Origin: an uncultured Planktomarina sp.
GTDB lineage: Bacteria; Pseudomonadota; Alphaproteobacteria; Rhodobacterales; Rhodobacteraceae
Assembly: GCA_905182455.1 (NCBI GenBank)
Contig: CAJJBJ010000002.1
Coordinates: 248,001-312,000, forward strand
Reading direction: 5' to 3'
Length of the DNA: 64,000 nt
Part shown: piece by piece, positions 1 through 64,000 of the stretch
Numbering within the stretch: position 1 is the stretch's first letter
How the letters are laid out: each line of letters starts with the position of its first letter
Notes under the pieces: model-generated
What the model was told of the DNA's origin: nothing
Database searches by the model: none
What the model saw: only the letters and a program-made list of their open reading frames with translations
Position numbers and translations under genes: made by a program

Positions 1-20
1 GGGAGGGCAAGTGTCCTCCC
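1..20 (+). other. Hairpin upstream of pstC
   Basis: A 6-bp inverted repeat (GGGAGG, 8-base loop, CCTCCC) sits at the window edge just before pstC. No T-run follows, so it is not a classic terminator. An RNA hairpin between pstS and pstC that stabilises or attenuates the transcript would fit, but pstS itself would lie outside the window. The assignment is inference. Confidence 0.3.
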
Positions 21-57
21 CGCGTCTACGTCGCAACTACTCTGTTAGGATGATGCT

Positions 58-1272
58 TTGGTCTCACTATCATTTCCCTTTGGAGTGACTTTATTTCTCG
101 CCGTGATTGGTTTCTTCGCCGGCAGAGCAAAAGCTACCTCCTCCGTGAATGGAAATTTTCGGCTGCTGCAAGCTCTCCCGAAGGCTTACGGCCAAACTGT
201 TTTGTTTTCGACCTTAATACCAGCAAGCCTCCTGCTGTTCGGTTGGGCTTTCGTGGTGCGGATCCTGGGGCCAGACTTTGCTGTCCTCCCGGACTTTGTG
301 TTCCAAGGTCTTGTGATTGCGATTGCAACCATTGGCGCCGGGGTTTCCTACCATTTGATCAAGCCCAGCCAGAGGGCGCGGGCGATCAGTGAACGGTGGA
401 TCATGGGTTTGCTAATTGCAGCCTCCGCCCTCGCGATTGTCACTACCATCGGCATTGTCCTATCCATGTTGTCAGAAAGCGCTAATTTTTTTCGCCAGCA
501 TTCTTGGACTGACTTTTTTTTTGGGGCCGTCTGGGCGCCAAATTTTAGGGGCGGCAGTGAGCTCAGCATTCTACCGCTGCTTTGGGGGACGCTATATATC
601 AGTTTGATCTCCCTCATCGTAGCCGTCCCAATCGGGCTATTTGCCGCTATTTATCTGTCTGAATATGCGGGCACGCGGCTGCGCTCTGTAGCAAAACCCG
701 CGATCGAGATTTTGGCAGGCATTCCCACCATCGTTTACGGTCTGTTTGCCCTGATTACCGTCGGACCAATGCTGCGTGATTTTTTTGCTCAACCTTTGGG
801 GCTCGGCGGCTCATCATCGTCAGTCATGACCGCGGGTTTGGTGATGGGTGTGATGTTGATCCCCTTTGTGTCCTCTTTGTCTGACGATATAATCAACGCC
901 GTCCCGCAAGCGATGCGAGATGGATCTTTAGGCCTTGGGGCCACTAAATCTGAAACCATTCGTCAAGTTGTTGTGCCTGCCGCATTGCCAGGCATTGTGG
1001 GCGCTGTGCTGCTGGCCGCATCTCGGGCTATTGGGGAAACCATGATCGTCGTTCTGGGAGCAGGAGCTGCGGCACGGTTTGATCTGAATCCTTTTGAAGC
1101 CATGACCACTGTCACCGTAAAAATTGTATCTCAACTCACCGGTGACACTGATTTTGCTAGCCCTGAAACGCTGGTGGCATTTGCTTTGGGGCTCTCACTT
1201 TTCGTGATCACATTGGGTTTGAATATCGTCGCCCTTGTCATTGTTCGCAAATATAGGGAGCAATACGAATGA
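58..1272 (+). CDS. pstC: Phosphate ABC transporter permease PstC
   Basis: Inner-membrane permease subunit of the high-affinity phosphate importer PstSCAB, about 404 residues. Several hydrophobic segments are visible, and residues about 180-400 form the binding-protein-dependent permease domain, with the EAA-type loop around AMRDGSLGLGATKSETIR. The start is a TTG preceded by TTAGGA; an in-frame TAG lies four codons upstream and the two nearby ATGs (50 and 53) are in another frame, so TTG is the only reasonable choice. It overlaps pstA by 4 bases, indicating translational coupling. Family assignment is firm. The Pho box that should control the operon would lie upstream of the window. Confidence 0.95.
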   Translation: MVSLSFPFGVTLFLAVIGFFAGRAKATSSVNGNFRLLQALPKAYGQTVLFSTLIPASLLLFGWAFVVRILGPDFAVLPDFVFQGLVIAIATIGAGVSYHLIKPSQRARAISERWIMGLLIAASALAIVTTIGIVLSMLSESANFFRQHSWTDFFFGAVWAPNFRGGSELSILPLLWGTLYISLISLIVAVPIGLFAAIYLSEYAGTRLRSVAKPAIEILAGIPTIVYGLFALITVGPMLRDFFAQPLGLGGSSSSVMTAGLVMGVMLIPFVSSLSDDIINAVPQAMRDGSLGLGATKSETIRQVVVPAALPGIVGAVLLAASRAIGETMIVVLGAGAAARFDLNPFEAMTTVTVKIVSQLTGDTDFASPETLVAFALGLSLFVITLGLNIVALVIVRKYREQYE

Positions 1273-2609
1273 CTGCCCACAGTACAAAAAAACATGGCTC
1301 ATTGCTGGTTAAAGATGCGCGGACCCAGCGGCGCAATAACGCAGAGTTGCGGTTTAGAGCCTATGGCCTCACAGCCGTAATCGTTGGCATCCTAGCGCTG
1401 ATCGTGCTTTTGGTATCTATATTTAGCAATGGAATATCAGCTTTTCAGCAAACCAAACTCATGATCACACTTGAGCTACCTGAGGCAAAATTGGATCAAA
1501 AGGGTCAGCGCGATTTGGATGTTATGAAAAAAGTTACCACCATTGGTTACTCAAAAGTTTTAGGCAATGGGCTGATTGATCAGTTGGATCGATTGGGTAT
1601 TGCCACGGATCTCAAAGATAAAGATGTGCGTGAAATTCTCTCGAAGGAGAGTGCTGCCACTTTGCGAGATGTGGTGCTGGCTGATCCCAGTTTGATCGGG
1701 ACCACTGTGACAATGGAATTCTTAGTTAATGGTCGTATTGATGGCTATTTTAAGGGCCGCGTCGATCGTGCCTCAGCGGAATTGGACAAAAATGTGAAGC
1801 CGGGCCAACTCGATATAGCCGACGCTTTAACCGAGCACGGCTTGATGTACACTCAGTTTAATTTGGATTTCATCCTCGCGCCGGATGCGTCAGATCAAAG
1901 ACCAGAAGCTGCCGGCTTAGGCGTCGCCATTCTAGGTTCGATTTACATGATGTTGGTGGTCTTGTTTGTGGCGTTGCCCGTGGGCGTAGCTGCCTCCATA
2001 TATCTAGAAGAATTTGCACCTAAAAACCGTCTAACCGATGTCATAGAGGTGAATATCTCAAATTTGGCGGCGGTTCCGTCGATTGTTTACGGGATTTTGG
2101 GCTTGGCTATTTTTATCAATATGGCGCAGTTCAATCAATCCTCACCACTGGTAGGTGGGCTGGTACTGACGCTCATGACCCTACCACGTATTATCATCCC
2201 GGCGCGCGCTGCGCTCAAGTCAGTTCCACCATCCATTCGCGATGCAGCTTTGGGGGTAGGGGCGTCACGTATGCAAACAGTGTTTCACCATGTGCTGCCT
2301 CTCGCCGCGCCCGGAATTCTCACGGGGGTAATAATTGGCTTGGGTCAAGCCTTAGGTGAAACGGCGCCCTTGCTGCTCATTGGAATGGTTGCCTTTGTCC
2401 GTGAATACCCCGCAGCCTTCACGGCAGATGCCGGACTTTTTGGTGAAGCCTCTACAGCTCTGCCAGTGCAGGTGTTCAATTGGACCCAAAGGGCCGACCC
2501 GGCTTTTGTCGAGAGGGCGTCTGGCGCCATCATCGTGCTGCTGGTGTTCTTGCTGATTATGAATGCACTCGCGATTTTCTTACGGAGGCGTTATGAACGT
2601 CGCTGGTAG
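1269..2609 (+). CDS. pstA: Phosphate ABC transporter permease PstA
   Basis: Second permease subunit of the Pst phosphate importer, pairing with PstC in the inner membrane. At 446 residues it is the long form: one N-terminal transmembrane segment, a periplasmic stretch of about 150 residues, then the permease domain from about residue 215, with the EAA-loop motif SIRDAALGVGASRMQT near residue 320. The start ATG overlaps the pstC stop, and pstB follows after 33 bases, so the operon is continuous. Confidence 0.95.
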   Translation: MTAHSTKKHGSLLVKDARTQRRNNAELRFRAYGLTAVIVGILALIVLLVSIFSNGISAFQQTKLMITLELPEAKLDQKGQRDLDVMKKVTTIGYSKVLGNGLIDQLDRLGIATDLKDKDVREILSKESAATLRDVVLADPSLIGTTVTMEFLVNGRIDGYFKGRVDRASAELDKNVKPGQLDIADALTEHGLMYTQFNLDFILAPDASDQRPEAAGLGVAILGSIYMMLVVLFVALPVGVAASIYLEEFAPKNRLTDVIEVNISNLAAVPSIVYGILGLAIFINMAQFNQSSPLVGGLVLTLMTLPRIIIPARAALKSVPPSIRDAALGVGASRMQTVFHHVLPLAAPGILTGVIIGLGQALGETAPLLLIGMVAFVREYPAAFTADAGLFGEASTALPVQVFNWTQRADPAFVERASGAIIVLLVFLLIMNALAIFLRRRYERRW

Positions 2610-2642
2610 TTTCAACATCACTCCGCAAAGGGTTTCCAGCCT

Positions 2643-3410
2643 ATGACTGATTTGCCCATCAAAATCTCGGCTCGTAACGTAGATGTGTTCTACGGGGCCA
2701 TTCATGCAATCAAGTCAGTAAATGTCGAAATTGCCGATAAGATGGTCACGTCATTTATTGGACCATCTGGATGCGGTAAGTCTACTTTTTTAAGATGTAT
2801 CAATAGGATGAACGATACAATTGACGTGTGTCGGGTGACGGGTGATATCTTGATCGATGCGGAAGACATCTATGATCGCCGGGTTGATCCTGTGCAACTG
2901 CGTGCCAAAGTGGGCATGGTGTTTCAAAAACCAAACCCCTTTCCCAAATCGATTTATGACAATGTGGCCTACGGTCCAAAAATTCATGGCATGGCGAGAA
3001 ATAAGACGGATCTCGATGAAATTGTTGAAAAATCTTTGCGCCGCGCGGCGCTTTGGGACGAAGCAAAAGACCGTCTGCAGGAACCCGGCACTGGGCTATC
3101 AGGCGGGCAGCAGCAACGTTTATGCATCGCACGTGCCGTGGCAACAGAACCAGAGGTTCTGCTTATGGATGAGCCATGCTCAGCGCTTGATCCCATCGCT
3201 ACAGCCCAGATTGAACAGCTGATTGACGAATTGCGCAGCTCCTATAGCGTTGTCATTGTTACTCACTCAATGGCACAGGCTTCACGCGTGAGCGACAGAA
3301 CGGCCTTTTTCCATCTTGGGGAATTGGTCGAATATGGCGACACCAGCCACATCTTCACCAACCCAAGTGACAAACGCACCGAAAGCTACATTACCGGACG
3401 AATTGGATAA
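2643..3410 (+). CDS. pstB: Phosphate ABC transporter ATPase PstB
   Basis: ATP-binding subunit that energises phosphate import through PstC/PstA. At 255 residues it is of normal length, with Walker [10 protein letters not shown] near residue 40, the ABC signature LSGGQQQR, Walker [13 protein letters not shown], and the switch histidine in VTHSMAQA. phoU begins 4 bases after its stop. Confidence 0.97.
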
Positions 3411-3414
3411 AATA

Positions 3415-4119
3415 ATGCAAGAACAGCATATTGTTACGGCGTTTGACCGAGACTTGGAAGCCATTCAATCCAACATCATGAAGATGGGCGGATTGGTTGA
3501 AGCTGCGATGACCGGCAGCGCTACGGCTTTGGATGACCGTGACGTTGATCTTGCCGAGCAGGTGCGAGCTGATGACAAAAAGATTGATGCATTAGAGGTT
3601 CTGATCAATGAAGACTGTGCGCGATTGATCGCGTTGCGTGCGCCGATGGCCTCGGATCTTCGGACGGTATTGTCCGTGATGAAAATCGCTGGGGCTTTAG
3701 AGCGGGTAGGGGATTACGCAAAGAATCTGGCCAAGCGCTCTGTCTTATTGCTGGGCAGCACAAGGATCGACGGGGCCGAGGGCAGCTTGCTGCGGATGAT
3801 CAAGGAAGTGGAATCCATGTTGGGCGATGTTTTAAACGCCTATGTAGCAGGAGATAGTGATCTGGCCGAGACGGTGCGTCTGCGCGATCATACGGTAGAT
3901 CAGATGTATAATGGGTTATTTCGTGAGATTTTAACCCATATGATGGAAGACCCACGTAATATATCGACCTGCATGCATCTGCATTTTATTGCAAAAAATG
4001 TGGAACGCATGGGTGATCACGTGACCAATATCGCTGAACAGGTCATTTACGCGGTCAACGGTGAGTTGCCGGAGGATCCCCGACCAAAGGGCAATATTGC
4101 AGTGGCGGATGGTCAATAA
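3415..4119 (+). CDS. phoU: Phosphate transport regulator PhoU
   Basis: PhoU links Pst transport activity to the Pho two-component system and prevents phosphate over-uptake. The product is 234 residues, made of two repeated three-helix PhoU domains; the metal-binding E/DxxxD motifs are visible as RVGDYAKN in the first half and RMGDHVTN in the second. The frame stays open about 100 bases upstream into pstB, but the ATG at 3415, four bases after the pstB stop, gives the standard N-terminus (MQEQHIVTAFDRDL) and is preferred. Confidence 0.95.
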   Translation: MQEQHIVTAFDRDLEAIQSNIMKMGGLVEAAMTGSATALDDRDVDLAEQVRADDKKIDALEVLINEDCARLIALRAPMASDLRTVLSVMKIAGALERVGDYAKNLAKRSVLLLGSTRIDGAEGSLLRMIKEVESMLGDVLNAYVAGDSDLAETVRLRDHTVDQMYNGLFREILTHMMEDPRNISTCMHLHFIAKNVERMGDHVTNIAEQVIYAVNGELPEDPRPKGNIAVADGQ

Positions 4120-4807
4120 GGTGAGCCTCAAGGCCAAACTCCTTTTGGTTGAAGATGAGGCATCCCAACAGGTCATATTGGACTATAACCTTAAGTCTGC
4201 AGGATATGAGACTGTGCAAGCCAGCGATGGGTATCAGGCCTTGCAATTGATTGACGAAGAGCTTCCAGATTTGATCTTGCTTGACTGGATGTTACCTGGC
4301 GTGTCGGGTATTGAAATTTGCAGGCAATTGAAGGCCCGTAAGGACACGCGCGAAATTCCGATCATCATGCTGTCAGCGCGCTCTGAGGAAGTCGATAAAG
4401 TCCGCGGTTTGGAAACCGGTGCTGATGACTATATGCAAAAACCTTATGGCATCCAGGAGCTATTAGCACGGATCAAGTTACAGCTGAAGCGAGTGCGTCC
4501 TGCGACTACGGGTGTCGAACTGCGGCATGGTGATCTGCGGATCGATACAGCAGCGCAGCGGGTTTGGCGCGCAGATCACGAGATTGCCTTGGGTCGTCGG
4601 GAGTATGCCTTGCTACTCGCATTAATCGAACGACCCGGAAAAGTCTTTGAGCGTGGCTATCTTCTAGATCAGGTTTGGGGGCGCAACATGGATGTGGAAA
4701 CGCGCACTGTTGACGTGCATATTGCGCGGGTGCGTAAAGCTTTGGTACAATTTGGCGGAGAGACCATGATCCGTACCGTGCGAGGCTCCGGTTATTCTCT
4801 GGAATAA
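4109..4807 (+). CDS. phoB: Phosphate response regulator PhoB
   Basis: OmpR/PhoB-type response regulator that switches on the pho regulon when phosphorylated by PhoR. The receiver has the acidic pair in LLVEDE, the phosphorylation site in LLDWMLPG, the Thr/Ser-equivalent in MLSAR and the lysine in MQKPY. The C-terminal winged helix covers about residues 135-232. Two starts are possible: ATG 4109, overlapping phoU by 11 bases, or GTG 4121, two bases after the phoU stop. It is the last gene of the pst-pho cluster; no phoR is present in the window. Confidence 0.93.
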   Translation: MVNKVSLKAKLLLVEDEASQQVILDYNLKSAGYETVQASDGYQALQLIDEELPDLILLDWMLPGVSGIEICRQLKARKDTREIPIIMLSARSEEVDKVRGLETGADDYMQKPYGIQELLARIKLQLKRVRPATTGVELRHGDLRIDTAAQRVWRADHEIALGRREYALLLALIERPGKVFERGYLLDQVWGRNMDVETRTVDVHIARVRKALVQFGGETMIRTVRGSGYSLE

Positions 4808-4995
4808 TGACTAATATTTATTTAACATAATACTAATTATGCGTCTTATCTTCGCCCACTTGTTAACAACTTTCTGATATAAAACGAAAATCCCCCTTTT
4901 GAGATTTGTACAAAGACTAGACGCTTTTCTACGGTTGCCAGACGACCCGTGTGCTATTTGTTCTAGCCTTAATTTACCCTAAATCGGGCTTGGAT

Positions 4996-5010
4996 CAGAC
5001 CACCGGTCTG
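4996..5010. repeat. 15-bp inverted repeat, operator-like
   Basis: CAGACC-ACC-GGTCTG is a perfect 6-bp dyad with a 3-base spacer in non-coding DNA. The size suits a dimeric transcription factor site better than a terminator because no T-run follows. The function is unknown. Confidence 0.3.
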
Positions 5011-5064
5011 GGTTTAATTTTACGGGTTCATTGAGGTTTTCCCGAGACAGAAAAAACAGTAACG

Positions 5065-5091
5065 ACAGGACAGACTGTTCTGTATTCCTGT
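5065..5091. repeat. Nested inverted repeat
   Basis: ACAGGA (5065-5070) pairs with TCCTGT (5086-5091), and inside it CAGA pairs with TCTG around a CTGT loop, leaving a 3-base bulge. It could be an RNA hairpin or a protein site; the sequence does not decide. Confidence 0.25.
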
Positions 5092-5214
5092 ACGTTCTGT
5101 AGTTTCTAGGAGAATACTAATTATAACATTTATATAAGGAGTAATTAGGCCAGCGGCTGAAAACCAGCACTCTTACCAATTTGCAACTTACAGAGGGGTA
5201 GTGCAAATACTGTC

Positions 5215-5655
5215 TCAGAGCAACTGGCCTTCTTTGTGCTTCAGGTTCATGCGGGCGGATTTTCCGTAGGCGTCTAAATTTCCGTCCCCAAGCAGTGGGA
5301 CCAGCAGCAAAATCTCGTCACGGATGCGCTCAATAATTTCAACCTCACCGAGAGCGGTGAACATGGCTATATCAACCTCGCGCGGGGCCCCTTCTCCATA
5401 CAAAGCTGAATTTTGGTCACCGCATGGCCCCACAGACTCACCGAAAAAATGCCCATTGGCGACACTAAAATCCAGCTTTGACGACAGCTCAAAGGTATTA
5501 TCGGCCAGCCGGGTGCAAACCTAGCCATAATCACGCAGGGTCGCCACCGCGCGCTACATGCCGGCCCATGATGCCGCGGGCAGCAGCTCACACAGCCGAT
5601 TGAGGCTTACTCGCCCCTCAGACCAGATCACACGTCCACAACCATCAAAAACCAT
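5215..5655 (-). pseudogene. Broken gene of unknown family, two internal stops
   Basis: One continuous minus-strand frame of 146 codons plus a stop runs from ATG 5655 to TGA 5215 and is interrupted only by two TAG codons near codons 34 and 45. Between and after them the translation looks protein-like (for example LADNTFELSSKLDFSVANG, then VEIIERIRDEILLLVPLLGD). An in-frame TAA lies a few codons upstream of the ATG, so the N-terminus may also be missing. I do not recognise the family. CAG-to-TAG or TGG-to-TAG changes would explain both stops. The neighbours phoB and tsf give no functional hint. Confidence 0.55.
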
Positions 5656-5785
5656 TAGCTGGGATATTTTTTAAGCTCTTATTAATTTTTTTGCGTATGG
5701 CGACCAATAAATTAACAAACTACTGATTTATATCGTAATAATGAAGATATGTACCATGGGGTCGTGTTACCACAGGATGGTCACA

Positions 5786-5813
5786 AAATAGGCGCCCCGA
5801 AGGACGCCTATTT
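5786..5813 (-). terminator. Rho-independent terminator after rpsB-tsf
   Basis: Nine-base arms AAATAGGCG and CGCCTATTT flank a 10-base loop, 20 bases beyond the tsf stop. Read on the minus strand the hairpin ends in TATTTTG, giving the U-rich tail. This is the end of the rpsB-tsf transcript. Confidence 0.8.
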
Positions 5814-5832
5814 AGCAGTATCTCAGGGCGGT

Positions 5833-6708
5833 TCAGCCCTTCATTGTTTTTGCAACTTCAGCTGCAAAATCCTCAACAACTTTTTCAATGCCTTCGCCCA
5901 CTTCCAAGCGGACGAAATCTGTGATCTGAACACCAGCTTCTTCAGCTGCTTGCGCAACTGTAAGATCTGGGTTCACCACAAAAGCCTGACCCATAAGGGT
6001 AGATTCCGCCATGAATTTCTTCATCCGACCCACGATCATTTTTTCGATCACAGCTTCTGGCTTGCCGCTTTCGCGTGCGATGTCCATTTGAACTTGCTTT
6101 TCTTTTTCAACCATTACTGGGTCCAAAGAAGCTTCGTTCAGCGCTGTTGGATGAGCAGCTGCAATGTGCATTGCAACCTGTTTTCCGAAGGATTCGTTGC
6201 CTGCAGACATGCCAACCAAAACACCAATCTTGCCCATGCCATCTGCGACAGAGTTGTGAACATAGGACACAACGCAATCCGCAGATACGGTCGACATGCG
6301 ACGCAAAGACATATTCTCGCCGATTTTTGCAATCGCGTCTGTGATCAGCTCTGAAACAGGTTTGCCGTCTACGTCTGTAGTGGCCAAAGCCTCTACAGAG
6401 CCAGCGCCCAAAGCCGCGTCAGCAATTTTGGAAACCATGGCTTGAAAATCTGCATTTTTGCCAACAAAGTCAGTCTCGGAATTTACTTCAACAGCAACAC
6501 CTTTGCCGCCAGAGACAGCCACAGCTACAAGACCCTCAGCCGCAGTCCGGCTGGATTTTTTAGCAGCCTTGGCCAGACCTTTTGTCCGCAGCCAATCCAT
6601 GGATACTTCCATGTCGCCATCGTTTTCAGTCAATGCTTTTTTAGCGTCCATCATGCCTGCGCCAGATTTTTCACGCAGTTCTTTCACCATTGCAGCTGTA
6701 ATCGCCAT
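5833..6708 (-). CDS. tsf: Translation elongation factor Ts
   Basis: EF-Ts is the guanine-nucleotide exchange factor that recycles EF-Tu. The product is 291 residues. The N-terminal UBA-like domain ([19 protein letters not shown]) is followed by the core with the EF-Tu contact motif SETDFVGKN. The start ATG has AAGGA nine bases upstream. rpsB lies 68 bases upstream on the same strand, the usual bacterial pair. Confidence 0.97.
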
Positions 6709-6776
6709 AATCGTGTTCCTTTATCTATAAGAGTGAATGCGGGTGCGGCGAACCGCACCCGAAACATATCTAAAGT

Positions 6777-7568
6777 TTAAGCTTTTGTTTCAGCAGCTGG
6801 TGCTTCTACGGCTAAGGCTTCGGCAACAGCTTCTTCAGCTGGAGCTTCATCCATCGCACCCAAATCAACGCCAGCTGCGCCCAATTGTGCGGACATGCCT
6901 TCCAAAGCAGCGCGGGCTGCAAGGTCGCAGTACAAAGCGATGGCGCGGGCTGCGTCATCATTGCCAGGGATCACATAGTCGATACCATCTGGTGGGCAGT
7001 TTGTGTCTACGATCGCCACAACTGGAATGCCAAGTTTCTTGGCTTCTGCGATGGCCAGATCTTCTTTGTTAACGTCGATGACGAACAACAGATCAGGAAC
7101 ACCGCCCATTTCGCGGATGCCACCCAGAGAAGCCTGCAATTTAGTCTGGTCACGTTCCATGCCCAAACGTTCTTTTTTGGTTAGACCTTCAAAGCCTGTT
7201 TCCATCTTTTCGTCGATTTCTTTTAGACGGCTGATGGATTTAGACACGGTTTGCCAATTAGTGAGCGTGCCGCCCAACCAACGGTGGTTCATGTAATACT
7301 GTGCACATTTCTCGGCGGCCTCAGCCACTGGATTTTGTGCTTGGCGCTTGGTGCCAACAAACAAGATGCGGCCGCCTTTGGCTACTGTATCTTGGATAGC
7401 TTTCAAAGCAGCGTCGAGCATTGGAACAGTCTGTGTCAAATCCATGATGTGGATGCCATTACGCTCCCCATAAATAAATTGACCCATACGAGGGTTCCAT
7501 CGCTGTGTTTGGTGTCCAAAGTGAACGCCAGCTTCCAAGAGCTGACGCATTGTGAAATCTACGGCCAT
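6777..7568 (-). CDS. rpsB: 30S ribosomal protein S2
   Basis: S2 of the small ribosomal subunit, about 263 residues. It opens with the conserved [11 protein letters not shown] and contains [11 protein letters not shown]; the C-terminal extension is rich in Ala and Glu, as in other alphaproteobacteria. Two in-frame ATGs occur (7574 and 7568); AGGA lies seven bases before 7568 but directly against 7574, so 7568 is preferred. It is followed by tsf and preceded by a structured leader. Confidence 0.95.
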
Positions 7569-7581
7569 TGCCATTTCCTTT

Positions 7582-7680
7582 CCGGTTTATGCCTCGGTGG
7601 GGATGTAGAGATTGCTCTCAACCGGCGGACTTTTGAGGATTTCTCCCTCAAAGACCCAAACCCCACCTGCGAAGTGAGAG
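7582..7680 (-). promoter_or_regulatory. Structured rpsB 5' leader, possible autoregulatory RNA
   Basis: Complementary segments in the leader, as + strand positions: CTCTCA 7615-7620 with TGAGAG 7675-7680; GGTGGGG 7596-7602 with CCCCACC 7661-7667; a local hairpin of TTTGAGG 7632-7638 with CCTCAAA 7646-7652; and CCGGTT 7582-7587 with AACCGG 7620-7625. The first two pairs cross, which implies a pseudoknot, and the last lies beside the Shine-Dalgarno. Ribosomal protein leaders often act this way. The pairings are seen in the sequence; the role is inferred. Confidence 0.45.
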
Positions 7681-7817
7681 TGCTTTAGTCTGCGCCCTGC
7701 CCGATGGCAAGCTGAAACCTGTGATAAAGCTGCTATATTTGATGAATTTGCAGTGTTTTTCTTGCGCTTCGGTGCTCCAAGGCATCTATGGATGCTCTAA
7801 AAGGCCAGACGCAAATA

Positions 7818-7852
7818 AAATAGGGCGCACCTTATACGGGAGCGCCCTATTT
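7818..7852 (-). terminator. Rho-independent terminator after the cold-shock gene
   Basis: Eleven-base arms AAATAGGGCGC and GCGCCCTATTT form a perfect stem with a 13-base loop, 43 bases past the cold-shock gene stop. On the minus strand the stem runs into TATTTTATTTG, a good U-rich tail. It separates the cold-shock gene from rpsB. Confidence 0.8.
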
Positions 7853-7895
7853 CCTAACTTAGTCAGACATCATCTCCACGAATGGAAAATGGACC

Positions 7896-8102
7896 TTATA
7901 CCAATACGATGTTTGACGCGCTTTCGCGGCCATCGCGGCCAGGTTCGATATCGAAAGTTACTTTTTGGTCATCATTCAGACCTGTAAGGCCAGCTTGCTC
8001 AACGGCAGAGATGTGCACGAATACATCCTTAGAGCCGCCATCGGGAGCTATAAAGCCGAAGCCTTTTGAAGTGTTAAACCATTTGACGGTGCCAGTAGCC
8101 AT
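7896..8102 (-). CDS. Cold-shock protein, CspA family
   Basis: A 68-residue single cold-shock domain that binds single-stranded RNA and DNA. Both nucleic-acid motifs are present: KGFGFIAPD (RNP1) and VFVHIS (RNP2). The start is ATGGCTACTGGCACCG with AAGGAGAA upstream. The gene is monocistronic, with its own terminator. A non-coding stretch of over 300 bases upstream could hold the long leader typical of cold-shock mRNAs. Genomes usually carry several paralogues, so a specific number is not assigned. Confidence 0.95.
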   Translation of the reverse strand: MATGTVKWFNTSKGFGFIAPDGGSKDVFVHISAVEQAGLTGLNDDQKVTFDIEPGRDGRESASNIVLV

Positions 8103-8431
8103 CGTCGTTCTCCTTGTTTAGTCTGCCCACGGAATGCAGCAGTTTGGCTAAGTCGTGTTAGATCGAAAGACTGAGCCATAAGGAGCAGTGATGCCGATAG
8201 ATGTAACGTCGCATAAACTATATGTACGATTTTTAATATAATTGCAAGCGATAGCTGTATTTGCTCCAATATTCCCAATATTTATGGGAATAAGCAGTGG
8301 ACTTTGAAAGTCGGTCAGGCATTCACGTTAAATAAATACTAATATTTAACCCATCAATTTGGTCACTTTCTGAGCCGTTTGGGATTTTTTCCTGTTTAAC
8401 CTTCGAGCCCACTTGTTTATCGGAGGTTGCC
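8103..8431. other. Divergent intergenic region between csp and psuK
   Basis: These 329 bases hold no supported gene. They should contain the cold-shock promoter and leader on the minus strand and the psuK promoter on the plus strand. The Shine-Dalgarno GGAGG at 8422-8426 belongs to psuK. No strong hairpin is seen. Confidence 0.5.
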
Positions 8432-9340
8432 TTGCCACAAAAGGCCATGCAAAAGACTCCAGACATATTATGTATTGGCTCTGTACTTTGGGATGTGATC
8501 GGAAGTTCCACGCGCGCCATGCAAGCCGGATCTGATGTGCCGGGGCGTATCAACAAACTGCCCGGCGGTGTGGCAATGAACATTGCCATGACCCTGCGGC
8601 GCTTTGATCTGCACCCATCGCTTTTGTCTGTGGTGGGGCATGATCCTGAGGGAATTGAACTGATCAAAGCTGCCAAAGTCTTGGATCTCGACACTCAATA
8701 TCTCTATCGCTCGCAAGATCTGCCTACGGATCAATATATGGCCATAGAAGGCAGCAACGGCTTAATTGCGGCGATTGCCGACGCGCATTCACTTGAGGCT
8801 GCGGGCGACAAAATCCTACGCCCTCTTGAAGATGGACGTTTGGGTACGGCTGAGCGACCTTTTGTGGGATTGATTGCGCTTGATGGTAACTTGACCGTCG
8901 GACTTCTGGCGCAAATCGCCACCTCCCCTCTGTTCAGCCGGTCAGATTTACGCATTGCGCCTGCCTCGCCGGGCAAGGCCGAACGTTTACTGCCATTGCT
9001 CGGCCATACGGGTGCCACGCTCTACGTTAATGTCGAAGAAGCGGGACTTTTGTGCCAAACTGAATTTTATGACGCACAAACTGCAGCGCAATCTTTAATT
9101 GCACGTGGGGCCAATCGGGCTTTGGTGACCCATGGCCCTAAGTCTGCGGCTTTGGCTGATGAACAAAACTGTGACACGGCAGCACCTCCGGCAGTAATGG
9201 CCTCGCGGGTCACCGGGGCGGGCGATACATTCATGGCCGCGCATATCGCGGCTGAGCTGCGCGGGCAGCGGGGTGTTGCAGCGCTGCAATTCGCCTCAAA
9301 CGCGGCGGCCGCTTATGTTTCAGGAAAGTCAGAAGGATAA
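8432..9340 (+). CDS. psuK: Pseudouridine kinase, PfkB family
   Basis: PfkB-family sugar kinase predicted to phosphorylate pseudouridine to pseudouridine 5'-phosphate, the first step of pseudouridine breakdown. The product is about 302 residues, with the N-terminal substrate motif around GGVAMNIA and the PfkB signature VTGAGDTFMA holding the catalytic Asp. The TTG start at 8432 is chosen because GGAGG lies five bases upstream; ATG 8447 is the alternative. The specificity call rests mainly on psuG three bases downstream; by sequence alone only PfkB kinase is certain. Confidence 0.88.
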   Translation: MPQKAMQKTPDILCIGSVLWDVIGSSTRAMQAGSDVPGRINKLPGGVAMNIAMTLRRFDLHPSLLSVVGHDPEGIELIKAAKVLDLDTQYLYRSQDLPTDQYMAIEGSNGLIAAIADAHSLEAAGDKILRPLEDGRLGTAERPFVGLIALDGNLTVGLLAQIATSPLFSRSDLRIAPASPGKAERLLPLLGHTGATLYVNVEEAGLLCQTEFYDAQTAAQSLIARGANRALVTHGPKSAALADEQNCDTAAPPAVMASRVTGAGDTFMAAHIAAELRGQRGVAALQFASNAAAAYVSGKSEG

Positions 9341-9343
9341 CCC

Positions 9344-10267
9344 ATGCAGATCATGTATAGCGCTGAAATTGCCGCCATTCGCCAAGCTACAGGCTTTACA
9401 AAACCCGTAGTGGCCCTTGAAAGCACAATCATCACCCATGGCATGCCATATCCGCAGAACCTGCAAGTGGCCCATGAGGTTGAGGATGTGGTGCGCCAAT
9501 CTGGGGCCGTGCCAGCCACAATCGCGGTGTTGGATGGGGTATTGCATGTGGGATTGGATCCCGATCAGCTCACCTATTTAGCAAAGGCACAGAATGTGGC
9601 CAAAGTTTCCCGCGCAGATATGACCTTTGTAATGGCGCAAGGTCGTACTGGAGCCACAACTGTTGCAGCCACTATGATTGCAGCACATGCGGCCGGAATC
9701 GAAGTATTTGCCACAGGTGGCATTGGTGGCGTGCACCGTGGTGCGGAACTGACCTTTGACATATCCGCCGACCTGCGAGAATTGGCACTGACCCCGGTCA
9801 CGGTCGTGGCCGCAGGCGCAAAAGCCATTCTGGACATCCCAAAGACAATGGAAGTGTTAGAAACCTACGGCGTGCCAGTGATTGCCTTTGGCCAAGATGT
9901 GATGCCGGCCTTTTGGTCCGCCACGAGTGACATCCCTGCACCATTACGGAGCGACAGCGCCGCTGAAATCACCTCTGGCCTTCGGGCGCGGCAAGCCTTG
10001 GGCCTGACTGGCGGACAGTTGATCGCCAACCCGGTGCCAAAGGCCGATGAAATTTCGGCCGAGGAAATAGGGCCCATGATTGAGCTGGCCCTGCATGAAG
10101 CTACCAGCCAAGGGATCACAGCGAAGGCCGTGACACCCTTCCTGCTCAGCCGCATTTTTGAGCTGACGGCTGGTAAATCACTAGCGACCAACATTGCATT
10201 GGTGAAAAACAACGCAAAGCTGGCCGCAAAAATTGCAAAATCTTGCCATGATTTGCCAAAAATCTAA
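9344..10267 (+). CDS. psuG: Pseudouridine-5'-phosphate glycosidase
   Basis: PsuG cleaves the C-C glycosidic bond of pseudouridine 5'-phosphate, giving uracil and ribose 5-phosphate. The product is 307 residues, with the conserved N-terminal ALESTIITHGMPYPQN, the ADMTFVMAQGRTGATTVAATM block with the catalytic Lys region, and FATGGIGGVHRGAE. AGGATAACCC precedes the ATG. It forms a two-gene operon with psuK, so the cell can salvage uracil and ribose from turned-over tRNA and rRNA. Confidence 0.95.
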   Translation: MQIMYSAEIAAIRQATGFTKPVVALESTIITHGMPYPQNLQVAHEVEDVVRQSGAVPATIAVLDGVLHVGLDPDQLTYLAKAQNVAKVSRADMTFVMAQGRTGATTVAATMIAAHAAGIEVFATGGIGGVHRGAELTFDISADLRELALTPVTVVAAGAKAILDIPKTMEVLETYGVPVIAFGQDVMPAFWSATSDIPAPLRSDSAAEITSGLRARQALGLTGGQLIANPVPKADEISAEEIGPMIELALHEATSQGITAKAVTPFLLSRIFELTAGKSLATNIALVKNNAKLAAKIAKSCHDLPKI

Positions 10268-10342
10268 AGAAACCGTCTTATTTGTTGTAACAAGCTCAAT
10301 CGCTGGCTACATCAGATACAAATATCAAGCTTAGGGTGCCAC

Positions 10343-11041
10343 ATGAATATGCCGCCGGATTACACCAGACCCCGCCAAGGATGGGTTGGGGCCATGCGCT
10401 CCAACTTCTTAACTGGTCTCGTCATCATCGCCCCCATAGCGCTTACCGCTTGGCTGATATGGTCAGTTGTAGGCTGGATTGATGCGCGGGTTTGGGCGAT
10501 TGTGCCAGATGGCTATCAGCCCGATCGCTACATCCAAACCCTGTTTGATATCCAGTTGAGCGAACAATATGACATCCGTGGCTTTGGTCTTATCGTATTC
10601 TTGGTGTTCACATTCTTCGTAGGCTGGCTTGGCAAAGGGTTTGTAGGTCGGTCGCTGTTGCGTTGGGCTGAACACTTGGTGCAACGCATGCCGGTGGTGC
10701 GCACAATCTATAGTGGCGTGAAACAGATTGCCGAGACGGTATTCAACCAAACTAACAACAGTTTCGATAAGGCCTGTTTGATAGAATATCCACGTAAGGG
10801 CATCTGGGTGATTGGGTTTGTGGCCACCGCAGCCCGTGGCGAGGTGGCCGATCATGGGCCCGAAGGCGATAGTCTCGTGTCAGTTTTTGTCCCCACCACC
10901 CCAAACCCAACCTCCGGGTTTTTGCTGTTTGTGCCTGAAAGTGACATCAAGCAGCTGGATATGACCGTAGAAGATGCGGCGAAGTTGGTGATCTCTGCAG
11001 GGTTAGTTTATCCCGACGACAAGGCCCCTAAACTGCCTTGA
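10343..11041 (+). CDS. DUF502 family membrane protein
   Basis: A 232-residue inner-membrane protein of the DUF502 family. Two transmembrane segments are visible, at about residues 20-45 (FLTGLVIIAPIALTAWLIW) and 75-95 (GLIVFLVFTFFVGWLGKG). The family-typical stretch VRTIYSGVKQIAETVF and a soluble C-terminal domain ending near GLVYPDD follow. The biochemical function of the family is not known. The stop overlaps the start of the next gene (TTGA), so the two are likely co-transcribed. Confidence 0.85.
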   Translation: MNMPPDYTRPRQGWVGAMRSNFLTGLVIIAPIALTAWLIWSVVGWIDARVWAIVPDGYQPDRYIQTLFDIQLSEQYDIRGFGLIVFLVFTFFVGWLGKGFVGRSLLRWAEHLVQRMPVVRTIYSGVKQIAETVFNQTNNSFDKACLIEYPRKGIWVIGFVATAARGEVADHGPEGDSLVSVFVPTTPNPTSGFLLFVPESDIKQLDMTVEDAAKLVISAGLVYPDDKAPKLP

Positions 11042-11643
11042 TACAGGCTTTTTCCACTGGTTTCATAACGCTCTTGTCTTTGATCCTAGCGGTGGGCGCG
11101 CAGAATATTTTTGTGCTGCGCCAAGGATTGCTGCGCCGTCATGTTGCAGCCATTTGCCTCTTTGCGGCTCTGAGCGATGCGATCTTAATCTGGACCGGGG
11201 TTATTGGCTTTGGCATAATCAGCACCATCGCGCCAAGTTTCACCCAGATCATGACCTGGATTGGCGCGCTGTTTTTGGCAACCTATGGGGGATTGAGGTT
11301 TTGGGCGGCTTATAAGGGCGTCTATGACGTTGAGATAACCCAGGGCGGGACAACTCTGCGCAAGGCCCTCGTGACCCTTGCCGCCTTCACCTTACTCAAT
11401 CCGCATGTCTATCTCGATACGCTCGGGCTGATCGGGGCTGTCTCAGCGCAATATGGCTCAATGGCTGATAAATATGCTTTTGCGACCGGGGCCAGCTTCG
11501 GCTCTTTGGTGTTTTTCTTTGGGCTTGGCTACGGCGCAAGGGTCTTGGCGCCTGTGATGACATCCCCCAAAGCTTGGCGGTTTTTGGACATTGGCGTTGG
11601 ATTAACAATGTGGACCATCGCAGTTGTTCTAATAGCAACCTAG
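11038..11643 (+). CDS. LysE/ArgO family amino-acid exporter
   Basis: About 201 residues with roughly six hydrophobic segments, matching the LysE/ArgO family of basic amino-acid exporters. The N-terminal motif LILAVGAQNIFVLRQGL and the LLNPHVYLDT loop are characteristic. The TTG start overlaps the upstream stop (TTGA). ArgO-type export of arginine or lysine is the likely role, but substrate cannot be read from sequence. No LysG/ArgP-type LysR regulator is adjacent. Confidence 0.88.
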   Translation: MIQAFSTGFITLLSLILAVGAQNIFVLRQGLLRRHVAAICLFAALSDAILIWTGVIGFGIISTIAPSFTQIMTWIGALFLATYGGLRFWAAYKGVYDVEITQGGTTLRKALVTLAAFTLLNPHVYLDTLGLIGAVSAQYGSMADKYAFATGASFGSLVFFFGLGYGARVLAPVMTSPKAWRFLDIGVGLTMWTIAVVLIAT

Positions 11644-11659
11644 TCTGTAGCCAAAAAAA

Positions 11660-11680
11660 ACGCCAGCACGAAGCTGGCGT
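11660..11680. terminator. Hairpin after the LysE-type gene
   Basis: ACGCCAGC and GCTGGCGT form a perfect 8-bp stem with a 5-base loop, 17 bases after the exporter stop. The A8 run precedes it on the plus strand, so the best terminator geometry is for minus-strand transcription; on the plus strand the tail is only TTGAGTTATT. It probably ends the plus-strand transcript inefficiently and blocks antisense reading. Confidence 0.55.
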
Positions 11681-11839
11681 TGAGTTATTGAGGCAGGTTT
11701 CATACAGGCAAGAAACCTATCGAGCAGTACAATCCTTATAAGCAATCTGTTTGGCGGCTCCAAGCTAAAAGTTTGAATTTTTTAATTTTCTCTGTAACCT
11801 AAAAGCACAAAAGGGCAAAAACCAAAGGATAAGATTAAG

Positions 11840-13661
11840 ATGACACATCATATGGGTTTTATTGGCAAAATTTCCGTGGCGGTCTATATTGGGATTTTGA
11901 TACAATTGGGAATCGCCTCAGCTGAGCCTAAACATGGCATAGCTATGTATGGAGAGCCTGCTCTACCACATGATTTTGTGTCTCTACCCTATGCAAACCC
12001 AAATGCGCCCAAGGGCGGAATCGTGGTCTCAGCAGAGGGCGGAACCTTCACCTCGCTCAATCCGCATGTGCGAAAAGGCTCGGTGCCCTGGCAGCTTAGA
12101 TTTCTGGCCTATGAAAGCTTGATGGGCCGTTCTTACGATGAACCGTTTAGCCTTTATGGGCTTTTAGCCGAATCGATTGAGACAGATGACAGCCGCCGTT
12201 GGGTCGAATTTTCGCTGCATCCCGATGCCCGATTCTCAGATGGTAGCCCCGTCACCGTAGAAGACGTTATTTGGTCCTATGAGACTTTAGGCACCGTCGG
12301 TCATCCGCGCTATCATGGATTGTGGAAAAAGATTGAGACCGTCACCCAAACTGGGGCGCGTAAGGTGAAATTCACCTTCGCTTCTGATGATCGAGAATTG
12401 GCGCTTTTGGTAGGGCTACGGCCCATCTTGCAAAAGGCCCAATGGGACGACAAAAATTTCGAAGACTCTGGATTGAATGAAATTCCAATCTCCAGCGCGC
12501 CCTATGTTATTTCCGAATTTGATCCAGGAAATTTTGTCCGCCTCAGCCGAAATCCAGAGTATTGGGGCGCGGATATCAGCTTTCGACGAGGGACCAATAA
12601 CTTCGATGAAATCCGGTTGGATTTCTATGCAGATGGCTCCGTGCAATTTGAAGCCTTCAAAGCCGGAGAATCCTCATCCTTTCGTGAGTTGAACGCTGAA
12701 CGCTGGGAAAACTCCTATGATTTCGATGCCGTGGCCGATGGTCATGTGATCAAATCTATCATTCCACATCAACGCCCAAGTGGCATCACTGGCTTTGTGA
12801 TGAACACTCGCCTGCCTAAGTTTAAAGATTGGCGCGTGCGGGAGGCTTTGATCACGGCCTTTAACTTTGAGTTTATAAACCAAACCAACACCGGCGGTCG
12901 TCAGAACCGTATCACTTCCTATTATTCCAATTCGGTCTTATCGATGAAATCCGGCGCCGCTGAGGGGCGTGTACTCGACTTTCTGGTGCCCCACGCCGCG
13001 GATCTGTTGCCGGGAACATTAGAGGGCTACACCCTGCCCCAATCTGATGGCAGTGCGCGCAACCGCAAAAACATACGCATCGCTGATGATCTTCTCAATC
13101 AAGCCGGGTGGACCGTCCAAGACGGGCTGCGGCGCAATGCACAGGGTCAGGCCTTTGAGATTGTCACCGTGTTGAAGCAAGGTGACACTGAGAGCCAATC
13201 CATGATGGATATCTACCAACAAGCTCTGGAACGTCTCGGCATCACATTGAGCACCGAGGTGTTGGATTCGGCACAATATAAAGAGCGCACTCAGAGTCTA
13301 CGACTTTGACATGGCCTATTACCGACGCGGCTTGTCGCTCAGCCCGGGCAATGAGCAAATCCTATATTGGGGCGCGGATGGCGTTGAAAAGCCCGGCACC
13401 CGCAATTGGATGGGTATGAATTCCCCCGCCGCCGAAGATATGATCAACCGCCTTCTCAGCTCGGAAAGCCATGATGATTTTCTGGCGGCCGCCCGTGCCT
13501 TGGACCGTATTTTGACCGCCGGGCGTTATGTCATCCCCATCCACAGCAGTGCTATCAGCCGTTTGGCCCATGTCAACGAAATCAAATATCCTAAAAAATT
13601 ACCGATGTATGGTGATTGGATTGGGTTTCTACCCGATGTATGGTGGTACGAAGCAGACTAA
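11840..13661 (+). pseudogene. Family 5 peptide-binding protein (YejA-like), frameshifted
   Basis: Periplasmic substrate-binding protein of the oligopeptide ABC family (SBP_bac_5), about 606 residues once repaired. An N-terminal signal peptide is visible up to about ASAEPKHG, followed by GIAMYGEPALP, PNAPKGG and FTSLNPHV, as in YejA. One extra base at about 13295 (CAG-A-GTC) breaks the frame; in the next frame the family motif VYDFDMAYYRRGLS continues at once and runs to a normal C-terminus. No other damage is seen, so a sequencing error or very recent mutation is likely. No permease genes accompany it. Confidence 0.85.
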
Positions 13662-13740
13662 GGCCTTGGTGAGGGCCTCCTCTGTCACATTGGCGTTACA
13701 TTGTAGCGATAGGTAGGCGGCTTAGGGCGTGGGAGAGACA

Positions 13741-14400
13741 ATGAGACATTCAGTATTGGCTGAGTTTTTGGGCACGGCCCTTTTGCTGATCAGCGTTGTC
13801 GGCAGTGGCATCATGGGAGAGAGTTTGGCCAATGGAAATATGGCCATTGCCTTGCTGGCCAATGCCGTTGCGACTGGATGTATGCTCTATTGCATCATCA
13901 CGCTATTTGGCCCGGTATCTGGTGCTCATTTCAACCCGATTGTCACCTTGGCCTTTGTGGTGCGCGGTGAGATGGCGTTCAGAACGGCGTTGGCTTTTAT
14001 GGTGGCACAGGTTGTGGGCGGGGTTTGTGGGGTTTGGCTGGTGCATGTGATGTTTGATCAACCCATTTTGCAATTGTCACAAACCGCCCGCAGTGGCGTC
14101 AATCTGTGGAGCTCGGAGATATTTGCAAGCTTTGGCCTGTTATTGGTAGTTTTTGGCGGCTTGGCCCATAATGCAAAAGCCATTCCCGCAATGGTAGGAC
14201 TCTACATAACCGGCGCCTATTGGTTTACCTCTTCCACCAGCTTCGCCAACCCCGCAGTGAGTATTGCGCGCAGCCTAAGCGACAGTTTTGCAGGAATTTT
14301 CTCCGCGCATGTCCCGATGTTCATTGTTTGTCAACTGATAGGCATGGCGCTGGCGCTGGGGGCTATCAAAGTGCTCTTTCCAAAATTGCAAAAGCCCTAG
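13741..14400 (+). CDS. Aquaporin/MIP family channel
   Basis: About 220 residues with six hydrophobic segments and the two pore boxes of the major intrinsic protein family. The first reads SGAHFNPIV (NPI rather than NPA) and the second FANPAVS. The chosen ATG has GGAGAG just upstream; an in-frame GTG at 13729 is possible. Members move water, glycerol or other small neutral solutes, and this NPI type cannot be assigned a substrate. It converges on, and overlaps by 4 bases, the regulator gene on the other strand. Confidence 0.88.
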   Translation: MRHSVLAEFLGTALLLISVVGSGIMGESLANGNMAIALLANAVATGCMLYCIITLFGPVSGAHFNPIVTLAFVVRGEMAFRTALAFMVAQVVGGVCGVWLVHVMFDQPILQLSQTARSGVNLWSSEIFASFGLLLVVFGGLAHNAKAIPAMVGLYITGAYWFTSSTSFANPAVSIARSLSDSFAGIFSAHVPMFIVCQLIGMALALGAIKVLFPKLQKP

Positions 14401-15020
14401 CTCAGCGATGTCACCCAAAGAATGGTGGCGTCTTCGGAGCTCATAGTCACCACGTTATGGCCCATAGAGGCATCATAATAGGCGCTATCGCCCCGGCGCA
14501 TTTCGATGGGCTCATAAAATTCGGTATAAAGTTTCACCACACCGGTGAGGACATATAAAAATTCCTCCCCATCATGGCGCACCCACCCGTCGAACTCATC
14601 CATAGATCTGGCATGCACCACAGCGCGATAGGGCAGCATCTGCTTTTTTGACAGGGTATTGGCCAGCAACTCATGCTCATAGGTGGCCGTCACATGGCTT
14701 TGGCCCTCGCCAGCCTTGGTATGGGACAACCGGCCGTTGATCTGATTATTGACTGGCGGTGTAAACAGCTGCGGTACCGAAATTTCCAATCCAATAGCAA
14801 GTTTTTTCAACGCGTCATAGGTCGGGGACATCTGCCCATTCTCAATCTTGGACAGGGTGCTGCGCGCCAAGCCAGCTTGCGTGGCCGCCTGCTCCAAGGT
14901 CCAGTTGCGCGCTTTGCGCAATTCACGCACCCGAAGTCCAAGGTCCAACGGCAAGCCATCTTCAGAGTTGCCATTTTCGCGCGCGATGCGGATGATTGAT
15001 GAGGGGTCATTGTCTGTCAT
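14397..15020 (-). CDS. XRE-family regulator with cupin domain
   Basis: A 207-residue transcription factor. The N-terminal Cro/C1-type helix-turn-helix covers about residues 28-83 (VRELRKARNWTLEQAATQAG, then STLSKIENGQMSPT), and the C-terminal cupin at about 130-205 (HDGEEFLYVLTGVVKLY, GDSAYYDASMGH) probably senses a small ligand. The gene is divergent from the acyl-CoA synthetase gene with 63 bases between, so it is a likely regulator of that gene and of itself. The ligand is unknown. Confidence 0.9.
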   Translation of the reverse strand: MTDNDPSSIIRIARENGNSEDGLPLDLGLRVRELRKARNWTLEQAATQAGLARSTLSKIENGQMSPTYDALKKLAIGLEISVPQLFTPPVNNQINGRLSHTKAGEGQSHVTATYEHELLANTLSKKQMLPYRAVVHARSMDEFDGWVRHDGEEFLYVLTGVVKLYTEFYEPIEMRRGDSAYYDASMGHNVVTMSSEDATILWVTSLS

Positions 15021-15083
15021 ACGCGTTCTTAAACTGCCTCATGATGGCTTGCAACCGACGCGTGCTCGCGCTAGCCCCTGATT

Positions 15084-16583
15084 ATGAAAGCCGTTCTCGA
15101 CCTATCTCCTGCCCCACACTGCCCGGCTCAATTCAATCTGGCCGACTATGTCCTGTCTGCGGGCCATGCCACGCCGGACAAAATAGCCCTAACCGTCTAT
15201 GAAGATGGCCATCCACAACGCTACACCTATGCTGCCCTCGCCCAAGCGGTATTGGGGGCCGCCACTGGGCTTAAAGCCGCTGGTGTTGGCGCGGGTGACC
15301 GGGTGATGCTGCGGATTGGCAATACGGTTGATTTTCCTGTATGTTTTTTGGCCCTTGCGGCCCTAGATGCCATCGCCATGCCCACGTCGGTTGCTCTGTC
15401 GCCGCGCGAAATTCAGGCTCTAATTGATACCACGTCGCCAGCCGGAATAATTTTTGATTCAGCCTATCCTTGTGATGGGTTTTACGGGCTGCAGGTTGAT
15501 GTGGCCCAGGTGCGAAATTTTGCTGACCTACCTGCAACCCAGCCAATAATGGGCGACCCGAACCGACCGGGCTATATAATTTTCACCTCCGGCACTTCAG
15601 GCCAACCACGTGCCGTATTGCATGCGCATCGCGCAGTATGGGCGCGGCGGATGATGTGGATAGGCTGGTATGATCTGCGCTCTACCGATGTGATGATGCA
15701 TGCCGGCGCGTTCAATTGGACCTATACCCTCGGCACAGGGCTTATGGATCCTTGGGCCATTGGTGCCACGGCCGTCATTCCGAATGCCCAAGATCCGGCC
15801 CAGCTTTGGGACATTATGCGCAAAGAGCGTGCCAGTATTTTTGCCGCCGCACCAGGGATCTATCGCAGATTGTTGGCCCGGCATGATGCCTCCCCCGTAT
15901 CCTCTCTGCGCCATGCCCTAAGCGCCGGCGACATTCTTCCGGTCTCACTTCGGGAGGCCTGGAAAGCACAAACAAACACACCTCTCTGCGAAGCCTTTGG
16001 CATGACGGAATGTTCCACATTTCTATCCGCGCCACCTTCAGCACATCGGAGTCTTTCGGTGCAACCGGGCCGTAAGATTGCGATAATGGCATCGGACGGG
16101 CCAGCCTCTCGGGGCGAGATCGGGGCGATTGCTGTGGATCATAAAGATCCTGGATTGATGCTGGGCTATGTGTATAGCTCTGAGCTGGTTTTGCCGCTGC
16201 GCGACGGCTGGTTTGTGACCGCAGATCAGGCCGTGATGCATGACGATGATAGCCTTTCTTTTGCAGGGCGCAGTGGCGATATGATGAATGCAGGCGGTTA
16301 CCGCGTGGCGCCCCGCGAAATTGAGCAGGTTTTGGAGCAAATGTCCTCCGTGCAAGAGGTGGGGGTCTGTGAAGTAGAAGTCCGGCCCGAGGTTTCGGTG
16401 ATCGCGGCTTTCGTGGTCTGTGATGCGGGCTTTGATGAGACGACGCTGCGCGATCTGGCGCAACAGCATTTGGCGCGTTATAAAAATCCCCGCATTGTAC
16501 AACAGGTCAACCAATTGCCGCGCAATTCCAATGGCAAACTTAACCGGGTGGCCCTGCCCCAATTATGGAACTCTGAGCAATGA
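15084..16583 (+). CDS. AMP-dependent acyl-CoA synthetase
   Basis: A 499-residue class I adenylate-forming enzyme that activates a carboxylic acid as acyl-AMP and then acyl-CoA. Core motifs are all present: the phosphate loop FTSGTSGQPRAVLH near residue 170, AFGMTEC near 310, FAGRSGDMMNAGGYRVAPRE near 390, and the catalytic Lys in PRNSNGKLNR near the end. It resembles benzoate or short-chain acyl-CoA ligases, but substrate is not clear. Its stop overlaps the start of the DsbA-family gene, and the divergent XRE/cupin gene is its likely regulator. Confidence 0.9.
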   Translation: MKAVLDLSPAPHCPAQFNLADYVLSAGHATPDKIALTVYEDGHPQRYTYAALAQAVLGAATGLKAAGVGAGDRVMLRIGNTVDFPVCFLALAALDAIAMPTSVALSPREIQALIDTTSPAGIIFDSAYPCDGFYGLQVDVAQVRNFADLPATQPIMGDPNRPGYIIFTSGTSGQPRAVLHAHRAVWARRMMWIGWYDLRSTDVMMHAGAFNWTYTLGTGLMDPWAIGATAVIPNAQDPAQLWDIMRKERASIFAAAPGIYRRLLARHDASPVSSLRHALSAGDILPVSLREAWKAQTNTPLCEAFGMTECSTFLSAPPSAHRSLSVQPGRKIAIMASDGPASRGEIGAIAVDHKDPGLMLGYVYSSELVLPLRDGWFVTADQAVMHDDDSLSFAGRSGDMMNAGGYRVAPREIEQVLEQMSSVQEVGVCEVEVRPEVSVIAAFVVCDAGFDETTLRDLAQQHLARYKNPRIVQQVNQLPRNSNGKLNRVALPQLWNSEQ

Positions 16584-17217
16584 TCAAACTTGATATTATG
16601 TCCGACCCTATATGCCCATGGTGCTATATTGGCAAAACCCAATTGGATCGGGCTTTGGCCTCACATCCAGACCATCCCTTCACTGTTGAATGGCATCCGT
16701 TTCAACTCAATCCCGATATGCCAGCCGAGGGCATGGATAGGCGCGCCTATCTTGAGGGCAAGTTTGGTGGCAAGGCCGCAGCTGTGCAAGTTTATGGCAA
16801 TATCGAGCGCCAAGCTCAGACTTTGGGCCTGTCCATCGATTTTGCTGCCATGAAGCGCACGCCAAACACCATCAATGCCCACCGCCTGATCCATTGGGCA
16901 GGACTGGAACAAAAGCAGCAAGGTTTGGTTGATGCGTTGTTCGACGCCTATTTTTGCAAGGGTGTAGACATAGGCGAAAGTGATATTTGTGTGATATTGC
17001 CGAAAAAGCCGGGCTGGAACGTGATGTGATTGCCCACCTTCTCGACAGCGACGCGGATTGCCAGATGATCCGCGAGCGCGATGCGCACAGCCGCAAAATG
17101 GGCGTGAATGCCGTGCCAACTTTCATCGTGGCCAACCAGCATGCTGTGCCCGGCGCGCAAACGCCCGAGGTTTGGGCCACAATCATCGCCGATTTACAGA
17201 CGCAAATCGAAGATTAA
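16580..17217 (+). pseudogene. DsbA-family oxidoreductase (FrnE-like), frameshifted
   Basis: Thioredoxin-fold protein of the DsbA/2-hydroxychromene isomerase family, about 212 residues when repaired. The redox motif is CPWC in SDPICPWCYIGK, and the cis-proline region GVNAVPTFIV lies near the end. After DIGESDI the frame breaks at about 16986, where a T appears to be missing from a T-run; the next frame continues as LCDIAEKAGLERDV, as expected for the family. Both halves are well conserved, so an indel error is likely. It is coupled to the acyl-CoA synthetase gene and overlaps the convergent mfd end by 4 bases. Confidence 0.85.
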
Positions 17218-20200
17218 CCCCTCCGCTTAGCCTCAGCCACTACCAGAGCTGCCAAATCCTTGGCGATGGTGAAAGCCCCTTTGATCTTATCAGATGTGCG
17301 AGTCCAGTCGCGGCGCACCACGATCTTATTGTCGCGAATTTTAGCTAGGCCACGTTGATCTTCCAAGAAGGCCACCAATCCGCCCGGTGAGGCGAATTTT
17401 TCATTGTGAAACTGAATAGTCGCCCCCTTGGGCCCGCCGTCCAACTTGGCAATACCTGCCTTGCGGCACATGGCTTTGATCCGCACGATCAGCATCAGAG
17501 TATTAACCTCTTTGGGAAGTGGCCCAAAACGGTCGATCAATTCCGCGGCGAAGCCTTCAAGCTCGACTTTCGTGGCAAGGCTCGACAGCCTGCGATAAAG
17601 CCCCAAGCGCACATCAAGATCCGGCACATAGACTGCGGGGATCAGCACTGAGACGCCAAGATTGATTTGCGGCGCCCATTGGTCATTGTCTAAATTGGCC
17701 TCGGTTTCGCCAGAGCGGATTTTGGCAATCGCATCCTCAAGCATCTGCTGATAAAGTTCATACCCCACATCGCGCATCTGACCGGATTGCTCTTCGCCCA
17801 ACAGGTTGCCCGCGCCACGAATGTCGAGATCTTGGCTGGCTAACGTAAAGCCTGCCCCCAAGGAATCCAACGAGCCCAGCACCCGTAGCCGCTTTTCGGC
17901 CGTGACAGTGAGTTTGCCGCGTGGCTTTGTGGTTAAATAGGCAAAGGCCCGTGTTTTTGACCTCCCCACCCTGCCGCGAATTTGATAAAGCTGTGACAGG
18001 CCAAACATATCAGCGCGATGGATGATCATGGTGTTGGCTGTGGGGATGTCGAGACCCGACTCAACAATGGTTGTCGCCAAGAGCACGTCATATTTACCGT
18101 CATAAAAGGCGTTCATCTTGTCATCGAGTTCACCGGCAGCCATTTGGCCATGCCCCACAACAACACTGACCTCGGGCACATGATCGCGCAGGAAGGCTTC
18201 CATATCTGGAATGTCTTTGATGCGGGGCACCACGAAAAAGCTTTGTCCGCCCCGGTAATGCTCGCGCAGTAAAGCCTCACGCAATGTGATGGTGTCAAAC
18301 TCGCTGACATAGGTGCGGATGGCCAGCCGGTCGATGGGCGGCGTGGCAATAATCGACAAATCTCTCACACCGGTGAGCGACAGCTGTAACGTGCGTGGAA
18401 TGGGCGTTGCGGTGAGGGTCAGCACATGGATGTCAGAGCGCATTTGCTTGAGCCGCTCTTTGTGACCGACCCCAAAGCGTTGCTCTTCATCTATAACCAA
18501 AAGCCCAAGGTTTTTGATTTTCACTTGATCGGCCAAAACCGCATGGGTCCCAATCACGATATCTACGGTGCCGCGCGCCAAGCCTTCGCGGGTGTCGTTG
18601 GCTTCTTTGGTGCTGACGAAGCGTGACAGCTGGCGGATTTCCAATGGAAACCCCCGAAAGCGTTCTGCAAAGCTTTTTGGCGTGCTGGCGTGCGAGCAGG
18701 GTTGTAGGGGCAATCAACGCGACTTGTAGGCCTGAACAGGCGGCGACGAAGGCCGCCCGCATCGCCACCTCGGTTTTGCCAAAGCCCACATCGCCACAAA
18801 TCAAGCGATCCATCGGTTTGCCAGCCCCAAGATCGTCAATCACCTCAGCAATGGCGCTCAGTTGGTCATCGGTTTCTTGATACGGAAAACGCGCGCAGAA
18901 CGTGTCCCACATGCCTAAGGGGGGATCAATAACAGGCGCTTTGCGCAGTGCGCGCTCTGCGGCCACACGGATAAGTTTTTCAGCCATCTCGCGAATGCGT
19001 TCTTTAAGCCTGGCCTTCTTGGCCTGCCATGCGCCACCGCCCAAACGATCCAACAGGCCCTCGTCATGGCCATAGCGTGATAACAGCTCGATGTTTTCTA
19101 CCGGCAGAAACAGCTTTGAATTCTCGGCATATTCTAGACGCAGGCATTCATGATCCGCCCCGGCGGCACTGATTATTTCTAGCCCCTTAAAACGTCCAAC
19201 GCCATGGTCGACATGCACCACAAGATCCCCTGGGCTAAGGCTTTGAGTCTCGGTGAGAAAGTTGTCCGCCCGTTTGCGCTTCTTAGTCGTGCGCACAAGT
19301 CGATCGCCCAGAATATCTTGCTCAGAGATGACTAATAAATCATCGGTCTCAAAGCCGTGTTCCAGAGGGGATACGGCTAGATAGGTCCCGGCCCCGCGCA
19401 GCCCAGTGATATCGCGTATATCAATCAACTCGGAGTGCCCCTCATCTAGCAACAAGCCTGACAACCGTTCACGCGAACCGCGGGAATAAGAAGTGACCAA
19501 TACGGTTTTGGATAGGCGCTTTTGCTTGATGTAATCTGACACTGCGCCGAACAGGCTGAGAGCTTCGCTCTGCCTCTCCGGCGCAAAGTCGCGGCCAATA
19601 CGTGCGCCAGCATCCAAGGCGCGCAGTCCAGTGGGTTGAGGCAGAACCGATAGGGACACAACCCGGCGCGCTCCAAGCGCCTGCTGCCAAGCAGCATCGT
19701 CTAAATAGAGTAGCTCCGGTGGCGCTGGTTTATAGACCGTATCTAAGCGGCCCTTTTGATCCAAGGCAGTTTTGCGCGCATCGTATTGATCTGCAATACT
19801 GTCCCAGCGGGCCAACCGCGCGCCGGTAGATTGATCGTCTAGCACTACTGAAGCGTCCGGCAAATAGTCAAACAGAGTTTCCATCGACTGGTGAAAAAAT
19901 GGCAGCCAGTGCTCAACACCTTGGTGTTTTTTCCCAGCTGAGACCGCTTCATAAAGCGGATCATCGGTGCCCGCGGCCCCAAATTCAATCCGGTAGTTTT
20001 GTCGAAACCGCCGGATTGAGGCCTCATCTAAGATCACTTCCGAAACCGGCGACAGCTCTACGGAGTCGAGCGATTTTGTGGTGCGTTGCGTCGCGGGATC
20101 AAATTGTCGGATGCCATCCAACGTATCACCGAAAAAATCCAACCGGATCGGCCCAGAGTCCCCCGGTGGAAAAATATCCAAAATTCCACCCCTAATGGCA

Positions 20201-20655
20201 TAATCGCCAGCTTCCATAACAGTCGGCGTTTGCACAAAACCCATTCGCACCAAAAACGCCCTTAAGGCCTTTTCATCTACCCGGCTTTGCACCTTGGCGT
20301 GAAACACAGAATCTTTCAAAGTGGCGCGCGCAGGCACCCTTTGGCAGGCACCCGACAGAGTGGTCATAACCACATAGTTTTTTGGCATCTTCGTGATGAA
20401 ACTGGCCAAGCTGGCCATGCGGGTAGCGCTGATATCCGCATTGGGTGACACACGGTCAAATGGCAAGCAATCCCAAGCTGGGAAGTTAAACACGGGTAAA
20501 TCTGGCGCAAAAAAGTCAAGGGCCGCCTGCATGGCCTGAAGCCGCCCCGCATCGCGCGCCACATGGATCACGCCACCGGACAGCGCTTCTTTTTGTAAAA
20601 CAGTCGCATCAAAGCCCTCAGGGGCGCCGCTAATTAGAATGTGATTAGATGTCAT
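17214..20655 (-). pseudogene. mfd: Transcription-repair coupling factor Mfd, frameshifted
   Basis: Mfd removes RNA polymerase stalled at DNA lesions and recruits UvrA. The repaired product is about 1146 residues: UvrB-like N-terminal domains, RNA-polymerase-interacting domain (VHVDHGVGRFKGLE), then a RecG-like helicase with Walker A CGDVGFGKTE, DEEQ box in VIDEEQRFG and the motif IRGRVGRS. The frame breaks at a run of five T (18674-18678, plus strand): expected QHAKSFAERF is read as QHAKKLCRTL. Removing one T restores the whole gene. Everything else is intact, so a homopolymer sequencing error is more likely than loss. Confidence 0.93.
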
Positions 20656-20685
20656 TTACTGTACAAAACCTTTTAAGCGCGCGTC

Positions 20686-21168
20686 TCATAACAGCACCTC
20701 ATAGCCGTAACCTAAAAACGCAGCCAACAATAGAGTAGCAGCGCTAATTGCTTTAATTTTATAGTGCAAACTATTGATTAATTTAATATGATATGGATCT
20801 AGTTCTTTTAAGTCATGCAATTTTCGCGTGGTGCCATAGCCCAACCAAAGGATCATAATTTCAGGCAAAATCAGAAAGCAAAGTGCTGAGAACAATTCAA
20901 TCTCATACCAAAGCCCTAAAAGCATGACGACGAACACCACTGCAAATATTGGCGTGATCACAAGCACATGCAGCCCGTCAACCAATCCGGTGATCCGCGA
21001 TATGCGCCATTTTACAATGGGGCTGATCTCACCCAAGTCATCACTGCGCAGCATATCGACAGGGATACCCATAACCCACAGGCTATGCGCAAACCATTGC
21101 AGCAGCAAAAGGGTCCAAAACCACCCACTGCCAAAGGCGTCCCATGAAAGCAGATCAATGAGGGTCAT
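20686..21168 (-). CDS. Conserved inner-membrane protein, unknown function
   Basis: A 160-residue protein with about four hydrophobic segments (residues about 15-35, 65-88, 90-110 and 138-158). The N-terminal pattern WFWTLLLLQWFAHSLWVMGIP resembles a family found across Rhodobacteraceae; I recall relatives carrying the unsupported label component of SufBCD complex. No catalytic motif is visible. It lies 30 bases downstream of the mfd start region and is divergent from hemB. Confidence 0.7.
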   Translation of the reverse strand: MTLIDLLSWDAFGSGWFWTLLLLQWFAHSLWVMGIPVDMLRSDDLGEISPIVKWRISRITGLVDGLHVLVITPIFAVVFVVMLLGLWYEIELFSALCFLILPEIMILWLGYGTTRKLHDLKELDPYHIKLINSLHYKIKAISAATLLLAAFLGYGYEVLL

Positions 21169-21263
21169 CGAGGTTCACTTGAAATTGGATTTGCATTTCT
21201 GTCCTGCTACACCTAAGCCGCTCGGAAGAAAACCCAAACTGTTTATGCAAAAGAGGTCCCATC

Positions 21264-22274
21264 ATGGCGCGTTCACAAAACCATGCTTCATTTCCAGCGT
21301 ATCGGCCCCGCAGGCTGCGCGCCCAACCGGCTTTGCGTGACATGGTCCGCGAAAACACACTCACGCCAGCGGATTTAATCTGGCCAGTTTTTGTGATGGA
21401 TGGACAAGATGACGCGCATCCTATTGCGTCTATGCCCGGTGTCTCCCGCCATACCGTCGACCGCCTACCCGCATTGGCAGCTAAGGCTCGCAGTTTGGGC
21501 ATCCCAGCCATATGCATCTTTCCTTACACAAACCCCGCGTTGAAAACTCAAGACTGCGCCGAGGCGTGGAATCCAGACAATCTGTCGAACCGGGCGATCA
21601 AAGCGATCAAATCGGCTGTTCCCGACATCATGGTGATGACCGACATCGCGCTGGATCCCTATAATATCAACGGCCAAGATGGCATTGTGCGCGCCGGTGA
21701 GATTGTAAATGATGAAACCGTTGCGGCCTTGGTCAAAATGGGAGAAGCCCAAGCCCAAGCTGGCGCGGATATTCTAGGCCCTTCGGACATGATGGACGGC
21801 CGCATTGCCGCTTTGCGAGGTATGTTGGAGCAAAAAGGCTTCCAAAACGTCAACATCCTAAGCTACTCAGCCAAATACGCCTCTGGCTTTTATGGCCCGT
21901 TTCGTGATGCGGTCGGAGCTGCTAGCGTTTTAATTGGCGATAAAAACACCTATCAAATGGACCCCGCCAACAGCAATGAGGCAATGCGGATGATTGCGCG
22001 CGATCTCAGCGAGGGTGCGGATCTGGTCATGGTCAAACCCGGCATGCCCTATTTGGACATCTGCCAACGCGCCAAGGCAGAATTTCAGGTGCCTACCTTT
22101 GCCTATCAAGTCTCCGGCGAATACGCGATGCTGAAGGCCGCGGCACAAAATGGCTGGCTCGATGGTCGACAGGTGATGCTTGAAAGCCTTATGGCGTTTA
22201 AACGCGCTGGCTGTGATGGGGTGCTGACCTATTTTGCGCCAGAAGTCGCCGAAATCTTGCTCCGCAAATTGTGA
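21264..22274 (+). CDS. hemB: Delta-aminolevulinic acid dehydratase (porphobilinogen synthase)
   Basis: HemB joins two 5-aminolevulinate molecules into porphobilinogen for haem, cobalamin and bacteriochlorophyll synthesis. The product is 336 residues, with the Schiff-base lysines in SYSAKYASGFYGPFRDA and MVKPGMPYLD. The metal-site region reads MTDIALDPYNINGQDG without cysteines, so this is the Mg-dependent rather than the Zn-dependent type. It is monocistronic. Confidence 0.97.
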   Translation: MARSQNHASFPAYRPRRLRAQPALRDMVRENTLTPADLIWPVFVMDGQDDAHPIASMPGVSRHTVDRLPALAAKARSLGIPAICIFPYTNPALKTQDCAEAWNPDNLSNRAIKAIKSAVPDIMVMTDIALDPYNINGQDGIVRAGEIVNDETVAALVKMGEAQAQAGADILGPSDMMDGRIAALRGMLEQKGFQNVNILSYSAKYASGFYGPFRDAVGAASVLIGDKNTYQMDPANSNEAMRMIARDLSEGADLVMVKPGMPYLDICQRAKAEFQVPTFAYQVSGEYAMLKAAAQNGWLDGRQVMLESLMAFKRAGCDGVLTYFAPEVAEILLRKL

Positions 22275-22362
22275 TCACTGCAAGATGGTGACAGAGCCCT
22301 TTCTATGTTATAACTCTATCATAAGCACTGATTAAATCGGGCAACACACAGGCGGAGCAGAC

Positions 22363-22920
22363 ATGACATCGAGCAGTAGACGTAATTTTTCACTTGGACT
22401 CTTAGCATTGGGGGGCACTGCGGCCTGTAGCAATGGTATCGGATCCAACAACGCGCCGGAAATTGACGCGCGCGTGGATGCAACATTAAGCACAATGTTT
22501 GAAACCTACCCCGACGCGCAACAGCTTGCGGAAAAAGCCGCCGGCATGTTGGTCATCCCCTTGGTGACCGAAGCTGGCTTTGGCTTGGGTGGTGGGTTTG
22601 GGCGCGGCGCTTTGCGGGTGGGCGACGCAAACGTAGATTACTATTCCGCTGCCAGCGCCAGCGCAGGCTTGCAAATTGGAGCTCAGCAATACTCCCATGT
22701 GTTATTTTTCATGACAGAGAATGCTCTTCTCGATTTCAGAGCGTCCCAAGGTTGGGCCGCAGGCGTCAATGTTGAATATGTATTCAGAGATCAGGGCGAT
22801 TCCATAAATGCAGACACCACCACAACGTTAAGCCCCGTTGTTGCTGTAGTATTTGCGCAGGTGGGTCTGCGCTTAGGAGCCACATTGGACGGCATCAAAT
22901 ACACGCGGATCATTCCATAA
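22363..22920 (+). CDS. SYLF (YSC84) domain lipoprotein
   Basis: A 185-residue exported protein with a twin-arginine-like signal (SSRRNFSLGLLALGG) ending in the lipobox GGTAAC. The rest is a SYLF/YSC84 domain, a glycine-rich lipid-binding fold (AAGMLVIPLVTEAGFGLGGGFGRGAL, GLQIGAQQYSHVLFFM). It is probably anchored in a membrane facing the periplasm. The physiological role in bacteria is not established. It stands alone and is followed by a hairpin. Confidence 0.82.
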   Translation: MTSSSRRNFSLGLLALGGTAACSNGIGSNNAPEIDARVDATLSTMFETYPDAQQLAEKAAGMLVIPLVTEAGFGLGGGFGRGALRVGDANVDYYSAASASAGLQIGAQQYSHVLFFMTENALLDFRASQGWAAGVNVEYVFRDQGDSINADTTTTLSPVVAVVFAQVGLRLGATLDGIKYTRIIP

Positions 22921-22923
22921 GCG

Positions 22924-22944
22924 GCGAGGCCCAAGCGGCCTCGC
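22924..22944 (+). terminator. Hairpin after the SYLF gene
   Basis: GCGAGGCC and GGCCTCGC form a perfect 8-bp GC-rich stem with a 5-base loop, four bases after the stop codon. AAACCCC follows rather than a T-run, so it is a weak intrinsic terminator or an RNA-stabilising end. Confidence 0.5.
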
Positions 22945-23082
22945 AAACCCCGCACAGGGTTTTCTATGACTCCTGCGTATAAAAGAGCTATATTATTGCG
23001 GAAACAGTGCATTTTAATCCATGCCCCGCATGGGTTTCATTGTGAATACGGGTCAAAACAAAACCTTAAGCGAAAGTAGATT

Positions 23083-25560
23083 ATGGAACGCGTTTTTGTA
23101 TGGCTTATGCGTATCACTCTAAGCGTTGCAGCTGTTGCCGGGTTGCTGGTGTCTTTTGCCTATTTTTTTCTCTCGCGGTCGTTGCCAGATTACTCCAAAA
23201 CTGTTGAATTTTCTCATGTCACTGAAGAAATTGAAATTGTCCGCGACACGGCCAATGTACCCCATATTTTTGGCAAAAATGACCAGGATACCCTTTTTGC
23301 TTTGGGATATGTGCATGCTCAGGACCGCCTGTGGCAGATGACCATGCTGCGGCGCACGGCTCAGGGTCGTTTGTCGGAACTGTTTGGTGCGGAAACACTG
23401 ACCGTTGACATGGTTGTGCGCCGCTTGGGAATTTACAGTGCTTCGCGGGCGTCTCTCTCTGCCCTACGCCCTGACACGATGGCAAAACTCGAGGCCTACG
23501 CTAAAGGTGTGAATGCCCGGCTGGAAGAAATTAATCTGGGAAATTCAGGTCGGGGAGCACCAGAATTATTTCTATTTTCCAATTCCATAGCTCCATGGAG
23601 TCCGACGGACAGTCTGGCAATCATCAAACTGATGGGCTTGCAGTTATCAAGTCATTTGGAGAGTGAGGTCTTGCGGGCGCGGGTGTCACTCATCCTTGAC
23701 GATGATCTTCTCAAAGACTTACTGCCAGATGTGCCCGGCTCTGGCGTTGCGGAGTTGAATGATTTTGCCAGCATGTTCCCCAGCCTACTTAAACAGCACG
23801 CCAGCGTGGCCATGCCAAAACACTCGTTATCCCCTTTCAAATCCATCGCCCTCTCGGGCGCGTCCAATGCTTGGGCGGCCTTGCCCGGGCGCAGTGCCAG
23901 CCGTGGCACGCTGCTGGCCAATGATCCCCATCTGGGCCTCACGGCACCATCAATCTGGTATTTGGCGCGGCTAGAGTTGGAAACTGGCGGCGTGATCGGT
24001 GGTACAATCCCCGGTCTACCCGTGATCTTGGTAGGGCGGTCTGCTAGTCTGGGCTGGGGCCTTACAACAGCAAACGTGGATGATACGGATGTTTACATTG
24101 AGAAATTAAACCCAGCCAACCCAAATGAATATCAATCTTTGGACGGGTTTGTGCCCTTTTTTAAAAAGCAAAGCATTATCGAGATCAAAGATCAAAAGCC
24201 GGTGACCCTCGACATGCTGTGGACGGAAAATGGTCCCGTTCTGCCCGCCAGCCACTACAACTTAGGAGCCATAACCCCAGAGGGCCATGTGACCTCGGTG
24301 GCGTGGACCTTGCTGTCCGGGCAAGACACATCCTTTGAAGCTGCTTTTGACATTATGGTATCGGGTTCGGTGCAAGCGGCTATGACAGCCTCCCAAACCT
24401 ATATAGCTCCGGGGCAAAACCTGACCTTAGCCGATAAGTCCCAAATTGCCATGCGCACCATTGGCGCCCTGCCAAAACGCGATCCGCGTCACCAATCCAA
24501 GGGACGTATGCCGACCGCGGGCTGGCTGGCTGTGAATCGCTGGCAGGGCATGTTTGATGCCTCCGTGAATCCTGTGTTTCTTAATCCCACAGGTGGGATT
24601 TTGGGCAATACCAACAATAAATATATCGACCGGCCTTTCCCGGAACATATCAGCTACGACTGGGGTGACACTCAAAGGGTGCAGCGCTGGACCCGTTTGA
24701 TGCAAAATCGCGAAGTCCATACCCGTGATAGCTTTATTGAGGCGCAGTTGGACAGCGTGTCCCCCACGGCCCGCGCGCTCTTGCCTTTAATAGGTGCTGA
24801 GCTGTGGTTTCAATCCGAGAACGTGCCCGCCAATACATCGCTGGGCCGGCGTCAGGTGGCCCTAGAGCTTTTGGCAAATTGGAACGGTGAAATGAATGAG
24901 CATTTGCCAGAACCTTTGATCTATGCTGCGTGGATACGTGCATTGCAAATCCGGTTGATAGAGGATGAGCTTGGACCTTTGCATGAAGAATTCACTCAAG
25001 TTGAGCCACTGTTTATCGAAAAGGTTTATCGGGACATCGTAGGCGCCGGACAGTGGTGTGACGTGGTGCAATCCACCCCGGTTGAAACCTGTGCAGAAAT
25101 TGCAAGATTGGCTCTCGATGACGCTTTGGCGGGTTTGGAAAAAACCTATGGCAGCGAGATCACCGCCCTGCGCTGGGGTGAGGCGCATCAGGCCACCCAT
25201 GATCACCCAGTTTTGGGAAACATACCGGTGTTGAAATGGTTCGTAAATATCCGCCAATCAACCTCCGGCGGCGACAATACGCTCCAGCGTGGCAAGACCA
25301 TTGGCACAGGTCCAAACCCCTATCTTAACGTGAATGCAGGGGCCTATCGCGGGGTCTATGACTTTGCGGACCCTGACAGCTCGGTGTATATCATCTCGAC
25401 CGGGCAAAGTGGGCATCCGCTGTCACGCCACTACGACGATTTGGGAGAGCTGTGGCGGCGCGGGGAGTATGTGCCGATGTCTTTAGATGAAACCCTAGCA
25501 CGCGCTGGCGCCACAGGTATCACAACTCTAAGGCCACCCGCGGTCCGTGCTGATCGCTGA
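23083..25560 (+). CDS. Penicillin acylase family N-terminal-nucleophile hydrolase
   Basis: An 825-residue precursor of the penicillin amidase (S45) family, which hydrolyses amides such as acyl-homoserine lactones or beta-lactam side chains. An N-terminal signal/anchor segment at about residues 8-30 sends it to the periplasm. VRDTANVPHIFGKNDQDTLFALGYVHAQDRLWQM is the typical alpha-chain start in two parts. The processing site is GASNAW, with Ser261 as predicted nucleophile after autocleavage; the beta-chain motif LLANDPHL follows. The natural substrate is unknown. Its 3' end overlaps the convergent hflX end by 41 bases. Confidence 0.9.
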   Translation: MERVFVWLMRITLSVAAVAGLLVSFAYFFLSRSLPDYSKTVEFSHVTEEIEIVRDTANVPHIFGKNDQDTLFALGYVHAQDRLWQMTMLRRTAQGRLSELFGAETLTVDMVVRRLGIYSASRASLSALRPDTMAKLEAYAKGVNARLEEINLGNSGRGAPELFLFSNSIAPWSPTDSLAIIKLMGLQLSSHLESEVLRARVSLILDDDLLKDLLPDVPGSGVAELNDFASMFPSLLKQHASVAMPKHSLSPFKSIALSGASNAWAALPGRSASRGTLLANDPHLGLTAPSIWYLARLELETGGVIGGTIPGLPVILVGRSASLGWGLTTANVDDTDVYIEKLNPANPNEYQSLDGFVPFFKKQSIIEIKDQKPVTLDMLWTENGPVLPASHYNLGAITPEGHVTSVAWTLLSGQDTSFEAAFDIMVSGSVQAAMTASQTYIAPGQNLTLADKSQIAMRTIGALPKRDPRHQSKGRMPTAGWLAVNRWQGMFDASVNPVFLNPTGGILGNTNNKYIDRPFPEHISYDWGDTQRVQRWTRLMQNREVHTRDSFIEAQLDSVSPTARALLPLIGAELWFQSENVPANTSLGRRQVALELLANWNGEMNEHLPEPLIYAAWIRALQIRLIEDELGPLHEEFTQVEPLFIEKVYRDIVGAGQWCDVVQSTPVETCAEIARLALDDALAGLEKTYGSEITALRWGEAHQATHDHPVLGNIPVLKWFVNIRQSTSGGDNTLQRGKTIGTGPNPYLNVNAGAYRGVYDFADPDSSVYIISTGQSGHPLSRHYDDLGELWRRGEYVPMSLDETLARAGATGITTLRPPAVRADR

Positions 25561-26822
25561 ACACTTTCTTTTGCCGTGCCGTCCACAACACGGTCACCGC
25601 AAAACTATCTTCTGTTTGCCGCTCAGATGTCACGACACCCTGCTCAAACAACCAAGCCCGAGCTTTGCCTTCGGAATAGGCCAGCAGTAATTCAGATGTT
25701 GTTTTATTCAGGCGTAAGCGTTTTTGAGATCGCCTCAAGAAACTCTGGAATGCCTGCGCCCGTAAGCGCTGAGGTCATAAACACATTTTCAGCACGGCTT
25801 GAAGAATTGTTCAAAGCTTCAAGAGCGCCTGCGTCGAGCATATCGGTCTTATTCCACATCTCAATGCGCGGAATATCTTGAGACAGGCCGAGACTTTCGA
25901 GAATAGTTTCTACATCTCTTGCCTGCGCGACCGTTTCAGGATGGGCAATATCGCGAACGTGCACCACCAAATGGGCGGCGGTCACTTCTTCCAATGTCGC
26001 GCGAAAAGAAGCCACCAATTCCGTTGGCAAATTGGAAATAAAACCAACAGTATCAGACAAAATCACATCCATGCCGCTGGGCAATTGCACTGCACGCATG
26101 GTGGGATCTAGGGTTGCGAAGAGCATGTCTTTGGCAAAAACTTCGGCTCCGGTCATATAGTTGAACAGAGTCGATTTTCCGGCATTGGTATAGCCCACCA
26201 AGGCTACGATGGGATAAGGCACTTTGGCGCGGGCATTGCGGTGCAACTCACGGGTTATACCAACCTTATCGAGCTGTTTTTGCAAGCGTACCAATTGAAT
26301 ATCAATGGCACGACGGTCCGACTCCACCTGAGTTTCGCCAGGTCCACCCACAAACCCAAGCCCGCCACGTTGGCGCTCAAGGTGGGTCCATGCACGTACC
26401 AAGCGGGTGCGCTGATAGCTCAGAGCGGCCATCTCAACCTGAAGGACACCCTCGCGGGTCCGTGCACGGTCGGAAAAAATTTCGAGGATCAGACCGGTGC
26501 GATCAAGGATTTTCACGCCCCAGTCTTTTTCCAAATTGCGCTGCTGCACTGGTGAGACGTGACCGTCCACCAAAACAAGCTCAACCTCTGATTCTTTGAA
26601 CAGTTCGCCCAATTCCTCAATTTTACCCTTGCCAAACAGCTTGCCCGGATGGGCACGTGGTAGGCGCACAACTGCCTCGCCCATAACCCGCAGGCCCGGC
26701 AAAGCATGGGCCAAAGCCAGGGCCTCAGCCAAAGCATCTGATGCCGCGCGGGGCGAGTAATCTGTTTTGATGTCAGGGTGTAAAACCCAGGCGTGGGTTT
26801 GCGTATCCAAGTTATTGCCCAT
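25520..26822 (-). pseudogene. hflX: GTPase HflX, frameshifted near the C-terminus
   Basis: Ribosome-associated GTPase that can split 70S ribosomes under stress. The repaired product is about 433 residues. An N-terminal glycine-rich HflX domain precedes the G domain, with P-loop VGYTNAGKST, switch LDPTMR, DTVGF and NKTD. Close to the end, a one-base gain at about 25705-25712 turns TPE-NKTTSELLLAY into TPE-stop; in the shifted frame the usual tail (GKARAWLFEQGVV) continues to 25520. The break would remove about 60 residues. It lies just downstream of hfq, the usual order. Confidence 0.9.
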
Positions 26823-26828
26823 CAAAGG

Positions 26829-27062
26829 CTATTCTTCACCATCATAGAGCGAGATGGATTGTGCCGGCATGATGGTCGAAATCGCATGTTTATAGACCAG
26901 CTGCGAAGCCCCATCACGGCGCAACAGCACGCAAAAATTATCAAACCAGGTGATTACACCTTGCAATTTAACGCCATTTATAAGAAAAATTGTAACTGGG
27001 ACCTTGGTTTTGCGCACTTGATTGAGAAATGCATCTTGAAGATTTTGTTTATCTGAAGCCAT
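26829..27062 (-). CDS. hfq: RNA chaperone Hfq
   Basis: A 77-residue Sm-like protein that forms hexameric rings and pairs small RNAs with mRNAs. Sm1 motif residues ([18 protein letters not shown]) and the Sm2 motif YKHAIST are present. It sits between trkH and hflX on the same strand. In Rhodobacterales Hfq also contributes to control of nitrogen and photosynthesis genes, which fits the ntr genes upstream. Confidence 0.97.
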
Positions 27063-27169
27063 TGTTTAGCCCTCTTGCTTGCGGGTACACACAAAAATTA
27101 ATCCCGGAGATAATACTATGAAGGTGTTTTCGTAGAGTTTCCAGAGCCAATTCAGCCTAAATTGCCGCA

Positions 27170-28651
27170 CTAGCGATAAATGTCGGGGTTTAACAAAGCC
27201 AAAAGCGCCAAAACCTCAAGCCTGCCAAAAACCATGGCAACTGCCAAAATCAGTTTTGCGCCGGTCCCAAGCTCTATAACCGCATTTTCTGACCCACCAA
27301 CGCCTTGAGCAAGAGGTCCAGTGTTGGTTACTGTTGCCAAGGTAAGGTGCAGCGCTTCGGCCACACCGCTGCCTGTGAGGGTCAAGCCGAGCGTGATGGC
27401 CGCAAACACCAAAATGAAGAGCATCAAAAACACGCAGGCCAACATAGCATTGTGATGGGATTTGGACAGGCTTTTACTTTGACCTGACATCACCTGTGAC
27501 GGCGCTATCAATCGGTCTACCTCAGTCTTGCAGTGCCCTGCCAAAATATAAACCCTAAGGAGCTTTATGCCCCCAGCTGTAGTGGCCACACCCCCGCCAA
27601 AAATAGCCAAAGCTGCGATGACAATGCCAGCTTGCCCAAATCCGCGAAGCCCTTCGGGGAGGTAGTCTGATGTAAGTCCGGTTGTGGTGAGAAATGACAG
27701 GCTGGTGAAGGCGGCGCCCCAGATGGCCTTGATATGTCCCCAAAAATCCGAAGACGTACCCCAGCCAAGGCAAACCAACACTACAACTGCAGCGGTGATC
27801 AAAAGCGCTGCCACCCGCAGCTCAGGATCATGGTGAAACTTCCAGTTGCGCGTTTTAGAGAATGTGGTTGAAAAAGTGGCCCGCGACAACGCAAACACCA
27901 TGACGAGCATCATGACACCTTCACTGGCCCAGCCAGCGCCTGAATGGCCGGGGATGTCGATGCCAAAAGTCGCAATCGTGGACATGGCGCGCAATATTGC
28001 GAAAACGGGATCCCCACTTGTCACCAAAAGAGCCAAGGTCGTCGCCGCGGTGATCCAAACATAAATGGGACCAAGACGGGCCGCTTCGCGCCAAAACTTT
28101 TCGGCAGGTAAACGTGCCGTACTATGTGCTCCGTGCACAGATGCGTCATCCGCCGTGCCACGTGCGCCCAAATGCTCAAACCCGCCGAGGTTTAAAGGCG
28201 CAAACAACGACCATGCGAAAACCCAGATCAGAAAACCACTGGCCCAACCCAAACACACGCGCCAAATCACTAAAGTCTCGCTCAAAGCGCCGGTGGAAAA
28301 GACCGGTAACCCAGTAGTGGTGACCGTGCTAACCAGATCCAAATAAGGATTAATGAACTGACCTGATGCGGTGACCTCATGAAAAGGTACTGCCAAAAGC
28401 GCAGGAAACCCAAGAAAAAAAGCAATAAGCGACCAAATCTGGGTATGTCGATTCGCTGAGAACCGCTCGCCCTGTACCGAGACGCTCATAAACCCCAGCG
28501 CAAATAACCCCAAGAGGACCGCATATAAAAAGGTACGGCCCTGATGGTCATTGCCCGCATAAAACCCATGCAAAGACGGGATCATCATCATTAAGATAGT
28601 GAGAGCTGAGAGGGAGATCGCCAAAGGCAATTTCTGAAAGCGCGCCCACAT
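27170..28651 (-). CDS. trkH: Potassium uptake protein TrkH
   Basis: A 493-residue integral membrane K+ translocating subunit. Repeated pore-loop segments with the conserved glycine are visible, for example STVTTTGLPV, AMSTIATFGIDI, LTTTGLTSD and TVTNTGPL. It ends in the short LLNPDIYR tail of the family. trkA ends two bases upstream of its start, so the two subunits are made together. trkA-trkH next to ntrYX is normal in alphaproteobacteria. Confidence 0.95.
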   Translation of the reverse strand: MWARFQKLPLAISLSALTILMMMIPSLHGFYAGNDHQGRTFLYAVLLGLFALGFMSVSVQGERFSANRHTQIWSLIAFFLGFPALLAVPFHEVTASGQFINPYLDLVSTVTTTGLPVFSTGALSETLVIWRVCLGWASGFLIWVFAWSLFAPLNLGGFEHLGARGTADDASVHGAHSTARLPAEKFWREAARLGPIYVWITAATTLALLVTSGDPVFAILRAMSTIATFGIDIPGHSGAGWASEGVMMLVMVFALSRATFSTTFSKTRNWKFHHDPELRVAALLITAAVVVLVCLGWGTSSDFWGHIKAIWGAAFTSLSFLTTTGLTSDYLPEGLRGFGQAGIVIAALAIFGGGVATTAGGIKLLRVYILAGHCKTEVDRLIAPSQVMSGQSKSLSKSHHNAMLACVFLMLFILVFAAITLGLTLTGSGVAEALHLTLATVTNTGPLAQGVGGSENAVIELGTGAKLILAVAMVFGRLEVLALLALLNPDIYR

Positions 28652-28653
28652 CT

Positions 28654-30030
28654 TCAGAAAAAATCGATAGTAACTTGCAAAAGGCGTTCCACTTCACTCA
28701 CGTCAGCGGCGAGGACAAACAACACTACATGATCACCATCCTCTATGCGCAAAGACCCGGAGGGTTTTAAAATTTCTGTGCCTTTGCGCACAGCACCCAA
28801 CAAAACGCCCTCAGGAAATTCGATATCGCGGATATACTGGCCAGCAATGGTGGACGTTGAGAGCACCTGAGCCTCGATCACTTCTGCCTCCGCATCGCCA
28901 ATCGAATAGACACCACGCACCCGGCCATGGCGAATATGGCGCAAAATTGATGAAACTGTGGTTGCCCTCGGGTTCACATAAGCATCAATCCCCATAGCAT
29001 GCAAAAGCGGCACCATAGAGGGGTCATTGATCAAACATATGGCCAACGGGCAGCCCATAGATTTGGCCCGAATCGCCGACAATAGGTTGGTTTTATCATC
29101 ATCAGTAACCGCAAGAATCACATCTGAACGCTCAATATTGGCCTCTGACAACATCTCAGCATCCAAACCATCCCCATGCAACACGATGGTTTTTTCTAAG
29201 GCCTCTGCAGCATGTTCCGCAGTTTCACGATTGATTTCAATCACCTTAGCGCGAATGCGGCTGCTACGGCCTTCAAGGTTTTGCGCCACCGCAAAGCCAA
29301 CATTCCCACCGCCCACAATCACCACACGGTCCTGTGCATGGGTGGTTTTACCAAACACCTCTAATGCGCGCTGCACGTCGTGTTTTTGGACGCAAATATA
29401 GCAAGAATCTCCTGCGAAGAGCTGATCACCAGAGCTGGGTACAAACAGCGTACCCTCGCGCCTGATGGCCACGACAACGGTCGAGAGCGTTGAAAACAGA
29501 TCGGACAGCTGTTTGAGCGGTGTGTTCAACACCGGACATTTGTCATCAAGCGTGATGCCCAGCATTTGAACATAGCCACCAAAGAAAAACTCGGTTTCAA
29601 AAGCCGCTGGCGTCTGTAATCGCCGCAAGGCGGCTTCGGCCACCTCTTTCTCCGGGCTAATCACCACATCAATCGGCAAGTGATCACGACGGTAAAGATC
29701 CGCATAGATCGCGTCCAAATAGCTTTGCGAACGCAGCCGAGCGATTTTCCGCGGAATGTTAAACACCGAATGCGCCACTTGACAGGTGACCATATTCACC
29801 TCGTCAGAATGGGTGGCGGCAATTATCATATCGGCGTCATCTGCCCCGGCACGCGCCAAAACATCGGGGTAGCTGGCAAATCCAACGATCCCCTGCACAT
29901 CCAAAGTATCGGTTGCCCGGCGCACGAGTTCGGCATTCCTATCCACAACTGTTACATCGTTTTTTTCATTAGCAAGATGACGTGCGATTTGCCAGCCAAC
30001 TTGGCCAGCTCCGCAAATGATCACTTTCAT
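28654..30030 (-). CDS. trkA: Trk potassium system NAD-binding protein TrkA
   Basis: A 458-residue cytoplasmic regulator of TrkH. It has two tandem RCK units, each a Rossmann NAD-binding fold (GAGQVGWQIARHLA near residue 6 and GGGNVGFAVAQNL near 239) plus a C-terminal TrkA_C domain. Nucleotide binding gates potassium uptake. It is downstream of ntrX on the same strand with 80 bases between. Confidence 0.96.
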   Translation of the reverse strand: MKVIICGAGQVGWQIARHLANEKNDVTVVDRNAELVRRATDTLDVQGIVGFASYPDVLARAGADDADMIIAATHSDEVNMVTCQVAHSVFNIPRKIARLRSQSYLDAIYADLYRRDHLPIDVVISPEKEVAEAALRRLQTPAAFETEFFFGGYVQMLGITLDDKCPVLNTPLKQLSDLFSTLSTVVVAIRREGTLFVPSSGDQLFAGDSCYICVQKHDVQRALEVFGKTTHAQDRVVIVGGGNVGFAVAQNLEGRSSRIRAKVIEINRETAEHAAEALEKTIVLHGDGLDAEMLSEANIERSDVILAVTDDDKTNLLSAIRAKSMGCPLAICLINDPSMVPLLHAMGIDAYVNPRATTVSSILRHIRHGRVRGVYSIGDAEAEVIEAQVLSTSTIAGQYIRDIEFPEGVLLGAVRKGTEILKPSGSLRIEDGDHVVLFVLAADVSEVERLLQVTIDFF

Positions 30031-30110
30031 GGGTTAGGCCCCCTTGAGATCAGAAAAAGTCTAACAACGGGTGTGTCAGACAAGAGACTGAAGGTCAATT
30101 CTTGGATTTC

Positions 30111-31506
30111 TCACTCATCTAAACTGGCCACGCGGCCACCACTTCGGTTGGATGTCACTACGCCAAGGGATTTCAACTTGCGGTGCAGCGCTGAGCGCTC
30201 CATGCCCACAAAGCTGGCGGTACGGCTAATATTGCCTCCAAAGCGGTTAATTTGGGTCAGCAAATACTCACGCTCAAACAATTCACGCGCTTCACGCAGC
30301 GAATGTGTTGCAACACTGCCCGACAGTACAATTTGCCCGTCTTTGCTATCGCCCACGCCAGTGTTGCTGGGCAGCTCTTCAGTCTCAATCAAAGCGTTCT
30401 GCGACCCCATGATCAGCACCCGCTCCATCATATTTTTCAGCTGGCGAATATTGCCCGGCCACACCATGCTCTCAAGCGTGTCGCTGCATCTTCACTGAGC
30501 GTACGTTTGGGCAGGCCCAGTTTTTCGTGGAACTCAGCCAAAAAATGCTCAGCCAGAAAGGTATATCTTCGCGGCGCTCTGCCAAACTTGGCACCACAAT
30601 CGGAACCACATTTAGGCGATGGAACAGCTCCTCGCGGAAGGTACCCGCTTCAATTTCCTCCACCAAATTCCGCGCAGTTGCGGAAATAACCCTGATATCA
30701 ACCTTTTGGGCGACGCTGCCGTCCACACGGGTGAAGCTTTGATCCACAAGAACACGCAACAACTTACCTTGAACAGCCAAGGGCAGATCTGCAATTTCAT
30801 CAAAAAATAAGATTCCATTATTAGCGGCTTCCAGAAGGCCAACCTGCAAAGCCTTAGCCCCAGATTCGACACCAAACAGTTTGGCCTCGGCGGTCTCTGC
30901 ATCCAAAGAAGCACAATTAACCACCACAAGGGGCGTATCTCCACGGTTGGAATTGGCGTGAATATAGCGCGTTGCCGTCTCCTTACCTACACCAGATGAC
31001 CCGGTCAGCAGCACCCTGCCATTGGATTTTGTGACCTTATCAAGATTGATTTTCAGCATTTTATAGACGGCGCTTTGCCCAATCATCTCCAGCGGTTGAT
31101 GGTATTGGTTGCGCAAAGCGCTGTTTTCACTTCGCAGATTAGCCACTTCCATCGCGCGCTTTATGACCACGATCAGCTGATCAATGTTGAACGGTTTTTC
31201 AATGAAATCGAAGGCGCCTTGCTTGATTGCGGCAACCGCTATTTCGATATTGCCATGGCCAGAAATAATCACAACCGGAATATCCGGGTAGTTTGCTTTT
31301 ACAGATTTGAGGATGTCGATCCCATCCATGGCACTGTCTTTAAGCCAGATGTCGAGAATCAACATCGCGGGGCGTTGGTCAGCTATCTGGCGCATCGCTG
31401 CGTCCGACGTGCCAGCCAAGCGGGTCTTGTAGCCTTCATCGATCAGAATGTCTGAGATCAATTCGCGGATGTCTCGTTCGTCATCTACAATCAAAATATC
31501 GGTCAT
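30111..31506 (-). pseudogene. ntrX: Nitrogen response regulator NtrX, two frameshifts
   Basis: Partner response regulator of NtrY, about 465 residues when repaired. The receiver (LIVDDERDIR, phosphorylation Asp in LILDIWLKD, IEKPFN), AAA+ domain (Walker A TGSSGVGKE, Walker B FFDEIADLP) and Fis-type helix-turn-helix (NISRTASFVGMERSALHRKL) are all present. The GAFTGA sigma-54 contact loop is absent: the corresponding region reads GVESGAKALQVG. Two one-base losses, near 30555 and near 30476, break the frame; a shifted frame gives AEHFLAEFHEKLGLPKRTLS between them. Error or recent decay cannot be separated here. Confidence 0.9.
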
Positions 31507-33762
31507 GCTGGCGTTCCTAGGTTTATGGTTTGCTCGTTCGTATGTTTCAATCTTGGCAGTTTAATAACCGCTTTCGCCCCCGGCCTTGCTCCGTCTTCGA
31601 AGGGTTCAGCATCGGATAGCACAAAGCTTCCGCCATGCTCTTCAATGGTTTTCACCACAATCGACAGGCCCAGCCCTGTGCCAGAGGCTCGGTTGGTCAC
31701 ATAGGGTTCAAGCAAGCGAGATCTATCTTCGGGCAACCCTGTGCCATTGTCTGAAATCTCAAGCTCTACGGAGCGATCTGTTTGCGAGGCGACTACCCTG
31801 ATTTCGCCCCTCCGTTCTGGATTGTTTTTCACCGCATCTTCAATCGATTCTCCAGCATTTTTCAACAAATTAGTAATCGCCCTCCCAATCATGGAGGCAT
31901 CTGCGTCAATCCAAAGGATGTCATTTGGAAGCATCAGTTTAAACGTGACATTGGGCTGTCCACTTTCTTGCAGCAGGATCGAGCCACGCAGAAAATCACC
32001 AAAATCTGTGGGCCTGCGGTCAGGTTCGGGCATGCGAGCGAACTGTGAAAACTCATCAACAATGCGCCGCAACTCGTCAGTTTGGCGCACAATCACATCG
32101 GTCATATTCTCCAGCTGATCAGAATCTTTACCCACTTTTGGCGAAAACTTTCGTTTAATGCGTTCTGCCGACAGTCGGATTGGAGTCAGAGGATTTTTGA
32201 TCTCATGGGCAATCCTACGCGCCACATCGCCCCAAGCTGCCATTCGCTGTGCACTAACCAGATCTGTCACATCCTCAAAGGCAATCACATAGCCTTCTTC
32301 TTCCGCCAGCTCATTGGTCCGCAGAGAAATTCGAACCAATAGGCTTTCGAGCTTACCACGCCGTACTAAACGGATTTCGCGCTGCGCCACATCAGAAACA
32401 CCAGATATAAAATCATCGACGACTTCCCCAAATTCTGGCACGGAGTCAGACAAGAGCGACAGTTCAGACACCTCCGACAAATCCAAAACACGCTGTGCAA
32501 ATTTGTTCAAAAAGGTGATGTGTCCAGTTTGATCTAAACCGATAACGCCCGAGGTGACAGAGGCCAATACCGAGTCAAACAGCCTACGGCGGCGATCGGC
32601 TTGTTCTGCACTTTGGATCAATGTATCGCGTTGGCCTTTGAGTTGGTGGGTCATTTGATTGAAATAGCGCGCCAGCATCGCAATCTCATCATCGCCTTTG
32701 ATGTTTTCAATGCGCGCGTCCAGATCCCCTGCCCCAACCTTTTGCGCCGCCGCCGCCATCCGCCCTACGGGGCTGGCCAAACGCTCAGCAAACCAAAGGC
32801 CCAACCAAGTAGCGGTCAAAATCAAAATCACCGCAAAAGCGAGGTATAAAAGTCCAAAATCAAACAACAAACGTCCGCGTTCAGTCTCAAGCTGATTATA
32901 ATAATTCGCGGTCTCAGTTGTCTCTTCAAGCAGACCCAAAAGCGCGCCATCCACAGAGCGGGTCAAATATAGGTAATGGTTTGAGTAATTGAGCAACCGA
33001 ATGAGCGCTCGCATCTCATTGTTAATAAAATCTTCCACAACCAAGACCTCAGGCCCTTCAGCGAGTGCAATTTGCGCCTCTGTGGGCTGTTCATAGCCAA
33101 ACAAATAGGAAGACGGTCCACGCAGGCGCAGTTGCGCCAAATTATTGATTACATAAATCTCCTTTAAGGCCACGCTCAAATTCAGTTTGCAGACGCGTCA
33201 GTTCTGGGCTCAATTGGGTGTCGGTGTCAATATTGCCAGTTGTAAATCTGTTTTGATTGAGGTCATTGAGCCGCTGCGCAAAGGCTTCTGTGTCGGCAAT
33301 CAAACCATTGCGGGTTTGGGTATGATAGGCTTGGGCCGCGCTCAGCGAGGCACCAACGGCACTGCGCACACGCTCCGAAAACCAGCCTTCCAACGCCTGA
33401 TTTACTGAAAGCACCGCGAATATCGCTACCAGAATGGTTGGAAACAGTGCTATCACCCCGAAGGCGGTGGTGAGACGGAAGTGCAATCTGGATCCGGCCG
33501 ACTCAGCGCGCCGTGCCGCTGCCAATTGCACTATCCGACGTATCAACAGCGTTGTGATAAATAAAATATAAACGAAATCAGCCGTCAGAACGAAGCGCAA
33601 TGACGCCCGCCCACCCTGAATAGGTTGCATCGCATAAAATGTCAGGAAAACCAGCATCGGTCCGGTGATGACCAAACAGAGGGTCAGGCCGGAATTGACC
33701 GAAGTATTTGCACGAAAATCAGCAATCCTATCTAAAAAAGAACTGACAAGACCGTGACGCAT
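31503..33762 (-). pseudogene. ntrY: Nitrogen sensor kinase NtrY, frameshifted
   Basis: Membrane sensor histidine kinase that phosphorylates NtrX, about 752 residues when repaired. There are several N-terminal transmembrane segments, a periplasmic sensing part, a HAMP domain (GLWFAERLASPVGRMAAAAQ), a PAS-like domain, the H-box AHEIKNPLTPIRLSAERI and ATP-binding motifs ISDNGTGLP and GTGLGLSIV. One extra T in the TTT at 33163-33165 (plus strand) splits the frame: GLKEIYVINN is read as GLKGDLCNQ. The start of ntrX overlaps its stop. The rest is intact. Confidence 0.92.
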
Positions 33763-33838
33763 TCCTGCAGCCCCTTCATCGTTACGTCTACGGTACTACA
33801 TTCCGATTCTTTGCCAAAATGCAACGCTTGTTGCTCTT

Positions 33839-35198
33839 TTACATCATTTTGCGCCGCCGTGTCACGACAATTTCGAGCTCATTTATTTTCTTACGCAAAG
33901 TATTGCGGTTGATACCAAGAAGGTCTGCACATTTAGCTTGATTTCCAGAACTCGCCGAGAGAGCAATCTCGATCAACGGCACCTCAATTTCACGTAAAAT
34001 TCGCTGATACACACCTGCGGGCGGTAAAGTAGATCCATGCAAGTCAAAATATCGTTGCACATGCATCTCCACCGCATCGCTCAACTTCTCTGACGGGGGG
34101 AGTTGGCTCAGACTGCTAGATGAGCCCACCTTTTTTCAAGATATCTTGCACGGTCGGACCATCAAAAATCGCATTTGACGATTCCATCATCAGCTGCATC
34201 ATTACGTTTTGCAATTGGCGTACATTTCCCGGCCAGCTAAATCCACGCAAGGCGGAGAGGCCCGCCGCGCTGAATTGAAACGCCACATCACTCTCAGCGA
34301 TATTGATAAAGTGCTGCGCCAAGACCGAGATATCCTCAACCCGTTCGCGCAGGGCAGGCACTGTCAGTTGCAGGCTTGAAATCCTAAAAAATAAATCGTT
34401 TCTGAAATTTCCATTTTGTACATCGGCCAGAATATTGGGGCCCGCGATTGAAATAAGCCGCGCGGTGCGTTCGCTGGGTTCGCCCAATGTGTGGAGCACC
34501 CGAAGTTGCGCCGCGGGGCTGAGATCCGATACCCCGTCCAAAATCAACGTGCCCGACCCTGCCCTTTGGATAGCATCGGTGATCGCCGATTGGCTCTCAG
34601 TCATCTCGGGATGCAGGACCACAATAGGTCGGTCTGCTCGGGTTGAGAAATTATGCAGGCTGGCGGCGATCAATGATTTACCTGTCCCGGGCTCGCCCAA
34701 AACCAAAACGGGCGCTGCGGCGTTCATTGCCCGCGCAATCAACCGGTACAGGTTTTGCATGGCAGGCGATTGCCCCACCAGAGGAATTTCAGCGTCAGGA
34801 TTGGTCGCAAGCGCTGCAGCGGATTGCGCGGGTTGCCGACGGTCCAAAGCTTTGGCCGATCTGCGCATCAATTCGGGCAGGTCAAATGGTTTGGGCAGAT
34901 AGTCAAAAGCCTTCGCCTCATTGGCGCGGATGGCGGTAACAATGGTATTTTGTGCCGAAATGATGATCACTGGTAAATTTGGGCGAAATTTTGTTATCTT
35001 TGGCAGGTTATCCAAGCCATTACCGTCTGGCATCACCACATCAGAAACAACCAAGTCGCCCTTGCCATCCTCAACCCAGCGCATCAGCGTGGTGAGAGAC
35101 GAAGTAGCGTGAACCTTGCAGCCAGCACGGGTGTAGGCCTGAGTTAAAACGGTTCGAATTGTACGATCATCATCCGCGATTAAAACCGTTCCATCCAT
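33839..35198 (-). pseudogene. ntrC: Nitrogen response regulator NtrC, frameshifted
   Basis: Response regulator for nitrogen limitation, about 452 residues when repaired. It has the receiver (IADDDRTIR, Asp in VVSDVVMPDG), an AAA+ domain (Walker A GEPGTGKSL) and a C-terminal Fis helix-turn-helix ([21 protein letters not shown]). GAFTGA is missing and Walker B is degenerate (TLILDG), as described for Rhodobacter NtrC, which works without sigma-54. A run of six T at 34131-34136 carries one base too many, cutting off the DNA-binding domain. ATG 35198 is chosen over upstream in-frame starts because AAGGAAGAAT precedes it and it lies 17 bases after ntrB. Confidence 0.92.
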
Positions 35199-35215
35199 GG
35201 TATTCTTCCTTATTA

Positions 35216-36268
35216 TTAAACTTTTATTGGCAACGATATTCTGAAAGTAGTTTGACCAGGACGCGATACAACACTGACCCAAGCGTTATGCTGTGTTACT
35301 ATTTTTGACACCAAAGCTAGGCCGAGGCCTTTGCCATTGCTTTTGGATGATACAAATGGATCAAACACATGTTTTGCGAGGGCCTCGGGCAGGCCAGGGC
35401 CGTTGTCGGTGATGTCAACATGCAACGGCAACCGCTGGCCATGGCTATCGGGCAGCACCAAACGCAAATTTGGATTATAAAAAGTGCGGAGCGATATTTC
35501 ACCCTTATCCCCCAAAGCTTCACAAGCATTTTTGATGAGATTCAAAAACACCTGAACCATTTGATCCGCATCAGCCCAGACATTAGGCAAGGATGGATCG
35601 TAGTTTTTGGATATTTGAATATCGCCCGCAAAGCCAAATGTGGCGGAACGCGCGGCTTGGTCCAATACATCATGGATATTGACCTCAGCACAGTTCGGCG
35701 GAGTGAGATCCCCAAATTGCTCAACTTGATCCAGCAAAGCCACAATCCGTTTGGACTCCTCAACGATAAGATCTGTCATTTCATGATTTTTTGGCGGCAG
35801 CGACATAGCCAAAAACTGCGCTGCCCCAGTGATCCCAGCCAATGGATTTTTGATTTCATGGGCCAGCATTTCAGCCATGCCAATCGCAGAATGCGCCGCT
35901 GATACCGGAGCCAATCCATTGCCAGAGCTGCCCATTGTTTCATGTGGTATCAGCAAAATCAAAACTTGCTGTTCCACACCATAGAGCGGGCATACATGCG
36001 CAGCGCAGGTGCGGGAACCGGTGTTTCGTCCATGGGCTGCAACTTCGCCAATCACAATGGGGCGCATTAATGCGCGGGCACGGTCTATCCCTGCGGGCAA
36101 TAAATCCTCACCGCGCAGGTAATTCCAAACATGCTGTCCCAAAGCGACTTTGGAAGAGATCCCTAAAAATTGTTCAGCCGCTGCATTGACCTCATTAATG
36201 CTATCATCACGCCCGATCACCAATCCCGCGATTGGCAATTGCGCCCAAAGGTCCTGAAAATGTGTCAT
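35216..36268 (-). CDS. ntrB: Nitrogen sensor kinase NtrB
   Basis: A 350-residue cytoplasmic histidine kinase/phosphatase that controls NtrC under direction of PII proteins. It has an N-terminal PAS domain (IGRDDSINEVNAAAEQFLG), the H-box AHEIKNPLAGITGAAQFLA near residue 138, the N-box NLIKNACEAL and G-boxes DNGPGLP and GKGLGLALV. It overlaps dusB by four bases upstream and is followed by ntrC. Confidence 0.96.
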   Translation of the reverse strand: MTHFQDLWAQLPIAGLVIGRDDSINEVNAAAEQFLGISSKVALGQHVWNYLRGEDLLPAGIDRARALMRPIVIGEVAAHGRNTGSRTCAAHVCPLYGVEQQVLILLIPHETMGSSGNGLAPVSAAHSAIGMAEMLAHEIKNPLAGITGAAQFLAMSLPPKNHEMTDLIVEESKRIVALLDQVEQFGDLTPPNCAEVNIHDVLDQAARSATFGFAGDIQISKNYDPSLPNVWADADQMVQVFLNLIKNACEALGDKGEISLRTFYNPNLRLVLPDSHGQRLPLHVDITDNGPGLPEALAKHVFDPFVSSKSNGKGLGLALVSKIVTQHNAWVSVVSRPGQTTFRISLPIKV

Positions 36269-37252
36269 GCCGCCACATCAGCGCATGAATGCTCGACTGC
36301 CTGCCAGATGAAACCGTGAATTTCCGAGATATCCAAAGACCGTAGCACAGATTGCCGCAGCTCGGTGGTCACATTCAACCCATCCAGATACCACCCCAAA
36401 TGTTTGCGAGCATTCTTCAATCCTAACACATCACCGTAAAACGCCACAATGGCCTTATGATGCCCGATGATCAGCTCCGCTAAATTCGCACCAATCGGTA
36501 TTTTGGGCTCGGGCGTGCCGTAAAGGGCCGCTGAAATTTCCGCCAAACGCCAAGGTGCGCCCTGAGCACCGCGCCCAACCATAATGCCGTCAGCCCCAGA
36601 CTGAGCTAGAGCCATTCGCGCAGAGGCCACATCAACAATATCACCATTGGCGATCACCGGAATTGTGACAGCCTGCTTAACTTTGGCAATGGCACCCCAA
36701 TCGGCATCACCTTTATAAAATTGGCAGCGGGTGCGGCCGTGCACTGTAATCATTTTCACCCCGGCCGCTTGCGCCCGTGCAGCTATATCAGGGGCGTTGA
36801 GCGAGGAGTCATCCCATCCCAGCCGCATCTTTAAGGTGACATCCAGTTTTGTGGCTTTCACCACGGCTTCTACCAGCTCCAAGGCAAAATCAGGGGTACG
36901 CATCAACGCTGATCCAGATTGACCGTTTGTCACCTTCTTGGCCGGGCAGCCCATGTTAATATCGATGATTTTAGCACCATTGGCCTCAATCATGCGCGCA
37001 GCCTCAGCTCATCCAATGGGCTTCGCAGCCGGCGATTTGCACCGAAGTATTACCAATACCAAAGCCCAGCTCAGCGCGTTCACGCACGCCAGGTTTTTTC
37101 TGAACCATCTCGTGGCTTGCCACCATCTCTGACACGACAAGCCCTGCGCCAAAAGATTGCACTAAGTTGCGAAACGGCACATCTGTAATTCCGGCCAGGG
37201 GGGCCAGTAACACGGGTGGTTTAACATCTTGATTACCTAAAACTATTTTCAC
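36265..37252 (-). pseudogene. dusB: tRNA-dihydrouridine synthase (NifR3/DusB), frameshifted
   Basis: Flavoenzyme that reduces uridine to dihydrouridine in tRNA, about 328 residues when repaired. Present are the FMN barrel start LLAPLAGITDVPFR, the catalytic Cys in DINMGCPAKK, and the GRTRCQ and NGDI motifs. One extra base at about 37009 turns HWMAEAARMIEANG into HWMS-stop. The GTG start at 37252 is chosen because GGAG lies nine bases upstream and it gives the family-typical N-terminus. It is the first gene of the ntr block, as nifR3 is in Rhodobacter. Confidence 0.92.
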
Positions 37253-37416
37253 AGTAATTTTCTCCAACTGCTCGCTAATTGCGCATTCTACGCCACAGCA
37301 GGCAAGTCTGTCGCTACGTAAAATACACATTTTTATGCGTTTGCACAAAAAATAGGCATAAATACAGCGCTAGTGAAGGATTGCATGCAGAATATCAACC
37401 GATATAATCATGCATC

Positions 37417-38559
37417 ATGGATAAACCGTACAACATAACAGCCATCGTCCTTGCGGCCGGGCGCGGCCTGCGCGCCGGTGGTCCGGGGCCAAAGCAATGG
37501 CAGCCCTTGATGGGAAAACCCCTGATCTCATGGTCGATTGCGCCATTCTTGACGCACCCCATGGTGTCTCAGGTTGTGGTGGTCCACCATCCTGATGAGG
37601 ATGATTTACTGTCTCAGCTGCCATCTGGGATCCTATATGTGGCGGGAGGGCTTAACAGAGACGACTCAGTACGATGCGCCTTGACGGCCATTCAACCTCT
37701 CAGTCCAGATTATGTCTTGATCCACGACGCCGCCCGACCCTGTTTGGATCAATACCTTTTATCGGAATGCATTAACTCTATGGTGACCCATGGAGCGGCC
37801 GCCCCAGCTGTAGCGGTTCAAGATACCCTTTGGCGCGGCACGGATCAGGTTTTAGATATGATTGACCGTACTCAAATCTTTCGGGCGCAAACCCCGCAAT
37901 GTTTTGCCTATGAGTTGATCAGCTCAGCCCATAAATCCGCTGAATCTTCTGCTACAGATGACGTGCAAATCGCACGCACAGCGGGGCATACCGTTGCTAT
38001 TGTACCTGGCAACGAGGATAATATCAAAGTAACACTGCCCGGTGATTTTGCGCGGGCTGAACAAATTTTGCGAGGCAGAATGAAACTACGCGTCGGCAAT
38101 GGCTTTGATGTACATCGATTTGGACCGGGAACCGAGATCACCCTTTGCGGCGTCAACTTGCCCCATAAGGCTGGGCTGATTGGCCATTCCGATGCCGATG
38201 TGGGCATGCATGCGGTGACAGATGCCATTTACGGCGCTTTGGCGCGTGGCGATATTGGTCAGCATTTCCCGCCCTCAGATCCACAATGGAAGAGTTCAGC
38301 CAGCGATATCTTCCTCAAACATGCGGTAGATTTGGCCGCTGAGATGGGTTTTCGGATTGAAAATGTGGATTGCACCTTAATTTGCGAGTTCCCAAAGATT
38401 GGCCCGCATGCACATGCGATGCGCGCCCGCATGGCACAGATCATGGGTTTGAAAGAGGATCAAGTGTCGATCAAGGCCACAACGTCAGAAACGCTGGGCT
38501 TCACGGGGCGCGAAGAAGGTATCGCGGCCATGGCCTCAGCCGCTTTGGTGAGCCTATGA
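37417..38559 (+). CDS. ispDF: Bifunctional IspD/IspF enzyme of isoprenoid synthesis
   Basis: A 380-residue fusion of two MEP-pathway enzymes. Residues about 1-220 are IspD (CTP-dependent cytidylyltransferase; LAAGRGLRAGGPGPKQW and HDAARP). Residues about 225-380 are IspF (2-C-methyl-D-erythritol 2,4-cyclodiphosphate synthase), with the metal ligands in GFDVHRF and GHSDADV. The fusion is common in alphaproteobacteria. The stop overlaps the pgpA start. Confidence 0.96.
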   Translation: MDKPYNITAIVLAAGRGLRAGGPGPKQWQPLMGKPLISWSIAPFLTHPMVSQVVVVHHPDEDDLLSQLPSGILYVAGGLNRDDSVRCALTAIQPLSPDYVLIHDAARPCLDQYLLSECINSMVTHGAAAPAVAVQDTLWRGTDQVLDMIDRTQIFRAQTPQCFAYELISSAHKSAESSATDDVQIARTAGHTVAIVPGNEDNIKVTLPGDFARAEQILRGRMKLRVGNGFDVHRFGPGTEITLCGVNLPHKAGLIGHSDADVGMHAVTDAIYGALARGDIGQHFPPSDPQWKSSASDIFLKHAVDLAAEMGFRIENVDCTLICEFPKIGPHAHAMRARMAQIMGLKEDQVSIKATTSETLGFTGREEGIAAMASAALVSL

Positions 38560-39020
38560 GCCATCTCATCGCCACATTCTTTTACGTCGGGCACATGCGG
38601 CCCGCACCGGGCACTTGGGGCAGTTTGGCAGCGCTCTTGGTGGGCTTTGCGCTTGTTCATATCTCTGGAGCAACAGGGCTGTCCATCGGCATTATCGCCA
38701 GCTGTCTATTGGGCTGGTGGGCCACCGCAGCAGAGACCAAAGGCAAAGAGGATCATGACCCATCTGAAATCGTGATTGATGAAGTGGCCGGACAATGGAT
38801 TGCGACCCTACCGCTGGCGATTTGGCCACAAACCTTCGAGATTGCGATCTGGTATTGGCTGTTGGCTTTTGGTGGCTTTCGCCTGTTTGACATTACCAAA
38901 CCGGGTTTGGTGGGCTGGGCTGACAGGCAAGTTGGTCCGCTGAGCGTTATGCTGGATGATATCATCGCGGGCCTTATGGCGGCTACAGTGATCTGTCTGG
39001 TTATGGTGATATTGCCATGA
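38556..39020 (+). CDS. pgpA: Phosphatidylglycerophosphatase A
   Basis: A 154-residue membrane enzyme that dephosphorylates phosphatidylglycerol phosphate to phosphatidylglycerol. Conserved motifs APGTWGSLAALL and IVIDEVAGQW are visible with several hydrophobic segments. ATG 38556 overlaps the ispDF stop (ATGA) and is preferred over the longer upstream reading frame, which only shadows ispDF. It overlaps cinA by 4 bases. Confidence 0.92.
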   Translation: MSHLIATFFYVGHMRPAPGTWGSLAALLVGFALVHISGATGLSIGIIASCLLGWWATAAETKGKEDHDPSEIVIDEVAGQWIATLPLAIWPQTFEIAIWYWLLAFGGFRLFDITKPGLVGWADRQVGPLSVMLDDIIAGLMAATVICLVMVILP

Positions 39021-39493
39021 CTTTGGCGGCAGATGTTGTGGCCTTGGCCATCCGTGCCAAGGTAAAGATCACCAGCGCGGAAAGCTGTACTGGCGGGATG
39101 ATCAGCGCGGCTTTGACCGATATCGCTGGCAGTTCGGCGATGTTCGAACAAGGGTTTGTAACCTATTCTAATGCTGTCAAAACCAAAATGCTGGGTGTGT
39201 CTGAGGAGACGCTCCAAGTACATGGCGCGGTGTCTGAACCTGTGGCCTGTGAAATGGCCTCTGGCGCTTTGATGGTCTCTGGCGCTGACATTGCCGTGTC
39301 AGTCAGTGGTATTGCAGGACCCGGCGCCTCAGAGTCCAAACCGGAAGGCAGGGTTTGCTTTGGGGTTGCATCAGCTCAGGGCGTTTATTGCGAAACACTT
39401 GAATTTGGCACTATTGGCCGCGCAGAGGTCCGCAAAGCTTCGACAGATCATGCCTTAGAATTAATCTCCGATCTTTTAAAAAGAGCCTATTGA
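39017..39493 (+). CDS. CinA-family nicotinamide-nucleotide amidohydrolase
   Basis: A 158-residue stand-alone C-terminal CinA domain (PncC type), which deamidates nicotinamide mononucleotide in the pyridine nucleotide cycle. The diagnostic ITSAESCTGGMISAALTDI near residue 18 and the VSGIAGPGASE motif are both present. It lacks the N-terminal MoCF-like domain of full CinA, as usual for this gene context. Third gene of the ispDF-pgpA-cinA operon. Confidence 0.92.
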   Translation: MTLAADVVALAIRAKVKITSAESCTGGMISAALTDIAGSSAMFEQGFVTYSNAVKTKMLGVSEETLQVHGAVSEPVACEMASGALMVSGADIAVSVSGIAGPGASESKPEGRVCFGVASAQGVYCETLEFGTIGRAEVRKASTDHALELISDLLKRAY

Positions 39494-39514
39494 TTACGCC
39501 TTACCCCCATCTTA

Positions 39515-39531
39515 TGCGTAACTTTTACGCA
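39515..39531. repeat. Perfect 7-bp inverted repeat between cinA and amtB
   Basis: TGCGTAA-CTT-TTACGCA is a perfect dyad in the space between cinA and amtB. The tail AAGTTGG has no T-run, so termination is unlikely. An operator upstream of amtB, or a weak 3' hairpin for cinA, are the options. Confidence 0.35.
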
Positions 39532-39607
39532 AAGTTGGAATGCTGGCGGTAAAAGCCGGTTTGAAAGTGCTTGGGACTTTTACTTTAAGGTTATTTTCTA
39601 TGAAAAA

Positions 39608-39627
39608 CCTCCAATTCGTTTTGGAGG
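39608..39627 (+). promoter_or_regulatory. Hairpin covering the amtB ribosome-binding site
   Basis: CCTCCAA (39608-39614) pairs perfectly with TTGGAGG (39621-39627) around a 6-base loop. The 3' arm contains the GGAGG that serves ATG 39633, five bases downstream. Folding would hide the ribosome site. An in-frame ATG at 39600 with AAGG upstream could be read first and open the hairpin. The structure is seen; regulation is inferred. Confidence 0.45.
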
Positions 39628-39632
39628 ATATC

Positions 39633-40820
39633 ATGAACGCAGCTGATACAGCTTGGATTATCGTCGCCACGGCATTGGTTCTCTTTATGACCCTGCCCGG
39701 GCTTGCATTGTTTTACGGTGGGCTGGTGCGCGCACGTAACGTGTTGAGCGTCTTTATGCAGTGCTTCGGCATTGCCTGCCTGATGAGTGTACTTTGGCTC
39801 GCTTTTGGCTATTCCATCGCTTTCGGAGACGGCGGGTCCGGCTATTGGGGCGGGCTTAGCCATATATTCCTCAATGGTGTAGATGCCTCGACCGTACGCG
39901 ACGGCACAACACTTCCTGAAGTATTGTTTTTTGCCTTCCAAATGACATTTGCTATCATCACCCCTGCCCTGATTGTTGGGGCCTATGTGGAGCGTGTGGG
40001 CTTTGGTTTTGTGATGACCTTTTCCGGTCTGTGGATGCTGTTGTGCTACGCGCCCGTTGTGCATTGGGTTTGGGGCGGCGGCATGTTGTCCGATGGCGGT
40101 ATATTCGGCGATACGGGTCTTAAGGATTTTGCAGGTGGTGTTGTTGTCCATGAAACGGCGGGTCTGGCTGCTTTGGTCATTGCGGTCTTGTTGGGCGCTC
40201 GGCGCAATAAAACCACGCCACCGCACAATCCCGGCTATGTGATGCTTGGGGCCGCGATGCTTTGGGTGGGTTGGTTTGGCTTTAATGGCGGCTCACAACT
40301 GGCTGCCGATGGCGGTGCTGCAATGGCTCTGACCGTCACACATATCTCTGCCGCTGCGGCCTCATTGACTTGGGCGCTTTGGGAGCGGATCAAATACGGC
40401 AAGGCCTCGCTTGTGGGCATGGTGACAGGCACGATTGCAGGACTGGCCTCCATCACCCCCGCTTCAGGCTTTGTGGGACCAATTGAGGCTCTGGTGATCG
40501 GCTCTGTGGCCGGTATTATTTGCCAAGAAGCCGTCAATTTGGTGCGCAACACCTTCAAAATTGACGATACTCTTGATGTCTTCGCCGTTCACGGCATTGG
40601 CGGCATCTTCGGAACCATCATGATTGCAGTCTTCGGCGCGGGCACGTGGGCAGCACAGATAGGCAGTTTGGCGATTGTGGGGGTCTTCACAGTGGTTGTC
40701 ACATTCGTTCTTGTGAAGCTGGTTGCCCTGGTCACACCGCTGCGGGTCAGCGAAGAAGATGAGCACACCGGCTTGGATCTCTCAGCACATGGTGAGCGCG
40801 CTTACGATCACTCTTCCTAA
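39633..40820 (+). CDS. amt: Ammonium transporter, Amt family
   Basis: A 395-residue trimeric membrane channel for ammonium. About eleven hydrophobic segments are seen. The twin pore histidines fall in VVHETAGLAAL and VHGIGGIFG, and LPGLALFYGGLVRARNVLSVFMQC is the typical first helix pair. ATG 39633 has GGAGG at an ideal distance; ATG 39600 in the same frame would add 11 residues. No glnK is adjacent, which is unusual for a nitrogen-regulated amtB and suggests an additional Amt paralogue. Confidence 0.93.
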   Translation: MNAADTAWIIVATALVLFMTLPGLALFYGGLVRARNVLSVFMQCFGIACLMSVLWLAFGYSIAFGDGGSGYWGGLSHIFLNGVDASTVRDGTTLPEVLFFAFQMTFAIITPALIVGAYVERVGFGFVMTFSGLWMLLCYAPVVHWVWGGGMLSDGGIFGDTGLKDFAGGVVVHETAGLAALVIAVLLGARRNKTTPPHNPGYVMLGAAMLWVGWFGFNGGSQLAADGGAAMALTVTHISAAAASLTWALWERIKYGKASLVGMVTGTIAGLASITPASGFVGPIEALVIGSVAGIICQEAVNLVRNTFKIDDTLDVFAVHGIGGIFGTIMIAVFGAGTWAAQIGSLAIVGVFTVVVTFVLVKLVALVTPLRVSEEDEHTGLDLSAHGERAYDHSS

Positions 40821-40841
40821 AAGTAGTGATATAAAATTTAT

Positions 40842-40869
40842 GGGCTCCCAATTAGGGGGCCCTTTTTTT
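40842..40869 (+). terminator. Rho-independent terminator after amt
   Basis: GGGCTCCC pairs with GGGGGCCC (one T-G wobble) around a 5-base loop and is followed by seven T. It is a strong plus-strand terminator 21 bases after the amt stop. The stop codon of the convergent gene on the other strand lies inside the hairpin. Confidence 0.88.
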
Positions 40870-41307
40870 ATAAAGCGCATCCGCGCGGGTTTCAAATGCC
40901 CGCACAATACGCTGCATGGCCTCATTGAATACCAAGCCAATCACACCTTGTAAAATCACATTCTTGAACTCGAAATCTACGAAAAACGTCACGGCGCAGC
41001 CTTCAGGCTCATCTTCAAATTTCCAAGTCGATTTCATGTATTTGAATGGGCCATCCAGATATTCTGTATCAATAAAAAAATCATCAGGATGCAAAACCAC
41101 CTTACTGCCGAACCGTTCCCTAAACACTTTAAATGAAATAACCAAATCTGCCGCCATCACTTGTGCTGTCCCATCTGGGGTCACAGATTGCACCCGTGCG
41201 GCTGCACACCAAGGCAAAAATTGCGGATAGGCTGCCACATCAGCCACCAAATCGTACATTTGCTGTGCGCTGTAACGCAAAATTCTTGTTTCATTATGGG
41301 TTGGCAT
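40852..41307 (-). CDS. COQ10/RatA-type START-domain protein
   Basis: A 151-residue SRPBCC/START-fold protein of the COQ10 family, thought to bind ubiquinone or its intermediates and support respiration; RatA of E. coli is a relative. The N-terminus [34 protein letters not shown], in two parts, is characteristic, as is [11 protein letters not shown] near the C-terminus. It is convergent with amt and divergent from hpt. Membership is clear, exact role less so. Confidence 0.88.
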
Positions 41308-41372
41308 TGTGTTTCCCGCTGACTCTGCGTGTAAGATGTCGTAGAAAAGGGCGGAAAGTTCAAGAGGGTACT

Positions 41373-41909
41373 ATGTCACAAAAACCTTATGTCATCGACA
41401 ATATGATATCCGCCAAGTCAATTGCGGCTCGAATCGAGCAATTGGCCCATGAGATTGAAACCGAATTTGCCGATACCAATAAATTGGTTGTGATTGGCCT
41501 ACTGCGCGGCTCATTCGTATTTATAGCAGATCTGGTCCGCGAGATCAGCCTGCCCATTGAAGTCGATTTCCTGGAGGTCAGCAGCTATGGCGACGGCATG
41601 GAAAGCTCACGTGAGGTGCGCATCCTCAAAGATCTTCGGGGCACCATCGAAAATCGTGATGTGTTGATCGTGGAAGATATCGTGGACACGGGCCATACTA
41701 TGAAAAACGTGACCGAGCACCTTCTGCGCCGTAAACCAAAGCGAATGAAAACCATTGCCCTGCTCGACAAGCCTTCGCGCCGCGAGGTTGACATCAAAAC
41801 CGACTTCCTAGGGTTTGAAATTCCGGATGAATTTGTTGTAGGCTACGGTATTGATTTCGCACAGCGTAACCGCAACCTGCCCTATATTGGAAAAGTCCGC
41901 TTTACATGA
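41373..41909 (+). CDS. hpt: Hypoxanthine phosphoribosyltransferase
   Basis: A 178-residue purine-salvage enzyme that converts hypoxanthine (and guanine) to IMP (GMP) using PRPP. The PRPP loop [14 protein letters not shown] and the GLLRGSFVF motif are clear. ATG 41373 with GAGGG upstream is chosen; the frame stays open far upstream but only shadows the convergent COQ10-type gene. A GC-rich hairpin follows the stop. Confidence 0.94.
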
Positions 41910-41922
41910 GTCCACAATTTTA

Positions 41923-41955
41923 CTGAAGATGGCGACGATTGCGCGCCGTCTTCAG
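41923..41955. terminator. Hairpin between convergent hpt and lipA
   Basis: CTGAAGATGGCG (41923-41934) pairs with CGCCGTCTTCAG (41944-41955) with one wobble, giving a 12-bp stem and 9-base loop. It lies 13 bases after the hpt stop. CAAAAAAAAC follows on the plus strand, so neither direction has a proper U-tail; it may still stop or protect both transcripts. Confidence 0.5.
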
Positions 41956-42092
41956 CAAAAAAAACTTTTATCTTATGTATCACTGTTGTGGCCATCGCCC
42001 TTGCACTGTTTGGCATATAGCAATAGATCAGTTGGCCAAGCTGGCTGACGGTGAACTCACACCATGGCGGCATTGGTCTTTAAGGCTGTATA

Positions 42093-43040
42093 TCAGCCGT
42101 TCGCTGCCAAACGTGCTTTTTGCATTTTGGCAAAGTCATCGCCCGCGTGATATGAACTTCGGGTAAGTGGAGTGGCGGAGACCATCAAGAACCCCTTGCC
42201 CTTTGCCGCCTGCTCATAGCTTGCGAATTCCTCTGGTGTCACGAAACGGTCCACACGGTGGTGTTTCAATGTTGGCTGAAGATATTGGCCAATGGTGATG
42301 AAATCGATATTAGCTGCGCGCATGTCATCCATCACTTGATAGACCGCTTGGCGATCCTCCCCAAGACCCACCATGATTCCAGATTTGGTAAACATGGTCG
42401 GATCCAGCTCTTTCACCCGTTGCAACAGGCGCAAAGAGTGGTAATATCGCGCACCGGGCCGCACTTCAGGATAGAGGCCGGGCACAGTCTCAAGATTGTG
42501 GTTGAACACATCAGGTTTTGCCGCAACGACAACTTCCAAAGCTTCGGGATCACAGCGGATAAAGTCTGGCGTCAGAATCTCAATCGTAGTGTTTGGCGCC
42601 TGTTTTCTAAGAGCGCGGATGGTTTGGGCAAAATGCTCGGCCCCGCCATCTTTGATGTCATCACGGTCCACGGATGTGACCACAACGTGGTTGAGGCCTA
42701 GCTTTTTAACCGCATCAGCGACACGGCCGGGTTCAAACGCATCCAAACCCTCGGGTGGTTTGCCGGTAGCGATGTTGCAAAAGGTGCAAGCACGAGTGCA
42801 AACTTCGCCCATGATCATCATCGTGGCGTGTCCTTGGTTCCAGCATTCGCCTACATTGGGACAACCTGCCTCTTCGCAAACCGTCACCAGCTTATGTTCC
42901 CGCATGATCTTGCGCGTTTCTTGATAGCCCTGCCCAACAGGCGCTTTCACCCGAATCCATGCCGGTTTTTTCGGTTGTGGATTATCAGGACCCTTTGCCT
43001 TTTCAGGGTGGCGTTGCTTGGGGATTTTCAGATCGCGCAT
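42093..43040 (-). CDS. lipA: Lipoyl synthase
   Basis: Radical-SAM enzyme that inserts two sulfurs into protein-bound octanoyl groups to form lipoyl cofactor, about 315 residues. The radical-SAM cluster is CTRACTFC, and the auxiliary cluster cysteines are in [13 protein letters not shown]. The C-terminal RSSYHAGD motif is present. ATG 43040 gives the family start [12 protein letters not shown] with GAGG nine bases upstream; an in-frame GTG at 43055 overlaps that site and is not used. Confidence 0.95.
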
Positions 43041-43140
43041 AAATTCATTCCTCACTTACCGATATTTAACACAGCCACACCAAACAACCACCCCCCAGCC
43101 ACGAATATCCGCCATGCAATTAGATCGCAGTACAAAACGG

Positions 43141-43781
43141 CTATCCGACCAAAATATCTTTGCAATTACTGCACTCATAATAGCGGGCAAGCCGTTTCAG
43201 AGCGATACTAAACTCAATTTTCCCAGAGCGCGCCGGTCACTCAATGGCCTATCCTACGGCCTCCAATCCCTCCAACTTACAACAGCACAGCAAGGCCATA
43301 TCCCCAGGACCGGGGCCAAGATCAGCCAAAGTTCGTGTGGATCATCGCATTCAACCAATCTTGCATGGCCATGCCATCACCTGTGCCCGGTCAACGACAC
43401 CAAGCATTTCGACATTTGCCTGCGCGTCCTCTCGCACGATGATAGCTGCCTCCAATCCTTGAGCTAGGGCCTAAACTATTTGTTTTCGCGCCAAATATAG
43501 CAGCACTGTCACACTCGCGTGAACGAGCTGCAGGGTAAAATTTGGGTTTTGTTTTGGCTGTGAAAACTCATAGATCTATCCTCCGGGCGCCGAGACACGG
43601 GTTTAGAGCAATATTTACGCAATTTTTGGACCGCACAATCGATAAGTGCATCGTCACGCTCTATTTCAATTTTGCATACAGAGCGCAACACAGTTGACGG
43701 GTGAACACCATAATACCGGGCCAAACTGCGGATGGAATGACCATGTTCCAGTGTGGCAAATAAAGATTCGCCATATGGTTA
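43141..43781 (-). pseudogene. Decayed DUF6456 helix-turn-helix gene
   Basis: Remains of a Rhodobacterales DUF6456 transcription factor. From 43778 downward one frame reads GESLFATLEHGHSIRSLA and then YGVHPSTVLRSVCKIE, ERDDALIDCA: the N-terminal helix-turn-helix. Further on come EAAIIVREDAQANVEMLGVV and MAMQDWLNA (middle part), then DLGPGPGDMALLCCCKLEGL and ARSGKIEFSIALKRLARYY (C-terminal DUF6456 core). The pieces lie in different frames with several stops, and the gene is shortened. The frame opens right after a TAA at 43779-43781. The family is recognised from memory; the decay is seen directly. Confidence 0.65.
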
Positions 43782-44046
43782 TCCAAACAGGCATTTTCAA
43801 TGCGGCGCCCGTCGACCGTTTGCAAGGTCAAATTGTGAGATACGTACTCTAAACACTAATCTATACAAAGGTTACGTTAGTACAATGGTAACAATGATTA
43901 CGGGTTCAGTTAATTAGGTCCAAATATTAAAGGATCATAGTTAATATCCGCTACACTAAGAACCGACCGCGAGCTGAAAGCCACCCCCGCGCAACACCCC
44001 AAAAACCTGTGCAAGCCTGAGTGCTGATTCTGCTCAGGAGGCACAA

Positions 44047-44328
44047 ATGCGAGATGTTGAACGGCGACTGTCAAACCTAAAGCGACCAAAACTTATGGTC
44101 GATGCGGCTCAAAATAGATTGGCACACTATAATTTCGAACGACATCTCCACAGCTCAATCGCTAAGCAGGAGACATTGGGGCCAAATGGGTCAATCTATT
44201 GTGTGTTTGAAATGGAAGATGCCTACAATAGACTGCAACAATAAAAGCGCTCTCAGTATTCACCATAGCGCCATATTGGTTATTTGATCGCCATTTAGGG
44301 CGAGAGTCGCAGTCTTAGAGCCCGCTAG
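44047..44328 (+). pseudogene. Decayed DUF6477 family gene
   Basis: An ATG with a strong AGGAGG six bases upstream opens a 65-codon frame (RLSNLKRPKLMVDAAQNRLAHY, split at will) ending in TAA. The same frame then continues through two TAG codons with family-like sequence: QYSP, RHIGYLIAI, GESRSLRAR, stopping at 44328. This matches the C-terminal pattern YSPARH.D.LIAL.GEAR of DUF6477 proteins, as I recall the family. Thus a 93-codon gene with three nonsense codons. It faces away from the dead DUF6456 gene and overlaps the mttB-like stop by 4 bases. Confidence 0.6.
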
Positions 44329-45866
44329 ACAAACGCATCTGGCATTGCTGCCTTTTTATCAGCGACGTATTTTTCGAGGGCTGCCAAAATCTCAGGGTCA
44401 AGCGGCGGTTGTTGGTAGGTGGCCAATTGAAGTGTCACCCTATCTGCCGCCAGCGCATACGTATCGCGCGCGCCTTCTTCATACCAAGTTTCAAACGGTT
44501 TGTAGTCAAACAGGTTTGAGCGCCAGAATGCCGCTTTGAAGTTCTTTTGCGTGTGTTCACAGCCAAGGTAATGGCCACTCGGCCCCACTTCACGGATGGC
44601 ATCCATGGCTTGGCCGTTTTCATCCGATTCGACCCCAAGCGCCATTTTGTGCAGGGTACCCAGTTGATCCGCATCCATGACAAATTTCTCAAAGGAGGAC
44701 ACCAAGCCGCCCTCAAGCCAACCGCAGGAATGCAGCATGAAATTCACACCTCCCAACAAAGCCGCGTTAAGTGTATTGGCAGTTTCATAGGCCGCCTGCG
44801 CGTCTGGCAGTTTCGAGCCACAGAGGCCACCACCGGAGCGGAAGGGCAAATTCATCCGACGCGCCAATTGTCCGGCTCCATAGAGAATTTGGCTGGCTTC
44901 AGGCGTGCCAAAGGTCGGAGCGCCAGAATTCATATCGATAGAGGTCACAAATGTACCAAAAATCACCGGAGCGCCCGGCTTCAAAATTTGGCTATAGGCA
45001 ATGCCCGCCAGGACCTCAGCCAAAACTTGCGTCAAGGTACCCACAATCGACACCGGAGCCATAGCGCCACCCACGATGAAGGGTGAAATGATGCTGGCTT
45101 GATTATTTTTAGCAAAAACTTCCAAAGCTCCCATCATGATGCTGTCAAAGGTCAAAGGACTGTTGATGTTGATCAACGAGGTCATCACTGTGTTGTTTTG
45201 GACAAATTCCTTACCAAACAAAATCTCGCACATATCAACGGAATCCTGCGCCCGGCTGGGCTCTGTCACGGATCCCATAAAGGGTTTGTCACTATACACC
45301 ATATGCGCCATCAACATATCCAAGTGACGCTTGTTCACCGGCACATCGGTAGGCTCGCACACCGTGCCGCCGGAATGGTGCAAATACTTTGACATATATC
45401 CAAGTTTCACGAATTTTTGGAAATCTGCGATTGTGGCATAACGCCGACCGCCGTCGCGATCACGCACAAAGGGAGGGCCGTAGACCGGCGCTGTCACCAG
45501 TGTTTTGCCACCAATTTCCACATTACGTTCAGGATTGCGCGCATGTTGAATAAACTTTGACGGTGCCGTTTTGCACAGTTCGCGGGCCAAGCCGCGCGGA
45601 ATTCTTACCCGTTCGCCCTCAATTGTGGCTCCTACAGATAGCCAGCGTTCCAAAGCCTCGGGGCTATCCACAAAATTAACGCCGATTTCTTCGAGAACCG
45701 TCTCAGCATTATACTCAATCATCTCAAGAGTAGCTTCATCTAAGAACTCATATAACGGGATGTTGCGCTCAATGTAGCGTTCAGTCTCTACACTGATTGC
45801 TGTACGTTCTGCTCTGCGGGCGGCACCGCCTCCGCTGCGTGATCTGCGACCTGCTGTTTCGGCCAT
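44325..45866 (-). CDS. Trimethylamine methyltransferase (MttB) superfamily protein
   Basis: A 513-residue corrinoid-dependent methyltransferase homologue. It reads through without a mid-gene TAG, so it is the pyrrolysine-free type, whose studied members demethylate quaternary amines such as glycine betaine (MtgB). Conserved MttB stretches include GVNFVDSPEALERW, VYGPPFVRDRDGGRRYATIADF and MLHSCGWLEGGLV. No corrinoid protein, reductive activator or methyl-THF transferase gene is adjacent, so its partner must be encoded elsewhere. It is divergent from guaA with 154 bases between. Confidence 0.88.
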   Translation of the reverse strand: MAETAGRRSRSGGGAARRAERTAISVETERYIERNIPLYEFLDEATLEMIEYNAETVLEEIGVNFVDSPEALERWLSVGATIEGERVRIPRGLARELCKTAPSKFIQHARNPERNVEIGGKTLVTAPVYGPPFVRDRDGGRRYATIADFQKFVKLGYMSKYLHHSGGTVCEPTDVPVNKRHLDMLMAHMVYSDKPFMGSVTEPSRAQDSVDMCEILFGKEFVQNNTVMTSLININSPLTFDSIMMGALEVFAKNNQASIISPFIVGGAMAPVSIVGTLTQVLAEVLAGIAYSQILKPGAPVIFGTFVTSIDMNSGAPTFGTPEASQILYGAGQLARRMNLPFRSGGGLCGSKLPDAQAAYETANTLNAALLGGVNFMLHSCGWLEGGLVSSFEKFVMDADQLGTLHKMALGVESDENGQAMDAIREVGPSGHYLGCEHTQKNFKAAFWRSNLFDYKPFETWYEEGARDTYALAADRVTLQLATYQQPPLDPEILAALEKYVADKKAAMPDAFV

Positions 45867-45926
45867 TTTGAAACCCCTAATTACGTGTTAGCCCGGGTCT
45901 ATGGAATTATTACAATCTGCGACGGT

Positions 45927-45953
45927 GTTTTCCGCCGCTTCGGGCGGGAAAAC
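45927..45953. repeat. Inverted repeat in the mttB-like/guaA intergenic region
   Basis: GTTTTCCGCC (45927-45936) pairs with GGCGGGAAAAC (45943-45953) with one bulged G. It lies between the two divergent genes, about 70 bases upstream of guaA. It could be an operator or a leader hairpin of guaA. No T-run follows. Confidence 0.35.
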
Positions 45954-46020
45954 GACATAAGAAGTGATTTCTTCGTATCAGCTGGGTTGAACCTTATTCA
46001 AGGTCGGAATATCGGAGGCT

Positions 46021-47577
46021 ATGGAACATATGCATGAAAAATTACTGATCATCGACTTTGGCAGTCAGGTAACGCAACTTATAGCGCGGCGTTTGCGCGA
46101 ATTGAATGTGTACTGCGAAATTCACCCGTTTCAAAATGTGACAGAAAGCTTTTTGCAAGAGTTTGGTGCCAAGGCCGTAATTTTGTCAGGCGGCCCCGCA
46201 TCAGTGATCGATGAAGGCTCCCCGCGCCCGCCTATGGCGGTGTTTGAGATGGGTATTCCTGTGTTAGGCATATGTTATGGTCAACAGGTCATGATGCATT
46301 GTTTGGGCGGTAAAGTTGAACGCGGTCATGGTACCGCCGAATTTGGCCGCGCCTATGTGAGCCCGAAAGCCCCGCTTCCACTGCTTGACGGTTGGTTTAC
46401 AGGCGGTGATGAACAAGTTTGGATGAGCCACGGCGACCACGTTAGCGCCATCGCACCTGGGTTTGCGGTTTTTGGCACCTCTCCCAATGCGCCCTTTGCT
46501 GTAACAGCCGATCAGTCGCGCGAGTTTTATGCTGTGCAATTCCATCCAGAAGTGCATCACACTCCAAAAGGCGCTAGTCTGTACAAAAATTTCATTCGCC
46601 GCGCTGGTTTTACAGGCGATTGGACCATGGGTGCCTACCGTGAGCAGGCTTTGCAGGCTATTCGCGATCAAGTGGGGGATCAAAAGGTTATTTGCGGTCT
46701 GTCCGGCGGCGTTGACAGCTCAGTGGCTGCGGTGTTGATTCACGAGGCGATTGGCGACCAATTGACCTGCGTGTTTGTAGATCATGGTTTATTGCGTCAG
46801 GGCGAGTCTGATGAAGTAATCAAGATGTTCCGCGACAATTACAACATGCCGTTCATTCATGCGGACGAACAAGAATTGTTCCTCGGCGCTCTGGACGGTC
46901 AGTCTGACCCCGAAACCAAACGCAAGATAATTGGAAAATTATTCATTGATGTGTTCCAAAAACATGCGGCCGCTGTTGGTGGTGCAAAGTTCTTGGCACA
47001 GGGCACTTTGTACCCAGATGTTATTGAAAGTGTAAGCTTTTCAGGTGGCCCTTCCGTGACGATCAAATCGCATCACAACGTCGGTGGCCTGCCAGAAAAG
47101 ATGGGTCTTAAGTTAGTTGAACCTCTGCGTGAGCTGTTCAAAGACGAAGTGCGCGCCCTTGGGCGTGAACTTGGCCTGCCCGCCTCTTTCATCGGCCGAC
47201 ACCCTTTCCCTGGTCCTGGCCTAGCTATCCGCTGTCCCGGAGAGATAACCCGCGAGAAACTAGACATCCTGCGCCTTGCGGATGCAGTCTATATCGATCA
47301 AATTCGCAAACACGGTTTGTATGACGAAATTTGGCAAGCTTTTGTAGCGATTCTGCCAGTGCGCACCGTTGGTGTGATGGGCGACAGCCGCACCTATGAT
47401 TTTGCTTGCGCCCTACGCGCTGTGACGTCCGTAGACGGCATGACGGCGGATTATTACCCCTTCACCCATGAGTTCCTAGGCGAAACAGCCACACGGATCA
47501 TCAACGAGGTCAAAGGCATAAACCGCGTCACCTATGACATCACATCAAAACCTCCAGGGACGATTGAGTGGGAGTAG
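46021..47577 (+). CDS. guaA: GMP synthase (glutamine-hydrolysing)
   Basis: Converts XMP to GMP in purine synthesis, 518 residues. The N-terminal class I glutamine amidotransferase has the nucleophile in GICYGQQ, with FHPEVHH supplying the His and Glu. The ATP pyrophosphatase domain begins with the P-loop SGGVDSS, and the C-terminal dimerisation domain ends in [11 protein letters not shown] 46021 lies very close to GGAGG; ATG 46030 in the same frame is a good alternative. Confidence 0.96.
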
Positions 47578-47594
47578 TTATTTATTTTTAAGTT

Positions 47595-47612
47595 ATTTAT
47601 TTAAAAATAAAT
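47595..47612 (+). terminator. AT-rich hairpin after guaA
   Basis: ATTTATTT and AAATAAAT form an 8-bp A/T-only stem directly downstream of guaA and are followed by TTAATTTAAAT. The stem is weak; it may contribute to termination, but confidence is low. Confidence 0.3.
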
Positions 47613-47895
47613 TTAATTTAAATACTTGTTTAACATAAAATATTAATCGATAATTTTATTGAAGTTTTTTTGTACAGTTACACGAAATGTTGAAGGGTGT
47701 TTTGGCCAAGGGCTGTATTCGCTCATAATTAAAGACTAAAATCTCGTTGGGGTGGAATGAGGCGCACCGTAATAGTTATTCTTCTATTTTTATGGTTTAC
47801 AGTCTCTAAACAGACACTCTCACATGACTAGATTGCATCTTGCACAAGTGGCGTTTTTGGCTTTGGGTCGCACCATACATTATGAGGCGATGAAC
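47613..47895. other. AT-rich intergenic region before the EamA gene
   Basis: The stretch between guaA and the transporter is strongly AT-rich near guaA and shows no supported gene. The transporter frame stays open back to an ATG at 47824, but that start has no ribosome site and adds residues unlike the family. GAGG at 47885-47888 serves the chosen start. Confidence 0.45.
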
Positions 47896-48744
47896 ATGGC
47901 ACATACCCGCGCAGCACTATGGATGATCGGTGCGATTGTGTCGTTCACCTCAATGGCTATAGCTGGGCGCGCGGTCTCTGGACAGCTCGACACCTTTGAA
48001 ATCATGTTTTACCGCTCAATCATTGGTTTTTTGATTGTTGTGATCATTGCGCGCTTGGCTGGGACCCATCGAGAAGTCGACTTCAATCACTTCCGTATGC
48101 ACCTGCTGCGGAACATTTTTCACTTTGTAGGTCAGAACCTTTGGTTTTTAGCTTTACCCCTGATTCCATTGGCACAGCTTTTTGCATTGGAATTCACCTC
48201 TCCGATCTGGGTTGTACTATTGGCGTCAATTTTTCTAGGTGAGCGGTTAACACGGCTCAAGTTGGGCATCGCCGCATTGGGCTTTGTCGGGGTTTTGGTG
48301 GTTGCGCGACCAGAGATAAACGCCCTAAACATTGGTATTATCGCCGCAGCTGTGGCCGCCATAGGATTTGCAGGGGCGGCTATATTAACGCGTAAGTTGA
48401 CAGTTCAAAACTCACTAACAAAAATATTGTTCTTTTTAACTGGCCTGCAAATCTTATTTGGCTTGATCTGCGCAGGCTTTGATGGGGACATAGCCCTGCC
48501 ATCCTCGGGGACATTACCTTGGCTCATCTTGATTGGGGTTGCGGGACTTGCGGCACACTTTTGCATGACAAAATCTCTTACATTGGCACCCGCGAGCGTT
48601 GTGATGCCGGTTGATTTTGTCCGCTTGCCCTTGATCGCTGTGATCGGCATGCTTTTTTATGGTGAAATTCTGGATATCTACGTGTTATTGGGCGCGGTTT
48701 TGATTTTAATCGCCAATTATCTCAACCTAAAGCAACGTGGCTAG
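47896..48744 (+). CDS. EamA/DMT-family transporter
   Basis: About 282 residues with ten hydrophobic segments in two EamA repeats, typical of the drug/metabolite transporter superfamily. Repeat 1 ends near PLAQLFALEFTSPIWVVLLA and repeat 2 near APASVVMPVDFVRLPLIAVIG. ATG 47896 has GAGG eight bases upstream. The family exports metabolites or takes up amino acids, and the substrate cannot be told. A gene for a P-loop protein follows 64 bases downstream. Confidence 0.85.
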   Translation: MAHTRAALWMIGAIVSFTSMAIAGRAVSGQLDTFEIMFYRSIIGFLIVVIIARLAGTHREVDFNHFRMHLLRNIFHFVGQNLWFLALPLIPLAQLFALEFTSPIWVVLLASIFLGERLTRLKLGIAALGFVGVLVVARPEINALNIGIIAAAVAAIGFAGAAILTRKLTVQNSLTKILFFLTGLQILFGLICAGFDGDIALPSSGTLPWLILIGVAGLAAHFCMTKSLTLAPASVVMPVDFVRLPLIAVIGMLFYGEILDIYVLLGAVLILIANYLNLKQRG

Positions 48745-48808
48745 ATTAAGGTCTTTTCCAGTGCTGCATATTGGCCTATGACTAGGGCGAAGTTAGGAAA
48801 ATTTAGTG

Positions 48809-49681
48809 ATGATCTACGAAAATGGTAACGTTTGGAAAGCTGCCAAACATAAAAAGGTTTTGCTCTTTGCCATGTCTGGACTTGGTAAGACTCATGTCTC
48901 GTCGATGCTGCGCAATGACGGGGATTGGTTCCACTACTCAGTCGATTACCGCATTGGCACCCGCTATATGGGCGAGCATATTGTTGACAACTTTAAAAAA
49001 GCAGCGATGTCTGTGCCGTTTTTGGCCGATTTGCTACGGTCGGATTCAATATCTATTGCCTCAAATATTAGCTTTGAAAACCTAGCCCCATTGTCAACAT
49101 ATCTGGGCAAGCCAGGCGATGTCGCGCGCGGTGGCATCCCTTTTGACTTCTATTGCAAACGTCAAGACCAACACCATGCGGCCGAACAGGCTGCCTTGTT
49201 AGACACGCCAGCTTTTATTGAGCGTGCGCAAAATCTCTATGGCTATCAGAATTTTGTCTGCGACAGCGGCGGCTCTATCTGCGAAGTTGTGGATCCTTGG
49301 GATAAGACCGACCAGGTTATGACTTCGCTTTCCGAGAACCTGCTGATGGTATGGATTGCCGGCAGTGAGGCTCATACTGCGGAGCTGGTGCGCCGTTTTG
49401 ACAAATCACCAAAGCCGATGTGCTATCAACCGGCCTTCTTGCTGTCCTCTTGGGAAAAATATCAAAGCGAAACAGGTTTAAGCCCTGATAAGGTGGATCC
49501 GGATGATTTTATCCGTTGGACCTATGCCCGCGCCTTGGCACACCGCCAACCGCGCTATGTGCAAATGGCTCAATGGGGAATTACCCTTCAGACGGATGAT
49601 GTGAAAAATATTAATTCCCCTGAATATTTTGAAGATCTGGTGGCCAGTGCGTTAGATGCTAAAATTGAAAAATCTGCGTGA
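48809..49681 (+). CDS. P-loop protein of unknown function upstream of metA
   Basis: A 290-residue soluble protein with a P-loop near the N-terminus (FAMSGLGKTHVSSML). The first Gly of the classical Walker A is Ala. Other stretches such as FVCDSGGSICEVVDPWD could be a Walker B-like region, and WDKTDQVM is acidic. I do not recognise a named family; I recall similar proteins annotated simply as ATPase in Rhodobacteraceae. It ends 21 bases before metA, so the two are probably one transcript, hinting at a link to methionine metabolism. ATG 48809 is preferred over GTG 48806. Confidence 0.7.
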   Translation: MIYENGNVWKAAKHKKVLLFAMSGLGKTHVSSMLRNDGDWFHYSVDYRIGTRYMGEHIVDNFKKAAMSVPFLADLLRSDSISIASNISFENLAPLSTYLGKPGDVARGGIPFDFYCKRQDQHHAAEQAALLDTPAFIERAQNLYGYQNFVCDSGGSICEVVDPWDKTDQVMTSLSENLLMVWIAGSEAHTAELVRRFDKSPKPMCYQPAFLLSSWEKYQSETGLSPDKVDPDDFIRWTYARALAHRQPRYVQMAQWGITLQTDDVKNINSPEYFEDLVASALDAKIEKSA

Positions 49682-49702
49682 CCGTGCGCTTAGGAGACTA
49701 CA

Positions 49703-50620
49703 ATGCCTATTAAAATACCATCAAACCTCCCTGCACATGCAGTTTTGAGCGCTGAGGGTGTGATGGTGATGGATCCCAGCCATGCCGACCGTCAAGACAT
49801 CCGACCACTGCGCATTGCGTTGCTCAATCTCATGCCACTTAAAATCCAAACAGAAAATCAATTTGCCCGGTTGATTGGTGCCACACCTTTGCAGATTGAA
49901 CTGACGCTCCTGCGCATGACTGAACATCAGGCAAAAAACACCGCAGCCGACCACATGGAAGAATTCTACCAGCCCTTCAGCGCAATCAAAGATGAAAAAT
50001 TTGATGGGCTGATCATCACTGGCGCCCCAATTGAGCATTTGGATTTTGCCGATGTCACCTATTGGAATGAGATGGTTGAAATCATAAATTGGACCCAAAC
50101 CAATGTGCAATCCACATTGGGTGTTTGCTGGGGCGGCATGGCGATGATTAACCATTTCCACGGCGTCCAAAAATACGATCTTCCGCACAAAGCCTTTGGC
50201 TGTTTTCGTCATCAAAATATTGAGCCATCATCACCCTATTTACGTGGCTTTTCAGATGATTTTGTGGTGCCGGTAAGCCGATGGACGGAAATGAAGCAGG
50301 CGGAAATTAATGCCGCTGACGGTCTCAGCACTCTACTGGGGTCCGTGGATACAGGGCCATGTTTGGTAGAGGATAAAGCCCATAGATCTCTCTATCTTTT
50401 CAATCATTTTGAATATGATAGCATCACGCTGAAGCAAGAATATGACCGCGACGTGGCCAGTGGCACACCCATCAATGTTCCCGGACATTATTACCCAAAT
50501 GATGATCCCAGCCAAAAACCGCTAAACCGCTGGCGCTCACATGCGCATCTGCTCTACGGAAACTGGATTAACGAGATTTATCAAAACACCCCTTTTGATA
50601 GCAATGACATCGGGAGCTAA
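49703..50620 (+). CDS. metA: Homoserine O-acyltransferase MetA, probably acetyl-CoA type
   Basis: First step of methionine synthesis: O-acylation of homoserine. The product is 305 residues, with catalytic Cys in GVCWGGMA and the His/Glu pair in LFNHFEYD. The acyl-CoA selectivity region reads [10 protein letters not shown]. In Bacillus MetA a Glu at this place gives acetyl-CoA use, while Gly in E. coli gives succinyl-CoA use, so homoserine O-acetyltransferase activity is predicted. Family is certain; substrate is inference from that residue. GGAGACTACA precedes the ATG. Confidence 0.93.
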
Positions 50621-50754
50621 CGCGATCCATTTTCACGGGTATGATAACCGCTGTGAGCATAGCTTGGAATAGTTGCATTGCATGATGCAGCTCTGGTTGC
50701 TAGATGTAGATTAGAAAAAATTGGACCCCACTCAACAGACAGACCAGTCTCAAA

Positions 50755-51280
50755 ATGCAAAAACGTGGATATCATCTCGGGAACCTTCGCCAAACGCCGG
50801 TGGATGCGGACTTTCTGTTGATTGAAAAAAGGGCTTAAATGGCTTCACCCTATCTTAGGCGGCCAAACGCGTAGACGCAACATTGGCAGCGGTTTGCCGA
50901 CACCACTTTGAGGGCCGAGGTGATTTGGATTGCCGAAGCCGCTCTCCAGGACTTTGTGATCTTCGCTGAGCGTATGGAGTTGGCCTATGACCGCGGCAGA
51001 CCCAGTGCCTTAGCTGCAATTGAAGCGGGCGGGCCTATCTGGCGTTTGCCCGGAAATATCCCGGTCATTATGTGACAATGTTCGAAAGTGGGGTTTCCAT
51101 TCAGCGCAGCCAAGTGCTCAACTTTGCCGCCATGCAGGCGCAATCGGTGCTGCAAACCGCCGCTGTTGTGCTAAGTAAAAATATTCCAGAAGAGTAGCGC
51201 CCCCCCTCCCGCCTGAAGAATTGCTCGAAAGCGGTATTGGCATTTATCTGCACGGCCTAGACCTTATCACGCCGGATTGA
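50755..51280 (+). pseudogene. Decayed TetR-family regulator
   Basis: The plus strand reads MQKRGYHLGNLRQTPVDADF and LLIEKRA, then a stop: the N-terminal part of a TetR helix-turn-helix. The same frame, after more stops, gives LRAEVIWIAEAALQDF, then AYDRGRPSALAAIEAGG. In a second frame FARKYPGHYVTMFESGVSIQ and LQTAAVVLSKNIPEE follow, and a third piece reads PPEELLESGIGIYLHGL and ends LITPD. All are in the order expected for a TetR regulator with its ligand-binding domain. The recognition helix region and another middle part are missing. Multiple stops and frameshifts show real decay. Confidence 0.7.
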
Positions 51281-51314
51281 TCCGGACGACACATCACCAC
51301 AAGGACTAAGATGC

Positions 51315-51343
51315 AAAAAGGGCCCGCAAATACGAGCCCTTTT
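51315..51343 (-). terminator. Rho-independent terminator after rplM-rpsI
   Basis: AAAAAGGGCCCGC and CGAGCCCTTTTG form a GC-rich stem with A/T flanks, 25 bases past the rpsI stop. On the minus strand it ends in CCCTTTTTGC, giving the U-tail. Confidence 0.8.
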
Positions 51344-51367
51344 GTAATAGTGTGATGGCAGTCAAAA

Positions 51368-51856
51368 TTAACGCTTGGAGAACTGGAAGCTGGCACGCGC
51401 TTTGCGCTTACCAAATTTCTTGCGCTCAACAACACGGCTGTCGCGGGTCAGGAAGCCGGCTGCTTTCAGAGCCCCGCGAAGGCTCGGTTCATAAAGCTGC
51501 AATGCTTTGGAAATTCCGTGCTTAACAGCACCCGCTTGTCCAGTAAGGCCTCCACCTTTAACAGTGGCCATCACGTCAAACTCACCTTCAACACCAGCTA
51601 TTTGCATAGGTTGACGCAAGATCAGCCGCAACACGGGACGCGCGAAATATGCGTCCTGATCTTTGCCGTTAACGGTGACTTTGCCGGAACCTGGTTTGAT
51701 CCAAACACGCGCAACCGCGTCTTTCCGTTTGCCAGTGGCATATGTGCGGCCCAAAGCGTCGCGAACAGGTTCACGAGGGGCTGCGATTTCGACCACAGCA
51801 GAGGTGCCTACGGCAACCGCTGAGAGGTCTTCTAGGGATGTGATTTGATCTGACAT
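51368..51856 (-). CDS. rpsI: 30S ribosomal protein S9
   Basis: S9 of the small subunit, 162 residues including an N-terminal extension of about 35 residues typical of Rhodobacterales. The conserved body begins [20 protein letters not shown] and ends with the tRNA-contacting [11 protein letters not shown] tail. Its start lies three bases after the rplM stop, the universal rplM-rpsI pair. Confidence 0.97.
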
Positions 51857-51859
51857 CGC

Positions 51860-52318
51860 TTATACCCGTGTGTTTTTCTTGTTCATGACTTTTACATCCA
51901 AAACAGTGGGGTCTTGTGCCACATGTGGATGCTCGGCGCCTGCATAAACACGCAAGTTAGTCATAACCTGGCGTGAGAGACGATTGCCTGGCAACATACG
52001 TTTAACCGCTTGGGTTAGAACGCGCTCAGGATACTTGCCCTCCAGGATTGTACCTGTGGTGCGTGATTTGATCCCGCCAGGATAGCCTGTGTGCCAGTAA
52101 TTTTCTTTGTTACGTTTGTTACCTGTAAGCTGAACTTTTTCAGCGTTGATAACAATCACATTGTCGCCCATATCCATGTGCGGTGTGAACGTGGCTTTAT
52201 GTTTGCCACGCAATCGCGCTGCGATAATCGAAGCCAAACGACCAAGAACAACGCCTTCAGCGTCAATCAAGATCCATTTTTTGTCGATATCTGCAGGCGT
52301 TGCAGAGAAGGTTTTCAT
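51860..52318 (-). CDS. rplM: 50S ribosomal protein L13
   Basis: L13 of the large subunit, 152 residues. [16 protein letters not shown] near the start, [16 protein letters not shown] and the C-terminal [13 protein letters not shown] are diagnostic. First gene of the rplM-rpsI operon; the AT-rich 134 bases upstream should hold its promoter. Confidence 0.97.
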
Positions 52319-52452
52319 ATTTTTTGACCCATCGAGGTTGGTGATGGCGGGTTATAAAGGCTATGGCAGTACAGTCAACACGCATATGTTATATAAAAAT
52401 ATTTAATAACAGATAGTTACAAATAAGGTATTATTTTACCCCATAATTTTAC

Positions 52453-52878
52453 TCAAATATGCCCCGATGGCAGGGAATAGGTCAGGTTTGCCCGCGCCAC
52501 AGGTTTGGAATCGCCATCAGAATATATAAGGCATTGCGTCACCGCCAAAGACCGACCCAGCTTAACAATATGGCTTTTTGCGATCAAATCCGTGTTGGCT
52601 AAGGGTTTGCGCATAAAATCTATGCTGCAATTGGTGGTCACAGCCAAGGCCTTTGGCCCAATCATTGACAAGACATTAAGGTAGGCCGCCACATCTGCCA
52701 ATCCAAACATGGAAGGGCCAGACACAGTGCCGCCGGGGCGCAAATGTTTATCCTGCACCTTTAGTGCCACTTCCATGTAATCCTCTTCCAACACCAGAAT
52801 CTCAAATTCATCGGCCACCTGTGGAAAAACTTCGTCCAAAAACGCCCTAAGTGCCACGGCGTCCATTTTGAGTGCCAT
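52453..52878 (-). CDS. PaaI-type hotdog-fold thioesterase
   Basis: A 141-residue hotdog-fold protein of the PaaI thioesterase group, predicted to hydrolyse acyl-CoA thioesters. The helix region RPGGTVSGPSMFGLADVAAYL and the strand TTNCSIDFMRKP are typical. It is divergent from the enoyl-CoA hydratase gene with 54 bases between, which fits a shared role in acyl-CoA turnover. Physiological substrate unknown. Confidence 0.87.
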   Translation of the reverse strand: MALKMDAVALRAFLDEVFPQVADEFEILVLEEDYMEVALKVQDKHLRPGGTVSGPSMFGLADVAAYLNVLSMIGPKALAVTTNCSIDFMRKPLANTDLIAKSHIVKLGRSLAVTQCLIYSDGDSKPVARANLTYSLPSGHI

Positions 52879-52932
52879 TGTAGAACTCTCCTTGTTTCGG
52901 TTATGTTGGCTGCGAACCTACCGGAGGGCAAG

Positions 52933-53721
52933 ATGGCAATTTTAGAACGTCGCGACAAAAATGCAGTCGCATATCTTACCATGAACGCGCCAGAGCGGCT
53001 AAATGCCCTATCAGATGAGATGCTGGCCGCACTTCAAAGTACATTTGACCAGCTGCTGGATGACCAAACAGTGCGGGCCGTGGTGATCTCTGGGGCTGGC
53101 AAAGCCTTTTGTGCGGGCCATGATCTCAAGCAAATGACCGCAGCACGTCAAGCCCAAGATGGTGGTGCTGCCGCGTTCAAGGATCTGTTCGACCGCTGTG
53201 CTAACTTTATGCAAAGCGTCCAGAAAATACCGCAACCGGTGATCGCGCAAGTGCACGGCATTGCCACCGCTGCGGGATGCCAATTGGTGGCCAGCTGTGA
53301 TCTGGCCGTGGCCGCCGAAGGCACCCGCTTTGGGGTCAATGGCGTGAATATCGGCCTTTTTTGCTCCACCCCCATGGTGGCGCTATCACGCAACATAGCT
53401 CGTAAACGCGCATTTGAAATGTTGGTCACTGGTGAGTTCATGCCTGCATCTGAGGCAAAAACCTCTGGTTTGATCAACCGCGTGGTACCAGAGGCAGATC
53501 TAGCGGCCACCACCCAAGCACTGGCCGAGGTGATTGCGGGCAAGCTGGCCTCTGCGGTGAAAACTGGCAAAACTGCTTATTATCAGCAAATACAGATGCC
53601 GCTTGAGGAAGCCTATGCCTATACCGGCGAGGTTATGGTGGAAAATATGCTGAACCGGGACACAGAAGAAGGCATCGCCGCCTTCATAGAAAAGCGGGAT
53701 CCAAATTGGTCGCAAGACTGA
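52933..53721 (+). CDS. Enoyl-CoA hydratase/isomerase family protein
   Basis: A 262-residue crotonase-fold enzyme acting on acyl-CoA. The oxyanion-hole motifs are [11 protein letters not shown] near residue 60 and [20 protein letters not shown] near residue 110. ATG 52933 with GGAGGGCAAG upstream is the start; the frame is open a little further up. Position 131-like Glu of true hydratases is not obvious ([13 protein letters not shown]), so it may be an atypical hydratase or another crotonase reaction. Confidence 0.87.
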
Positions 53722-53761
53722 TCCCTTTCCTTTGGTAGATAAGCGCATTACATCGCATCTC

Positions 53762-55100
53762 ATGACACAAAGATTGAACATAATTGGCGGAGGTATGGCC
53801 GGGTGCGAAGCTGCTTGGCAGGCCGCACAACTCGGGGTGCCTGTTACCATTCACGAAATGCGGCCGAAAGTGAGAAACTTTCGCCCATCAAACCGGTGAT
53901 CTGGGGGAAATGGTGTGTTCCAATTCCTTCCGCTCGGACGATGATGAACAAAATGCGGTTGGTTTGGTGCATTGGGAAATGCGCGTCTCCAACAGCCTAA
54001 TCATGACCACCGCCGACAAACACCGCATTCCAGCCGGTGGCGCGTTGGCAGTGGACCGTGAACCCTATGCCAAGAGCATCACAGCCGCGATCAATGCCCA
54101 TCCGTTGATTGAAGTCAGCTATGAAGAGATCACCTCCCTGCCCGATGATGGTCAGTGGATTGTGGCCACCGGGCCATTGACCTCTGGCGCCTTGGCAGAA
54201 GCCATTCAGGGCGAAACTGGAGCGGAAGCCTTGGCCTTTTTCGACGCCATTGCACCGATCCTATACGCAGATAGCATTGACATGACCCGCGCTTGGATGC
54301 AGTCGCGCTACGACAAGGGCGACACGGAAGATGAGCGCACCGCCTATTTGAATTGCCCCATGACCAAAATTCAATATGAAGCCTTCATTGACGCGCTTCT
54401 AAGTGCCGATAAAACCGAGTTCAAACCGGGCGAAAAAGCCGGATATTTTGATGGCTGCTTGCCGATTGAAGTGATGGCAGAACGTGGTCGCGAAACTTTG
54501 AGATTCGGCCCAATGAAGCCTGTGGGCCTGACCAATGCGCATGAGCCTGACAATAAGCCCTATGCGGTGGTGCAGCTGCGCCGGGATAATGCGTTGGGCA
54601 CATTGTTTAATATCGTGGGATTTCAAACCAAAATGAAATACGGCGCTCAAAAAGATGTGTTGCGCATGATCCCCGGGCTTGAGGCCGCAGAATTTGCGCG
54701 TTTGGGCGGCATCCATCGCAATTCTTTCATCAACTCTCCCACATTGCTGAATGCGCAAATGCAGCTGATTTCAAAACCTAATATCAGATTTGCAGGGCAA
54801 ATAACCGGTGTTGAGGGCTATGTGGAAAGTGCCGCTATGGGCATGGTGGCGGGTCGCATGGCGGCGGCTGAGATTTTGGGCCGTGAATTACCCCCCCCCG
54901 GTCCGGATACTGGATGTGGGGCTTTGATCACCCATATCACCGGCGGCGCAGTGGCCAAAACGTTCCAACCTATGAATGTCAATTTTGGCCTATTTCCTCC
55001 AATTGACACGGTCAAAGGTGGGCGCAAACGGCGAAAAGAGCGCTACAAAGCCTACACTGATCGGGCTAAGGAAAGTTTTGCGGACTGGTTGGCGATGTAA
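53762..55100 (+). pseudogene. trmFO: tRNA m5U54 methyltransferase TrmFO, frameshifted
   Basis: Folate- and FAD-dependent enzyme that methylates uridine 54 in tRNA, about 445 residues when repaired. The FAD-binding start is [25 protein letters not shown] and the C-terminal FGLFPPID are also present. One extra A at about 53873 changes [20 protein letters not shown] (read in the right frame) into [10 protein letters not shown]-stop. The remaining 396 codons are undamaged. A single indel in a conserved gene suggests an error rather than loss. Confidence 0.92.
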
Positions 55101-55138
55101 TCTCTTGCCAGAATCATGGCATTGCTTAGGCTGGTCTC

Positions 55139-55762
55139 ATGTCGAGCGATAGCAATCTAAATACAAAATTCCCGTTGTGGGTGCCACGCCCCGTGGAAGA
55201 GACGTTGGATATCTACGCCAATTGGGCCGCAAGCTATGACGATGACTTGGCCGAGGCCGGTTATGAGACGCCGCATCGAATTGCGGCAGCTTTGGCCAAA
55301 CTTACCACACCTGATGCCCGTATTCTTGATTTTGGCTGTGGCACGGGATTGTCGGGCCAGGCTTTGCAGATGGCTGGATTCACAAACCTGGACGGCATCG
55401 ATATTTCCGCTCCAATGCTCGACAAAGCGCAAAGCCGCAATATTTACAGCAGGTTATGGCAAGGCCAGCCGGGCGAAATGACAGGCGTCACCGCCGGGCA
55501 ATATGATGTGATTGTTGCCGCTGGTGTGGTGTCTTTGGGCGCGGCCCCGCCTGAAACGCTGAGCATGATAATTGATCATCTGGCCCCAGAGGGTCTTATC
55601 GGCCTGTCCTTCAATGATCCAACGTTAGATCATGGATCCTATGAGGCCGTTTTGGATCAGGAAATATCACTCGATCGGGTTCGCACGCTTTCATGCACCC
55701 ACGGTCCACATTTGCGCCAACAAGAAATGGGCTCGAATGTTATCGTGTTGCAACGTCTGTGA
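55139..55762 (+). CDS. Class I SAM-dependent methyltransferase
   Basis: A 207-residue methyltransferase with the SAM-binding motif I ILDFGCGTGLSGQAL near residue 62 and motif II DGIDISAPML. The N-terminal YANWAASYDDDLAEAGYETP matches a subgroup of small-molecule methyltransferases. The substrate is unknown. Its stop overlaps the gluQ start (GTGA), so both are probably translated together. Confidence 0.87.
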   Translation: MSSDSNLNTKFPLWVPRPVEETLDIYANWAASYDDDLAEAGYETPHRIAAALAKLTTPDARILDFGCGTGLSGQALQMAGFTNLDGIDISAPMLDKAQSRNIYSRLWQGQPGEMTGVTAGQYDVIVAAGVVSLGAAPPETLSMIIDHLAPEGLIGLSFNDPTLDHGSYEAVLDQEISLDRVRTLSCTHGPHLRQQEMGSNVIVLQRL

Positions 55763-56604
55763 TCCGCACCCGCTTTGCCCCTTCCCCCACTGGACCTTTA
55801 CATCTTGGGCATGCTTTTTCAGCAATCACCGCGCATGACGTCGCTCGGGCGCGTGGCGGAGAATTTTTGTTGCGGATCGAAGATATTGACCAAAGCCGCG
55901 CCCGTCCTGAGTGGGAAGCGCAAATTTATGATGACCTCGCGTGGCTAGGGTTAACCTGGGACGGTCAGGTCCTACGCCAATCTGAGCGTGCAGCAGACTA
56001 TGCAGCGACCGTGGCACAGCTTTGGGATGCGGGATTACTCTATTCATGCAAGTGCACCCGCCGTGACATCACCCAAGCGGCCTCCGCGCCCCAAGAAGGC
56101 GTAGCACCCCATATTGGACCAGACGGTTTGGTCTATCCCGGGACCTGTCAATCGCAACGCACATGGATTGATGACGCGGCCCTGAGGATGAGGATGAGTG
56201 AGGCGCTCAACGGCAAGCATTATATTGACTTTAAAGAGGTCGATGCGGATGGGGTGACGTTGGGTAATAACATTACTAGTGCAGAATATATTACTGAATA
56301 TATTGGAGATTTTATCATATCTCGACGCAATCGTGAGGCGGCATATCATTTGGCAGTCGTCGTAGATGACGCAGCGCAGGGCATCACACATGTGGTGCGT
56401 GGCGAAGATTTAAAATCTGCCACTCCGATCCATGTTCTCCTGCAACAACTGCTCGACTATCCTACCCCGGCCTATATCCATCACCCTTTGATCCGCGATG
56501 CGGCAGGTAAGCGGCTGGCCAAGCGTGACGATGCCAAAGCTATCTCAAAATTCAGAGCCGAAGGGGCAAGCCCCTCTGACATTCGGGCCATGATTGGGCT
56601 TTAG
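55759..56604 (+). CDS. gluQ: Glutamyl-Q tRNA(Asp) synthetase
   Basis: A 281-residue GluRS catalytic-core paralogue that attaches glutamate to queuosine in tRNA(Asp). The HIGH-like motif is PLHLGHAF, and the KMSKS-like motif is KRLAKRDDA. The zinc-site cysteines fall in SCKCTRRD and GTCQ. The anticodon-binding domain is absent, as expected. GTG 55759 overlaps the upstream stop. It converges on hisI, overlapping by 4 bases. Confidence 0.93.
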   Translation: MIRTRFAPSPTGPLHLGHAFSAITAHDVARARGGEFLLRIEDIDQSRARPEWEAQIYDDLAWLGLTWDGQVLRQSERAADYAATVAQLWDAGLLYSCKCTRRDITQAASAPQEGVAPHIGPDGLVYPGTCQSQRTWIDDAALRMRMSEALNGKHYIDFKEVDADGVTLGNNITSAEYITEYIGDFIISRRNREAAYHLAVVVDDAAQGITHVVRGEDLKSATPIHVLLQQLLDYPTPAYIHHPLIRDAAGKRLAKRDDAKAISKFRAEGASPSDIRAMIGL

Positions 56605-56957
56605 ACGATGGGCTTGCTCAACTCGCGCGGCGCCCCCATGATCACCGAGGTGTAAAAACAACTGCGCCGATTGGTATGACAGGCAGGGCCCTCTTGTAGA
56701 ACCAACGCCAAAAGACAGTCTTGGTCGCAGTCATAGCGCAAATCAACCAAGGCCTGAGCGTGGCCGCTGGTTTCACCTTTAATCCAAAAAGCCTGCCGTG
56801 AGCGTGACCAATAGGTGACCTTCCGCTTGGCTAATGTTTGGCTTACGGCTTCCGCATTCATCCATGCCAACATCAGCACTTCACCATTCTCTGCACATTG
56901 CGCAATCACAGGCAAAAGACCATTGGCGTCATATTTCAGGGTTTGCGGGTCAAACAT
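56601..56957 (-). CDS. hisI: Phosphoribosyl-AMP cyclohydrolase
   Basis: Third step of histidine synthesis, opening the purine ring of phosphoribosyl-AMP. The product is about 118 residues, without the HisE domain. Conserved stretches are MLAWMNAEAVSQTL, YWSRSRQAFWIKGETSG and the metal-binding DCDQDCLL with CHTNRRSCFY. ATG 56957 has AGGAT eight bases upstream; ATG 56966 in the same frame is too close to it. Confidence 0.94.
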   Translation of the reverse strand: MFDPQTLKYDANGLLPVIAQCAENGEVLMLAWMNAEAVSQTLAKRKVTYWSRSRQAFWIKGETSGHAQALVDLRYDCDQDCLLALVLQEGPACHTNRRSCFYTSVIMGAPRELSKPIV

Positions 56958-57024
56958 TATAGCCATCCTATTGCATTTCGTCTTTATGGCTTATCTATTG
57001 TGATCAGCAAGGAATGTCCAAACA

Positions 57025-57483
57025 ATGACCGAACAAATTGATTTGATCAAATTATACTCGACCCGAATCCTCGCTTTGGCTGCGGATATGCCCCATGTGG
57101 GCCGCCTTGCAGAACCCGGCGGCAGTGCCATGCGTAGATCACCACTCTGTGGATCAAAGGTAACGGTCGATGTCACCTTACATAACGGGCGGATTGTTGA
57201 GTTTGCGCAAGACGTCAAGGCCTGCGCCCTCGGCCAAGCTGCCGCCAGCATCGCAGGTCAGAATATGATCGGCAGCACCCCAGCCCAAGTGGAAGACGCA
57301 CGCGATCAGCTGGAAGCTATGCTCAAAGGCACGGGCCCCGTGCCCGCTGCGCCCTTCGATGGGTTTGAAGTCCTCACACCAGCGATCGGTTACAAGAATC
57401 GGCATGCAAGCATCCTATTGGCGCTCCAAGCCACAGCAGATGCCTGTGCGGATGCAGCCGCAAAATCAAAAGTGCAATTTTAA
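57025..57483 (+). CDS. SufU/NifU-like iron-sulfur cluster scaffold protein
   Basis: A 152-residue protein of the IscU/SufU scaffold fold. The first ligand Cys is in SPLCGSKVTVDV and the second in VKACALGQAAAS, as in the Rhodobacterales iron-sulfur assembly scaffold group. It is likely to bind or transfer clusters, though the family is little studied in these bacteria. It is divergent from hisI; AAGGAA precedes the ATG. Confidence 0.88.
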   Translation: MTEQIDLIKLYSTRILALAADMPHVGRLAEPGGSAMRRSPLCGSKVTVDVTLHNGRIVEFAQDVKACALGQAAASIAGQNMIGSTPAQVEDARDQLEAMLKGTGPVPAAPFDGFEVLTPAIGYKNRHASILLALQATADACADAAAKSKVQF

Positions 57484-57568
57484 AGATATCTTAACGATTA
57501 TACTCAAATTATGAATTAATTTATTCAAAATATTGGATAATTTTAATCTTTTTTGATGTCATTTTAGA

Positions 57569-58605
57569 ATGATCAAATTCACCGTGCACGCAATCGATGG
57601 CGATGCGGCCAATGTGTTGGGCGCAAGTTTCAATTGGGGTGGGACCGGCTCATTTACCTATGATGAGATGGGCACCGCGGTGCTCACGCTGATCATTCCA
57701 GACAACGACACCAAAATAACAAACCTCAACAATGGTGTCAGCAACTCAAATCCTACAACGGGGTTATCGTCAACACCAATACCTCGATCGGGGGGTCTTG
57801 GACTGTGCCCGGCTCTGATGGCTCCAGCTTTGTCGCTTGGAGGATACGGCGCCCGAGCATCGCTTTTGGCGACCTCATGTTCTCGGAAAACGTGGTGGAT
57901 GGGGTTACCTATACCCTAGCTAGATTTGTCGCGGGCGGTGCCGCCCCTTACGCCTGTATCGCCCCACAAATCCCTGTCTGTTTCACCCCCGGCACCAAAA
58001 TCACCACGCCAGACGGCCCGCAACTTTTGGAAAGTCTAATACCAGGCAATTTGGTCACAACCCAAGATCATGGCAACCAGCAGATCAGTTAGATTGGGCG
58101 CGCCCAGTTTAAACTCCCGGCGCAGTCTCACGGCGACAAGCTGCGTTCCGTTCGGATTTTAGCAGGATCCTTGGGGCCTGGCATGCCTCACCGTGATCTC
58201 TTGGTCTCTCGGCAACATCGTATGTTGGTCTCTTCATACATATCACAGCGTATATTTGGGGTGAGAGATGTGTTGATTCCCTCGATAAAGCTTGTGGTCT
58301 TGCCCGGAATTTTCATTGAGCAAGATTTAACCGAGGTAGATTATATCCATCTGCTTTTTGATCGCCATAAAATCATCTATGCAGAACGCGCACCCAATGA
58401 AAGTCTCTACACCGGTCCTGAGGCCCTGAAATCAATCTACCCATCCGCCCGCCGTGAAATATTAACAATTTTCCCAAATTTGGCCACTGACACAGTCCGC
58501 ACATCGGCCGCAGCCCATATACCCTATGGCAAATTGCGAAAGAAACTTATCGCGCGGCATCACAAAAACAACAAAGCCCTGCTGGGGATAAATGCCCACA
58601 GATAG
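57569..58605 (+). pseudogene. Decayed Hint-domain protein gene
   Basis: A Rhodobacterales hedgehog/intein (Hint) domain protein, about 345 codons. The N-terminal region reads FTVHAIDGDAANVLGASFNW. A frameshift near 57740 follows. The second frame gives SWTVPGSDGSSF, VPVCFTPGT-like sequence (PVCFTPGTKITTPDG, the Hint cysteine block) and HGNQQIS, then a TAG at 58090 where the family has Trp. The frame resumes as IGRAQF and goes through MPHRDLLVSRQHRMLV to LFDRHKIIYAERAPNESLYT and LFPNLA-like FPNLATD. One frameshift and one nonsense codon make it non-functional as read. Confidence 0.75.
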
Positions 58606-58645
58606 CCTTGCCATTGAGCAGATGAAAGGTCTCAGGCGATTCTAT

Positions 58646-58789
58646 TTACAGGCTCGGAATAAACAGACCCACATAGAGCATCGCGATAATCGCAAATGCA
58701 CCAATGGCATCTTTGATGGCTTCTTTGGTTTCCAGGCGGCGCGATTCAGCGGCACGATCCATGCGGTGTGTGGCGAAGATATTTTCCAT
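58646..58789 (-). CDS. Small membrane protein, 47 residues
   Basis: A short gene with GGAG six bases before its ATG encodes a 47-residue protein. The first 27 residues are charged (MENIFATHRMDRAAESRRLE), and the rest forms one transmembrane segment, AIGAFAIIAMLYVGLFIPSL, up to the C-terminus. Codon structure, ribosome site and clean N-in topology support it. I do not recognise the family; small respiratory-complex subunits have similar layouts. It lies downstream of recG on the same strand with an AT-rich 91-base gap. Confidence 0.65.
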   Translation of the reverse strand: MENIFATHRMDRAAESRRLETKEAIKDAIGAFAIIAMLYVGLFIPSL

Positions 58790-58880
58790 ATTCAGCTCCC
58801 AGTTGATCTTGTTTCTACTTTGTTCTCATATGTTCTAATTCTTGTAAAGAACTAAATAAGAACATTTGTGAACAAAAGTA

Positions 58881-63115
<4,235 letters not shown>

Positions 63116-63167
63116 CTACAATTAGGATCCCAGGCCGTCCAGAGCGCTTCTGCCTTCATTTTAGAGA

Positions 63168-63412
63168 TTAAGCAGAAATAGCAAGTTCCTTTGCCACATC
63201 CGCTGGCTTTGGATCTCGCAGCACATCATGCCCGTTTGTGTCGGGAAGCCCAAGATTAAGCAAAATCAAATCTTAGTCATAGTCGTAGAGCCTAGCAAGA
63301 TCGACGCCTTCCTCGCCCAAATCCGTTGCATATACGTTGAAAATGGTATGGCCTAGTATCCGCTCGATGCTCTTAGAAGTTTCCGGAGTATTTTATTCAA
63401 AAGTATACGCAC
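63168..63412 (-). pseudogene. ctrA: Relic of the cell-cycle regulator gene ctrA
   Basis: GTG 63412 opens MRILL-like VRILL; a shifted frame then gives [31 protein letters not shown], a TAA stop, and DLILLNLGLPDTNGHDVLR. This follows the N-terminal receiver of CtrA residue for residue, where the family reads TSKSIE, NVYATD, EEGVDLAKLYDYD and LILLDLNLPDMNGHEVLR. The phosphorylation-site Asp is Asn here. After HDVLR the similarity ends; the rest of the receiver and the DNA-binding domain are missing. Family match is from memory but strong. Confidence 0.8.
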
Positions 63413-63757
63413 CAATATCCCCAATAAATTTCTACAATAACTGGATATAAAATAATTAATTTTCTTTATTTTAAATTTTTTCAGGTTGTTGATATTTTTC
63501 AACGACGTCACCCCCAAGGCGCGTTCGCCATAATGCGCAACAGCTATCTCCCAGATGGTATGTTCATCATGCGACAACACATATAAATTAAATGCCTCGT
63601 CCAATGAAATAGACCAGAACAGCACCGCGTTCACCACCGTCGCCTTTCTCGATGCCACCCAACGTTTGGTGAATTTCTGAGGCATATCTGCCCGACTCAT
63701 AAAATTGCCATAGGGCAATTGCATGGTGCGGGGGCCTTGAAACTTTTTAATATACAT
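63353..63757 (-). CDS. sciP: SciP (DUF1153) CtrA-inhibitor homologue with run-on C-terminus
   Basis: The first about 95 codons encode a DUF1153/SciP protein: [53 protein letters not shown], and [10 protein letters not shown]. SciP binds CtrA-regulated promoters and blocks CtrA. Some normally conserved helix-turn-helix positions differ (EAFNLY where relatives have EAxxRY). The normal stop is gone, and the frame runs on through AT-rich DNA into the ctrA relic, ending at 63353. ATG 63757 is the usual start; GTG 63766 is in frame. It may be expressed but is probably decaying with ctrA. Confidence 0.65.
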
Positions 63758-63872
63758 GGTTTTCACTTCTTATGTTACCGGCACTTGACCGCAGATCAAT
63801 TAATGTGCTTTGAAGCGCCCGGTTATTGTTATTACAAATTGTGCTAAATTCAGCAGGACTGATCGGCCCCAA

Positions 63873-64000
63873 ATGCCCAATGATATACCCCTAAACTCTC
63901 TCGGATTTGCCAAGGCTCCCAAAGACACTCGCGTTGTTGTGGCCATGTCTGGTGGCGTCGACAGCTCGGTTGTGGCAGCCGATTTGGCGCAGCAGGGCTA
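63873..64000 (+). CDS. mnmA: tRNA-specific 2-thiouridylase MnmA (start only)
   Basis: Only the first 42 codons are inside the window. The P-loop [18 protein letters not shown] of the PP-loop ATPase family is complete, after a short N-terminal lead. MnmA adds the 2-thio group to wobble uridine in tRNAs for Lys, Glu and Gln. It is divergent from sciP, with 115 bases between for both promoters. Confidence 0.88.

Follow-up and report, generated by a model that had tools for sequence, protein, structure and literature searches.

Predicted pseudogenes of gafA and rcc01866 and the likely demise of the GTA program in an uncultured Planktomarina

We found that two broken genes lying back to back in a 64-kb window (the whole stretch of DNA analyzed here) of an uncultured Planktomarina sp. 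genome, G000, are identifiable by homology as predicted pseudogenes of gafA and rcc01866, the divergent GTA activation, maturation and release pair of Rhodobacterales. We put at roughly 0.88 the probability that the GTA program of G000 is dead and that the decay of this pair followed the loss of the particle genes, with ctrA likewise left as a relic. The order and cause of the decay, which G000 alone does not show, are most likely those suggested by its relatives: the particle genes would have been gutted first, then gafA and rcc01866, their purpose gone, would have drifted until inactivated by point mutation or deletion, and ctrA, having other duties, would have been lost in some lineages only.

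GafA homologs carry the DUF6456 annotation (PMC9638019), and this domain is reported in 196 of 208 GTA-bearing genomes (PMC9765227). GafA of Rhodobacter capsulatus is a direct activator that binds the GTA promoter and is itself under CtrA (PMC6363796), and the divergent gene rcc01866, which has no predicted function, is required for particle maturation and lysis (PMC9638019). The Dinoroseobacter homologs of gafA and rcc01866 are Dshi_1584 and Dshi_1585 (PMC6473078). The first-pass annotation had treated both window genes as members of poorly known families, which is not so for DUF6456, the known activator GafA. The functional link that it read from their joint loss is real, but was shown earlier by mutants and not by co-loss, which alone is weak evidence, as one deletion can hit both neighbors. 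On the whole, that reading is partly supported.

The relics between lipA and the mttB-like gene

As the first-pass annotation had it, a minus-strand DUF6456 gene and a plus-strand DUF6477 gene lie divergently, back to back, between lipA (42093..43055, minus strand) and an mttB-like gene (44325..45866, minus strand); both flanks of this syntenic slot are intact, both inner genes are dead, and profile searches recover both families above their cut-offs. Scanning the window for Rfam families and tRNAs returned nothing. The gafA (DUF6456) pseudogene (43144..43913, minus strand), delineated by homolog and DNA alignment, survives as three pieces spread over two frames, with six stops and the center deleted. 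PF20057 matches its 43174..43338 stretch (minus strand; profile positions 81-135 of 136) with 59.2 bits (E 6.8e-16; cut-off 26.3) across two internal stops. We aligned the relic against the intact 441-codon frame of G045, a same-genus genome in a single contig. By tblastn, codons 62-182 of this frame correspond to 43913-43557 with three stops, codons 180-245 to 43566-43372 in a different frame with one stop, and codons 380-441 to 43329-43144 with two stops. Approximately 134 central codons (246-379 of the G045 numbering) are absent, and the DNA alignment with G045 displays several further small deletions. Thus, the helix-turn-helix part and the C-terminus are still recognizable in a broken frame, as befits a dead member of the GafA family. 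Because the beginning of this G045 frame overlaps DUF6477, its ~95 initial codons may be a noncoding leader, in which case the earliest of the six stops would be noncoding as well; a weak fourth piece, at 36% over 42 columns, falls in the same possible leader region. The relic resembles GafA (rcc01865) of R. capsulatus in its DUF6456 domain, its divergent partner and its single genomic match, and differs from it in the frame changes, stops and lost center. Of 14 control genomes, PF20057 matched one, that of Caulobacter, whose GafZ is reported to resemble the C-terminal half of GafA (PMC11150451). Separately, a single TAA interrupts the gafA match in G003 (L009), and of the two matches to GTA_TIM in that genome one likewise has a TAA.

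The DUF6477 pseudogene (rcc01866 family; 44047..44328, plus strand) retains a 93-codon frame that is continuous except for three nonsense codons, as claimed for it earlier. The internal stops are at 44242, 44266 and 44296 and the closing stop is at 44326. PF20083 matches 44047-44331 (plus strand; profile 1-95 of 97) with 68.5 bits (E 7.6e-19; cut-off 25), and the intact G045 gene aligns with it by tblastn at 48% over 91 amino acids with the frame unchanged throughout. Like rcc01866 of R. capsulatus and Dshi_1585, this is a small gene divergent from an adjoining gafA, from which the relic differs by its three nonsense codons. No intact paralog was found elsewhere in the genome: searches of the 2.12-Mb genome (95.8% complete) with PF20057 and PF20083 returned no second match to either family at E <= 0.001.

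The identification of DUF6477 with the rcc01866 family is made through gene order and phage homologs, and not from the R. capsulatus protein itself. We fetched 80 loci via the mttB-like neighbor protein, namely those of its best 80 of 585 relatives. Of these loci, 73 contain DUF6477 and 75 contain gafA; both genes occur in 72, always as divergent neighbors, and neither in 4. The gafA/DUF6477/mttB-like order is likewise conserved in 72 of these best 80 of 585 (L165-L244); we know of no GTA role for the mttB-like methyltransferase. The phage RDJL Phi 1 is reported to carry homologs of gafA and rcc01866 with one ctrA-like gene between them (Fogg 2019, PMC6363796). The small genes at this position, beside the ctrA-like genes of RDJL Phi 1 and Phi 2, match the DUF6477 profile in hhalign with probabilities of 95.7 and 94.6%, respectively, as against 0.1% for one control gene. 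In a viral fold search, the top row for the DUF6477 model is a 72-amino-acid RDJL Phi 2 protein (probability 0.99); its E of 0.22 exceeds the usual threshold, and we weigh it only together with the hhalign profile result. A tblastn search of phages with one DUF6477 protein gave no match, and PHROGs gave only a weak one (E 0.025). The predicted model is all-helical (pLDDT 84.5). No convincing PDB relative was found by sequence for the profile (best E 0.74) or by fold for the model (29 rows, best E 2.5), and structure accordingly offers no mechanism. Taken together, gene order and the RDJL homologs predict that DUF6477 is the rcc01866 family.

The alignment with G045 also places a remnant of a CtrA-like box of the shared promoter at 43898..43913 (minus strand), with a spacer of 8 bases as against 7 in G045. 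We scanned for TTAA-N7-TTAA, which we take to be the CtrA-like motif, and found a best site with at least 7 of its 8 letters in 57 of the 72 gafA-DUF6477 intergenic regions, where 7.85 are expected from simulated sequences with like dinucleotides. Taken singly, the boxes of the five intact Planktomarina regions tested are not beyond chance (0.08-0.36), and the best box of the relic intergenic region, with 6 of 8 letters (0.86), is no better than chance.

GTA loci and the graded series in Planktomarina

The genus retains the GTA particle cluster in part of its members. In G206, g2 to g15 are flanked by mltG and the gene for a serine acetyltransferase (cysE), as identified by Pfam (g11 weakly, g1 by position), and G203 and G204 display g2-g15 in the same order. 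In G000, the corresponding slot between mltG and cysE measures 1006 bases and holds only a g15 fragment with stops (C2:484889-485795); apart from this relic, the structural-gene cluster is absent, leaving nothing for GafA to activate. The slot of G045 contains g1, a g2 broken across two frames and the beginning of g3 fused to the end of g15, and further remnants are g15 pieces in G209 and G215 and a g3 piece in G210. No GTA piece was detected at E <= 1e-3 in the 31-458-base slots of G201, G211, G198, G199, G213, G214, G200 and G212. This comparison leaves aside G207 (which has no mttB-like ortholog), G202 and G208; G202, G207 and G208 gave no mltG match. G205, which misses two markers, was initially a candidate GTA-negative genome and was dropped, as its contig stops inside g2. 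The mltG match includes one TAG in the sister genomes G201 (L265) and G215 (L270).

Planktomarina temperata RCA23 and the RCA cluster are reported to be without complete GTAs (PMC10675870). G000 is likewise without a full GTA, and three same-genus genomes differ: G203 (L257), G204 (L255) and G206 (L256), which carry g2-g15 and fall within the GTDB Planktomarina. They belong to a sister clade that may fall outside the RCA proper. In a tree of four neighboring proteins with 19 genus rows (G207 excluded) and five outgroup rows, G203-G206 form the sister clade to the remaining 15 genomes, and none of the 13 of those with a readable slot has an intact GTA.

The gap between lipA and the mttB-like gene could be read in 19 of the 20 genus genomes (G207, lacking an mttB-like ortholog, being left out). 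It spans 1638-1726 bases in G045, G209, G201, G205 and G206, 3.9 kb in G203 and G204, 1272 bases in the window, 839 in G210 and 104-439 in ten other genomes. In G209, gafA is open and DUF6477 contains a stop; in G201, DUF6477 is open and gafA carries a frameshift and a TGA. These single lesions come from draft assemblies, in which they may be errors. G210 lacks the intergenic region, the initial 11 codons of DUF6477 and the gafA center, and all that is left in G215 is the final 22 codons of each gene, which fits a single deletion. Counted as losses only, gafA would have died five times on the tree, and at least three times, given that two of the branches used are weak (75/61, 92/80).

Planktomarina thus presents a graded series, running from a full GTA, through gutted particle genes with an open gafA and broken regulators (as in the window), to an empty site; the gene identities, their lesions, the empty syntenic sites and the GTA and ctrA relics are all direct observations. 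New here are the regulator-side steps: gutted particle genes with an open gafA in G045, either member of the pair going first in G209 and G201, and both lost in G215, G210 and the window.

CtrA, selection and competing accounts of the decay

The window harbors a third relic, that of ctrA (63171..63386, minus strand), which consists of receiver part, a jump to the last 18 codons and one in-frame TAA. It corresponds to G045 CtrA codons 10 to ~64 and then 220-237, with the DNA-binding domain deleted. In the G045 ctrA, an identical ten bases occur at both deletion joints, 474 nt apart, making a short-repeat deletion likely. The CtrA model NF045991 has no match in G000 at E <= 1e-90. The relic lies between sciP/mnmA and ligA, as does the intact ctrA of G045, G206 and G215; sciP and ligA were identified by Pfam, and the other flank is presumably mnmA. 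The adjacent sciP (DUF1153; 63482..63757, minus strand; PF06627, 80.6 bits) is an open frame that differs at several positions and reads past the usual stop, and is probably eroding. Frameshifts are seen in ctrA of G210 and G201 and in sciP of G210, all in draft assemblies where they may be errors, and in G198 and G213 the slot has lost both genes. For G209, G200 and G208, the stretches retrieved at the ctrA slot did not include its flanks, and ctrA gave no match at E <= 1e-90, a threshold that misses relics. ChpT (PF10090) is matched in 9 of the 20 genus genomes, including G000 (27.4 bits; cut-off 22.9), where the ChpT-like match (C2:569766-570044) lies in an open 231-amino-acid frame despite the relic ctrA. 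Hence, the CtrA relay is perhaps not wholly lost.

At the level of the family, we sampled 198 genomes from 197 genera, of which 172 have both DUF6456 and DUF6477, 6 DUF6456 only, 2 DUF6477 only and 18 neither. Thus, 190 of 198 have both or neither (Fisher p 1.6e-18), in counts that take broken copies as present, include many incomplete genomes and assign 4 of the 24 genomes without DUF6477 by subtraction. The co-occurrence anticipated by the first-pass annotation is therefore borne out, also within the genus, where the same 9 of 20 genomes have both and 11 have neither. Markers were tested in a chosen, not random, sample of 76 of the 216 genomes, comprising the 20 of the genus, the 26 others in which at least one family was missing and 30 genera selected from those having both. 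GTA_TIM or DUF2460, either of which we took as a GTA marker, occurred outside the genus in 25 of the 30 with both genes, 5 of the 18 with neither and 5 of the 8 with one member, the other three of these eight being G028, G076 and G114. CtrA (E <= 1e-90) was found in 29 of 30, 5 of 18 and 7 of 8, respectively. Thirteen of the 18 with neither gene are without both GTA markers, and 12 of these 13 are without CtrA. The exception, G017, has CtrA alone. Conversely, five of the 30 chosen genera (G030, G036, G095, G122 and G123) have the pair and CtrA yet no GTA markers; these might be marker misses at contig ends, as in G205. G123 is a single contig, with a gafA frame of 286 amino acids. Multiple matches to GTA_TIM and to DUF2460 in both G093 and G143 indicate that each of these genomes has more than one GTA-like or prophage cluster.

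Selection on gafA was compared across pairs of genomes. Between G045 and G209, neither of which has a working GTA, gafA dN/dS is 0.594 (27 nonsynonymous and 15 synonymous changes), which differs from lipA (0.036) and mttB (0.083) of the same pair (p 5e-6) and is indistinguishable from neutral (p 0.146), though on only 42 changes. For the GTA-bearing pair G203-G204, gafA dN/dS is 0.145 (dS 1.4). For the GTA-less pair G045-G201, it is 0.14-0.20, and that of DUF6477 is 0.135; such past constraint implies either that GTA loss there was recent or that the genes had another job.

These data bear on how the pair came to be lost. One alternative is that ctrA died first and silenced the shared promoter, with gafA, rcc01866 and the particle genes then decaying jointly. 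The ctrA relic in the window, the CtrA-like boxes in 57 of the 72 shared intergenic regions and the absence of CtrA from 12 of the 13 genera outside Planktomarina with neither gene and no GTA marker all speak in its favor. However, ctrA is intact in G045 and in G215, with a dN/dS of 0.019 between them that points to other duties where it is kept, and yet both have a gutted GTA and G215 has lost the pair as well; moreover, G017 has CtrA without either gene or a GTA marker; we accordingly regard this sequence of events as rather unlikely. Loss of the pair is not strictly tied to that of ctrA, a connection that the first-pass annotation had suggested testing: ctrA is indeed dead in the window, but it is kept in G215 without the pair and likewise in G207 (77% complete), where ctrA is present and the pair unmatched. 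It is equally improbable, in our estimate, that the pair also has a duty other than the GTA and disappeared from G000 for some unconnected reason, such as genome reduction. Its retention without GTA markers in five of the 30 chosen genera and the past constraint between the GTA-less G045 and G201 would fit this, but gafA is near-neutral between G045 and G209, and of the 13 genus genomes with a readable GTA slot that is empty or a relic, 11 have lost the pair or carry it broken (in G201, gafA only), the exceptions being G045 and G209, of which G209 has the DUF6477 stop.

Co-loss might instead reflect linkage only, one deletion removing both neighbors without functional meaning, as the remaining 22-codon ends in G215 and the lost intergenic region and DUF6477 start in G210 would suggest. 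Against this stand the separate point lesions in each window gene, the breakage of one member in G209 and of the other in G201, and the reported linkage of the mutant phenotypes of the two genes (PMC9638019), which leave it a slim chance. Finally, the genome is a draft in 11 contigs, and the lesions could in principle be sequencing or assembly errors, but this is extremely improbable: between flanks that are intact, the two genes together carry nine in-frame stops, changes of frame and a large deletion of the center, the ctrA and GTA loci each hold a relic of their own, and related genomes show shortened or empty slots. We thus favor the death of the pair in the wake of particle loss.

Implications for GTA loss in the genus

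GTA loss, the cheater idea and, from mutants, the gafA-rcc01866 link were already known. In particular, pseudogenization and loss of GTAs across Alphaproteobacteria, with possible cheater lineages, have been described (PMC10883770). The phenomenon is the same here; the main text of that paper does not mention gafA, and our data add the regulator side, seen stepwise in one genus. Our literature search turned up no report of the gafA pair decaying in Planktomarina, and none on Planktomarina temperata together with CtrA. The occurrence of a third relic, ctrA, in the same 64-kb window as the dead gafA pair is an addition of the present analysis, and shows ctrA decay in a lineage whose GTA is gone. 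Likewise, the unnamed family DUF6477 is now tied, by predicted homology, to rcc01866 and to a phage gene.

The presence of full, gutted, relic and empty states within one genus allows one to ask in what order the components were lost and which genes are dedicated to the GTA. We tentatively posit, at somewhat less than even odds, that the genus could be a time series of GTA disarmament, in which repeated particle loss would free the dedicated pair, though not ctrA, from selection, the pair having no other job, and which may record repeated take-overs by non-producing "cheaters" in the open ocean.
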